Shown one piece after another: positions 1 through 40,086 of a stretch of DNA of 40,086 bases. The stretch is from assembly GCF_900609055.1 (NCBI RefSeq), contig NZ_UXAW01000082.1:1-40086 (forward strand), given 5' to 3'. Origin of the DNA: Pseudogemmobacter humi (GTDB lineage Bacteria > Pseudomonadota > Alphaproteobacteria > Rhodobacterales > Rhodobacteraceae). The position numbers and the translations under genes were made by a program. The notes under the pieces were generated by a model, which saw nothing but the letters and a program-made list of their open reading frames with translations, was not told the origin of the DNA and ran no database searches. The stretch's first letter is position 1; every line of letters begins with the position of its first letter.

Positions 1-1
1 C

Positions 2-94
2 GGCGACAAGCGCGGCCTGTCGCGGCTGATGCTGGGCTCGGTCGCGGCCGATGTGATGGCGCGCGCGCATTGCACCGTCACCGTCGCACGATAA
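2..94 (+). CDS. Universal stress protein (UspA family), C-terminal fragment
   Basis: Only the last 30 codons are in the window; the gene starts upstream. The fragment reads GDKRGLSRLMLGSVAADVMA and ends TVTVAR. The G-x-S-R-x-x-L-G-S-V-A signature is the phosphate-binding loop and last helix/strand of Usp domains, which are cytoplasmic ATP-binding or AMP-binding stress proteins. It is followed by a GC-rich hairpin at 119-147 and then by the membrane-protein operon that starts at 450, on the same strand. A functional link to that operon is possible, since Usp proteins often sit beside transporters, but it is inference. Family assignment is fairly sure; the subfamily cannot be told. Confidence 0.8.
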   Translation, partial: GDKRGLSRLMLGSVAADVMARAHCTVTVAR

Positions 95-118
95 GGCGCG
101 AAAGACCCTGAGACGACG

Positions 119-147
119 CTCCGGCCGGCCGGGAGGGCCTGCCGGAG
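119..147 (+). terminator. Probable hairpin terminator after the usp gene
   Basis: Positions 119-130 and 136-147 form a 12-bp inverted repeat with one mismatch around a 5-nt loop (GGGAG). It lies 25 nt after the usp stop. The tail is only weakly T-rich, so this may be an inefficient or Rho-assisted terminator. Confidence 0.5.
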
Positions 148-449
148 CCTTGCCTCTCCGCCCCGGTCATCGCCCAGGCGGGTGAAGTTTAATCCATTGA
201 ATCTCCAGAATTATCCGCCCGGACCTCCGGGGCGGGCAGTGATGGCCGTGAACGGTCGCGGCGCCTTTTCGGCCTTTCTTAAACTGCCGTTTTTTCAACC
301 TGACGGCGTAATTTTGTTGCAGAAGAAACTTGACAGAGTGGCATGGCGGGCGCTTCCTGAGGGGAAAAAAGTTTTCAATTCAGAAAACCAGCGCATGGGC
401 CCGGCGCAGACCGCTCACGGTAAAATCGGGTTCAAGGGAGGGATGCGAA
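148..449. other. Gene-free leader of the permease operon
   Basis: About 300 nt between the usp terminator and the first small membrane protein. The open frames here do not look like proteins. A TTGACA at 330-335 could be a -35 element, but I find no convincing -10 at 16-18 nt. The stretch presumably holds the promoter of the operon at 450-3711. Confidence 0.4.
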
Positions 450-797
450 ATGTCTGATCTTGCGAGACAGAATGTGTCTGGTCTGACAGGAGGGGAGTCA
501 GACCTGACCAGACGGATCATAACCATGCACCGGCGCGACGTGACGGTGGCATGGGCTTTTGTCCTTGGTTTGTGGTTCTCGATCATTTTCGTGGCAATCG
601 GCACCTGGTCGCTGGCGCCCACCGGCGGCGCGCGCACCGCGCTGCTGATCGGGGGCGCGGTTGTGCTCATCTTCAACACCGCCGCCATTCTGGCCATGCT
701 GCGGCATTACCGCGAGGATCGCGACTTCATGTATGGGCTGGACATCCAGTTCCTCGATGAGGCCCGCGAGGCGAAGAAAGGACGCAAACATGGCTAA
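450..797 (+). CDS. Small two-TM membrane protein, first gene of the APC permease operon
   Basis: 115 aa. I chose the ATG at 450 because an AAGGGAGG ribosome site lies 7 nt upstream; the upstream in-frame extension is low-complexity and not protein-like. A polar N-terminal segment of about 27 residues ends in HRRD. Two hydrophobic helices follow, at about residues 31-53 and 62-84, joined by a short SLAPTGGAR turn. A charged C-terminal tail (RHYREDRD to KKGRKHG) probably lies in the cytoplasm. I do not recognise the family. It overlaps the next gene by 8 nt, so the two are translationally coupled. By analogy with small membrane partners of SSS symporters (YjcH with ActP, DUF4212, DUF3311), it may be an accessory subunit of the permease encoded at 1353; that role is inference. 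Confidence 0.75.
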   Translation: MSDLARQNVSGLTGGESDLTRRIITMHRRDVTVAWAFVLGLWFSIIFVAIGTWSLAPTGGARTALLIGGAVVLIFNTAAILAMLRHYREDRDFMYGLDIQFLDEAREAKKGRKHG

Positions 798-1167
798 ATA
801 CGTCGCCCCCGTGCAGGGCAAGGTCGGCCAGATCATCGACGTGATCGTGCTTCTGATCATGGCGATCGGCGCGCTCTACATCCCGCTGTGGATGGGGCTT
901 GCCGGATCCTCGAAGGATCCGCAGCCGGTCGAGAATCCGACCTGGGAGAGCCTCGGGCAGAATCCGGCCATGGTCGAGCAATGGGAAAAGCTCGGCTATT
1001 CCGATGCGGCCTCGGCGGCCGAACTGATCACCGCCCGGTTCGACTACAGCTTCTCGATCACGGCGCTGATCGTGATGATCGTGGTCATCGTGGGCTATTA
1101 TGCGATCCTGCTGCGGTTTTCCGAAAAGGAATACCGCGAAGTGATCGCCGAGAAATTCGGCGAGTGA
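790..1167 (+). CDS. Small two-TM membrane protein with a periplasmic-type loop
   Basis: 125 aa, starting at ATG 790 with an AAAGGA site just upstream, inside the end of the previous gene. The first helix covers about residues 13-38 (IIDVIVLLIMAIGALYIPLW). A hydrophilic loop of about 45 residues follows, rich in E, Q, P and W (NPTWESLGQNPAMVEQWEKLGY). The second helix covers about 87-106 (SFSITALIVMIVVIVGYYAI), and a charged tail (SEKEYREVIAEKFGE) ends the protein. The topology suggests the loop is outside and both ends are in the cytoplasm. The family is not recognised. It sits between two other small membrane proteins directly ahead of an APC permease, so a subunit or assembly role is likely but unproven. 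Confidence 0.75.
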   Translation: MAKYVAPVQGKVGQIIDVIVLLIMAIGALYIPLWMGLAGSSKDPQPVENPTWESLGQNPAMVEQWEKLGYSDAASAAELITARFDYSFSITALIVMIVVIVGYYAILLRFSEKEYREVIAEKFGE

Positions 1168-1174
1168 GGCCAAT

Positions 1175-1351
1175 ATGGATCTGTGGAATTATCTTGAATA
1201 CGCGGCCTGGGCGGCATCGTTCCTGTTCGGCCTGTTCATCGTGATCGACTGGATCAGAACCGACAGCACCTACAGCGAGGACTTCCTGACCTCCTCGCGC
1301 GAGGGCGAGCTGGAAGCTCTGACCGAAGAACAACATCATCACCGGGGGTAA
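1175..1351 (+). CDS. 58-aa single-TM microprotein directly upstream of the permease
   Basis: ATG at 1175 with a GTGAGG site 5 nt upstream; the stop at 1349-1351 lies 1 nt before the permease ATG. It begins MDLWNYLEYAAWAASFLF, continues GLFIVIDWIRTDSTYSEDF and ends in the acidic segment EGELEALTEEQHHHRG. Residues about 8-27 form one membrane helix and the remaining 30 residues are hydrophilic and acidic. The gene lies 7 nt after the previous stop. The size, the helix and the position are typical of small regulatory or stabilising subunits of transporters. The family is not recognised. Its tight fit between flanking genes and its ribosome site make it very likely a real gene. Confidence 0.75.
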   Translation: MDLWNYLEYAAWAASFLFGLFIVIDWIRTDSTYSEDFLTSSREGELEALTEEQHHHRG

Positions 1352-1352
1352 C

Positions 1353-2750
1353 ATGGCGCAGGCGCAAACAACCGAACACGTCGGCCTTGCCCGTGTGCTT
1401 GGCCCCGCCCATATCTGGGCGCTCGGGGTGGGCATCGTGCTCGTCGGCGAATATATGGGCTGGAACTTCTCGGTCGGCAAGGGCGGCGCCTATGCGGCGC
1501 TGATGGCCTGCTGGTTCGCGGGCATTCTTTACACCTGCGTGGCCATGATCGATTCCGAGGTGACATCGACCGTCGCCGCGGCGGGCGGGCAATACACCCA
1601 GGCCAAGCATATCGTCGGGCCGCTGATGGCCTTCAACGTCGGGCTCTATCTGGTCTTCGCCTATACGATGCTTGAGGCCGCCAACGCGATCACCTTCGGC
1701 TTCCTCATCGACACCGTGGCGACGATGAGCGGGCACGAGGCCGGCAGCCTCGATCAGCGGCCGTTCATCATCCTGGCGATCATGTTCCTCGCCTGGCTGA
1801 ACTATCGCGGCGTGCTGGCGACGCTGACCTTCAACCTGGTCATCACCGCCATCGCCTTCACCGCGGTGATCGTGCTGTTCCTTTCCACCTCGGGGATCTT
1901 CACCGACAGCCCGCTGCGCCATACCGAACTGATGAGCGGCCCGGCGGCCATGCCTTACGGCTGGCTCGGCGTGCTGGCGGCGATGCATTTCGGCCTGTGG
2001 TATTACCTCGGGATCGAGGGCACCACCCAGGCCGCCGAAGAGGTGCGCAGCCCGGCGCGGTCGCTGCCCTTCGGCACGCTCGCGGGGGTCATGACGCTGG
2101 CCATCGCCGCGACGCTGACCTGGTATGTCTGCTCGGGGCTGATGCCCTGGGAATACCTGGGTCAGGCCGGGGTGCCGCTGTTCGACGCGGCGCGGCTGTC
2201 GGGATCGACCTTCCTGATGGTCTTCCTGGGCATCGGCACGATGTTCGCGACGCTGGCCTCGGCCAACGGCTGCATCAACGACGCCAGCCGCGCCTGGTTC
2301 GCCATGGGCCGCGACCGCTATCTGCCGGGCTGGTTCGGTGCGGTGCATCCGCGCTACCGCACCCCGTACCGGGCGATCATCTTCCTCGTGCCGATCGCGC
2401 TGATCTTCGCGCTTGGTGCGCCGATCGACCAGGTGATCACCTTCTCGATCCTGTCGGGCCTGCTGGAATACACCTTCATGCCGCTGAACATCATCCTGTT
2501 CCGCCGCAAATGGCCGCTGGAATCGATCAACCGCGGTTATGAGCACCCGTTCCACCCGCTGCCGGCCTATGTGCTGCTCGGGCTGTGCGGGATGACCTTC
2601 TTCGCGGTGTTCCTTGGCTACGGCACCCAGCTGGTGGCGATGATCGCCTTCTACATCGTCGTCTCGCTGTGGTTCCACTTCTGGCGCTACCGTTTCGTCA
2701 ACCGGGGTGCCCAGTTCACCATGCCCTGGCCGAAACCGCGGGGCTATTGA
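1353..2750 (+). CDS. APC-superfamily permease, ethanolamine-permease type
   Basis: 465 aa with about 12 hydrophobic helices, so an inner-membrane secondary transporter. The N-terminal part (GVGIVLVGEYMGWNFSVGKG, then AAAGGQYTQAKHIVGP) matches the pattern of the ethanolamine/amino-acid permease branch of the APC superfamily, where TM1 carries an unwound GxxxGWNFG-like stretch and TM3 follows an AGG-Y motif. The cytoplasmic motif after TM6 (EEVRSPARSLPFG) is also typical of APC carriers. The substrate cannot be read from sequence; a small amine or amino acid is likely. The gene is preceded by three small membrane proteins and overlaps the next gene by one base. Such extra subunits are not standard for APC carriers, which usually work alone or with a single-TM heavy chain in eukaryotes. 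Confidence 0.88.
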   Translation: MAQAQTTEHVGLARVLGPAHIWALGVGIVLVGEYMGWNFSVGKGGAYAALMACWFAGILYTCVAMIDSEVTSTVAAAGGQYTQAKHIVGPLMAFNVGLYLVFAYTMLEAANAITFGFLIDTVATMSGHEAGSLDQRPFIILAIMFLAWLNYRGVLATLTFNLVITAIAFTAVIVLFLSTSGIFTDSPLRHTELMSGPAAMPYGWLGVLAAMHFGLWYYLGIEGTTQAAEEVRSPARSLPFGTLAGVMTLAIAATLTWYVCSGLMPWEYLGQAGVPLFDAARLSGSTFLMVFLGIGTMFATLASANGCINDASRAWFAMGRDRYLPGWFGAVHPRYRTPYRAIIFLVPIALIFALGAPIDQVITFSILSGLLEYTFMPLNIILFRRKWPLESINRGYEHPFHPLPAYVLLGLCGMTFFAVFLGYGTQLVAMIAFYIVVSLWFHFWRYRFVNRGAQFTMPWPKPRGY

Positions 2751-3430
2751 TGGAAACCGGACTTTTCGTCCTGATCCTTGGCGGGGGGCTGGCAATGCTG
2801 GCCCTCCGTCTTCACCATTCGGCGGCTGAGCGCAAAGCGGCGCGCGAGGGTTATTTCGACCTTGTGGCGCAGGGGATGTCGCGGCTGCGCCGTGCCATCG
2901 CGCCGACGGGGTTCGCGCGGGTGTCCGGCGATGTGGCGGGGATGGAGGTCGATCTTCAGGCTGTCCCCGACACGCTGACCTGGCGCAAGCTGCCGGCGCT
3001 GTGGCTCCTGGTCACGGTGCCGGGCGCGCTGCCCCTGCGCCAGCGGATCGACCTGATGATCCGTCCGCGCGGGGTCGAGCCGTTTTCCGGCTTTGCCGAT
3101 CTGCCGCATCAGACCTGGCTGCCGAAGGATTTCCCCGAGGATGCCGCGCTCCGCAGCGAAGAGCCGCTGTCGCCGGAAGAGGGCGCGCTTCTGCGCCGCC
3201 ATCTGGCGATCTTCGACGATCCGCGGGTCAAGGAGCTGATTCTCGGCCCGACCGGGCTGCGCATCACCTGGCTGGCGGACGAGGCCGAACGCGGCCGCTA
3301 TCTGATCTTCCGCGAGGCCGAGATGGGCCGCATCCCGCTGGCCCCCGAGGATCTGGCGCCGCTGCTGGACAGGCTGGCCGCCTTGCGCGAGGATATCCTG
3401 CAAGACGACCAGGCAAGGAAATGCGCATGA
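2750..3430 (+). CDS. Conserved-looking membrane-anchored protein of the permease operon
   Basis: 226 aa. The ATG at 2750 shares its A with the TGA of the permease gene, so the two are translationally coupled. An N-terminal helix (about residues 4-22, FVLILGGGLAMLALRLHHS) would anchor it to the membrane. The rest is soluble and has a semi-hydrophobic stretch at about 80-100 (WRKLPALWLLVTVPGALPLR), followed by an acidic helical C-terminal half. I see no catalytic or binding motif and do not recognise the family. The coupling suggests it acts with the permease, for example as a cytoplasmic regulatory or scaffold subunit; that is inference. Confidence 0.7.
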   Translation: METGLFVLILGGGLAMLALRLHHSAAERKAAREGYFDLVAQGMSRLRRAIAPTGFARVSGDVAGMEVDLQAVPDTLTWRKLPALWLLVTVPGALPLRQRIDLMIRPRGVEPFSGFADLPHQTWLPKDFPEDAALRSEEPLSPEEGALLRRHLAIFDDPRVKELILGPTGLRITWLADEAERGRYLIFREAEMGRIPLAPEDLAPLLDRLAALREDILQDDQARKCA

Positions 3431-3711
3431 AACCGCCCCCCAACCCGTATCTGGTGCTGGCCTCGGCCATCGTCCTGCCCGGCTCGGGCCAGGTCTGGAA
3501 CGGCGAGCCGTTGCGTGGGCTGATCTTCCTGTTCTTCCTGATTCTCCTGGGCGGCTTCACCCTGGTGACCGCCGCGCCCGACGTGTCGTTCCTCGGCCGC
3601 TATGCCGGAGGGTTCTTCGTCTGGGCGATGGCGATTTTCGATGCCTACAAGCGCGCCCGCATCCGCCAGGTGGTCTGGGAGCATGGCCGGGGCGAGGGGC
3701 AGCGCGGCTGA
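3427..3711 (+). CDS. Small two-TM protein, last gene of the permease operon
   Basis: 94 aa from the ATG at 3427, which overlaps the previous stop in an ATGA; an AAGGA site lies 8 nt upstream, so I prefer it to the ATG at 3421. It begins MKPPPNPYLVLASAIVLPGS. The segment LPGSGQVWNGEPLRGLIFLF resembles the G-x-G-Q-x-x-N-G-x-x-x-x-G hinge of TM2-domain-like small proteins, which pair two short helices around such a loop. Helices lie at about 29-48 and 57-75, and a basic tail ends the protein. The function is unknown. Its stop is 4 nt from that of the convergent DUF2218 gene, so transcripts from both sides meet here. Confidence 0.7.
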   Translation: MKPPPNPYLVLASAIVLPGSGQVWNGEPLRGLIFLFFLILLGGFTLVTAAPDVSFLGRYAGGFFVWAMAIFDAYKRARIRQVVWEHGRGEGQRG

Positions 3712-3715
3712 CGGA

Positions 3716-4006
3716 TCAGCCGTTCAGCTGCCAGGTGAAACCGCTGAACCCGTCGCGGAAGGCAAAGGTCACCAGGTGCTTGTCGACGATATAGCGGGCC
3801 TCGATGATGCCGCGGACATCCTCGGCCGAGACCGTCACGCTCAGCCCGGTCTCGTCTGCCGCCAGATCCATCGGGCCGGGGCCGAGCAGCGCACGGCCCC
3901 GGTGTTCGTCGAAGCTGACCTCGATCTTATGGGCGAAATGCTTGCAAAGCTGTTGCAGATATTTCGGGCCGTTTTCAGTGGCAAAGCGGGCGGAAGAGGT
4001 CAGCAT
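3716..4006 (-). CDS. DUF2218 family protein
   Basis: 96 aa, starting MLTSSARFATENGPKYLQQL. The pattern of a short Ala/Thr-rich start, K-Y-x-x-Q-L-C-K-H-F-x-H-K-I-E-V, a central GxxxMDL segment and a C-terminal strand ending GFTWQLNG is that of DUF2218, a family of about 90-100-residue cytoplasmic proteins of unknown role. In some genomes it is found near iron-uptake genes, but nothing here shows that link. I took the ATG at 4006 because a longer in-frame start would add residues that do not fit the family. Confidence 0.8.
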   Translation of the reverse strand: MLTSSARFATENGPKYLQQLCKHFAHKIEVSFDEHRGRALLGPGPMDLAADETGLSVTVSAEDVRGIIEARYIVDKHLVTFAFRDGFSGFTWQLNG

Positions 4007-4045
4007 GGCATAATCCCTGTGATATGGGCAGGAATTATGCGCTGG

Positions 4046-4071
4046 CCGCGCGGGGGGCAAGCCCCGCGCGG
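4046..4071 (-). terminator. GC-rich hairpin below the CxxC hypothetical gene
   Basis: Perfect 10-bp stem (4046-4055 with 4062-4071) and a 6-nt loop, just after the stop of the gene at 4080-4628 when read on the minus strand. No T-run follows on that strand, so termination is only a possibility. Confidence 0.35.
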
Positions 4072-4079
4072 GGAAAACC

Positions 4080-4628
4080 TCAGTGTACGAGGCGCAGATG
4101 CCGCGCGGCGGGCCGGTCGATGCGGATCTGGGGGCTGACCCGGGCCGGCGCCGCGGCGGCGGGGGCCGCTGTCGCGCCCGCCGCAGCGGGGAAGCGCGCG
4201 GCGAAAGCCAGCGCCACCTGGATCAGCATCGGGTCCATCTTTCCGCCGGTCAGATCCAGCACCGCGCCGCGTGCCAGATCGGCGCGGTCGCGCCGCATGG
4301 CATGGATCATCAGGCAGAAGGCCGCTTCCTCGGCGGTCGCCTGTTCGCGGCAGCTCTGGCACATCGGATTGGCGTAATGGAAATCCTCGCGCCGCACCTG
4401 GCGGATGGTCTGGATCACCGCCAGGAGGCCATGCGCCACCTGCGGCCCGCGCGCCTCGCCCCAGCGTTCCGCCGCGCCGGCATAGGCGCTTTGCCAGGCC
4501 TGGCTTTCCGGCCGGGCGAAAGCGGTCAGGAAATGCCGCATCACCGCCAGAAGGCCGGTCTCGAAATCGTCGAGGCCCAGCGAGGCCACCGGGACCGCAT
4601 CGGGCGTGGGAAGATGATCATGCGTCAT
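4080..4628 (-). CDS. Hypothetical protein with a CxxC motif
   Basis: 182 aa from the ATG at 4628 (starting MTHDHLPTPDAV); a GTG 15 nt further up is possible. The body looks helical and contains one MCQSCREQ motif at about residue 94, which could bind a metal or form a redox pair. A second conserved-looking stretch is FCLMIHAMRRDRADLARGAV. The last 30 residues are Ala/Pro-rich and look like a flexible tail. There is no signal peptide or membrane helix. I do not recognise the family. It lies downstream of the 52-aa membrane protein at 4903-5061, with a 274-nt gap, so joint transcription is uncertain. Confidence 0.65.
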   Translation of the reverse strand: MTHDHLPTPDAVPVASLGLDDFETGLLAVMRHFLTAFARPESQAWQSAYAGAAERWGEARGPQVAHGLLAVIQTIRQVRREDFHYANPMCQSCREQATAEEAAFCLMIHAMRRDRADLARGAVLDLTGGKMDPMLIQVALAFAARFPAAAGATAAPAAAAPARVSPQIRIDRPAARHLRLVH

Positions 4629-4902
4629 GGAACGGGCTTTCACCAGGGCAAGAGGGCGCGACCGCGACCGGCCCCGGGCGGGGCGCGGCCGTGTTGCGCG
4701 CAGAGGGGGGAAGGTCTCCTGAGGTCATGATCGTCCTTTCCGCCGGGCCGCCTGCGGCAAGCCGCGGGCTCCGATCTGGCAAAAGGCTCGATCACCGTTT
4801 CCTTAGTGAAATAATCGGGAATTTGCAAGCCCTGAAATCATACACCTTTCGCGGCCCGCCGCAGAGGCAGGCCGCGCCATGTCGGGCAGGGGTGCAGGGG
4901 GC

Positions 4903-5061
4903 TTATTCGCTGAGAATGCTCTGGCTGCCGGGATCGGCGAAGAACAGGTCTTTCGGAGCGAGGACCAGCAGCATCACCGATCCATAGGCGAGCGCGAAAA
5001 GCAGAAGTCCGATCAGGGTGGTGCGGGGCAGAGCAGAGCGTCGTCGCAGAGTGTCGGTCAT
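4903..5061 (-). CDS. 52-aa single-TM membrane protein
   Basis: It starts MTDTLRRRSALPRTTLIGLL and ends ADPGSQSILSE. A basic N-terminus of about 13 residues is followed by one strongly hydrophobic helix at about 14-36 (TTLIGLLLFALAYGSVMLLV) and a short tail, LAPKDLFFADPG. By the positive-inside rule the basic end is in the cytoplasm. A GGGAG ribosome site lies about 6 nt upstream of the ATG at 5061. The family is not recognised. Small membrane proteins of this form are often subunits of larger complexes, but no partner is evident here. Confidence 0.65.
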   Translation of the reverse strand: MTDTLRRRSALPRTTLIGLLLFALAYGSVMLLVLAPKDLFFADPGSQSILSE

Positions 5062-5285
5062 CGTGTTCTCCCATCGGGCAGCTGTGGGACTCGGAACGGC
5101 CGTCGGCAGACTGTGCCATGAAAATGCGCGGCGATGGTCCCGAGTTCCCGCCTGACGGCAGAATTCTGTTCTTCAATTCGCGCTAAAGGCGAAAACGGAT
5201 GCCCGGATGGCGCCCCTTCCGGGCCGGAACCGGGAAATTCTTCGCAGGTGCAGCATCAGGGACGGCGGCGCAGCGAAGTCGGGCA

Positions 5286-5319
5286 ATGGAAAAGGCCGGC
5301 CGGATCGCTCCGGCCGGCC
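5286..5319 (-). terminator. Intrinsic terminator of the Tyr/Trp-rich protein gene
   Basis: Perfect 11-bp stem (5294-5304 with 5309-5319) and a TCGC loop, 20 nt past the stop at 5340 on the minus strand. It is followed on that strand by a short T-run (TTTTCC). Confidence 0.8.
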
Positions 5320-5339
5320 CTTATCCGATCCGCCCCGGA

Positions 5340-5771
5340 TCAGTAGCAGACATACCAGTATTCGCAGTAGCCGTACCAGTCGCACCAGTATTCCCAGTAG
5401 CACATGGCGCGGTTCTGGGTTTCTGCGGCATCGCGCAGGGCCTCGGCTTTGGCGACGACCAGCTGGTCATCCCCGGCGGCGGCCACCGCCTCGTCGAGCA
5501 CCTTGCCCAGATCGACCGGCTGGCCGCCGGATTCGATGGTGGTGCCCTCGGCCACGTCGAGCATCATCTGCACCCCGGCGATCATCGCCAGCGCATCGCC
5601 CTTCGAGCGGCCGTAGTTGATCATCGCATTGGCGGTTTGCAGCGTGGCGTTCTTTTCCGCCTGTTCGGCGGGTTTAAGGCCGGCCGGCGCGGGCGCTGTC
5701 TCTTCCGCGGTAACGGCGCCAGAGGTGAAAACGGCTGCCGTAAGGGCAAGGGCAGTAAGAAAACGCTTCAT
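5340..5771 (-). CDS. Secreted protein with a Tyr/Trp/Cys-only tail
   Basis: 143 aa from the ATG at 5771, with a GGGAGA ribosome site. A clear signal peptide (MKRFLTALALTAAVFTSGAV, cut near TAEE) sends it to the periplasm or beyond. Residues about 25-120 look helical and Ala-rich (QTANAMINYGRSKGDALAMI, then LGKVLDEAVAAAGDDQLVVA). The last 20 residues, CYWEYWCDWYGYCEYWYVCY, hold 11 aromatic residues and 4 cysteines. On the DNA the tail consists of near-repeats of a CAGTA-type unit, which suggests growth by repeat expansion. The function is not known; the tail could pack against a membrane or envelope surface, form disulfides or bind a metal. The gene is monocistronic with its own terminator. 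Confidence 0.75.
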   Translation of the reverse strand: MKRFLTALALTAAVFTSGAVTAEETAPAPAGLKPAEQAEKNATLQTANAMINYGRSKGDALAMIAGVQMMLDVAEGTTIESGGQPVDLGKVLDEAVAAAGDDQLVVAKAEALRDAAETQNRAMCYWEYWCDWYGYCEYWYVCY

Positions 5772-5949
5772 ATCAGTCTCCCAGGGTTTGGGCTGAAACA
5801 ACCCGCGGTAAAATTCTGTCCCAACCTGGCCGCGATCCCCGTTTGGCCGGTTGCAGGGTATTTTTGCCCGAGGCCGCGGAGTCGGGCAAATGAATTTACC
5901 TGTCATGCGGGTTTTGCCAGGCCCGGCGCTTTCCCGGCGGCGGCAGGGA

Positions 5950-7668
5950 TCAGGCGCGGATCCCTGCGAAGCGCTCGGCCCAGGCCGCGCGCTCCTCGTC
6001 GGTGATCTTGCGGAACAGGTTCTCGGGCACGCTGTAGGGCGCCCCCCCGGCCACCAGTGTCATCGCCGCCGCGGTATCGCCGGGCCAGTCGCTGTCGTCG
6101 CGGTGCAGGGCCGCCATCATCGCCGCTGCCGCATCGGGGATGAACGGGGCCGAAAGCACGGCGTAAAGCCGGATCAGGTTCATCCCGAAACGCACGATGG
6201 CCGCCGCGGCCTCCGGGTCGGTCTTGACCACGCTCCAGGGCGCGGCTGCCTGGAGATACTCGTTGCCGGCGACCCAGATCGCGCGCAGCTCGCTTGCCGC
6301 CTTGCGGATCTCGATCGCGTCCATCAGCCGCTCGTATTCGCGGATGCGGGCGTTCAGATCCCGGATCAGCGCCTCTTCGCGCGGGCCGTAAGCCCCGCCC
6401 GCCGGCACCGTCTCGCCGAATTTGGACCGCGCGAATTTGGTGATCCGGCTGACGAAATTCCCCAGAACGTCGGCCAGATCCTTGTTCACCGAGACCTGGA
6501 AATTCTCCCAGGTGAATTCGCTGTCGGCGCTTTCCGGGGCGTGGCTCAGGAGCCACCAGCGCCAGTAATCGGCGGGCAGGATCGACAGCGCCTGATCCAT
6601 GAACACGCCGCGCCCGCGCGAGGTCGAGAACTGACCGCCGTCATAGTTCAGATAATTGAACGATTTGAGGTAATCGACCATCTTCCAGGGCTCGCCCGAG
6701 CCGAGGATCGTCGCCGGGAAGGAAAGCGTGTGGAACGGCACGTTGTCCTTGCCCATGAACTGGTAATAGGTCACGTCCTCGGCGCCCTTGTCGGTGCGCC
6801 ACCAGCTTTGCCACTCGGCATCCGTCTTGCCGTTCGCCTCGGCCCATTCGCCCGCGCAGGCGATATATTCGATGGGGGCGTCGAACCAGACGTAGAACAC
6901 CTTGCCCTCCATCCCGGGCCAGGGCTGATCGCCCCTTTGCACCGGAATGCCCCATTTCAGATCGCGGGTGATGCCGCGGTCCTGCAAGCCCTCGCCGTCA
7001 TGCAGCCATTTCTTCGCGATCGAGGTGGTCAGGATCGGCCAGTCCTGCTTCGAGTCGATCCAGGCCTCGATCCGCTCCTTCATCGCCGACTGGCGCAGGT
7101 AGAGGTGCCTCGTCTCGCGCAGCTCCAGCCGGGTCGAGCCCGAGATCGAGGAATGCGGGTTGATCAGATCGGTCGGGTCGAGCTGTTTGGTGCAGTTGTC
7201 GCACTGGTCGCCGCGCGCGCTCTCGAAGCCGCAATTCGGGCAGGTGCCCTCGATATAGCGGTCGGGCAGGAAGCGGCCGTCATCGACCGAATAGAACTGC
7301 TGTTCCGAGACCTCGCGGATATAGCCGTTGTCGGCCAGAACCCCGGCGAAATGCTGGGTCAGCCGATGGTTCTGCGGGCTGGACGAGCGGCCGAAATGGT
7401 CGAAGGACAGCCGGAAGCCGCGCGCGAGATCCGCCTGGACCTCGTGCATCCCGGCACAATATTCCGCGACCGGCTGGCCGGCCTTGGCGGCGGCGAGTTC
7501 TGCGGGCGTGCCGTGTTCGTCGGTGGCGCAAAGGAACATCACCTCGTGCCCGCGCCCGCGCATGTAGCGCGCGAACAGATCGGCCGGAAGCTGCGAGCCG
7601 ACGAGGTTCCCCAGATGCTTGATCCCGTTGATATAGGGAATGGCCGAGGTGATCAGAATCCGTGCCAT
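5950..7668 (-). CDS. metG: Methionine-tRNA ligase
   Basis: 572 aa, a cytoplasmic class I aminoacyl-tRNA synthetase that charges tRNA-Met and initiator tRNA. The N-terminus [20 protein letters not shown] carries the HIGH-type ATP motif (as KHLG). A zinc knuckle with paired cysteines ([17 protein letters not shown], about residue 145-161) lies in the connective domain. The KMSKS-equivalent loop is [12 protein letters not shown]. The C-terminal helical domain binds the anticodon, and no extra tRNA-binding domain is fused. The length suits the shorter MetG type without a C-terminal extension. I used the ATG at 7668; a TTG 15 nt upstream is unlikely. It is transcribed alone. A composite hairpin repeat lies upstream at 7767-7966. 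Confidence 0.95.
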
Positions 7669-7766
7669 GAAAGCGCCTTTCAACCCGTTCGGATGCGGGG
7701 TTTAGCGCGCCCTGCGGGCAAGGGCCAGCACTTCCATGGCGCGCGCGTGCAGGAACCGGCGGGGGA

Positions 7767-7966
7767 CAAATTTCCTGGAAGAAATTTGCAAATTCGTTGG
7801 AACGAATTTGGGGCAGGGCGCAGCCGCGCGCACCTGCCGGGCCGGTCGCCTGGCGCGCGCGCGGCGGATGCCTCCGGCGGGGGTATTTGTATCAGGGTGA
7901 AAAGCCCTTTCATCCTGACCCAAATACCCCGGGGGAGTCTCCGAAGGAGACGGGGGCAGGGCCCCC
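7767..7966 (+). repeat. Composite hairpin repeat, copy A
   Basis: Between metG and the dehydrogenase gene lie five hairpins in a row. Two are A/T-rich: CAAATTTC/GAAATTTG at 7767-7788 and a perfect 10-bp stem CAAATTCGTT/AACGAATTTG at 7789-7810. After about 60 nt comes a large imperfect stem, 7871-7903 with 7907-7936, with GGGGTATTTG on one arm and CAAATACCCC on the other. Then come GTCTCC-GAA-GGAGAC (7937-7951) and GGGGGC-AGG-GCCCCC (7952-7966). Copy C at 35032-35138 has the last three hairpins in the same order with compensating changes, and copy B at 25817-25870 is a half copy. This looks like a dispersed intergenic repeat family; the function is unknown. Confidence 0.75.
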
Positions 7967-7971
7967 TTCTT

Positions 7972-8721
7972 TCACTGGGCGCAGTAGGCGCCGTCCACGA
8001 GATGGTAGCTGCCGGTGATGAAGCTGGCCTGATCCGACAACAGGAACAAGGTCAGCGCCGAGACCTCTCCGGCCTTGCCGAGCCTTCCGATCGGGTGTTT
8101 CGAGATCAGCCAGTTGCGCGCCTCCTGGTCGAAGCCGGACAGAAGCGGCGTGTCGATGAAGGCGGGGCCGACCGCGTTCACCCTTATGCCTTGCGTGGCG
8201 TATTCCATCGCCGCGTTCTTCGTCAGCCCCACCACGGCATGTTTCGCCGCCACATAGGCCGGCGCCCCGGCGAAGCCCTGGCTGCCGAGTATCGAGGCCA
8301 TGTTGACGATCGAGCCGCCGCCCGATTGCAGCATGGCGGGGATGCCGTAGCGCAGCCCGTAGAACACCGCGTTGAGATTCACCCCGATCACCTGATGCCA
8401 GCCGTCGAGCGGATATTCCCCGGTGGGCGCCGAAGGCCCGCCGATCCCGGCGTTGTTGACCAGAAGATGCAGGCCGCCGTTCGCGACGGCTGCCGCCACC
8501 AGTTGCTCTACCGCTGCGGGGTCCGAGACGTCGCCGCAGGCTGCCACCCCCTGTCCGCCGGAGGCGAGGATCCGGTCCACCACCTTCTGTGCCGTATCCT
8601 CGTGCAGATCGGCCACCACCACCCGGGCACCAGCCGCCGCCAGATCCAGCGCGACGGCCTCGCCGATTCCGGATCCCGCGCCCGTTACCAGCGCCGTCTT
8701 GCCGTCGAACCTGATTTCCAT
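7972..8721 (-). CDS. SDR family NAD(P)-dependent oxidoreductase
   Basis: 249 aa, a soluble classical short-chain dehydrogenase. The Rossmann motif TGAGSGIG is at about residues 13-20, and VVVADLH after strand 2 ends in an acidic residue, which favours NAD over NADP. NNAG is present, the catalytic Ser lies in VNMASILGS, and the YxxxK pair is in PAYVAAKHA. The substrate cannot be told. I chose the ATG at 8721 because AAAGGAG lies 7 nt upstream; the upstream in-frame GTG falls before this site. The gene is divergent from the aldo/keto reductase gene at 8882, and an FNR-like box lies between them at 8779-8792. Confidence 0.88.
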   Translation of the reverse strand: MEIRFDGKTALVTGAGSGIGEAVALDLAAAGARVVVADLHEDTAQKVVDRILASGGQGVAACGDVSDPAAVEQLVAAAVANGGLHLLVNNAGIGGPSAPTGEYPLDGWHQVIGVNLNAVFYGLRYGIPAMLQSGGGSIVNMASILGSQGFAGAPAYVAAKHAVVGLTKNAAMEYATQGIRVNAVGPAFIDTPLLSGFDQEARNWLISKHPIGRLGKAGEVSALTLFLLSDQASFITGSYHLVDGAYCAQ

Positions 8722-8778
8722 GGCTTTCTCCTTTGTCACATCCTTGCCCAGTCTGGCACGGATCGCGTGACGGTTGTA

Positions 8779-8792
8779 TTGATCTTGCTCAA
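8779..8792. promoter_or_regulatory. FNR/CRP-like half-conserved palindrome
   Basis: TTGATCTTGCTCAA differs at one position from the FnrL/FNR consensus TTGAT-N4-ATCAA and has the right spacing. It lies between the divergent dehydrogenase and aldo/keto reductase genes, so it could control either. A single 14-bp match can arise by chance. Confidence 0.4.
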
Positions 8793-8881
8793 TCCGCGCC
8801 TCTTGCGCGGCCCGGCGCCCTGCGGGGGCTTGTGCCCGGCGGGGCCCGCGCCCAGGTTCGGGCTAGGATGAGGAAACCGCG

Positions 8882-9922
8882 ATGCAGATGATTCCGCTTG
8901 GCCGCACCGGCCTGACCGTGTCGGAGATTTGTCTCGGCACCATGACCTGGGGCAGCCAGAACTCCGAATCCGAGGCCCATGGACAGGCCGATCTGGCGCT
9001 TGAGCGCGGCGTGACCTTCTGGGACACCGCCGAGATGTATCCGGTCAATCCGACCCTTGCCGAGACCGCGGGCCGCAGCGAGGAGATCATCGGCTCCTGG
9101 CTCGCTTCGCGTGGGCAGCGCGAGCGGCTGGTGCTGGCGACCAAGGTCACCGGCAAGGGCCGCATCCTGCGCCCGGGCGAGCCGGTCACCGGCCAGGTGC
9201 TGCGCAGGGCGCTGGAGGCCTCGCTGCGCCGCTTGCGCACCGATTACGTCGATCTTTACCAGATCCACTGGCCGAACCGCGGCAGCTATCATTTCCGCCA
9301 GAACTGGGATTACGCGCCCCGGGGCATCGACAAGGCGGTCGAGACCGCGCAGATGACAGATATCCTGACCACCGCTCAGGCGCTGATCGCCGAGGGCAAG
9401 ATCCGCGCCATCGGCCTGTCGAACGAGACGGTCTGGGGCGCCTCGCGCTGGCTTTCGCTGGCCGAGAACCTGGGCCTGCCGCGGATGGCGACGGCGCAGA
9501 ACGAATATTCGCTTTTGTGCCGCCAGTTCGACACCGACTGGGCCGAGCTGTCATTGGCCGAGGATATGCCGCTGCTGGCCTATTCGCCGCTGGCCACCGG
9601 GCTGTTGTCGGGGAAATATGCCGGCGACGTGATCCCCGAAGACAGCCGCCGCGCGGTCGCGCCCGAACTGGGCGGGCGGATCACGCCGCGGGTGTTCCCG
9701 GCGGTGGCGGCCTATCTCGGCATCGCCGCGCGCCACGGGCTCGATCCCTGCCAGATGGCGATCGCCTTCTGCCGCTCGCGCCCCTTCACCACCATTCCGA
9801 TCATCGGCGGCACCAAAATCGAACAGATCGCCAGTGATATCGGCGCGGCGGGGCTGCGGCTCACGCCCGAGCTGCTGGCCGAGATCGCCATGGCGCATCG
9901 CGAGCATCCGATGCCCTATTGA
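8882..9922 (+). CDS. Aldo/keto reductase, Tas-like
   Basis: 346 aa, a cytoplasmic (alpha/beta)8 NADPH-dependent oxidoreductase. It starts MQMIPLGRTGLTVSEICLGT and has the catalytic Asp-Tyr pair in DTAEMYPVNP, the Lys in VLATKVTGKG, and the His in YQIHWPNRG. The AEMYPVNPTLAETAG stretch and the RGSYHFRQNWDY insert match E. coli Tas, a member of this superfamily whose true substrate is not settled. The cofactor motif near the end reads IPIIGGTK. The ribosome site is AGGATGAGGA. A weak hairpin (9925-9943) follows the stop. It is probably a single-gene unit, although two lipoprotein genes follow on the same strand 51 nt later. Confidence 0.9.
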   Translation: MQMIPLGRTGLTVSEICLGTMTWGSQNSESEAHGQADLALERGVTFWDTAEMYPVNPTLAETAGRSEEIIGSWLASRGQRERLVLATKVTGKGRILRPGEPVTGQVLRRALEASLRRLRTDYVDLYQIHWPNRGSYHFRQNWDYAPRGIDKAVETAQMTDILTTAQALIAEGKIRAIGLSNETVWGASRWLSLAENLGLPRMATAQNEYSLLCRQFDTDWAELSLAEDMPLLAYSPLATGLLSGKYAGDVIPEDSRRAVAPELGGRITPRVFPAVAAYLGIAARHGLDPCQMAIAFCRSRPFTTIPIIGGTKIEQIASDIGAAGLRLTPELLAEIAMAHREHPMPY

Positions 9923-9973
9923 TCGCCCCGGGCGTTTCGGGGCAACCTGCCGGGATAACAAGGCGGGCAGCCG

Positions 9974-10516
9974 ATGGCAGGATTTTCACGAGGGGTCGCG
10001 GCGGCGTTTTGCCTGCTGCTGGCGGGCTGTGTGGCGGGCGGGAAGATGCCCGATGCGCCCGCGAATGTCATCACCGGCGATGTGATCGAGGTGACGGCGC
10101 TGGACGCTCCCGCGCCCGCCGCCGCGAAACCCGCGGCCGGTCCTGCGGCAGCGCCGGTGCCTGCGGCGCAGGAGACGGCGGCGCAGGAGGCCGTGGTGCA
10201 GGAGACCGTGGCGCAGGAGGTGGCGGCTGAAGCCGCGCCGCCCGCGCCCGAAGCCGCGCCGCCGGTTCCCGAGGTGCAGAAGAGCGCGGCCCAGCTTGCC
10301 TGCGAAAAGCGCAAGGGCGTCTGGTCGAAGACCGCCGCGGGGCTGCATGGCTGCGTCAGCTTCACCAAAGACAGCGGCAAACGCTGCACCCGCTCGGGCC
10401 AGTGCGAGAGCCAGTGCCTCGCCCGCTCGGGCACCTGCGCGCCCTATGCGCCGCTGTTCGGCTGCAACGAGGTGCTCGACGACATGGGGCGGAGGATGAC
10501 CCAATGCCTGCAATGA
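9974..10516 (+). CDS. Lipoprotein with Ala/Pro tether and Cys-rich C-terminal domain
   Basis: 180 aa. The N-terminus MAGFSRGVAAAFCLLLAGC ends in a lipobox (LLAGC, acylated Cys19). Residues about 45-105 are an Ala/Pro/Glu/Gln-rich tether with a repeated A-A-Q-E/V-V-Q-E-T-V-A-Q-E pattern, encoded by short direct repeats around 10164-10225. The last 75 residues form a compact domain with eight cysteines (CEKRKGVW, HGCVSF, RCTRSGQCESQCLARSGTC, FGCNEVLD, QCLQ), which likely form disulfides in the periplasm. The function is unknown. It is coupled to the next gene by a short overlap. Confidence 0.75.
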   Translation: MAGFSRGVAAAFCLLLAGCVAGGKMPDAPANVITGDVIEVTALDAPAPAAAKPAAGPAAAPVPAAQETAAQEAVVQETVAQEVAAEAAPPAPEAAPPVPEVQKSAAQLACEKRKGVWSKTAAGLHGCVSFTKDSGKRCTRSGQCESQCLARSGTCAPYAPLFGCNEVLDDMGRRMTQCLQ

Positions 10517-11007
10517 TCCGCCCGCTCGTGCTGGCGCTGCTGCTGGCCGGTTGCGCCGCGCCCGAGCCGGTGCGGATCGCTTCGTTCCGTCCCGAAGGCG
10601 CGCCGATCTGGTCCGCCGCCGCCTTCGCCCCCGCCCGGATCGAGGGCGAGTGGCGCCAGGTCGCGACCTTCTCCGCCGCAGAGCCCGGCTGCCGCCCCGG
10701 CGGCGCGGTGTTCCGCCGCGAGGGCGAGGCGCTCACGATCCAGGCCCGGCTGTGCCTGAACGGGCGCGAGGTCACGGCCTCGGGGCCGGTGACGGTTTCC
10801 GGGCCGGGGCGGCTGACGGTGCCCGGGATGGGGGAATGGTGGGTGATCTGGGTCGACAGCGGCTATCGCACCCTGGCCATCGCCACACCGCGCGGCGATT
10901 ACGGCTTTGTGCTGGACCGTGGCGCGATCTCGTCCGACCGGCTGCGCGCGGCGGCGGAAATCTTCGATTTCAACGGCTACGCCAAAGGAAATCTGCGCCC
11001 ATTTTGA
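10504..11007 (+). CDS. Lipocalin-like lipoprotein
   Basis: 167 aa from the ATG at 10504, which has GGCGGAGGA 7 nt upstream; the gene overlaps the previous one by 13 nt. A lipobox LLAGC puts the acylated Cys at residue 17. The mature part starts a lipocalin-type barrel with the GxW motif (IEGEWRQVATFSAAEPGC) and ends in the short helix pattern DRLRAAAEIFDFNGY. This is the layout of bacterial lipocalins such as Blc, outer-membrane lipoproteins that bind hydrophobic ligands, though it is shorter than Blc-type mature domains and the match is by motif only. Co-translation with the Cys-rich lipoprotein suggests they act together at the envelope. Confidence 0.7.
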   Translation: MPAMIRPLVLALLLAGCAAPEPVRIASFRPEGAPIWSAAAFAPARIEGEWRQVATFSAAEPGCRPGGAVFRREGEALTIQARLCLNGREVTASGPVTVSGPGRLTVPGMGEWWVIWVDSGYRTLAIATPRGDYGFVLDRGAISSDRLRAAAEIFDFNGYAKGNLRPF

Positions 11008-11048
11008 TACCAGATCAAAGGGATGGGCGGCGTTCTTCGCGCAATCTC

Positions 11049-11645
11049 TCAGGTGATGCGGCGGAAGGTGGGCACCGGGCCGGAATTGTCGAAAAACGGC
11101 ACTCCGGGCTGTGTGCCGCCCGCCATCAGATTGGTGACCTCGGCCAGCACCACTTCGGTCACGAAGGGCAGATCCAGCGCCCGGGCCTCGGGCAGGCCGA
11201 TCCAGTGCAGATGCGACAGCTCGTCCGAGGCGCCCGCGAAATCCTCGGGGTCGGTCGCCAGCGTCCCGGCCTCGGCCAGGAAGAACCGCGCATCGAACCG
11301 GCGCGGGCGCCCGCGCGGCGTGATGGCGCGGAAGATGTAGCGCAGACGCGCGGAGCCGGGGGAGAAGCTCTGCCCGGTTTCCTCCAGCAATTCGCGCAGC
11401 GCCGCCGTGGCCAGCGCCCCGGGCGGCGTGGCGCCGCCGGCAAGCCGCGAGATACAGGCCGGATCCAGCATCGAGGCGTCGCCGGGCAGATCACCCGCAT
11501 CCACCCCGCCGCCGGGAAAGACGTATTTCGACGGCATGAACACCGCTCCGGCGCCGCGCTGGCCCATCAGCACCCGCGGGACGCCGCCGTCGCGGCGCAC
11601 CAGCACCACGGTCGCGGCGTCGCGGATCGGCTCATCCGCGCTCAT
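11049..11645 (-). CDS. Nudix hydrolase
   Basis: 198 aa from the ATG at 11645; an in-frame ATG 15 nt further up is possible. Nudix enzymes cleave nucleoside diphosphates linked to another moiety, using the box GX5EX7REUXEEXGU. The second half is present (LRELLEETGQ), but the GX5E half is not cleanly visible: between FPGGGVDAGD and the REL core there is an insert of about 25 residues rich in Gly, Ala and Pro. This arrangement, with MGQRGAGAVFMPSKYVFPGG and a C-terminal HLHWIGLPEA, is that of the NUDT19/RNase-like or CoA-type subgroup rather than MutT. The substrate is unknown. It overlaps the DUF983 gene by 14 nt and is translated with it. Confidence 0.8.
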   Translation of the reverse strand: MSADEPIRDAATVVLVRRDGGVPRVLMGQRGAGAVFMPSKYVFPGGGVDAGDLPGDASMLDPACISRLAGGATPPGALATAALRELLEETGQSFSPGSARLRYIFRAITPRGRPRRFDARFFLAEAGTLATDPEDFAGASDELSHLHWIGLPEARALDLPFVTEVVLAEVTNLMAGGTQPGVPFFDNSGPVPTFRRIT

Positions 11646-12105
11646 CGCCGCCGAATCCATGCATCCGTTTCGCCCATTGCAGCCCGACGAAGGCGCCCTT
11701 CAGCCGCGGCAGCAGGTAAAGCGACAGGCCGACGCAGGCCACCGACAGGATCGCCGCCGTGGTCAGCGGATCGGGCTTCCAATGCGCGTAAAGCAGCAGC
11801 ATGACCGGCGCGAGGATATGGCCGACGATCAGGATCGTCATATAGGCCGGCCCGTCGTCGGCGCGCTGGTGGTGCAACTCCTCGCCGCAGACCGGGCAGG
11901 CGTCGCGCACCTTCAGATAGCTCGCCAGCAGCGGCCCCGCCCCGCAGGCCGGGCAGCGGCAGCGCCAGCCGCGCAGGACCGAGGGCCATGTCGGCCGCTC
12001 GTCCGCCTGCGTGTCCACCACGCCTCCGGCTTCGGTCACCGAGGCCATATCCCGGGCCATTTGGGGCGCAAGCCCCGGTTCGCTCATATGCATCGTCCAG
12101 ACCAT
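11632..12105 (-). CDS. DUF983 family zinc-ribbon membrane protein
   Basis: 157 aa if started at 12105; starts at 12087 or 12048 are equally possible, and the usual family N-terminus would fit the later ones better. It carries a four-Cys zinc-ribbon-like pattern (CRCPACGAG and DACPVCGEE) followed by HHQRADDGPAY and two membrane helices (about MTILIVGHILAPVMLLL and LTTAAILSVACVGLSLYLL). This is the DUF983 layout, common in alphaproteobacteria. It is sometimes seen near cytochrome oxidase assembly genes, but its function is unknown. Here it is upstream of and coupled to the Nudix gene. Confidence 0.8.
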   Translation of the reverse strand: MVWTMHMSEPGLAPQMARDMASVTEAGGVVDTQADERPTWPSVLRGWRCRCPACGAGPLLASYLKVRDACPVCGEELHHQRADDGPAYMTILIVGHILAPVMLLLYAHWKPDPLTTAAILSVACVGLSLYLLPRLKGAFVGLQWAKRMHGFGGDERG

Positions 12106-12319
12106 CCTGCGGCAGATTCCATCCTGCGCGCCCTATGTAAGCGGTTTAAGGCGCATTTCACAGAGACCTTTACGTCGCAGGGGGGCAGGTGCGGCGCGCG
12201 GGCGCGGGGGCGGCATTTTCCTGCTGACCCGCGCGACGGAAGCCGCCGGCTGCGGCGTTTGGTCTGGCGAGAGGCAGGCTTGCGGGCCTTTGCGGTCACC
12301 GGCGGTTCCGGGTTAACAG

Positions 12320-12940
12320 ATGGGAATGGAGATGCCCCGCGATACGGTCTGCGACACCGACGATGCGGCGCTTTTGGCCCGTTACGGCCGGGGCGACGCA
12401 CTGGCGGCGCGTGAGCTGACCGCGCGGCTGTTGCCGCGGGTGCTGGCTTTCGCCAGCCGGATGCTGGGCGGCGACCGGACCGAGGCCGAGGATGTCGCGC
12501 AGGAGGCGATGCTGCGGCTGTGGCGCGCGGCGCCGGGCTGGCGCAGCGGCGAGGCGAAGGTCAGCACCTGGCTTTACCGGGTCGCGGCCAATCTGGCGAC
12601 CGACCGGCTGCGCAGCCGCAGGCGCCGGTTTCGCCGCATGCTGGGCGGGCCGCTCGCGCTGGATGAGGCGCCCGAGCCCGCCGACGAGACGCCCGGCCCC
12701 GAGGCGCGGCTGATCGGAGCCGAGCGGCTGGCCGCGCTCGACCGGGCGCTGGCGGCTTTGCCCGAACGCCAGCGCGAGGCGGTGGTGCTGCGCCATCTGG
12801 AGGGGTTGTCGAACCCCGAGATCGCCGAGGTGATGGGGATCGGCGTCGAGGCGGTGGAAAGCCTGACCGCAAGGGGCAAGCGCGGGCTGGCCGCGGTGCT
12901 GAAGGATCAGCGCGCGGCTTTGGGATTTGAAGGAGACTGA
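12320..12940 (+). CDS. ECF-type RNA polymerase sigma factor
   Basis: 206 aa. Region 2 runs over about residues 36-95 (LPRVLAFASRMLGGDRTEAE, DVAQEAMLRLWRAAP, WLYRVAANLATDRLRSR) and region 4 over about 143-195 (LPERQREAVVLRHLEGLS, NPEIAEVMGIGVEAVESL). Only these two domains are present, which defines group 4 (extracytoplasmic function) sigma factors. They direct polymerase to stress or metal regulons and are held off by membrane anti-sigma factors. Three in-frame ATGs lie at 12320, 12326 and 12332; GGGAATGGAG suits the last. It is followed after 3 nt by a membrane protein and then a periplasmic sensor-like protein, the usual order of an envelope-sensing ECF cassette. Confidence 0.9.
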   Translation: MGMEMPRDTVCDTDDAALLARYGRGDALAARELTARLLPRVLAFASRMLGGDRTEAEDVAQEAMLRLWRAAPGWRSGEAKVSTWLYRVAANLATDRLRSRRRRFRRMLGGPLALDEAPEPADETPGPEARLIGAERLAALDRALAALPERQREAVVLRHLEGLSNPEIAEVMGIGVEAVESLTARGKRGLAAVLKDQRAALGFEGD

Positions 12941-12943
12941 GCG

Positions 12944-13330
12944 ATGGAAACGCGGGATCTCGACCGTCTTTTCGCCCGGGCGCGGGCCGATGCGTCCGAG
13001 CCGTCAGCCGCGCTGGTCTCGCGGGTGCTGGCCGATGCCGATGCGGTGCTTGCCGGGCGCCGCGTGCCGGTGCAGCCGCGCCGCCGCCCGGGCGCCGGGC
13101 TGAGGGCGCTGTGGCTCTCGCTGAGCGCGGGTTTCGGCGGCGGCGGCGTGCTGGCCAGTCTGGGGGCGGTGGCGGCGATCGCGGTTTTCCTCGGTTATTC
13201 CGATCCGGCCGGTCTGGGCACCACGCTCGGTGCCGGCCTGGGCGGGGATTTCCTGATCACTATGGATGCCACCAGCGATGCCGGGCTCGAAATCGTGCCG
13301 GTGGCCGAATATTTCCTGAGCGGGGGCTGA
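12944..13330 (+). CDS. Single-TM protein, candidate anti-sigma factor
   Basis: 128 aa, 3 nt after the ECF sigma gene, with a GAAGGAG ribosome site. The N-terminal 60 residues are charged (METRDLDRLFARARADASEP, VSRVLADADAVLAGRR). One hydrophobic segment follows at about 66-85 (GGVLASLGAVAAIAVFLGYS), and the C-terminal part (about 40 residues) would be periplasmic and ends VPVAEYFLSGG. The topology fits a short membrane anti-sigma factor: cytoplasmic sigma-binding part, one helix, small outer part. I see no zinc-binding HxxxCxxC motif. The family is not recognised; the role is inferred from position. Confidence 0.7.
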   Translation: METRDLDRLFARARADASEPSAALVSRVLADADAVLAGRRVPVQPRRRPGAGLRALWLSLSAGFGGGGVLASLGAVAAIAVFLGYSDPAGLGTTLGAGLGGDFLITMDATSDAGLEIVPVAEYFLSGG

Positions 13331-13334
13331 TCCG

Positions 13335-13841
13335 ATGAGTGGCAAGATTTCGGCGCCCGAGGCGCCCGCGCGGACCCGGGGCTGGGTGAAGGTGCTGCTG
13401 GCGGTCTCGCTGGCGCTGAACCTCGCCGTCGCCGGTCTGGCCGCCGGGTCCTGGCTCGGCCATGAGAAGGGCGGCGGCACCTCGCGGCGCGACAGCGGCC
13501 TTGGTCCGCTGGCCAGCGCCATGACGCGCGAGGACTGGCGGGCGATGCGCCCGGCCTGGGTCAGCCGCAACCCCGATCTCGGCCGCGGTGCCGAGGCGCT
13601 GCGCGCGGAATACGATCCGCTGCTGGCGGCGCTGCGCGCCGAGCCCTTCGAGGTGGAAGCTCTGCATGAGGCGCTGGCCCGTATCTCGGAAAGCAACGCG
13701 CGCCGGTTGTCGGCGGCGCGCGAGGTGATCGGCGGTTATCTCGCCGGGCTCGACGCGGGTCCGCGCGCGGCTTATGCCGACCGTCTGGAAGCGGCGCTGA
13801 ACCGCGCGAAACCCGGGTCCAGACCGCCGGCGGAGGGCTGA
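13335..13841 (+). CDS. Periplasmic heavy-metal sensor-like protein (CnrX/Spy-like)
   Basis: 168 aa, 4 nt after the previous gene. A basic N-terminus and one helix (about 18-40, VKVLLAVSLALNLAVAGLAAGSWLGHEK) anchor it. The outer domain is all-helical and charged, with DWRAMRPAWVSRNPDLGRGA, then LRAEYDPLLAALRAEPFEVE, then ALARISESNARRLSAAREVI. This resembles the CnrX/ZraP/CpxP-type domain (heavy-metal resistance, PF13801), which forms helical hairpins and senses metal or misfolded protein. In CnrYXH the order is anti-sigma, sensor, sigma; here it is sigma, membrane protein, sensor. The sensed signal is not known and no clear His/Met metal site is visible. Confidence 0.72.
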   Translation: MSGKISAPEAPARTRGWVKVLLAVSLALNLAVAGLAAGSWLGHEKGGGTSRRDSGLGPLASAMTREDWRAMRPAWVSRNPDLGRGAEALRAEYDPLLAALRAEPFEVEALHEALARISESNARRLSAAREVIGGYLAGLDAGPRAAYADRLEAALNRAKPGSRPPAEG

Positions 13842-14512
13842 AGGGAAGGCCTGTCCGCCGCCCGAAAGCCCCGGGATCGCATCGGGGCGGAACCGATCCG
13901 TTGCCAGGAGGGGGTTGCGCCCCGTCGGAAAGGGGGCCGCCGGTTTGTGGTGGCCTGACCCCCTCCGGGTCCGGCGGGCCATTCTTCCGCCCTGGCTCTT
14001 CCGGTATATCGTGGTGGCGTTTCCCGGCTCGGTCTGTCTGGATGTTCCTGATCGTCTCGGCCAGGGCGTTGTCATAGCTCTGGCGGATGTGCCTGCTGCT
14101 GCTGCCAGCCCGAATCTGAATATCGCGAGCCGCGGTCCGAAGGGTGAGCCGGACCCTGGCGATGCACGGGCCGCCTGTCATGCGGCACCTGTCCGGGCGC
14201 ACCGGGGACGAAGCCAGCGATACGAGGAGCCGGGGCGCCAATAACGGAGGCGGTGCAGACGTGAACCTTGCCCGGCATCAGCGCGCCGACTGTCGGCTGG
14301 ACCGGGACGGTGCGCCCTGAACTGACTGTTCGCGGCGGGCGTGGCCGGAGTCATCGCGCGCGGCATTCACGCCCACAGCCTCGCCGCCGCGCAAGCCGGG
14401 CCGGATCAGGCGCGAAGGGTTCGACGCTGGAATCGAAACCGCCGCGCAGTCTGCCGCGCCCCTTTCGACCGGATATGCCGAAGAGATTCGCCCCTTCGGA
14501 ATGAGGCAAGCC
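13842..14512. other. Decayed DNA with an IS3-family transposase scar
   Basis: No intact gene. On the minus strand at 14050-14079 the peptide SYDNALAETI is encoded, a signature of the second half of IS3-family OrfB transposases (the SYDNALAE block near the last catalytic Glu). Flanking residues no longer match, so only a scar is left. A GC-rich hairpin around 13869-13889 may end the sigma-factor operon. I see no other feature. Confidence 0.55.
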
Positions 14513-14757
14513 ATGGCCGATCTGCAATGCGTCTGTGTCCGCGTTTGTGACCCGAACTCCGACGTCAGTATGTCCCATTCGACCATCCGCGAGATGGCCG
14601 GTAGGGGGAACTGCGGATCTGCAAGAGCTGCGGCAAGGCTCTGCTGACGGTTTGCGAGGGGATGGAAACCATTGGGCAGGCCGTCAGGCTTTCCGAAATG
14701 GCCGGACTGACATGGCCTGAAAAAGCAAAAACCCCGGAAATTCCGGGGTTTGCCTGA
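14513..14757 (+). pseudogene. Frameshifted Cys-rich small ORF
   Basis: An ATG at 14513 with an ATGAGG site 7-10 nt upstream opens MADLQCVCVRVCDPNSDVSM and runs in frame to IREMAGRG. It then stops soon after in that frame. If one G is added to the G-run at 14604-14608 the frame continues as ELRICKSCGKALLTVCEG and on to the TGA at 14755, giving about 81 residues with cysteine pairs at both ends (CVC..C and CKSC), like a small zinc-binding protein. Its last codons overlap the tRNA-Leu terminator. It may be a recent one-base loss, a sequencing error or chance. Confidence 0.35.
14721..14751 (-). terminator. Intrinsic terminator of tRNA-Leu
   Basis: Stem AAACCCCGGAA/TTCCGGGGTTT (14729-14739 with 14741-14751), 12 nt past the 3' end of tRNA-Leu on the minus strand. 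It is followed on that strand by a T-rich run (GGTTTTTGCTTTT). Confidence 0.85.
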
Positions 14758-14763
14758 TCCGAA

Positions 14764-14850
14764 TGGTGCGGATGAAAAGACTCGAACTTTCACTCCGGTT
14801 AAGGAACAGCGACCTCAACGCTGCGCGTCTACCAATTCCGCCACATCCGC
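14764..14850 (-). tRNA. tRNA-Leu (anticodon GAG)
   Basis: 87 nt including an encoded CCA. The acceptor stem is GCGGATG/CATCCGC. The D-arm has the A-box-like TGGCGGAATTGGTAGACGC. The anticodon stem-loop is CAGCG-TTGAGGT-CGCTG, which gives anticodon GAG and reads CUC/CUU codons. A long variable arm (GTTCCTTAACCGGAGT region) is present, as expected of a class II tRNA, and the T-arm has GTTCGAGTC. The gene has its own terminator at 14721-14751. Confidence 0.95.
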
Positions 14851-14989
14851 ACATTCGGGATCAGATGGCGGGTATTTAGCGGCACTCGTCGGGGAAGGAA
14901 AGGGGTAATTTTCAGCTTTCCCTCCGCGCCGTGCGCTTTCGCGGCGCGGAGGGATTTTCAGGAATTCCGGGCGCTTATCCGGGCCGGCC

Positions 14990-16630
14990 CTATTGCGCCA
15001 CGAAGAGCAGGAAGGGCAGCCGCGCCGCCACCGCGGCAAGCTCGGCGCCGCTGCGCATCGCCTCGCCGCCCGGGGTGGCGGGCTGCGGCGCAGATTCGGT
15101 CCCGATCAGCGCGAACGCATCCTGCGAGGCGGCGGGCAGCGCGGTTTCCGGCGCCGGTGCGGCCTCCTCGGCCGGGGCAGCCACGATTGAAACCGAGGTC
15201 TCGGGCGCCGCCTCGGGCAGGCCCGCCGCAAATTCCGGCGGCGCCTGGTCGGGGCTGATGCTGAACGAGGGCAGCGCGGCTTCCTTCACCTCGGGCTCGG
15301 GCGCCAGTTCCCAAGCCCGTCCGGCCAGCGTATAGGCCGCCTTGCGCACCAGCGCCTCGCGGCCCTGCGCCCCCGGCACCAGCGCATCGGTGCCGCCCTT
15401 CATCGCGCCGAGCGAAATCTCATACCAGCCGAAGGCCAGATCCGCGCGCTGCGCCGCACCGAAGCCGCGCACCAGATGATGGCCGAGCATCTCTGCGTAA
15501 GAGGTTTCCCCCATCGCCGTCAGCAACAGCGCCGAGCCGATCGCCACATCGAGCTGGTCGCGCTCGTACCCGACGCCCAGGCAGACCCTGGCGGTGCCCG
15601 AAAGCTGGGCGGGCGACATGCCCGAGTTCATGATGAACCCCTCGACCCCGGTCAGCACCTCATCGGCGGGGCGCAGGGACAGCGCGGCGACCTGATCCTT
15701 CAGCACCGGGCCGAAGGCCGCGCATTGCGCCGCGATCTCGTCGGCGGATACCCCGGCGACCTTGGTCTGGAGCCCCTGCCCGGTGGTGATCGCCGCGGCG
15801 CGGGTCAGGCAGAACTGCTCGGCGATGGCGGTATTGGCGTCGCCCATCGTCTCGGCGGTGACATAGCCGCCGTTGGTGGTGGCGGTCAGCTGCACCCGGT
15901 TGCAATCGGCCGACAGCGCGCCGTTCGCGCCATTCGCGTCCATGAACGAGGGCAGCGAAGGGGAGGCGGCCACTTCGACCGGGGCAGGGGCGGCGGGCGC
16001 CTCGGGAACGGGTTCCGCGGCGATCAGCCCGGGAATCGCCGCGGCGGCGGCCGCGCCGACCGCACCTGCCGGGGCCATGCCCGCGGTGGCGCCATAGCCG
16101 GTCATCTCATCGCGCTGCGCCAGCAGCACGCCGCGCACGCCATAATGGCTGCCCGCGATGATGTCGCGGATCGTGGTGCCCCCGGCCTCGGCCCGGGCAT
16201 GCGAGGTGACGAGGATCGTCCGCTCGTCGCCGGTCAGATCGCCGGTGATGCCATGGCCAAGGAAGGCCTGGTAATCGCGCACCGCGGCTTTCGACTTGTT
16301 GCCGAGCACGCCATCGGCGGTGCCGACGTTCCAGCCGAAGTAATTCAGCGCGCTCTGCACTTCGATATTGGCGGCGCGCTGTTCGGCCGACATCGAGGGC
16401 GCGGCCTTCTTCGCGGTGGATTTCGAGGATTTCGCCCTGGGCGTGGCGGCCTTCTTGCGGTTCTGATCCTCGTTGATGGCGGCGCCGATCAGCCCGCCCA
16501 CGATCAGACCGGCGATCACGTCCTTCCCGTCGGCATGGGCGGGGCGCACCAGCGGCGAGACGGGCGCGAAGGACAGCGAGGCCAGAAGAAGGCAGGGCAG
16601 GGCACTGGTTGCAAAGGCCTTGTGCTTCAT
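14990..16630 (-). CDS. Secreted peptidoglycan-binding-domain protein
   Basis: 546 aa with a signal peptide ([20 protein letters not shown], cut near AHA). A short glycine-zipper-like hydrophobic stretch ([16 protein letters not shown], about 37-52) follows, then a Lys-rich linker. The next domain, about residues 82-142, is PG_binding_1-like ([40 protein letters not shown]). The large rest is Ala-rich and lacks a catalytic motif; it contains a regular helical section (about 270-430) with [10 protein letters not shown] and [14 protein letters not shown]. The C-terminal 100 residues are Pro/Ala/Glu-rich. It is probably a cell-envelope structural or assembly protein; the enzyme activity, if any, is not visible. 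It is a single gene on the minus strand and divergent from lipB. Confidence 0.75.
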
Positions 16631-16729
16631 TGCAATACTCCGTCAGAAAACAGACATCCTGGCGCGATCCTATCACGGAAACGTGGGCGGAAAAGCCCGG
16701 AATTCCTCAGCATCCGAAAGGCGCCCGCC

Positions 16730-17401
16730 GTGGTCGAATGGGTTCATCTTCCGGGCCTTGCCCCCTATGCCGAGACGCTGGCCGCAATGGAGGCCCGCGC
16801 CGGCGCCATCGCGCGCGGCGAGGCCGACGAGGCCCTGTGGCTGCTGGAGCACCCGCCGCTGTATACCGCGGGCACCTCGGCCGATCCGGCCGATCTGATC
16901 GCGCCCGACCGTTTCCCGGTGTTTCCGGTGGGGCGCGGCGGGCAATATACCTATCACGGGCCGGGCCAGCGGGTGATCTATACCATGCTGGATGTGAAGG
17001 CGCGCGGCGGCGATGTGCGCTGTTTCGTGCGGGCGCTGGAAAACTGGGTGATCGCGACGCTCGCGGAATTCGGCGTGAAGGGCGAGATCCGCCCGGGCCG
17101 CGTAGGGGTCTGGGTGGTGCGCCCCGACCGGCCCCCCGCGGCCGACGGCAGCCCCGCCGAGGACAAGATCGCCGCCATCGGCATCCGCATCCGCCGCGGC
17201 GTCAGCTTTCACGGCATCTCGATCAACGTCGAGCCGGATCTGTCGCATTTCGGCGGCATCGTGCCCTGCGGCATCCGCGACCACGGGGTCACGAGCCTTG
17301 TCGATCTGGGCCTGCCGGTGGGGATGGCCGATCTGGACGCCGCGCTGATGCGCAGCTTCGATCCGTCTTTCGCCGAAGGCCCGGCCTGCCGCCGCGACTG
17401 A
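16730..17401 (+). CDS. lipB: Octanoyltransferase (lipoate biosynthesis)
   Basis: 223 aa from a GTG at 16730 (AAAGG 8 nt upstream). It transfers the octanoyl group from acyl carrier protein to the lipoyl domains of pyruvate and oxoglutarate dehydrogenases and the glycine cleavage H protein; LipA then inserts sulfur. The BPL/LplA fold is shown by [18 protein letters not shown], the [20 protein letters not shown] block, the catalytic Lys in [11 protein letters not shown] and the catalytic Cys in [13 protein letters not shown]. The insert after GVWV (residues about 125-145) is slightly longer than in enteric enzymes. Its closest neighbour on the same strand is cytochrome c550, 83 nt later. Confidence 0.95.
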
Positions 17402-17484
17402 GCGCGAAGGGCTTGCATCCCCGGCGCCGGGGCCGCATTTCTGGGGCGGGAACGCCACCTCCTGCCCATCGAGACGAGGAAGCC

Positions 17485-17904
17485 ATGTCCAGAACCGTAT
17501 CCGGGATGATCCTGTCCGCCGCCCTGAGCCTCGGCGCGGCGCTGCCTGCCCTCTCCGGCGACGCCGTGAAGGGAGAGAGCGAGTTCCGCAAATGCAAGGC
17601 CTGCCATTCGATCACCGCGCCCGACGGCACCGTGATCGAGAAAGGCGGCAGGACCGGGCCGAATCTTTACGGGGTGATCGGCCGTCCGGTCGCCTCGGAC
17701 CCCGATTTCTCCTATGGCGCCTCGATCCGCGAGGTCGGCGCCACCGGGCTGGTCTGGGACGAGGCGGCGCTGGCCGATTATGTTGCCGATCCCGGCCGCT
17801 GGCTGAAGGAGAGGCTCGGCGGCAGCGGAACCTCGAAGATGACCTTCAGGCTCGGGAAGGGCGGCGAGGACATCGCCGCCTGGCTTGCCAGCCTTCCCCG
17901 CTGA
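17485..17904 (+). CDS. cycA: Cytochrome c550 (class I, c2-type)
   Basis: 139 aa with a signal peptide (about 24 residues, cut near LSG). The mature protein begins GDAVKGESEFRKCKACHSIT: the heme is bound by Cys37, Cys40 and His41, and Met119 in TSKMTFRLGK is the sixth ligand. The whole pattern, including KGGRTGPNLYGVIGRPVASD and DYVADPGRWLKERL, follows Paracoccus cytochrome c550 closely. It is a periplasmic electron carrier between the bc1 complex and terminal oxidases or nitrogen-oxide reductases. It lies just upstream of ctaD with a 381-nt gap, which fits electron delivery to the aa3 oxidase. Confidence 0.9.
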   Translation: MSRTVSGMILSAALSLGAALPALSGDAVKGESEFRKCKACHSITAPDGTVIEKGGRTGPNLYGVIGRPVASDPDFSYGASIREVGATGLVWDEAALADYVADPGRWLKERLGGSGTSKMTFRLGKGGEDIAAWLASLPR

Positions 17905-18285
17905 CGCGGCCCGGGCGGCGGCCTCTCCGCCTTTGCGCGGCGCATCCCTCTGGGGCGGGGCAATTTTTCCGGCCGGATTGCGGTGCTGCGGGCTCTGGCC
18001 CGGTTCGGCTGCGGACCCGCCCGTCCCGGGGGGCGCGCATATCTGTCGCACCCCCCGGGGCGGGCAGATCGCGCTGCCCTCGCCCCGGCTGATATCTTGC
18101 GGCAAACAAACATCTTTCCGCCCGCCATCCGCCCCCTTCGGCACCCGCCGGAGACGGCAATCAGATTTGACACAGATCAAATCCGCCGTTGCGGCCTCTG
18201 TTGCGGGCAGCTAAACAAACATCAGCAAGGGAATGGGACCCCAGCCCAGGGCTGGCGGTCCCGAGTGCAATAGCGGGAGACGCCT
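17905..18285. other. Intergenic control region between cycA and ctaD
   Basis: 381 nt without a gene. It contains the FNR-type box at 18167-18180 and a GC-rich stretch around 18044-18062 that can fold weakly. The ctaD ribosome site GGGAGA lies just before 18286. No intrinsic terminator with a T-run is seen after cycA. Confidence 0.5.
18167..18180. promoter_or_regulatory. FNR/FnrL-type box upstream of ctaD
   Basis: TTGACACAGATCAA fits TTGAY-N4-ATCAA, the FNR/FnrL operator, with only the inner C of the first half differing from TTGAT. It lies 106 nt before the ctaD start. FNR-type oxygen sensors regulate respiratory oxidases in Rhodobacteraceae, so oxygen control of ctaD is plausible. The first half also overlaps a TTGACA -35-like element, which would suit repression. 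Confidence 0.65.
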
Positions 18286-19956
18286 ATGGCGGATGCAGCC
18301 ATCCACGGGCATGACCATGACAATCGGGGGTTCTTCACCCGCTGGTTCATGTCCACCAACCACAAGGACATCGGGGTCCTCTATCTGTTCACGGCGGCGA
18401 TCGTCGGACTGATCTCGGTCATCTTCACCGTCTACATGCGGATGGAGCTGATGGAGCCCGGCGTCCAGTATATGTGCATGGAAGGGATGCGCCTGAGCGC
18501 CGCGGCCTTCGGCGAATGCACCCCCAACGGCCATCTGTGGAACGTCACCGTCACCGCCCACGGCATCCTGATGATGTTCTTCGTGGTGATTCCCGCGCTG
18601 TTCGGCGGTTTCGGCAACTATTTCATGCCGTTGCAGATCGGCGCGCCGGACATGGCCTTCCCGCGGATGAACAACCTGTCCTACTGGATGTATGTCGCCG
18701 GGACCGCGCTGGCCGTGGCCTCGGTCTTCTCGCCGGGCGGTGACAGCCAGCTTGGCTCGGGCGTGGGCTGGGTGCTCTATCCGCCGCTGTCGCATATCGA
18801 AGGCGGCTATTCGATGGATCTGGCGATCTTCGCCGTCCACCTGTCGGGCGCCTCGTCGATCCTCGGCGCGATCAACATCATCACCACCTTCCTGAACATG
18901 CGCGCCCCGGGCATGACCATGCACAAGGTGCCGCTGTTCGCCTGGTCGGTCTTTGTCACCGCCTGGCTGATCCTGCTGGCGCTGCCGGTGCTGGCCGGCG
19001 CGATCACCATGCTGCTGACCGACCGCAATTTCGGCACCTCGTTCTTTGCCCCGGCGGGCGGGGGCGATCCGATCCTCTACCAGCACATCCTGTGGTTCTT
19101 CGGCCACCCCGAGGTCTATATCATCGTGCTGCCGGCTTTCGGCATCATCAGCCAGGTCATCGCCACCTTCTCGAAGAAGCCGATCTTCGGCTATCTGCCG
19201 ATGGTCTATGCGATGGTCGGGATCGGCGTGCTCGGCTTCATCGTCTGGGCGCACCACATGTATACCGTGGGCATGTCGCTCCAGCAGCAGAGCTATTTCA
19301 TGATGGCCACCATGGTCATCGCGGTGCCCACCGGCATCAAGGTGTTCAGCTGGATCGCGACGATGTGGGGCGGCTCGGTCGAGTTCAAGACCCCGATGCT
19401 GTTCGCCTTCGGCTTCCTGTTCCTGTTCACCGTCGGCGGCGTGACCGGCGTGGTGCTCAGCCAGGCGCCGCTCGACCGCCAGTATCACGACACCTATTAC
19501 GTCGTGGCGCATTTCCACTATGTGATGAGCCTCGGCGCCGTCTTCGGCATCTTCGCAGGGGTCTATTTCTGGATCGGCAAGATGTCGGGCCGCCAGTATC
19601 CCGAGTTTGCCGGAAAGATCCATTTCTGGCTGATGTTCATCGGCGCCAACCTGACCTTCTTCCCGCAGCACTTCCTCGGGCGTCAGGGCATGCCGCGGCG
19701 CTACATCGACTATCCGGCGCAGTTCGAATACTGGAACTGGATCTCGTCGATCGGTGCCTTCGTCTCCTTCGCCTCGTTCCTGCTGTTCATCTGCATCGTG
19801 TTCTACACGTTGTTCGCCGGCCGCCGGGTCACCCAGAACAACTACTGGAACGAATATGCCGATACGCTGGAATGGACCCTGCCTTCGCCGCCGCCCGAAC
19901 ATACGTTCGAGCAGCTTCCCAAGCGCGAGGACTGGGACCGCTCGCACAGCCACTGA
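18286..19956 (+). CDS. ctaD: Cytochrome c oxidase aa3, subunit I
   Basis: 556 aa, 12 membrane helices, the catalytic subunit of a proton-pumping heme-copper oxidase. Ligands visible by position: His92 (AHGILMMF) and His411 (HFHYVMS) for low-spin heme a, His409 for heme a3, and His274, His323 and His324 for CuB. Glu276 in GHPEVY marks the D-channel type A1 oxidases, Tyr278 is the cross-linked Tyr, and Lys352 (TGIKVFSW) is in the K-channel. No subunit II or III gene is adjacent; as in Paracoccus ctaDII, the gene stands alone after cycA. It ends in a strong terminator at 19961-19987, so it is monocistronic. Confidence 0.96.
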
Positions 19957-19960
19957 CGGC

Positions 19961-19987
19961 AAAGGCCCCGGGAAACCGGGGCCTTTT
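19961..19987 (+). terminator. Intrinsic terminator of ctaD
   Basis: Perfect 11-bp stem (19961-19971 with 19976-19986), GAAA tetraloop and TTTT tail, 4 nt after the ctaD stop. Confidence 0.92.
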
Positions 19988-20226
19988 GCTTTCGGGCCAA
20001 TGTCGCAGGATATCCTCGTGGCCGTTCCCTCTTGCAGCACCGCCTCTGACCAACAGGCCTGTCGCCGCCGGCTTCGGGATGATCGCGATCCGTATATCCG
20101 GTATCCGCTCGCTGCCCGGGCCAATGCGCGCCCCGCTTCGGCGCCCCGCGCCGGCTCCGGTCCCGCCCCCGGCGCTTCCCTGTCTCTCTGCGGCCATTGC
20201 TCCGGCCGCCGGAACTGAACACGCAA

Positions 20227-20712
20227 ATGCCCTACCACTGGCTGCCCCCCTCAGGCGAAACCCGCCGCCTTCACCTGAGCGCCCACCGTTCGCTGCCGCC
20301 TTACGGCTTCGTCTGGTTCATCGGCGGCACCGCGGCGTTGATCTTCGTGCCGCTCCTGCCGGTGATCGCCACGCCGGTTTTCTGGGGGCTTCTGCCCTTC
20401 GTCCTCGCCGCGCTCGGTGCGATCTGGTGGGCGCTGAAACGCTCCTGGAGCGACCGCGCCGTGACCGAGGATCTGATGCTGTCGCGCGATCTAATCACTC
20501 TGACCCGCCACGGTCCGCGCGGGAAGGTGCAGAACTGGCAGGCCAATCCGTTCTGGGCCTCGGTCCATCTGCACCCGCGCGGCGGGCCGGTGCCGGACTA
20601 TCTGACGCTGAAAGGCGATGGCCGCGAGGTCGAGCTCGGCGCCTTCCTGACCGAAGAGGAGCGCCGCGCCCTGAGCCGGGAGATCGCCGCGGCGCTGGCG
20701 GAGATGCGGTGA
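20227..20712 (+). CDS. DUF2244 membrane protein
   Basis: 161 aa from the ATG at 20227. Two helices lie close together (about residues 26-48, FVWFIGGTAALIFVPLLPVI, and 50-68). A soluble C-terminal part with PRGKVQNWQANPFWASVHLH and LGAFLTEEERRALSREIAAA follows. This is the DUF2244 layout, a short alphaproteobacterial membrane family that is often found near cytochrome oxidase genes and whose role is unknown. It lies 270 nt after ctaD with a terminator between, so it has its own promoter. Confidence 0.82.
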   Translation: MPYHWLPPSGETRRLHLSAHRSLPPYGFVWFIGGTAALIFVPLLPVIATPVFWGLLPFVLAALGAIWWALKRSWSDRAVTEDLMLSRDLITLTRHGPRGKVQNWQANPFWASVHLHPRGGPVPDYLTLKGDGREVELGAFLTEEERRALSREIAAALAEMR

Positions 20713-21161
20713 GGGCGAGAGCGATACCGACGGGAACGCACGGCGATGTCTGCGCGAGACCCCGGCAAGAGGACGCGGAGTTTCGCGGAGCATCAACTTC
20801 GACCCCAGAGCCCGCGATCAGCAAGAGGGCGGCTTTGCCGCTGACCTTCCCCGGTTTTTTGATCAGGTTGCGACCGGAATGCTCCCCCGGGAAAGCAGGG
20901 ACGATGAAGCTGTTACGGCTGCCATGTCGGCGCCCCGGTCGGGTCCGCGAGGGGCGCGACGGCATCTGCGGGAAAGCTTGCGCGGGCATGTCCGAGGCGA
21001 CGTGCCGGACCGGCTCACCATAGCTGGCCTCGTTTGCGGCGTTGAGGCAGAGGATGCGATCCGCCGGGCACGCGATGATAACGCGGATAGAATCGCCCCT
21101 GCCACGCGCTTCCCGGTGTAATCGGGCGCATTCGCAGAACTTACGCGGCCCTTTTCAGTTC
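20713..21161. other. Gene-poor stretch before the IS3 remnant
   Basis: 449 nt without a recognisable gene, RNA or regulatory site. Open frames on both strands are basic, Arg/Ser-rich and without family resemblance. It is probably decayed sequence continuous with the IS remnant that follows. Confidence 0.4.
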
Positions 21162-21945
21162 CTAGGTGGGTGTGATGCCGCGGGTGCCCATGTTCGGGCG
21201 GCGGTTGTCGTAAGCCCCAGGCCATTGCCTGGCGTGGTCCTGTGCCTCGTCGATGGTTTGGGTGAGGTATTGGTCCAGCCATTCATGACGGACGGTGCGG
21301 TTGCAACGCCCGATGCTGGGGGTCTGTCAGGGTGGGATGGCGGATGGCGATCCCCCGGATCTCAGCCCGGTTCCGCAGCTTGCCACTGATGTACTCCAGA
21401 CGATCCGCCATGAAGTCGATGGACCTGATCATGTCGGGCGCCTCCGGCACGGCCAGGGCGTTGGGCTTGTCCAGCTTGATCCGCTTGCGGAGTTTGATCT
21501 CCAGGTTCAGTTCCGGTGTGCAGCAGATACGCTAGACGCGCTTGTGGTTCCAAAGGTGCCCCTTCACGTTTGCGCAGGTACAGGCAGCACAGCTTGCGCC
21601 TCGGGTCTGCGGGCATCGGTCAGCCCAACCAGAATCAGCGATCTCCGCGTTCCCGGCCTGCCATAGCGACAGCAGGTTTCGCTCACTCCGAACGCCGGCA
21701 GGCCAGGGCAATACTGACCTTGTGTCGCGTCACCACCTTCCCGGTCTTCCCGCGGCGGCGAAACGGCCGGGCTACTTTTTCCCAAGAGGATCCCTTGAGC
21801 AGACCGGCTTGCATGCTCAGACCCGCATATATCCGCTTCAGCCGGCGGTTCTCATCCTCAATGGTCTTCATCTGGCGGATCAGGGCGCATATACTTCGCC
21901 CGCCACCTTTAGAACGACGCTTTGCTTGTGCCATGCTTGCGGCAC
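21162..21945 (-). pseudogene. IS3-family transposase remnant
   Basis: Read on the minus strand, several frames together give an IS3-family transposase. OrfA's end is seen as ALIRQMKTIEDENRRLKRIY (about 21815-21890). OrfB's start reads KVVTRHKVSIALACRRSE, then VSETCCRY. The middle includes WNHKRV and ELNLEIKLRKRI, then the catalytic-core DFMADRLEYISGKL. The end reads TQTIDEAQDHARQWPG and DNRRPNMGTRGITPT, with a stop at 21162. At least three frameshifts and an in-frame stop separate these pieces and part of the DDE core is missing, so it is inactive. Terminal inverted repeats could not be found. Confidence 0.8.
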
Positions 21946-22457
21946 GGCCCGGAAACCGGAACAAGGCCATCGGCTTGGTGCAGGACCGCGAGGATTTGCG
22001 CCTCTGCGTATCTGATTGTTTTTATTCGTAATTTTATCAAAAATCTTACCGGGAAAACTCTGCTTATGCAGCCGGATACTCCGGGGGGATGATCATATCC
22101 TTATCCGGAGATGATATTGCCGCTCGCATTGCTCCAGGCGCTCCTGACAGTCGGGTGAGGGCGTAATGAAAGGCAAACATTCCCGGTCGGAAGAGCCAGG
22201 GCCGGTTTTGTTCGGGCGGGCCGCGGTGGGGCTTTCCGCGCCTGAGCCACTGGCGGGAACTGGTGTTCTCGGGGCCTGTCTGGCGGGATTTTGCGCCTGC
22301 CCGGCGGGAACGGTCGCATCCGGCTGAAGAAGAGGAAGGAGCGGCAGGAGAAAGATATGGGCAGGGGGATGGCGTGCGGCACGGGTACCCGGCTTCCGGC
22401 AGGCATCCTTCCCAAGCTGTTCATACCGCCCCAAGAGGGGGGGGGAAGGCCATCCGC
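21946..22457. other. Gene-poor stretch downstream of lexA
   Basis: About 510 nt without a convincing gene. A small open frame at 22166 (plus) has no sign of a coding bias or family. AT-rich DNA around 22015-22060 marks the edge of the IS remnant. No intrinsic terminator was seen for lexA. Confidence 0.35.
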
Positions 22458-23165
22458 TCAGTAGCTGCGGATCAGGCCGACAAGCCGCCCCTGGACCTTG
22501 ACCAGATGATCGGGGAAGACGCGGGTCTCATAGGCCGGATTCGCCGCTTCCAGTGCGATCATGCTGCCGCGGCGGCGGTAGCGTTTCAGGGTGGCCTCCT
22601 GATCCTCGACCAGAGCCACCACGATGTCGCCGTTCTCGGCGGTGGCCTGTTCGCGGATCACCACGATATCGCCATCGTTGATCCCGGCCTCGATCATGGA
22701 ATCGCCTTTGACCTCAAGCGCATAATGGTTCCCGCGCCCCGACAGCATCGAGCCGGGCACCGCGATGTGATGCGAGACTTCGGCGATGGCCTCGATCGGC
22801 ACACCGGCGGCGATCCGGCCCATCACCGGCAGTTCCAGCGCATGGACCGGGGTGACCGGCATCGCATCGGTGGGCGGCGGTCGGCGGTCGCCCTCGATCA
22901 CTTTCGGCGCGAAACCCGGAGCCGCGGAACCTGCGGGGCGTTTCTCTATCGCCTCGGGCAGACGGATTATTTCCAGCGCGCGGGCGCGATGCGCGAGGCG
23001 GCGGATGAACCCGCGCTCTTCCAGGGCGGTGATCAGCCGGTGGATGCCGGATTTCGAGCGCAGATCCAGCGCCTCTTTCATCTCGTCGAACGAGGGCGGC
23101 ACACCTTCGCGGTCGAGCCGCTCGCGGATGAAGTTCAGCAGCTCCAGCTGTTTTCGCGTCAGCAT
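22458..23165 (-). CDS. lexA: LexA repressor
   Basis: 235 aa, the SOS regulator. A winged helix-turn-helix fills residues 1-65 ([40 protein letters not shown]). The linker (about 75-105) is longer than in E. coli, as is usual in alphaproteobacteria. The self-cleavage site is Ala120-Gly121 (GRIAAGVP), and the Ser/Lys pair is Ser156 ([10 protein letters not shown]) and Lys194 (EATLKRYR). RecA filaments on single-stranded DNA trigger cleavage. An SOS box lies 39 nt upstream (23205-23219), so it represses itself. It follows moeA by 104 nt and is likely its own unit. Confidence 0.96.
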
Positions 23166-23204
23166 CCCTGTCCTCCGGCAAAACGGGCGGATCGTTGATG
23201 TAAT

Positions 23205-23219
23205 GTTCTGCCCGTGTTC
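23205..23219. promoter_or_regulatory. Alphaproteobacterial SOS box (LexA operator)
   Basis: GTTCTGCCCGTGTTC is an exact GTTC-N7-GTTC direct repeat, the operator of Rhodobacteraceae-type LexA. It lies just upstream of the lexA start, as expected for autoregulation. Confidence 0.9.
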
Positions 23220-23269
23220 CCGGTTTGTGTCAAGCTCTTTGCTGATTCTTCATGATTTTCCCGCAAGGA

Positions 23270-24481
23270 TCAGATCGGGATGTAGCGCACCGTCTCGCCG
23301 GTGGCCCGGGCCGGATCGCCAACCGGGCGGACCAGCAGCGCATTGGCTTCGCTCAGCACGCTCAGAAGCGCGCTGTCCTGGCTGCCGAAGGGGGTGATGA
23401 CGCCTGCGTCGACGCGCGCGCGCATATAGTGGCTGCGCGGCCCGTTCGCGGGCAGATCCACCCCGAGCCGCGCGTCCTGCAACCGGGGCGCGGGCGCGGG
23501 GTCGCCCTGCATATGGCGCAGGAGCGGCAGGAGGAACAGTTCGGCGCAGATGATCGACGAGACCGGATTGCCGGGCAGGCCGAGGAGCGCCGCGCCGAAC
23601 AGCCGCCCCGCCATCAGCGGTTTACCGGGGCGCAGCGCGATCTTCCAGAACGCGGCCTCCATCCCGAGGCTTTTCGCCACCGGCGCGACCAGATCGTGAT
23701 CGCCGACCGAGGCGCCGCCCGAGGTCACGATCACATCCGCGCCGCGGGCGAGTTCAAAAACCGCCTTCAGCGCGGATTCGGTGTCGCGGGCAATCGGCAG
23801 CAGGCGGACTTCGGCGCCCTCTGCCTCGGCCATCGCCTTGATCGCGAAGGAATTCGAGGCGATGATCTGGTCGGGGCGCGGGTCTTCGCCCGGCATCACC
23901 AGCTCGTCTCCGGTCGAGATCACCGCGACGACGGGGCGGCGGCGGACCGGCACGGTGGCGATGTTCATCGCGGCGATCAGCGCGAGATCGGACGGGCGCA
24001 GGCGCCGCGGCGCGAGTTCGGAGCCGATGCGGAAATCCTGGCCGCGCGAGCGGATGTTGGTGCCGGAATCGCGGTCGGTGATGGTGATGAATTCGCCATC
24101 GCGGGCGGTGTTTTCCTGGATCACCACGCGGCTGGCGCCGTCGGGCACCGGGGCGCCGGTGAAGATGCGCACCGTCTGGCCCTCGCCGATCACGCCGGTG
24201 AAGGCGTGTCCCGCTCCGGCCTCACCGATTACGCGGAACGTCTCGCCCGGTTCCGGCGTGCCCTGAAGCGCGTAGCCGTCCATCGCCGAGGCGTCGAATG
24301 GCGGCTGGTCGCGGTGGGCGCGGAGCGGCTCGGCGAGCCAGCGGTCGCGGGCCCCGGCGAGCGGCACGGTTTCCACCGGCAGAGCGGGGGCAAGCGCGAG
24401 CAGCCGCGCCATCGCCTCTTCGACCGGGATCAGCTTGCCGGGATTGGCCGGGCCGGGGCCGGTGTCGACGGGGGGAGTCAC
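23270..24481 (-). CDS. moeA: Molybdopterin molybdenumtransferase MoeA
   Basis: 403 aa, a cytoplasmic enzyme that inserts molybdate into adenylylated molybdopterin to form Mo-cofactor. Four domains are recognisable: an N-terminal domain with [16 protein letters not shown], a central part with [20 protein letters not shown], the MPT-binding fold with [32 protein letters not shown] and [14 protein letters not shown], and a C-terminal barrel domain with GLPGNPVSS. The start is a GTG overlapping the moaC stop by 4 nt. It is the last gene of trpC-moaC-moeA. Mo-cofactor would serve enzymes such as nitrate or DMSO reductases, xanthine dehydrogenase and formate dehydrogenase. Confidence 0.95.
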
Positions 24482-24954
24482 GGCGCGGCCTCGAAGGTGC
24501 CGGACTTGCCGCCCTCTTTGCGCAGAAGGCGTATCCCCTCGATCCGCATGGATTTTTCTGCCGCCTTGAGCATGTCGTAGACGGTCAGCGCGGCGACCGA
24601 TACGGCGGTCAGCGCCTCCATCTCGACCCCGGTGCGGCCCGAGGTGGCGACGGTTGCCTCGATCCGCACGCCGCCCCGCGCGGCGTCGGGGATCAGCTCG
24701 ATCGCGACCTTGCTCAGGGGCAGCGGGTGGCAGAGCGGGATCAGATCGGCGGTGCGTTTCGCGGCCATGATCCCGGCGAGCCGGGCGGTGCCCAAGACGT
24801 CGCCCTTGGCGGCGCCGCCTGCGGCCAGCGCGAGGGTGGCGGGCGTCATCAGCACCCAGCCCTCGGCCACCGCCACCCGGTCGGTGACGGATTTGCCCCC
24901 GACATCGACCATATGGGCCTGGCCCTTCGCGTCGAAATGGCTGAGCGGGGTCAC
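24478..24954 (-). CDS. moaC: Cyclic pyranopterin monophosphate synthase
   Basis: 158 aa, converting the MoaA product into cyclic pyranopterin monophosphate in the first stage of Mo-cofactor synthesis. Family motifs: [20 protein letters not shown] at the start, [20 protein letters not shown] with [29 protein letters not shown], and the end [18 protein letters not shown] followed by KEGGKSG. The length is normal. The GTG start overlaps the trpC stop, and the stop overlaps the moeA GTG, so the three genes are translationally coupled. Confidence 0.96.
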
Positions 24955-25769
24955 AGCGGCATGCCGCCTTCGGCGGTCAGCGGGCGCGAGAGGATCTCGC
25001 GGGTGGCGGCAGCGACATCCGTCTGCCGCATCAGGCTTTCGCCGATCAGGAAGCAGCGCGCGCCGAAGCGGGCCAGATCGGCGAGGTCGTCGGGGGTGTA
25101 GAGCCCGCTTTCCGCGACGATCAGCCGGTCCTCGGGCACCCGGCGCGCAAGGCGGCGGGTGGTGTCGAGCGTGACCTCGAACGTGTGGAGATTGCGGTTG
25201 TTGATGCCGATCAGCGGCGATTTCAGTTTCTGCGCGCGGTCGAGCTCGGCTTCGTCATGGACCTCGATCAGCACGTCCATGTGCCAGTCGAGTGCGGCGG
25301 CTTCGAGCTCGGCGGCCTGAGCATCCGAGAGCGAGGCGAGGATCAGCAGGATGCAATCGGCCTTCAGCGCGCGGGATTCGGCGACCTGCCAGGGGTCATA
25401 GAGGAAATCCTTGCGCAGGCAGGGCAGTTTCACCGTGTCATGGGCCTGGACAAGGAATTCGTCGACGCCCTGGAACGAGGGCGCGTCGGTCAGCACGGAA
25501 AGGCAGGTGGCGCCGCCCTCCTCATAGGCGCGGGCGAGGGCGGGCGGGTCGAAATCGGCGCGGATCAGGCCCTTCGAGGGGCTGGCCTTCTTGATCTCGG
25601 CGATCAGCCCGTAGCCGTTCGATGCGGCGGATTGCAGGGCGCTCGCGAAGCCGCGCGGCGGCGGCGCGGCGCGGGCGGCATCCTCGACCTCGGGAAGCGG
25701 GCGCGCGGCTTTGCGCGCGGCAACTTCTTCCAGCTTGTAGGCTTTGATCTTGTCGAGGATGGTCGTCAT
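24951..25769 (-). CDS. trpC: Indole-3-glycerol phosphate synthase
   Basis: 272 aa, a monofunctional TIM-barrel enzyme of tryptophan synthesis. Motifs: [14 protein letters not shown] (the first active-site Lys), [24 protein letters not shown] (second active-site Lys), [22 protein letters not shown], and [10 protein letters not shown], with the phosphate loop near [12 protein letters not shown]. There is no TrpF fusion. The start is at 25769; the gene is separated from ung by 146 nt that hold a half copy of the hairpin repeat. It heads the trpC-moaC-moeA run. Confidence 0.96.
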
Positions 25770-25816
25770 CGGGCCGGGGCCTCCCGTTCTGGTCTGTGTC
25801 GGGTCGGGGCGCAAAG

Positions 25817-25870
25817 CCGGGGGTTTCACACCCCCGGACCCCCGTGGGGTATTTCCATCAAGGTGAAAGA
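25817..25870 (-). repeat. Hairpin repeat, half copy B
   Basis: On the minus strand the stretch reads CTTTCACCTTGATGG then AAATACCCC, ACGGGGG, and a hairpin CCGGGGGT-loop-ACCCCCGG (plus coordinates 25817-25837). This equals the right arm and last hairpin of copies A and C; the left arm is missing. It lies between ung and trpC, inside a run of co-oriented genes. Confidence 0.6.
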
Positions 25871-25915
25871 CGATACCGGGATTGTGTAACCCGGGGGGAC
25901 GGGGAAGGGAAGGGA

Positions 25916-26572
25916 TCAGCGGGACCAGTCGATCGGCGGCTCGCCGCGGGCCCGGAGCCAGGCGTTGCTGCGGCTGAAGGGCTTTGAGCCGAAGAAGCCG
26001 CGATGCGCGGAGAGCGGGGACGGGTGGGGGCTTTCCAGGAACAGATGGCCGTCGCGCGGCAGGTTCGCGCAGAGTTTCTGCGCCGGGCCGCCCCAGAGAA
26101 GGAAGGCGCGCGGGCCGTCGGCTGCGGTGGCGTTCAGCACCTGGCGGGTCAGCTTTTCCCAGCCCTGGCCCTTGTGGCCGAAGGCGCGGCCCACCGGCAC
26201 GGTGAGGATCGTGTTCAGCAAAAGCACGCCCTGTTTCGCCCAGCCCGACAGATCGCCGTCGCGCTTTTGCGTGCCGGTGTCGCTGGCGATCTCGGTCAGG
26301 ATGTTCCTGAGCGAATCGCGCGGCGGCTCGCCCGGCGGGAAGGAGAAGGCGAGGCCCTGGGCGCGGCCCGGCGTATGATAGGGGTCCTGGCCGAGGATCA
26401 CCACCCGGACCTGCTCGCGGGGTGTCAGGCGCAGGGCGCGGAAGATGTTTTCCGGCGCGGGCTGCCAGTCGCGGTTCGCGGCGAGGCGGGACCAGAGCGC
26501 GGGCCAGTCGTCATGGAAGAACGGCAGATCGGCCCAGGAGGCGGGGATTTCGGGCGCGCCGGTTTCAGCCAT
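25916..26572 (-). CDS. ung: Uracil-DNA glycosylase (family 1)
   Basis: 218 aa, a cytoplasmic base-excision repair enzyme that removes uracil from DNA. The catalytic GQDPYH is at residues 61-66 (Asp63 activates water), AFSFP is the uracil pocket part, [12 protein letters not shown] carries the Asn, and [11 protein letters not shown] is at 183-193. The start overlaps the trpD stop by 8 nt, so it is translated with trpD. Its place inside a tryptophan run is unusual and looks like an insertion of a repair gene into an existing operon. Confidence 0.95.
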
Positions 26573-27578
26573 TCGAGGCGCGCACCGCCGCGGCGAGCCG
26601 GGCCTTCGCCGCGCCCGAGTCGATCGCGCTGCGGGCGAGGTCCACGCCCTCGCGCAGGTCTGCGGCCTTGTCGGCCACCACCAGCGCGGCGGCCGCGTTC
26701 AGCAGAACCGCATCGCGGTAGGCGCCGGTTTCGCCATCGAGCAGGGCGCGCAAAGCCGCGGCATTCCCGGCAGGGCTGCCGCCCATGATCTTCTCGAACG
26801 GATGATAGGGCAGGCCGGCATCCTCGGGGTGCAGGGTGAATTCGCGGATCTGGCCGGCTTCCAGCGCCGCGACCTTCGTCGGTGCCGCGATGGAGATCTC
26901 ATCGGTGCCGTCGCCACCATGGACGAGCCAGGCCTTGACCGAGCCGAGGGCGCGCAACGTCTCGGCCATCGGGCGGATCAGATCGGCGGAAAACGCGCCG
27001 GTGAGCTGGCGCTTCACCCCGGCCGGGTTGGTCAGCGGCCCGAGGATGTTGAAGATCGTGCGGGTGCCGAGTTCGGTGCGCACCGGGCCGACATGGCGCA
27101 TCGCCGGATGGTGCATCGGCGCCATCATGAAGCCGATCCCGGCCTCGGTCAGGCATTTCGCCACCACCTCGGGGCCGACCATCACGTTCAGCCCCAGTTC
27201 GGTCAGCGCATCCGCGGCGCCGGATTTCGAGCTGAGATTGCGGTTGCCGTGTTTTGCGACCACGACGCCCGCGCCCGCGACCACGAAGGCGGTGGCGGTC
27301 GAGATGTTGAGCGTGCCCTTGCCGTCGCCGCCGGTGCCGACGATGTCCATCGCGCCCTCGGGGGCGGTCACGGGATTGCATTTCGCCCGCATCACCGAGG
27401 CGGCGGCGGCATATTCGTCCACCGTCTCGCCGCGGGTGCGCAGCGCCATCAGGAAGCCGCCCATCTGGGCCGGAGTGGCCGCGCCCTCGAACAGCGCGCC
27501 GAAAGCGTCTTCGGCCTCGGCACGGGTCAGCGGGCGGGTGGCGGCGATGCCGATCAGCGGCTTGAGGATATCGCTCAT
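26565..27578 (-). CDS. trpD: Anthranilate phosphoribosyltransferase
   Basis: 337 aa, joining anthranilate to PRPP in step two of tryptophan synthesis. Motifs: [20 protein letters not shown] (PRPP loop), [20 protein letters not shown], and [18 protein letters not shown], with [18 protein letters not shown]. The length is typical of stand-alone TrpD. The start at 27578 overlaps the trpG stop in an ATGA. The gene is followed by ung without a gap. Confidence 0.96.
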
Positions 27579-28162
27579 GCGGTGACTTTCACCCCGGCCT
27601 CTTCGAGGAAATTCGCAAGCAGCCGGTGGCCGTGTTCCGAGGCGATGCTTTCGGGGTGGAACTGCACGCCCTCGACCAGTTTCTCGCGGTGGCGCAGGCC
27701 CATGATGGTGCCGTCTTCCAGCCAGGCGGTGACCTCCAGGCAATCGGGCAGGCTCTCGCGTTCGACCACCAGCGAGTGGTAGCGCGTGGCCTCGAACGGC
27801 GACGGCAGGCCGCGGAACACGCCTTTGCCTTCGTGGTGCATGAGGCCCATCTTGCCGTGGACGATCTCATGGCAGCGCACGACCTTGCCGCCGAACGCCT
27901 CGCCGATGGTCTGATGACCCAGGCAGACGCCCAGAAGCGGCACGTCGGCGGCGAAGGCGGCGCGGGTCAGCGGCAGGCAGATCCCGGCCTGGGCCGGATC
28001 GCAGGGGCCGGGCGAGAGCACGATGGCCGAGGGATTCAGCGCCAGCGCCTCCTGGACCTCCAGCGCGTCGTTGCGCCGGACCTCGACCTCGGCGCCCAGC
28101 TCGCCCAGGTAATGCACGAGGTTCCAGGTGAAACTGTCGTAATTGTCGATCAGAAGCAGCAT
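27575..28162 (-). CDS. trpG: Anthranilate synthase, glutamine amidotransferase subunit
   Basis: 195 aa, supplying ammonia from glutamine to TrpE. The class I amidotransferase triad is visible: Cys80 in [17 protein letters not shown], His168 and Glu170 in VQFHPESI. The oxyanion region [12 protein letters not shown] is present. It may also serve PabB in folate synthesis. In many Rhodobacterales trpE lies shortly upstream; here the 255 nt before trpG hold no gene and no trpE occurs in the window, so TrpE is encoded elsewhere. No attenuator with Trp codons was seen. Confidence 0.95.
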
Positions 28163-28417
28163 GGCGGTCGCAACCTATTGAGATCACAGAGTTCCTGCCG
28201 TGAATGCCTGCCGCAGTGCCCGCAGCCGGCGGGTCCTGGCCGGACGGCTGGCGGGCTGGACGGGTTCGGCCCCGTGGAACATTGACAACGCTTATCGCGC
28301 ATCTGCCCGGGCAGGGCAACCCGGCCACGGAGGGCCGTCATTGCCAGGCAGATCGCGCTCAGTTGGTGACCGGAGAAGGCGGAGGCGGGCCGCCCCGGGT
28401 TTCCAAGGGATCGCGCC

Positions 28418-28750
28418 CTAGTTGACCGCGCCGAGGCCGAGGCCGAAGTCGATCTTGCCGACCGCGACATTATAGCCGAAATTCGCATCGGCGAAGATGT
28501 CGTTGCCGATCCAGGCGATGCCGATATTGGGGCGCACCGCGCTCGTCGCGAAATGATAGTCGATGCCGAGCGAGCCCGCGGCCTTGTCTTCTTCGCGCGA
28601 GGAAAACGCCTTGAGGCCGATCGCGGCGCCGGAACTGCCGCTGTTGCCGAACACCCAGCTCAGGCCGATACCCAGCCCGATGTCGTCCGCAGAGGCCGGA
28701 CCCGCGCCAAGCGCGAGCGCGATGGCCATGCCGATCATTGCTTTTTTCAT
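28418..28750 (-). CDS. Small secreted glycine-rich protein, outer-membrane-like
   Basis: 110 aa with a signal peptide (MKKAMIGMAIALALGAGPAS, cut near ADD), from the ATG at 28750 with a GGAAGCC site. The mature 89 residues alternate Gly, aromatic and polar residues in a beta-strand pattern (DIGLGIGLSWVFGNSGSSGA, IGIAWIGNDIFADANFGYNV), which suggests a small beta-barrel or beta-sandwich in the periplasm or outer membrane. The family is not recognised. It lies 255 nt upstream of trpG and has no obvious partner. Confidence 0.6.
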   Translation of the reverse strand: MKKAMIGMAIALALGAGPASADDIGLGIGLSWVFGNSGSSGAAIGLKAFSSREEDKAAGSLGIDYHFATSAVRPNIGIAWIGNDIFADANFGYNVAVGKIDFGLGLGAVN

Positions 28751-28983
28751 CGAAGGCTTCCTTTCAGCGGTGTCGGTGCTGCACAAGAGGCGGCAAATGC
28801 AGCCCGCCTATGAAACAGCGATTTGCCACCCGATGCAAATTCCTTTCGCATGGCCGCGCGGCGTTGTCTGCCCGATATTGCTTCCTCTGCCGGGGCCGTT
28901 GTGCGGTGGTGAGGAAAATCTGACTGCTTCCAGGGCGGTGGTCTGGTCCCGCTCGCCATGGCCGCCTTTCCGCGTTTCATCCG

Positions 28984-29606
28984 TCAAATCGTGGTGCCGT
29001 TCCGCCCGGGGGCCAGGCTATCGGCCAGTGCGGCGCCCCGTCTGGCCGGCGCGCGGGCGGTGACCAGTTGCCCGCGCATCACCTCGGAGCGGACGCAGCG
29101 CGCGGGCAGAAGCGAGGCCACCATCCCGGCGGCTACCATCCGGCGCAGGGTGTCGGGCGTGGCTCTCTCATGATCGCGGGCATGCAAGGCACCGTTCTCT
29201 TCGCAAAAGCGCGTGATCCGGCGGCGCGATACGAGGCCGGGAGCGGCCTGCTTGTCGGGCAGCAGCAGCGCATGATGCACTCCTTCGGAGGATTGCCGCA
29301 AACGCCTCTCGCCACGGTTCTCCTGCACGAACAGCCGCATATGCGGGAAATCGCGGCGGACTCCCGGCATGGCGGCGGAAAGCCCATAGGTGCCGACGCA
29401 CCGCTCGCCCCCCGGATGGCGCTACGCGGGCAGGGCCGGAGGAGCCTCGCCGAGCGCTCTGCGCATGTCCCCGACCGCGGCGGGGATCTCGCGGGCGCGT
29501 CTGCCCTGGACCAGCCGCGTGCCGAGTGTGGGTCGGGTGGCGTTGCAGCGTCCGGCCGCCCGGCTTAAGGAGCGTATCGGCAAGGGCGACCAGATATTCC
29601 GGCCTT
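28984..29606 (-). pseudogene. oxyR-like LysR regulator, decayed
   Basis: Pieces of an OxyR-type LysR regulator on the minus strand, in order but in different frames. The N-terminus is RPEYLVALADT (about 29573-29605), equivalent to QLRYLVALADT. The helix-turn-helix reads RAAGRCNATRPTLGTRLVQG. The effector domain reads MPGVRRDFPHMRLFVQENRG, and the end reads RRMVAAGMVASLLPARCV with a stop at 28984. Several frameshifts and a missing middle make it non-functional. OxyR senses peroxide through two cysteines; the segment that would hold them is degraded. Confidence 0.75.
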
Positions 29607-29649
29607 GCTCTCAACCGCCCCGGTATCCGGCCCGGGCCTGAAGACCGGC

Positions 29650-30003
29650 AGGTCGGACGGGTCTTCTCGCCAGGGCGGCAAAGCTCATGCGCGATGCGGT
29701 AATGCTGGATGGCGCCGACGCCAGGGAGGCGGGCGGATGCGCGCTTAAGGATGGTCGGGAAGGCCGCCATGACGCCGATGTCGTGCAGGTCGCGGATGCG
29801 CATGAGGCTTTCGGTGAACTCCGCCTCCACGCGTTCGGTGCAGGCGCGGGCGCAGACCCCGACCGCGCGTTGCAGTTCTGCGGGGCCAGCCGGTTGCGCA
29901 CCGGGGCGATCAACGCCGCGACCCGGGCGTCGGCGGTCTCAGCCGTCAGGTCGTTGGGCCGGAATGGGGCGGACACAGCAGCCAGGTTCAGAAACGCGAT
30001 GAT
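29650..30003 (-). pseudogene. Probable IS110-family transposase remnant
   Basis: On the minus strand two pieces in neighbouring frames resemble the IS110 transposase. One is IIAFLNLAAVSAPFRPNDLT continuing ARVAALIAPVRNRLAPQ, like the segment around the V-R-P-x-x-R-P-L-P then ALVARRRQL region. The second is LHDIGVMAAFPTILKR and LPGVGAIQHYRIAHEL, like the helix-hairpin-helix LPGIGP..AA..LAELPELG..IAALVGVAP part. Both are strongly degraded. The call rests on motif order only, so it is tentative. Confidence 0.4.
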
Positions 30004-30485
30004 GCAGGGGTTTGACGGCAGCCGCAGTGTGGTGCGGCCAGGATTGCGCCGTCGCTGCAAGAACTGCCGGATCAGCCGCAGCTTGCCCGCAATTTCCGCG
30101 ACGGCGCCCTGATCCGGCAGGCCGGACGAATCTTGCGGCGTTGCGCGCTGTTTCCGGCCAGCCTGCGGCACCGGAGCCTGCGCTGCGCTTTGCGCTCTGT
30201 CCATTCCGGCCTCCGGTGATCGCATCTGTGCTGTCCTGCAGATCGCCAGCGAAAGCCGGGGCCTCTGCAAACGGAGGAGATTTCATAATTCGCCGGGGGG
30301 AGAAGGGATTTCTTCCGTAGGGCAGGCCGAGGCACGGCTCCGGTCGGCCTGGCGTGGGGCGCCGGGGCGCAGCAGCGCCGGGCGTCGCACTCTTTGGCGA
30401 AGGATGCTGTCCGGCGGCGGGAAAGGGGCGGATGATTTGCCTGCGCCGCGAAACCCGCGCGCGCCGACAGTGCGGCGCGGCGGGG
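30004..30485. other. Gene-poor stretch next to the pseudogene zone
   Basis: 480 nt with no recognisable gene, tRNA or regulatory site. Frames on both strands are Arg/Pro-rich without family resemblance. It is probably debris from the same rearrangement. Confidence 0.35.
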
Positions 30486-31247
30486 TCAGGGCCGGGTTGC
30501 GGCCAGGATGAAGCGCCGCCAGACCCGCGTGCGCAGACGGTTGCGCAGGCCTTGCGTGCGGCGCTGCGCGCGGGCGATCGGCTCGTGGCTGATGCGGTTG
30601 AGGCCCCGGAAGCCCGCGGCCTCCAGCATCGGGGCGAGCCGCTCGTATGTCAGCCCATCTCCGAACGGCAGTTGCCGCATGATCGCGCCGTGCCGGTCGC
30701 TGAGGGCGCCGTCGTAATGCGGATCGGGGGCGATCCGGTCCCAGAGCGCCAGCAGCCGCGCCGCCCAGAGCCCCGAGGGCGCGGGCCGCGCCCAGTCCCC
30801 GTCATAGATCAGCAGCCGCCCGCCGGGGCGCAGCAGGCGGAACCATTCGGCGAAGGCGGCTTCGGGCGCGGTCAGCGTCCAGACCAGATGGCGGCAGACC
30901 ACGGCGTCGTAGGCCCCCGCGGGCTCCATCGTGTGCTGCGCATCGGCCAGCAGAAACCGCAGCCGGGGTTTCCCGGCATGTTTCGCCCGCGCCTTCGCCA
31001 GCATGGTTTCCGAGAAATCCAGCGCCGTCACCTCATGGCCCAGATCGTGCAACAGCCGCGTCACCTCGCCGGTGCCGCAGGCCAGTTCCAGCACCCGCTG
31101 CGGCGCCGGGCCGAGATGGTCGCGCATCGGCGCGGCCCAGGCTGCGGCCTCGGGCCCCGGCGCGATGTGATGGCCGAAGGCGAGATCGAAAGTCTCGGAC
31201 CGGCGCGACCAGTAATCGCGGATCTCCTCGGCGAGGCTGCGGTTCAT
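30486..31247 (-). CDS. Class I SAM-dependent methyltransferase
   Basis: 253 aa, a soluble Rossmann-fold methyltransferase. Motif I is VLELACGTGEVTRLL (about residues 50-64), motif post-I TALDFSETML, then a LADAQ/H stretch, YDAVVCRHLVWTL and the LLRPGGRLLIYDGDW post-loop. This is the UbiE/Methyltransf_11 type. The substrate is not evident. Two ATGs (31247, 31250) overlap the pseudoazurin stop. It is the last gene of a run that begins with the cobalamin riboswitch and btuF, so it may be controlled by B12 level; a link with cobalamin or siderophore metabolism is inference. Confidence 0.82.
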   Translation of the reverse strand: MNRSLAEEIRDYWSRRSETFDLAFGHHIAPGPEAAAWAAPMRDHLGPAPQRVLELACGTGEVTRLLHDLGHEVTALDFSETMLAKARAKHAGKPRLRFLLADAQHTMEPAGAYDAVVCRHLVWTLTAPEAAFAEWFRLLRPGGRLLIYDGDWARPAPSGLWAARLLALWDRIAPDPHYDGALSDRHGAIMRQLPFGDGLTYERLAPMLEAAGFRGLNRISHEPIARAQRRTQGLRNRLRTRVWRRFILAATRP

Positions 31248-31663
31248 CATTCGGCGGCGAGGATCGCGTCGAACCGCTCGCGCGCCTTCTTCGGCAGATC
31301 GTCGGGCAGGGGCGTCTGCGCAACCTCGCCGACATGGATCAGCATCACCATCCCCATGGCGTAATGCGGCGAGCATTTGATGCCATAGCTGCCCTCCACC
31401 CCGAAGGTGACGGTGAAATCCTCGTTGATCTTCGATTTGAACGGCTCGGCGCCCTCGGGGATCATGCCGTCGATGGTCGCGGCATTGTGGCTGGGCTGGC
31501 TGGGCACGAAGCGCACGGAATCGCCCGGAGCGATCTTCAGGAACGAGGGCTCGTAGATCATCGGCCCGTTTTCCGAACGGTTGTACATGCCCACCTCATG
31601 CACTTCGGCGAAGGCGGGGCCGGCAAGCGCCATCATCAGCGCGGGGACGAGCAGGCGGTTCAT
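31247..31663 (-). CDS. Pseudoazurin (blue copper protein)
   Basis: 138 aa with a 19-residue signal peptide (MNRLLVPALMMALAGPAFA). The copper ligands fall exactly where pseudoazurins have them after signal removal: His59 (mature 40), Cys97 (78), His100 (81) and Met105 (86), in SHNAATI and KCSPHYAMGM. It is a periplasmic single-electron carrier, known as a donor to copper nitrite reductase and nitrous oxide reductase, and able to replace cytochrome c550. The gene begins 3 nt after the btuD stop with GAGGA as its ribosome site, so it belongs to the B12 transport operon. Confidence 0.93.
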   Translation of the reverse strand: MNRLLVPALMMALAGPAFAEVHEVGMYNRSENGPMIYEPSFLKIAPGDSVRFVPSQPSHNAATIDGMIPEGAEPFKSKINEDFTVTFGVEGSYGIKCSPHYAMGMVMLIHVGEVAQTPLPDDLPKKARERFDAILAAE

Positions 31664-31666
31664 CGG

Positions 31667-32434
31667 TCAGTCCTCGATACAGTGGAAACGGAAAAGGGTG
31701 GCGCCGTCCGCAGGATCGGTCAGGCGGCTGGCGCCGACGCGGAAGATGGCGGCCAGGCGTTCGGGGGTCAGCACTTCGGCGGGCGGGCCGACGGCGGCAA
31801 GGCGGCCGCCTTCCATCACGCCCAGCCGGTCGCAGCCCATGGCCTGGTTCAGATCGTGCAGCGCGATCACCACCGTCACCGGCAGATTGCTCACAAGGCG
31901 CAGGAGCGTCAGCTGATGGTGGATGTCGAGGTGATTGGTCGGCTCGTCCAGCAACAGAAGCCGCGGATGCTGCGCCAGAGCGCGCGCGATATGGACGCGC
32001 TGGCGCTCGCCGCCGGATAGAGTAGACCAGATTCGCGCCGCCATATGCGCCATGCCGACGGCGGTCAGCGCGGCCTCGACGATTTCGGCGTCGGTGGAAG
32101 AGAAGGGGGTCAGCGGCGAAAGCCAGGGCGTGCGGCCAAGCTCGACCGCGTCGCGCACCGAGAGCGCCTCGGCGGTGTCGGCCTGCTGCTCGACAAAGGC
32201 GATGTGCTGCGCGATCTCGCGGCGCGGGATGCGGTGAAGCGGGCGGTCGTCCAGCCGCACCTCGCCCTTCGCACGCGGAGCGATCCCGGCCAGAAGCCGC
32301 AGCAGGGTGGATTTTCCCGAGCCGTTCGGGCCGATCAGGCCGAAGGTCTCGCCGGGGCCGATCTCCAGATCGACCGCCGCGACCACCTCGCGCCCGCGCA
32401 CCGACCAGCCGGCATTATGCGCGGAAAGCCTCAT
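31667..32434 (-). CDS. btuD: Cobalamin ABC transporter, ATP-binding protein
   Basis: 255 aa, the ATPase of a type II importer. Walker A is IGPNGSGKST, the Q-loop is HIAFVEQQ, the signature is LSGGERQRV, Walker B is LLLLDEPTNHLD, and the switch His is in VVIALHDLNQAMG. This is the FecE/HmuV/BtuD subfamily. The cobalamin riboswitch at the head of the operon makes vitamin B12 or a related corrinoid the likely cargo. It overlaps btuC by 4 nt and is followed after 3 nt by pseudoazurin. Confidence 0.93.
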   Translation of the reverse strand: MRLSAHNAGWSVRGREVVAAVDLEIGPGETFGLIGPNGSGKSTLLRLLAGIAPRAKGEVRLDDRPLHRIPRREIAQHIAFVEQQADTAEALSVRDAVELGRTPWLSPLTPFSSTDAEIVEAALTAVGMAHMAARIWSTLSGGERQRVHIARALAQHPRLLLLDEPTNHLDIHHQLTLLRLVSNLPVTVVIALHDLNQAMGCDRLGVMEGGRLAAVGPPAEVLTPERLAAIFRVGASRLTDPADGATLFRFHCIED

Positions 32435-33471
32435 CCCCTGGCCCTGCCGCGGATCAGGATCAGCGCAAATCCCGGCGCGCCGACAAGGGCGGTGACGACG
32501 CCGATCGGCACCACCTGGCCCGGGATCAACATGCGCGACGCCACATCGGCGGCGATCAGGAACACCGCGCCCGCGATGGCCGCGACCGGCACCAGCCGCC
32601 CGTGGCGCGGCCCGACGAGGAAGCGCGCCGCATGGGGGATGACGAGGCCGACGAAGCCGATGGAGCCGACAAGGCTGACCATGGTCGCCGTCATCAGTGT
32701 GACCGCGCCGATCAGCACGATGCGCACCCGGCGCACCGGGATGCCAAGCGCGGCCGCCGCATCCTGGCCGAAGGCGAAAGCGTCCAGCGCGCGGGCATGC
32801 CACAGGCAGGCGAGGAACCCCGCCACCGCCACCGGCACCGCCAGTGTCACATCCGGCCAGCGCACGCCGGAAAGGTTGCCCAAGAGCCAGAACATGATCC
32901 CGCGCGCCTGTTCGGCATTGGCGGATTTCGCGATGAAGAACGAGGTCAGCGCGTTGAAAAGCTGCGATCCGGCGATTCCGGCCAGCACCATCTGCGCCGG
33001 GCCGCCGCCCGCCGCCCGCGCCAGCGCCGCCACAAGGCCGAAGGCGAGCGTCGCGCCAAGGAAAGCCCCGCCCGAGATGCCGAGGGCCCCGCCGCCGACA
33101 CCAAGGATCGTCACCGCCACCGCCCCGGTCGAGGCTCCGGCGGAAACCCCCAGCAGATAGGGGTCGGCAAGCGCATTCCTGACCAGCGCCTGCAACACCA
33201 CGCCCGCAAGCGCGAGCCCCGCGCCGCAGGCGGCGGCGACCAGGGTGCGCGGCACCCGATAGGCCCAGATGATGCCCTGGTCGATCGGATCGACCGGCAG
33301 CCCGGCCTGCCAGAGATTGTTCGCGAAAGCCGCCCGGACCGTCTCCCACGGCAGCGGCGTCTCGCCGAGGATCACCCCGGCGAGGATCGCGGCGAGAAGC
33401 ACGGCCGCACCAGCCGCCGTCCGCGCCATCAGGCGCGGCAAAAGCGGAACCCGGGCGGCCGCGAGGCTCAT
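32431..33471 (-). CDS. btuC: Cobalamin ABC transporter, permease
   Basis: 346 aa with about 10 hydrophobic helices, a FecCD/BtuC-family permease that forms the membrane channel as a homodimer. Motifs: YRVPRTLVAAACGAGLALAG and LGVSAGASTGAV in the first half, and FGQDAAAALGIPVRRVRI (the cytoplasmic L-loop that contacts BtuD), GSIGFVGLVIPHAARFLVGP and ARFLVGPRHGRLVPVAAIAG in the second. It overlaps both neighbours by 4 nt. Confidence 0.92.
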   Translation of the reverse strand: MSLAAARVPLLPRLMARTAAGAAVLLAAILAGVILGETPLPWETVRAAFANNLWQAGLPVDPIDQGIIWAYRVPRTLVAAACGAGLALAGVVLQALVRNALADPYLLGVSAGASTGAVAVTILGVGGGALGISGGAFLGATLAFGLVAALARAAGGGPAQMVLAGIAGSQLFNALTSFFIAKSANAEQARGIMFWLLGNLSGVRWPDVTLAVPVAVAGFLACLWHARALDAFAFGQDAAAALGIPVRRVRIVLIGAVTLMTATMVSLVGSIGFVGLVIPHAARFLVGPRHGRLVPVAAIAGAVFLIAADVASRMLIPGQVVPIGVVTALVGAPGFALILIRGRARG

Positions 33472-34487
33472 TTCAGACCGAAGGCCGGCAGCGCGGCCGC
33501 CAGTTCCTCAAGCGCGCCGACGTTGCGGATCGAGGGATCCATCGCATGGGCGTCGATCACCACGATACGGCCTTCCTTAACCGCATCCATCTGGCTGGTG
33601 ACGGGATCGGATTTGAGGAATTCGAGCTTCTTCTCGTAATCGTCGGCCTCGAAGCGGCGGCGTTCCATCCTGGCGATCACGATCACCGAGGGATTGGCGC
33701 GGGCGATGGTCTCCCAGCTGACCACCGGCCATTCCTCATCGCTTTCGATGACGTTCTTCAGACCCAGCGACTGCATCATCCAGGCCGGCGGACCCTTGCG
33801 CCCGGCGACATAGGGGTCGATGTCCATCTCGGCCGAGGAGAACCAGAACACCGCCGAGGCCTCTTGCAGATCCAGCGCCTGCGCGGCTGCTACCGCCGCC
33901 GCCTCGCGCGCCTTCAGATCGGCGACCAGCGTCTCGCCGCGGTCCGACACGTCGAAGATGGCGGCCAGTTCGGTGATGCTCTGATAGAGGCTGTCCATCG
34001 AGAACATCTCCAGCCGGGTGCCGTCCGACCCCTGGGTGTTGTCCTTCGCCACGCAATCGGTGGGCATCGTCCAGGTCGGAATGCCGAGATCGGCGAATTG
34101 CTCGCGGGTGGCGACGATGCCCTGGGCGCCGATATGCCATTCATATTGCACCGTCACGACGCCGGGGCGTTTGGCGACCACGCTCTCGAACGAGGGGTCG
34201 TTGTCGGCCAGCCGCTCGACGCCTTCGTTCAGATCGTGGAACTCGGGCAGCACCGGGGTGAACCAGACCGAAGTGCCGGCCACCTTGTCGCCGAGGCCCA
34301 GCGAATAGAGGATCTCGGTCGTGGCCTGGCCGACGGTGACGGCGCTTTCGGGCGCCTTGTCGAAGCTGACACTGACGCCGCAATTCTCCAGCACCAGCGG
34401 ATAGCTGGTTTCCGAGAGGGCGGGCAGGGCGGCGGAAAGGGCGAGAAGGCTCGCGGCGCCAAGGCGCAGGGTCATGCGGGAAAGCAT
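33468..34487 (-). CDS. btuF: Cobalamin ABC transporter, substrate-binding protein
   Basis: 339 aa from the ATG at 34487 (GGAGAT ribosome site), with a signal peptide (MLSRMTLRLGAASLLALSAA, cut near LSE) and no lipobox. The two-lobe class III binding-protein fold (PF01497) is shown by GQATTEILYSLGLGDKVAGT near the N-terminus, VVAKRPGVVTVQYEWH, a long linking helix and WETIARANPSVIVIARM near the end. The strand-1 start YPLVLENCGVSVSF is typical. It delivers ligand in the periplasm to BtuC. The riboswitch lies upstream. Confidence 0.9.
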   Translation of the reverse strand: MLSRMTLRLGAASLLALSAALPALSETSYPLVLENCGVSVSFDKAPESAVTVGQATTEILYSLGLGDKVAGTSVWFTPVLPEFHDLNEGVERLADNDPSFESVVAKRPGVVTVQYEWHIGAQGIVATREQFADLGIPTWTMPTDCVAKDNTQGSDGTRLEMFSMDSLYQSITELAAIFDVSDRGETLVADLKAREAAAVAAAQALDLQEASAVFWFSSAEMDIDPYVAGRKGPPAWMMQSLGLKNVIESDEEWPVVSWETIARANPSVIVIARMERRRFEADDYEKKLEFLKSDPVTSQMDAVKEGRIVVIDAHAMDPSIRNVGALEELAAALPAFGLK

Positions 34488-34588
34488 CGGGGATCTCCGG
34501 TTGAGGGGATGCGCCCGGGCGGCACGGGAAAGCGAGGCAGCGCCATCCGGGCGGGCGACGCGAAAACCGCGCACGCTGGCAGGATCCG

Positions 34589-34602
34589 ATGCCCGAAGGC
34601 AT
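34589..34602 (-). promoter_or_regulatory. Small UUCG hairpin in the btuF leader
   Basis: On the minus strand a short stem ATGCC/GGCAT with a TTCG tetraloop lies between the riboswitch and the btuF start. It has no T-run, so it may stabilise the leader or form part of the expression platform. Confidence 0.4.
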
Positions 34603-34665
34603 GTCTTCGCTGACGTCATCTGACACCTCGCCGGACAACCCCGCCCGGGACAGTTGCTAACGGGT

Positions 34666-34849
34666 GTCGGCAGGTCTCCTGACTGGCGGGTCACGGGGTC
34701 TCTGGCGCCTTCCCATGGCCGGATGGCCACAGTGGCATGTCGCAGATCACCTCGCCGCCTACAGTTGCGGGGGCAGTTCCGGTTCGCCCCGCGCAGACCT
34801 GCTGCGGACGGGGCGGCGGATTCCCTTTCAATTCCTTGCGGAAACCGAC
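34666..34849 (-). promoter_or_regulatory. Cobalamin (AdoCbl) riboswitch
   Basis: About 184 nt on the minus strand, upstream of btuF. Landmarks in order: closing stem GTCGG (34845-34849), AAAGGGAAT, CCGGAACTGCCCCCGCAACT, the B12-box GCCACTG (34730-34736), the GTCAGGAGACCTGCC block (34669-34683), and the closing CCGAC (34666-34670). These are the conserved elements of cobalamin riboswitches. Binding of adenosylcobalamin normally lowers expression of B12 uptake genes. The expression platform between 34488 and 34665 shows no clear T-rich terminator, so control of translation initiation is likely. Confidence 0.95.
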
Positions 34850-35031
34850 CCGCAAGGCCATAGCCCGCCCGCACCCGCGGGGCAAGGGCCATTCCCGGCG
34901 CGGCCCCTGCGGCAGATGCGCCCCCGCGCGGCGCCGGGGCCTCTGGCGGGGACGACCGTGGCCGAAGGAAAGCCGGTTTCCCGACAGGGCTCCTCCTTGT
35001 GACCATAAGCGGGGGGCGGATACCGGCGGAG

Positions 35032-35138
35032 CCTCCGGCGGGGATATTTAAGGACAGAAAATGCACCATCCCAGGTCATTTTCTGTCTCTAAATATCCCG
35101 GGGGAGTCCCGGCTTTGCCGGGACGGGGGCTGGCCCCC
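35032..35138 (+). repeat. Composite hairpin repeat, copy C
   Basis: Large imperfect stem (35032-35063 with 35077-35106: GGGATATTTA on the left arm and TAAATATCCC on the right, and matching ACAGAAAATG/CATTTTCTGT), then GTCCCGGC-TTT-GCCGGGAC (35106-35124), then GGGGGC-TG-GCCCCC (35125-35138). The order and outer sequences are as in copy A at 7871-7966, but the stem bases differ in a way that keeps pairing. It lies between the B12 riboswitch and the merR-type gene and could also act as a bidirectional terminator. The remainder of 34850-35207 has no gene. Confidence 0.75.
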
Positions 35139-35207
35139 TCTCTGCGTTGCCGGCCCGTCCGGCGCGGCGCCGAAGTCCTCGAAGGGGTCGGGCGATTGCG
35201 GCGGGGC

Positions 35208-35645
35208 TCAGAGGCGGTCCTGCGTGCCGCCGTGATGATCCTGTGCGCAATGGTCGTGATTGCCCAGCACCTCGATCACCCGGCAATCGGCCATCGTGCC
35301 ATGCGAGCATTGCTCCAGCATCCGCTCCAGTTCGGTCCCGAGCGCAGCCAGCCGCGAGATCCGCGCCTTCACTGCGGAAAGCTGGCGCCGCGCGATCTCG
35401 TCGGCGGCGGCGCAGGGGCGGGCGGGATCGTCCGACAGGCTCAGAAGCTCGCGGATCGCCTCCAGCGGGAAGCCGAGATCGCGGGCATGGCGGATGAAGC
35501 TCAGCCGCTCCTGCGCCGCCTTGCCGTAAAGCCGCTGGTTGCCCGCGCTGCGCCCGGCCTCGGGCAAAAGGCCGATCTGTTCGTAATAGCGGATCGTCGG
35601 CACCTTCACCCCGGTGACCCCGGCCAGTTTTCCGATCGTCAGCAT
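35208..35645 (-). CDS. MerR-family metal-responsive regulator (ZntR/CadR/PbrR-like)
   Basis: 145 aa, a cytoplasmic dimeric activator. The winged helix-turn-helix (MLTIGKLAGVTGVKVPTIRY, then YEQIGLLPEAGR) is followed by the coiled-coil dimer helix (about 80-115). Metal ligands are Cys78 (RPCAAADE), Cys113 (EQCSHG), Cys121 (DCRVIEV) and Cys133 in a His-rich tail (HDHCAQDHH). Cys near 78, 113 and 121 is the pattern of Zn, Cd and Pb sensors, not of CueR or MerR. It is divergent from the P1B-ATPase gene, with the promoter at 35656-35686 between. The His/Cys tail is long and may add affinity. Confidence 0.88.
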   Translation of the reverse strand: MLTIGKLAGVTGVKVPTIRYYEQIGLLPEAGRSAGNQRLYGKAAQERLSFIRHARDLGFPLEAIRELLSLSDDPARPCAAADEIARRQLSAVKARISRLAALGTELERMLEQCSHGTMADCRVIEVLGNHDHCAQDHHGGTQDRL

Positions 35646-35655
35646 GAGAAACCTC

Positions 35656-35686
35656 TTGAACCTATAGTTGCTATAGCACTTAGGTT
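35656..35686 (+). promoter_or_regulatory. MerR-type promoter with 19-bp spacer
   Basis: TTGAAC (35656-35661) and TAGGTT (35681-35686) are separated by 19 bp, longer than the 17-bp optimum and typical of MerR-controlled promoters. The spacer holds CTATAG-TTG-CTATAG, a palindrome like those bound by ZntR, CadR and PbrR. It drives the ATPase gene at 35731. Confidence 0.8.
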
Positions 35687-35730
35687 TCCGATTCGATGAG
35701 GACAAGGCCCCGGGCGGGGCGGAGGATGAG

Positions 35731-37974
35731 ATGACAGAGCGGCGGGAATGGACGGTCACGGGCATGGACTGCGCGGCCTGCACGGTGAAGCTGACCCGGG
35801 CGGTGGAAAAGCTGCCGGGCGTCAGCGGCGTGAAGGTCGCGCTGATGGCTGAGAAGCTGTCGCTGGATCTGACGGCGGGCGCGACGCCGGCCGAAGAGAT
35901 CGAGGGCGTGGTGCGCAGGCTCGGCTTCGGCATCGCGCCGAAACAGCCCGAGGCGGGACCGGCCCCCGCGGCGGCGGGCGATTGCTGCGGCAGCGGCGCC
36001 TGTTCGGGCGGGGCGGAGCCCGGCGCCGCGGGGGCCGGGTCTGGCGACGCGGGCCACGGCACCCCCGGCCATATCCACGACGACCCGGCCGACCGCGGCA
36101 AGCCCTGGTATCGCACCGGCAAGGGGCGGCTGGTGATCCTGACCGCCGCGCTGCTGGCGCTGGCCTGGGTGTTCGAACTGCTGACCCCGGCGGGATATGG
36201 CTACTGGGCCTTCCTTGTCGCCTGCCTGATCGGCGTCGCCCCGGTGGCGAAACGCGCCTTTGAGGCGCTGCGCATGGGCCAGCCCTTCACCATTGAAAGC
36301 CTGATGACCATCGCCGCCATCGGCGCGCTGTTCATCGGCGCGGCGGAAGAGGCGGCGCTGGTGGTGTTCCTGTTTGCCGTGGGCGAGGTGCTGGAGGGCG
36401 TCGCCGCGGGCAAGGCGCGCGACGGCATCCGGGCGCTGGCGAACCTCGTCCCCAAGACCGCGCTGCTGGAGGAGGACGGCCAGACCCGCGAGGTTCCGGC
36501 CGGGTCGCTGAAGCCCGGCCAGACCGTTCTGGTCCGCCCCGGCGACCGCATCCCCGCCGATGGCGAGATCACCGAGGGCACCTCCGGCATCGACGAAAGC
36601 CCGGTCACCGGCGAGAGTGTGCCGCGCACCCGCGGCCCCGGCGAGCCGGTCTTCGCCGGTTCGATCAATGCCGAGGCGGTGCTGCGCATCCGCGTGACCC
36701 GCGCCGCCGCCGACAACACCATCGCCCGCATCATCCGCCTCGTCGAAGAGGCCGAGGAGGCCCGTGCTCCGACCGAGCGGTTCATCGACCGCTTCTCGCG
36801 CTGGTATATGCCCGCCATCGTCGCGGTGGCGGTGCTGGTGGTGCTGGTGCCGCCGCTGGCCTTTGGCCAGGACTGGGACACCTGGATCTACCGCGGCCTC
36901 GCGCTTTTGCTGATCGGCTGCCCCTGCGCGCTGGTGATCTCGGTCCCGGCCTCCATCGCCTCGGCGCTGTCCTCGGGCGCGAAACGGGGTCTTCTGATGA
37001 AAGGCGGCGCGGTGATCGAGACCGCGGCCAAGGTGGCGCAGGTCGCCTTCGACAAGACCGGCACCCTGACGCGCGGCAAGCCCGATGTCACCGATCTGAT
37101 CCCCGCCCCGGGCGTGGCCGGGGCGGATCTGCTGGCGGTGGCCGCCGGGGTCGAGGCCGGATCGTCGCATCCCCTTGCCCAGGCGGTGCTGCGCCGGGCG
37201 GAAGCGGCGGGCGTGGCCCCGCTGCCCGCGCGCGAGGCGAAGGCGATCCCCGGCAAGGGGGTGGAGGCTCTGGTGGATGGTGCGAAGGCCTGGGTCGCCT
37301 CGCCCCGCCATGCCGCCGATATGGCCGGGATCGGCGGTGATGCCGTGGCCCGGGCGGCGGAGCTGGAGGCCGAGGGCAAGACCGTGGTCGCCGTGTTCCG
37401 CGAGGGTCAGCCGCTTGGCCTGATCGCCCTGCGCGACGAGCCGCGCGCGGATGCGGCGGAAGCGATGCGTCAGCTGAACGCCATGGGCGTCGGCGCGGTG
37501 ATGCTGACGGGCGACAACCCGCGCACCGCCGCCGCCATCGCCGGGGCCCTCGGCATGGACTGGCGCGCCGAAATGATGCCCGAGGACAAGCTGGCCGAGA
37601 TCCGTGCCATGGGCGCGCGCGGTCCGGTGATGATGATCGGCGACGGTATCAACGATGCTCCCGCGCTGAAACAGGCGGGCATCGGCGTCGCCATGGGCTC
37701 GGGCACCGATGTCGCGCTGGAAACCGCCGATGCGGCGATCCTGCGCGACCGGGTGAGCGACGTTCCGGCGCTGATCCGGCTGGCGCGGGCCACGATGGGC
37801 AACATCCGTCAGAACGTGACCATCGCGCTCGGGCTGAAGGCGGTGTTTCTGGTGACCTCGGTTCTGGGCCTCACCGGCCTCTGGATCGCCATCCTCGCGG
37901 ATACCGGCGCGACGGTGCTGGTGACGCTGAACGCGCTGCGGCTGCTGACCTTCGATCCGGCGAGAGAGGGTTGA
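35731..37974 (+). CDS. Zn/Cd/Pb-translocating P1B-type ATPase
   Basis: 747 aa, an inner-membrane metal exporter. A ferredoxin-like metal-binding domain has Cys14-x-x-Cys17. A Cys/His-rich linker follows (Cys85, Cys86, Cys91, His109, His114, His116). Eight helices are present. CPC (397-399) in helix 6 and the conserved Asp in ADTGATVLV near the end fit the P1B-2 (ZntA) class. The phosphorylated Asp is Asp441 in DKTGTLT, TGES is at 293-296, the HP pair is His480-Pro481, and MIGDGINDAPALKQA is the hinge. It lies opposite a metal-responsive MerR-type regulator, which would turn it on with Zn, Cd or Pb. The stop is 1 nt before the next ATG, so the pair is coupled. Confidence 0.95.
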   Translation: MTERREWTVTGMDCAACTVKLTRAVEKLPGVSGVKVALMAEKLSLDLTAGATPAEEIEGVVRRLGFGIAPKQPEAGPAPAAAGDCCGSGACSGGAEPGAAGAGSGDAGHGTPGHIHDDPADRGKPWYRTGKGRLVILTAALLALAWVFELLTPAGYGYWAFLVACLIGVAPVAKRAFEALRMGQPFTIESLMTIAAIGALFIGAAEEAALVVFLFAVGEVLEGVAAGKARDGIRALANLVPKTALLEEDGQTREVPAGSLKPGQTVLVRPGDRIPADGEITEGTSGIDESPVTGESVPRTRGPGEPVFAGSINAEAVLRIRVTRAAADNTIARIIRLVEEAEEARAPTERFIDRFSRWYMPAIVAVAVLVVLVPPLAFGQDWDTWIYRGLALLLIGCPCALVISVPASIASALSSGAKRGLLMKGGAVIETAAKVAQVAFDKTGTLTRGKPDVTDLIPAPGVAGADLLAVAAGVEAGSSHPLAQAVLRRAEAAGVAPLPAREAKAIPGKGVEALVDGAKAWVASPRHAADMAGIGGDAVARAAELEAEGKTVVAVFREGQPLGLIALRDEPRADAAEAMRQLNAMGVGAVMLTGDNPRTAAAIAGALGMDWRAEMMPEDKLAEIRAMGARGPVMMIGDGINDAPALKQAGIGVAMGSGTDVALETADAAILRDRVSDVPALIRLARATMGNIRQNVTIALGLKAVFLVTSVLGLTGLWIAILADTGATVLVTLNALRLLTFDPAREG

Positions 37975-37975
37975 G

Positions 37976-38602
37976 ATGATGGACCAGTCCGGCTGGATCG
38001 CGCTCGGGATCGCCGGGCTCTGGCTGGGGCTGTTCGCCCTCGGCACGCTCGGCGCCAGCCGCGCGGCGGGGCGCAGCGCCTGGCTGTTCGGCCGCGCCCG
38101 GGGCCGCGCGCGCCTTGCGGCGGCGGGCTTCCGCCTCGCCTTCGTGCTGGCGCTGGCCGGGCCGCTTTTGTGGCTGGCGGTGCCGGTCCTGCACGAGGCC
38201 GATCCGCTCTGGACCATGGGGCCGCCGGCGGCCTTCGGCCTGATCGGCGCGATGCTGACGGCGGCGGGCGCGATGATCGCCTTCGCCGCCCAGATGTCGA
38301 TGGGCGCCTCCTGGCGGGTGGGCGTGGCGCCGGAGGAGGTCGGCGCGCTGGTCACCGGCGGGCTTTACCGGATCAGCCGCAACCCGGCCTTCCTCGGCCA
38401 GGCGATGCTGCTGGCCGGGTTGGCGCTGGCGATCCCCGCGCTGCCAACGCTGCTGGCGGCCGTGCTGTTCCCCGCCGCGGCCTCGGTTCAGATCCGCGAC
38501 GAGGAACAGGCGCTGCGCGCCGCCCATGGCGCGGATTACGACCGATGGGCCGCCCGGGTGCCGCGCTGGATCGGCGGGGCGGCGTTCATGCGGCGCCGGT
38601 GA
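37976..38602 (+). CDS. Isoprenylcysteine carboxyl methyltransferase-like membrane protein
   Basis: 208 aa, about five hydrophobic helices. The C-terminal motif LVTGGLYRISRNPAFLGQAM, with YR-x-x-RNP, is the SAM-binding loop shared by ICMT/PEMT-type membrane methyltransferases, followed by VQIRDEEQALRAAHG. The bacterial members' substrates are unknown, and some lie beside metal exporters. Here it is coupled to the ZntA-like gene, so it may act with it. The next gene is convergent and overlaps its 3' end by 17 nt. Confidence 0.8.
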   Translation: MMDQSGWIALGIAGLWLGLFALGTLGASRAAGRSAWLFGRARGRARLAAAGFRLAFVLALAGPLLWLAVPVLHEADPLWTMGPPAAFGLIGAMLTAAGAMIAFAAQMSMGASWRVGVAPEEVGALVTGGLYRISRNPAFLGQAMLLAGLALAIPALPTLLAAVLFPAAASVQIRDEEQALRAAHGADYDRWAARVPRWIGGAAFMRRR

Positions 38603-39536
38603 AGCGGCGCTCCAGCTCCCACACCCTTTGCGCATGGCGCAGATGGCGGCCGGCGGGCAGCGGGCGGTCCTCGGGCCACTCATCCGCATCGACCACCGGG
38701 GCATCGTCCTCGCCGGTCTGGCCGCGGGCGAGCGCCTCGCGGAGCGCCTTCACCTCAGGCGCGCGATGCGCCTCCATCAGATCGGTGTAATGCGCCCAGA
38801 CCTCGCGGCTGAAGCTCTCGCGCGGGGTGCCGTCGGGCAGGGCGAAGGGCGAGGCGGGGTGCAGGCTCGCCACCGGCAGCCAGCCGTCGGGGATCGGCGT
38901 GTTCGCCGAATGGGTCCGCCCGGCGGCCAGCAGCTTCGGCAGCAGATGGGTGTGCGGTCCGGGCGGGCTTTTCCAGTCGGTGTCGGGCCCGCCGATCTTC
39001 TGATAGACCTCGCAGCGCCCGGCGGCGGTCAGCGCCACGCGATGCGGATGGCGGGCCATCATCAAAGGCCAGGCGGTGTTGTCGGGGGCGCCGGCGAGTT
39101 TCCCCTCGTTCTCGCGCAGCGCGGCGATCAGTTCGGCATCGCGGGTGCGGATGCAGAATTCGACATTGGCCTGGGCGAGGCCGCAGTCGAACAGCACCAT
39201 GTCGCGGTCTTCGGGGCGGATCGCCTCATGATCCACGCCGATCTCGTGAAAGCCGGTGCGCGAGGGGCGGCGCGCCTCGGCCTCGGGCAGCAGGAATTCG
39301 ACGTGGCGGAACCATCGTTCGGATTTGGTCGAGGGCATTTCCCAGGCCAGCGCCCGCACCCCTTCGGTGCGGTCGAAACGGATGCCGCCGCGCGCGGTGA
39401 AGACGCCGGTGCCGCGGTCGGCCCATTCGGCCGGCGGGTCGCCGTCCAGCCGGGTGAATTCGCAGATCGCCCCGAAAGAGCCCATCGACCAGCCGGTGAT
39501 CTCGTCTCCGAGCCAGCGTTGCAGAACCTCACGCAT
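38586..39536 (-). CDS. Hypothetical protein coupled to an ABC transporter gene
   Basis: 316 aa from the ATG at 39536, chosen because GGAG lies 7 nt upstream (a start at 39542 is possible). It is soluble, with no signal peptide and no membrane helix. It begins MREVLQRWLGDEITGWSMGS. The middle has DCGLAQANVEFCIRTRD and the C-terminal half KSPPGPHTHLLPKLLAAGRT. The H-T-H and repeated Trp and Arg residues suggest a ligand or metal site, but I do not recognise the family. It overlaps the ABC ATPase gene by 8 nt and probably serves the same transport system. Confidence 0.7.
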   Translation of the reverse strand: MREVLQRWLGDEITGWSMGSFGAICEFTRLDGDPPAEWADRGTGVFTARGGIRFDRTEGVRALAWEMPSTKSERWFRHVEFLLPEAEARRPSRTGFHEIGVDHEAIRPEDRDMVLFDCGLAQANVEFCIRTRDAELIAALRENEGKLAGAPDNTAWPLMMARHPHRVALTAAGRCEVYQKIGGPDTDWKSPPGPHTHLLPKLLAAGRTHSANTPIPDGWLPVASLHPASPFALPDGTPRESFSREVWAHYTDLMEAHRAPEVKALREALARGQTGEDDAPVVDADEWPEDRPLPAGRHLRHAQRVWELERRFTGAA

Positions 39537-40086
39537 CCTCATTCTCCGTCAGTTCGGTGATCAGCCAGTGATCGCCCCCCGGGCCGGGGCGGCGATCGAG
39601 TGCAATGCCGAAGACCTGCGCCATCAGATCCTCGCGCAGCACATCGGCGGGCGGGCCGTCGGCCAGGATCCGGCCGTGGTGCATCATCACGATCCGGGTG
39701 CAATGGCGCGCGGCCAGCGGCAGGTCGTGCAAAGTCGCCAGCACCGCGCGGCCTGCGCCGGCCTCGGCCCGCAGCAACCGCGCGGTGCGGATCGCCTGGG
39801 CGGGGTCGAGCGCGGCGCAGGGCTCGTCGGCGATCAGGAGCGGCGCGCCCTGCGCCAGCGCGCGGGCCATCAGGACGCGCGCCTTCTCGCCCCCCGAGAG
39901 GCCGGGCACCTGGCGGCGGGCGAAATCCTGCAACCCGAGCCGGGCGAGCCATGCGCGGGCCTCGGCCAGCCCCTCGCCGTGGTGGTCGGGATGCGCGCGC
40001 CAGCCGAGCGCCACCAGATCCTCGACCGCGACCGGCCAGACCAACTCGCGCTCCTGCGCGAGATAGGCGGCGTGGCGGGGGCGGGC
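39529..40086 (-). CDS. ABC transporter ATP-binding protein (FecE/HmuV/BtuD-like), partial
   Basis: 186 codons, cut at the window edge; Walker A lies outside. Visible parts: the Q-loop (AAYLAQERELVWPVAVEDLV), the signature LSGGEKARVLMARALAQG, Walker B PLLIADEPCAALD, and the switch His LATLHDLPLAARHC, then the C-terminal GRILADGPPADVL. This is the iron-siderophore/heme/cobalamin-type importer ATPase. The cargo is unknown because the permease and binding protein are not in the window. A hypothetical gene follows with an overlap. The gene is on the minus strand and starts beyond 40086. Confidence 0.88.
   Translation of the reverse strand, partial: ARPRHAAYLAQERELVWPVAVEDLVALGWRAHPDHHGEGLAEARAWLARLGLQDFARRQVPGLSGGEKARVLMARALAQGAPLLIADEPCAALDPAQAIRTARLLRAEAGAGRAVLATLHDLPLAARHCTRIVMMHHGRILADGPPADVLREDLMAQVFGIALDRRPGPGGDHWLITELTENEDA

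Follow-up and report, generated by a model that had tools for sequence, protein, structure and literature searches.

Does an APC permease encoded among several small membrane proteins in Pseudogemmobacter humi belong to a larger unit, and what would such a unit carry? The question arises at positions 450–3711 of the window (the whole 40,086-nt stretch of DNA analysed), where a tight six-gene set encodes an APC permease preceded by three small membrane proteins and followed by two more that are membrane-associated. The initial annotation had described this tightly spaced arrangement, and the ORF coordinates and gap sizes bear it out.

Layout and conservation of the six-gene set

All six genes lie on the forward strand. 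The gene g1 (450–797) encodes a 115-aa membrane protein with two predicted helices, g2 (790–1167) a 125-aa membrane protein with two long helices, and g3 (1175–1351) a 58-aa single-helix protein in which an SSREGE motif is conserved; Kyte-Doolittle analysis agreed with the initial helix counts for these three (two, two and one). The 465-aa permease (1353–2750) is followed by g5 (2750–3430), a 226-aa protein with an N-terminal helix, a mixed alpha-beta domain and a long C-terminal helix, and by g6 (3427–3711), a 94-aa membrane protein with weak likeness to DUF6677/DUF5683 and, by Kyte-Doolittle, at least one clear helix, the exact number being uncertain. The intergenic distances from g1 to g6 are −8, +7, +1, −1 and −4 nt. 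Judged by eye, the g1 start at 450 is preceded by a good Shine-Dalgarno sequence, AAGGGAGGG. In 6/6 genes, variation was higher at codon position 3 than at the first two positions, and the six ORFs are conserved as proteins and are thus not chance frames. A sigma-70 scan of the locus found no promoter and a terminator scan gave matches only at chance level, so that we infer a shared transcript from spacing only.

The same gene order with all six genes present (hereafter the cassette) was found in 77/80 related loci, the remaining three being broken by contig ends. Across all retrieved DNA, window included, there were 139 complete sets with overlapping loci counted, or 96 once duplicates were removed; each lay on a single strand, and every incomplete set ended at the edge of the fetched sequence. 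The order was also kept in a second alphaproteobacterial order and in Paraburkholderia. An in-frame stop lay within the permease in 2/80 loci (L018 and L090).

In a search of 72,556 plasmids, g1, g2, g5 and g6 each matched the same 22 records as the cassette permease and none without it, and g3 matched 20 of those 22; near-copy plasmids (nine Aminobacter, three Sinorhizobium) are included in this sample. The 186 plasmid records with APC permeases of <60% identity gave no g1, g2, g3, g5 or g6 match at the thresholds used, where single-sequence queries with E-value limits can miss distant relatives of the small genes. Searching 292 genomes of the order with g2 alone returned 10 matches (one of them the window's own), all adjoining the permease, and four stretches around other permeases (three annotated as ethanolamine permeases, Eat, and one Eat-like) held no cassette gene. 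The six genes thus form a real unit that co-occurs exclusively with one permease clade. A location of the small genes mostly away from APC permeases, which the initial annotation had named as the outcome that would speak against it, is the opposite of what the plasmids and the 292 genomes show.

A universal stress protein was rejected as a further cassette member, being co-directional upstream in only 2/76 sets. In Sinorhizobium meliloti Ak57 the g3 frame continues into the permease, and three other Sinorhizobium records retain the stop; as a single case, this fusion was set aside as proof of contact.

The six genes might merely be co-transcribed, with the small proteins doing unrelated membrane jobs. 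The literature turned up no interaction data for these proteins, and CbrX is a translationally coupled yet dispensable partner according to the available text of a preprint (PMC13022988). Two findings speak against this explanation, which we regard as improbable: no complete set departed from the common gene order, and the small genes occurred exclusively with one permease clade, whether in different orders, in a second class or on plasmids.

Identity of the permease

The permease matched Pfam AA_permease (5.9e-30), and PF00324 and PF13520 were scored at 104.8 and 101 bits (gathering 24.6 and 27) over residues 31–444 and 25–435 of 465, which at the level of sequence assigns it to the APC superfamily. 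Its best solved relative by sequence was GkApcT (5oqt, E 3.1e-21). SLC7 light chains are distant relatives, and no SLC3-type heavy chain with a large ectodomain was found among Pfam and NCBIfam domain matches to any of the six proteins.

The nearest curated family is the ethanolamine permease Eat (TIGR00908), to which the window permease scored 186 bits and two distant cassette permeases 169 and 193.4 bits, below the cut-off of 381.75. Cassette permease and Eat are both of the APC family and share a TM1 motif, GE[YF]xGWxxG (GEYMGWN in the window), but the cassette permease is only 25–27% identical to three annotated Eat proteins. The three annotated Eat permeases have no cassette genes nearby, whereas eutBC, which adjoins 2/3 Eat control permeases, is a neighbour in none of six annotated cassette stretches.

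The TMAO permease TmoP, the identity first suspected, is likewise an APC permease found within methylated-amine gene clusters, but it is 18% identical to the cassette permease, and no NF053774 match was listed for the window permease at E ≤ 1. A Gemmobacter caeni locus (L013) carries a separate true TmoP scoring 844.5 bits against the NF053774 cut-off of 690. NF053774 therefore marks a different neighbour and not the cassette permease, and the TmoP identity was rejected.

Association with methylated-amine genes

The cassette often adjoins gmaS-mgsABC. Among 57 cassette loci of at least 13 kb, 45 carried an N-methylglutamate gene and 42 carried gmaS; 15 reference genes were searched for, and among those tallied gmaS and mgsA were the most often linked to the cassette (42/57), and 12/57 had no methylated-amine gene within reach. 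In the order sample, GmaS was present in 10/10 cassette genomes, the window's own included, compared with 93/292 genomes overall (hypergeometric 7.6e-6 by genome and 5.8e-4 by genus, with descent taken into account to genus level only). A second, overlapping set of 50 genomes from 80 loci gave GmaS in 49/50. The cassette and GmaS thus co-occur across genomes. The second order gives no test of the link, as the permease (16/17) and GmaS (15/17) are both too common there.

The cassette of Paracoccus aminophilus adjoins an operon named mgsABC-gmaS in the accessible part of PMC4543880. In S. meliloti Ak57 its neighbours, as identified by annotation and by matches to reference genes, include tmm, tdm, dmm, gmaS, mgsABC and mgd; next to tdm stands an APC permease distinct from that of the cassette. 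No methylated-amine gene was recognised among the downstream neighbours scanned at the window copy, and mgsABC-gmaS lies on another contig of that genome. Within the order, 83/93 GmaS genomes lack the cassette. The cassette occurred without a GmaS match in Paracoccus sp. IB05 (locus L012, genome G292), in G704 (~100% complete) and in the incomplete G709, G321 and G392. Two further markers were discarded: methylamine dehydrogenase as partner pathway (PF02975 in 1/28 genomes, 22 of them with the cassette), and Mgd, since MgdA-like proteins occurred in 14/14 genomes in 2–4 copies and were indistinguishable from sarcosine oxidase.

An Amt-type transporter lay near mgsA in 18/40 cassette-free gmaS loci compared with 8/65 loci with cassette and gmaS (56 distinct permeases), an exchange that is only suggestive because eight loci have both and the compared stretches differ in size. 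Such transporters sit near mgsABC-gmaS in Roseobacter methylamine clusters, as the cassette does, and an ammonium transporter in clusters of this kind is also mentioned in the available text of PMC7574528. Amt proteins are of a family unrelated to the permease and may provide another way of moving the same substrate. In Methyloversatilis universalis, amino-acid permease homologues of unspecified subfamily are among the methylamine-responsive genes in the excerpted text of PMC5023235.

We read the six genes as one unit that would import a small amine in protonated form, with methylammonium as the likeliest substrate, to feed the N-methylglutamate pathway, and put the probability of this reading at about 55%. 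The APC protein would be the carrier; GmaS would then trap the imported amine in the form of gamma-glutamylmethylamide, and MgsABC and Mgd would take it further. The TM1 glutamate of GE[YF]xGWN presumably sits near the site that binds the carboxylate of the substrate in amino-acid carriers, a position that would suit an amine without a carboxylate.

The unit could instead move another small amine (dimethylamine, trimethylamine or ethanolamine) or a pathway product, with GmaS linked only through the clustering of methylated-amine genes. This explanation draws on the relation to the ethanolamine family, on a TM1 motif common to permeases adjoining eutBC, on a TmoP-like gene near 16/95 non-redundant sets and on the few cassette genomes without GmaS. 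The permease score is, however, under half of the TIGR00908 cut-off, eutBC was annotated in 0/8 of the first plasmid stretches (two with no or little annotation), and no tallied gene is linked more often than gmaS and mgsA. Another substrate is possible but, in our estimate, rather unlikely. The explanations that compete with methylammonium import by one unit are not mutually exclusive.

Partner proteins and proposed mechanism

None of the five partner proteins of the window matched a Pfam or NCBIfam family above cut-off; for g3, the Pfam scan covered the window's protein only. Weak matches alone were obtained for 13 members of g1 and for 58 members of g2. A C-terminal motif, NTAAI.AM.RHY...YGLDI..LDE, is conserved in g1, and in g2 a conserved loop of ~50 aa connects the two long helices. 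At E ≤ 0.1, g6 members matched DUF6677 (10/13) and DUF5683 (9/13). AlphaFold2 models were made of g2 and g5 as single proteins. The g2 model (mean pLDDT 81, pTM 0.38) supports the two long helices, and a fold search with it gave no match.

YjcH, with ActP, is a small subunit of an SSS carrier. The SSS small-subunit families DUF485, DUF4212 and DUF3311 had no Pfam match in g1–g6 of the window and were absent among the matches listed for the g1, g2, g5 and g6 alignment members. The statement of the initial annotation that no bacterial APC carrier with several small partners is described needs qualification, as APC or LeuT-fold carriers with a single partner are known. GkApcT, a bacterial APC carrier, was crystallised with the single-helix protein MgtS against TM5; per the accessible text of PMC5803215, however, MgtS came from the E. 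coli expression strain and is not an operon partner. CbrX, a small membrane protein encoded upstream of a LeuT-fold carrier and coupled to it, was seen by cryo-EM bound to the SLC5 domain of CbrA, according to the same part of the preprint PMC13022988; like the SSS small subunits, it differs from the cassette in transporter family and in being one partner rather than five. What stands is that a precedent for five conserved partners was not found in the literature text available to our search, nor did the titles and abstract starts describe an APC permease for methylamine that has small partners.

The g5 model was confident (mean pLDDT 94.3, pTM 0.89), with an N-terminal helix, also predicted by Kyte-Doolittle (one helix), and a compact domain. 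Foldseek against 350,542 PDB chains placed 7tm3 chain 4 (CCDC47) first (E 2.9e-4, probability 0.99, TM-score 0.34, rmsd 14.6 Å) and 9i78 chain 4 second (E 0.026), a chain of 371 residues that fits the CCDC47 model of PMC12572126. CCDC47, of the PAT complex, is a eukaryotic membrane-protein biogenesis factor, and prokaryotes lack PAT components according to the available part of PMC9630114. Although CCDC47 is the closest match to the predicted fold of g5, the g5 sequence showed no similarity to CCDC47 or the PDB; PF07946 (CCDC47) matched no g5 locus in 20 cassette genomes at E ≤ 10, its two weak matches lying elsewhere, and 61 g5 members gave four chance-level family matches.

With CCDC47 as the nearest fold, an assembly role of g5 rivals a subunit role. 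The small proteins could be assembly or quality-control factors, g5 acting on the permease while it folds, in the manner of CCDC47, and the completed permease working without them. The confident g5 model with its best PDB match is in keeping with this, as are the median identities among members, high for the permease (0.84) and lower for g5 (0.48). The low TM-score, the large rmsd and the missing sequence link argue against it, as does the good conservation of g1, g2 and g3 (0.72, 0.62 and 0.67), and we consider it a doubtful alternative.

Under the preferred reading, methylammonium import by one unit, the five small proteins would be dedicated partners of a single permease: g1, g2, g3 and probably g6 would surround it within the membrane, and the part of g5 would be to aid assembly of the permease or to regulate it, by way of the CCDC47-like domain. 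At its boldest, the cassette might be the first prokaryotic multi-subunit APC carrier, a six-protein high-affinity methylammonium importer that fills the gap at uptake in the N-methylglutamate pathway, in which a bacterial protein related to CCDC47 in fold acts as chaperone or gate for one permease; this is speculative, and we think it unlikely in full.

No methylamine importer was named for bacteria with the N-methylglutamate pathway in the literature text available to our search, and the cassette is a concrete candidate, genetically testable in the workable Paracoccus aminophilus. If the reading is true, five nameless protein families would gain a function. If g5 is truly CCDC47-like, a fold associated until now with the assembly of membrane proteins in eukaryotes would enter a simple bacterial setting; and if the partners are needed, a bacterial APC amine permease would join SSS symporters and human SLC7-SLC3 pairs among the multi-part secondary carriers.

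A conserved six-gene cassette around an APC permease

The cassette occupies positions 450-3711 of the + strand and encodes, in order, g1 (115 aa), g2 (125 aa), g3 (58 aa), an APC permease (465 aa), g5 (226 aa) and g6 (94 aa), separated by intergenic gaps of -8, +7, +1, -1 and -4 nt. The order, spacing and helices described in the initial annotation were borne out, apart from the number of helices in g6, which is uncertain. Comparison with 95 relatives showed that the third codon position was the most variable in all six genes, which indicates coding behaviour. No sigma-70 promoter was found, and a terminator scan gave matches at chance level. The end of a universal-stress-protein gene, recognized by likeness to the Paracoccus sp. 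MA locus (L128), lies at 1-93 on the + strand, approximately 360 bp upstream of g1; such a gene preceded the cassette in two of 76 sets, those of Paracoccus aminovorans (L011) and Paracoccus sp. MA. Immediately downstream, a DUF2218 protein is encoded convergently at 3716-4060 on the - strand, and a frame that is DUF2218-like by eye lies near the cassette in L112 (4353-4652), beside ABC transport genes.

Scanning genome contigs with the permease yielded 442 relatives, from which the best 80 loci were kept. The six genes were present, in order and on one strand, in 77 of these, and the remaining three were interrupted by contig ends. The permease gene contained an in-frame stop in two of the 80 loci, L018 and L090 (Paracoccus limosus and a metagenome bin), a sign of decay or of errors in sequencing. 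The same six genes were found in a second alphaproteobacterial order (permease 64–69% identical) and in Paraburkholderia. All DNA examined yielded 139 complete sets, counting the window and overlapping loci, and every incomplete set reached an end of its DNA stretch. The 96 sets left after removal of duplicates had median identities to the window of 0.72 (g1), 0.62 (g2), 0.67 (g3), 0.84 (permease), 0.48 (g5) and 0.64 (g6). The six genes are a tightly conserved unit, and the finding is real.

Two local variants were observed. On pSymB of Sinorhizobium meliloti Ak57 (L127, 11803-13380), the g3 frame runs stop-free into the permease, giving 526 aa; the stop between them is kept in three other Sinorhizobium records. 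Genome G204 carries a shortened g6-like frame (L184, 5191-5430, - strand; profile E 2.4e-13) beside mgsABC-gmaS and an XRE regulator; none of the other cassette genes was found in that genome. This frame resembles, by eye, g6 of a genome of the same genus (G170) and appears to be left over from a cassette since lost.

The five small partners and their possible roles

The permease had 22 matches at E ≤ 1e-60 in 72,556 plasmid records, and g2 (E ≤ 1e-3) and g5, g1 and g6 (E ≤ 1e-2) were each found in 22 records with the same accessions, as compared by eye. g3 (E ≤ 0.1) was found in 20; both missed records were Paraburkholderia, and g3 was recovered by profile in the one of these two plasmids that was examined. 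No small cassette gene was found outside the 22 records at these E-value limits. Since nine of the plasmids were from Aminobacter and three from near-identical Sinorhizobium, they do not represent 22 independent cases. A further 186 plasmid records had, at E ≤ 1e-10, APC permeases with less than 60% identity to the cassette permease; among the 60 plasmid matches listed, no permease identity fell between 31.1% and 68.1%. Profiles of all five partners found nothing around four other ethanolamine-permease-like (Eat-like) permeases. With g2 alone as query, 10 matches were obtained in 292 genomes of the order, including the window's own, with the permease adjacent in all. The initial annotation had proposed a multi-subunit APC transporter, to be doubted if the small genes occurred mostly away from APC permeases; the plasmid searches found them in the same records as the permease instead, and the 292-genome search found g2 beside it.

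Small partners of LeuT-fold carriers are already known, including YjcH-ActP and the SSS-associated DUF4212 and DUF3311, none of which matched the cassette proteins. In the crystal of GkApcT, the E. coli protein MgtS sits on TM5 (PMC5803215), and CbrX binds the transporter domain of CbrA and is dispensable for growth on histidine, according to a preprint (PMC13022988). A literature search at the level of titles and abstract openings found no paper on the cassette, nor any on an APC permease for methylamine that has small partners.

None of the five partners matched a Pfam or NCBIfam family above the cut-off. In Pfam scans of 13 g1, 58 g2, 61 g5 and 13 g6 members, window included, every match was weak. 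The commonest were FA_desaturase for g1 (5/13), two unrelated families for g2 (7/58 each), and DUF6677 (10/13) and DUF5683 (9/13) for g6, while no family recurred at E ≤ 0.1 for g5. The predicted g2 structure comprised two long helices and a structured loop (pLDDT 81, pTM 0.38) and had no match in a fold search of the PDB. The high-confidence g5 model (pLDDT 94.3, pTM 0.89) best matched 7tm3 chain 4 (E 2.9e-4, probability 0.99, TM-score 0.34, rmsd 14.6 Å), identified as CCDC47, a eukaryotic membrane-protein biogenesis factor of the PAT complex. The second match was 9i78 chain 4 (E 0.026), from the SND3 translocon; this complex contains CCDC47, modelled from residue 76 to 447 (PMC12572126), and that span agrees with the chain's length of 371 residues. 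A search for a sequence link between g5 and CCDC47 found none, and PAT components are described in PMC9630114 as absent from prokaryotes. We treat the resemblance as a likeness of fold only. Because the modelled g5 fold resembles CCDC47, g5 and the other partners may act in assembly instead of as subunits, which is a real rival to the subunit role.

Association with the N-methylglutamate pathway

Neighbourhoods were tallied in 57 loci of at least 13 kb, with approximately 6 kb on each side of the cassette. Both gmaS and mgsA were present in 42 and any N-methylglutamate gene in 45, while 12 had no methylated-amine gene within reach. Neighbours in L119 (NCBIfam, Pfam) comprised a GmaS-like type III glutamine synthetase, three glutamate-synthase-like subunits, sarcosine-oxidase-like subunits and a trimethylamine monooxygenase. 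On pAMI6 of Paracoccus aminophilus, the cassette directly adjoins, as matched by gene order, the operon named mgsABC-gmaS in PMC4543880. In Sinorhizobium meliloti Ak57, it lies amid a gene set for breakdown of trimethylamine to methylamine, where another APC permease adjoins a DUF1989 gene read as tdm. The window's own genome carries mgsABC-gmaS on a separate 4.5-kb contig (G000:C54, L152), which may be a collapsed repeat since three related genomes (G295, G298 and G303) have two copies each. In Pararhizobium qamdonense (L130, 9506-10858), a gene of the glutamine synthetase family lies just upstream of the cassette; its annotation differs from that of glnT, and it might point to another gamma-glutamylated amine.

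GmaS-like proteins (E ≤ 1e-120) occurred in 93 of the 292 genomes of the order and in all 10 with the cassette, for which the chance is 7.6e-6 by genomes and 5.8e-4 by genera, descent being corrected no further than genus. GmaS was also present in 49 of 50 genomes from the 80 loci, hand-picked with mostly isolates first and several shared with the 292-genome sample. The second order provides no test of the link, since the permease (16/17 genomes) and GmaS (15/17) are both too common there. Against the link, 83 of the 93 GmaS genomes lacked the cassette, and Paracoccus sp. IB05, G704 and three incomplete genomes had the cassette and no GmaS match.

Forty of 83 cassette-free gmaS loci, all with mgsABC, were examined for a substitute. 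An Amt-type transporter was found in 18, near mgsA, the cassette's place elsewhere, compared with 8 of the 65 loci (56 distinct permeases) in which the cassette and gmaS occur together. The compared stretches are unequal in size, so these counts are a hint, not a test, that an Amt-type transporter possibly substitutes for the cassette. An ammonium transporter in such methylamine clusters is also noted in PMC7574528. After the Amt-type transporter beside mgsA, L185 encodes a conserved protein of approximately 71 aa with one helix by eye (13518-13733), found in 12 of the 40 loci (L185 and 11 others); this protein may be a further case of a small partner for an amine transporter.

Permease family and candidate substrate

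The permease matched Pfam AA_permease (5.9e-30); against the model for ethanolamine permeases it reached 186 bits, below the cut-off of 381.75. It was aligned with the TMAO permease TmoP and with three proteins annotated as ethanolamine permeases, two encoded beside eutBC and one beside an amine oxidase. Its TM1 segment GE[YF]xGWN was common to the ethanolamine permeases with small variations (GQYAGWN in the third, GWS replacing GWN in the other two) and absent from TmoP. In Gemmobacter caeni, TmoP is a separate permease (NCBIfam, 844.5 bits), which rules out TmoP as the identity of the cassette permease. The TM1 glutamate aligned with the GTG stretch of GkApcT, which we take to be where amino-acid carriers hold the substrate carboxylate; judged from this alignment, a short carboxylate-free amine would fit as the substrate. 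A published hint comes from Methyloversatilis universalis, whose methylamine-responsive genes include amino-acid permease homologues (PMC5023235). The associations lend good support to the view that the cassette handles a small amine; methylammonium agrees best with the genes that accompany the cassette and is our best guess at the substrate.
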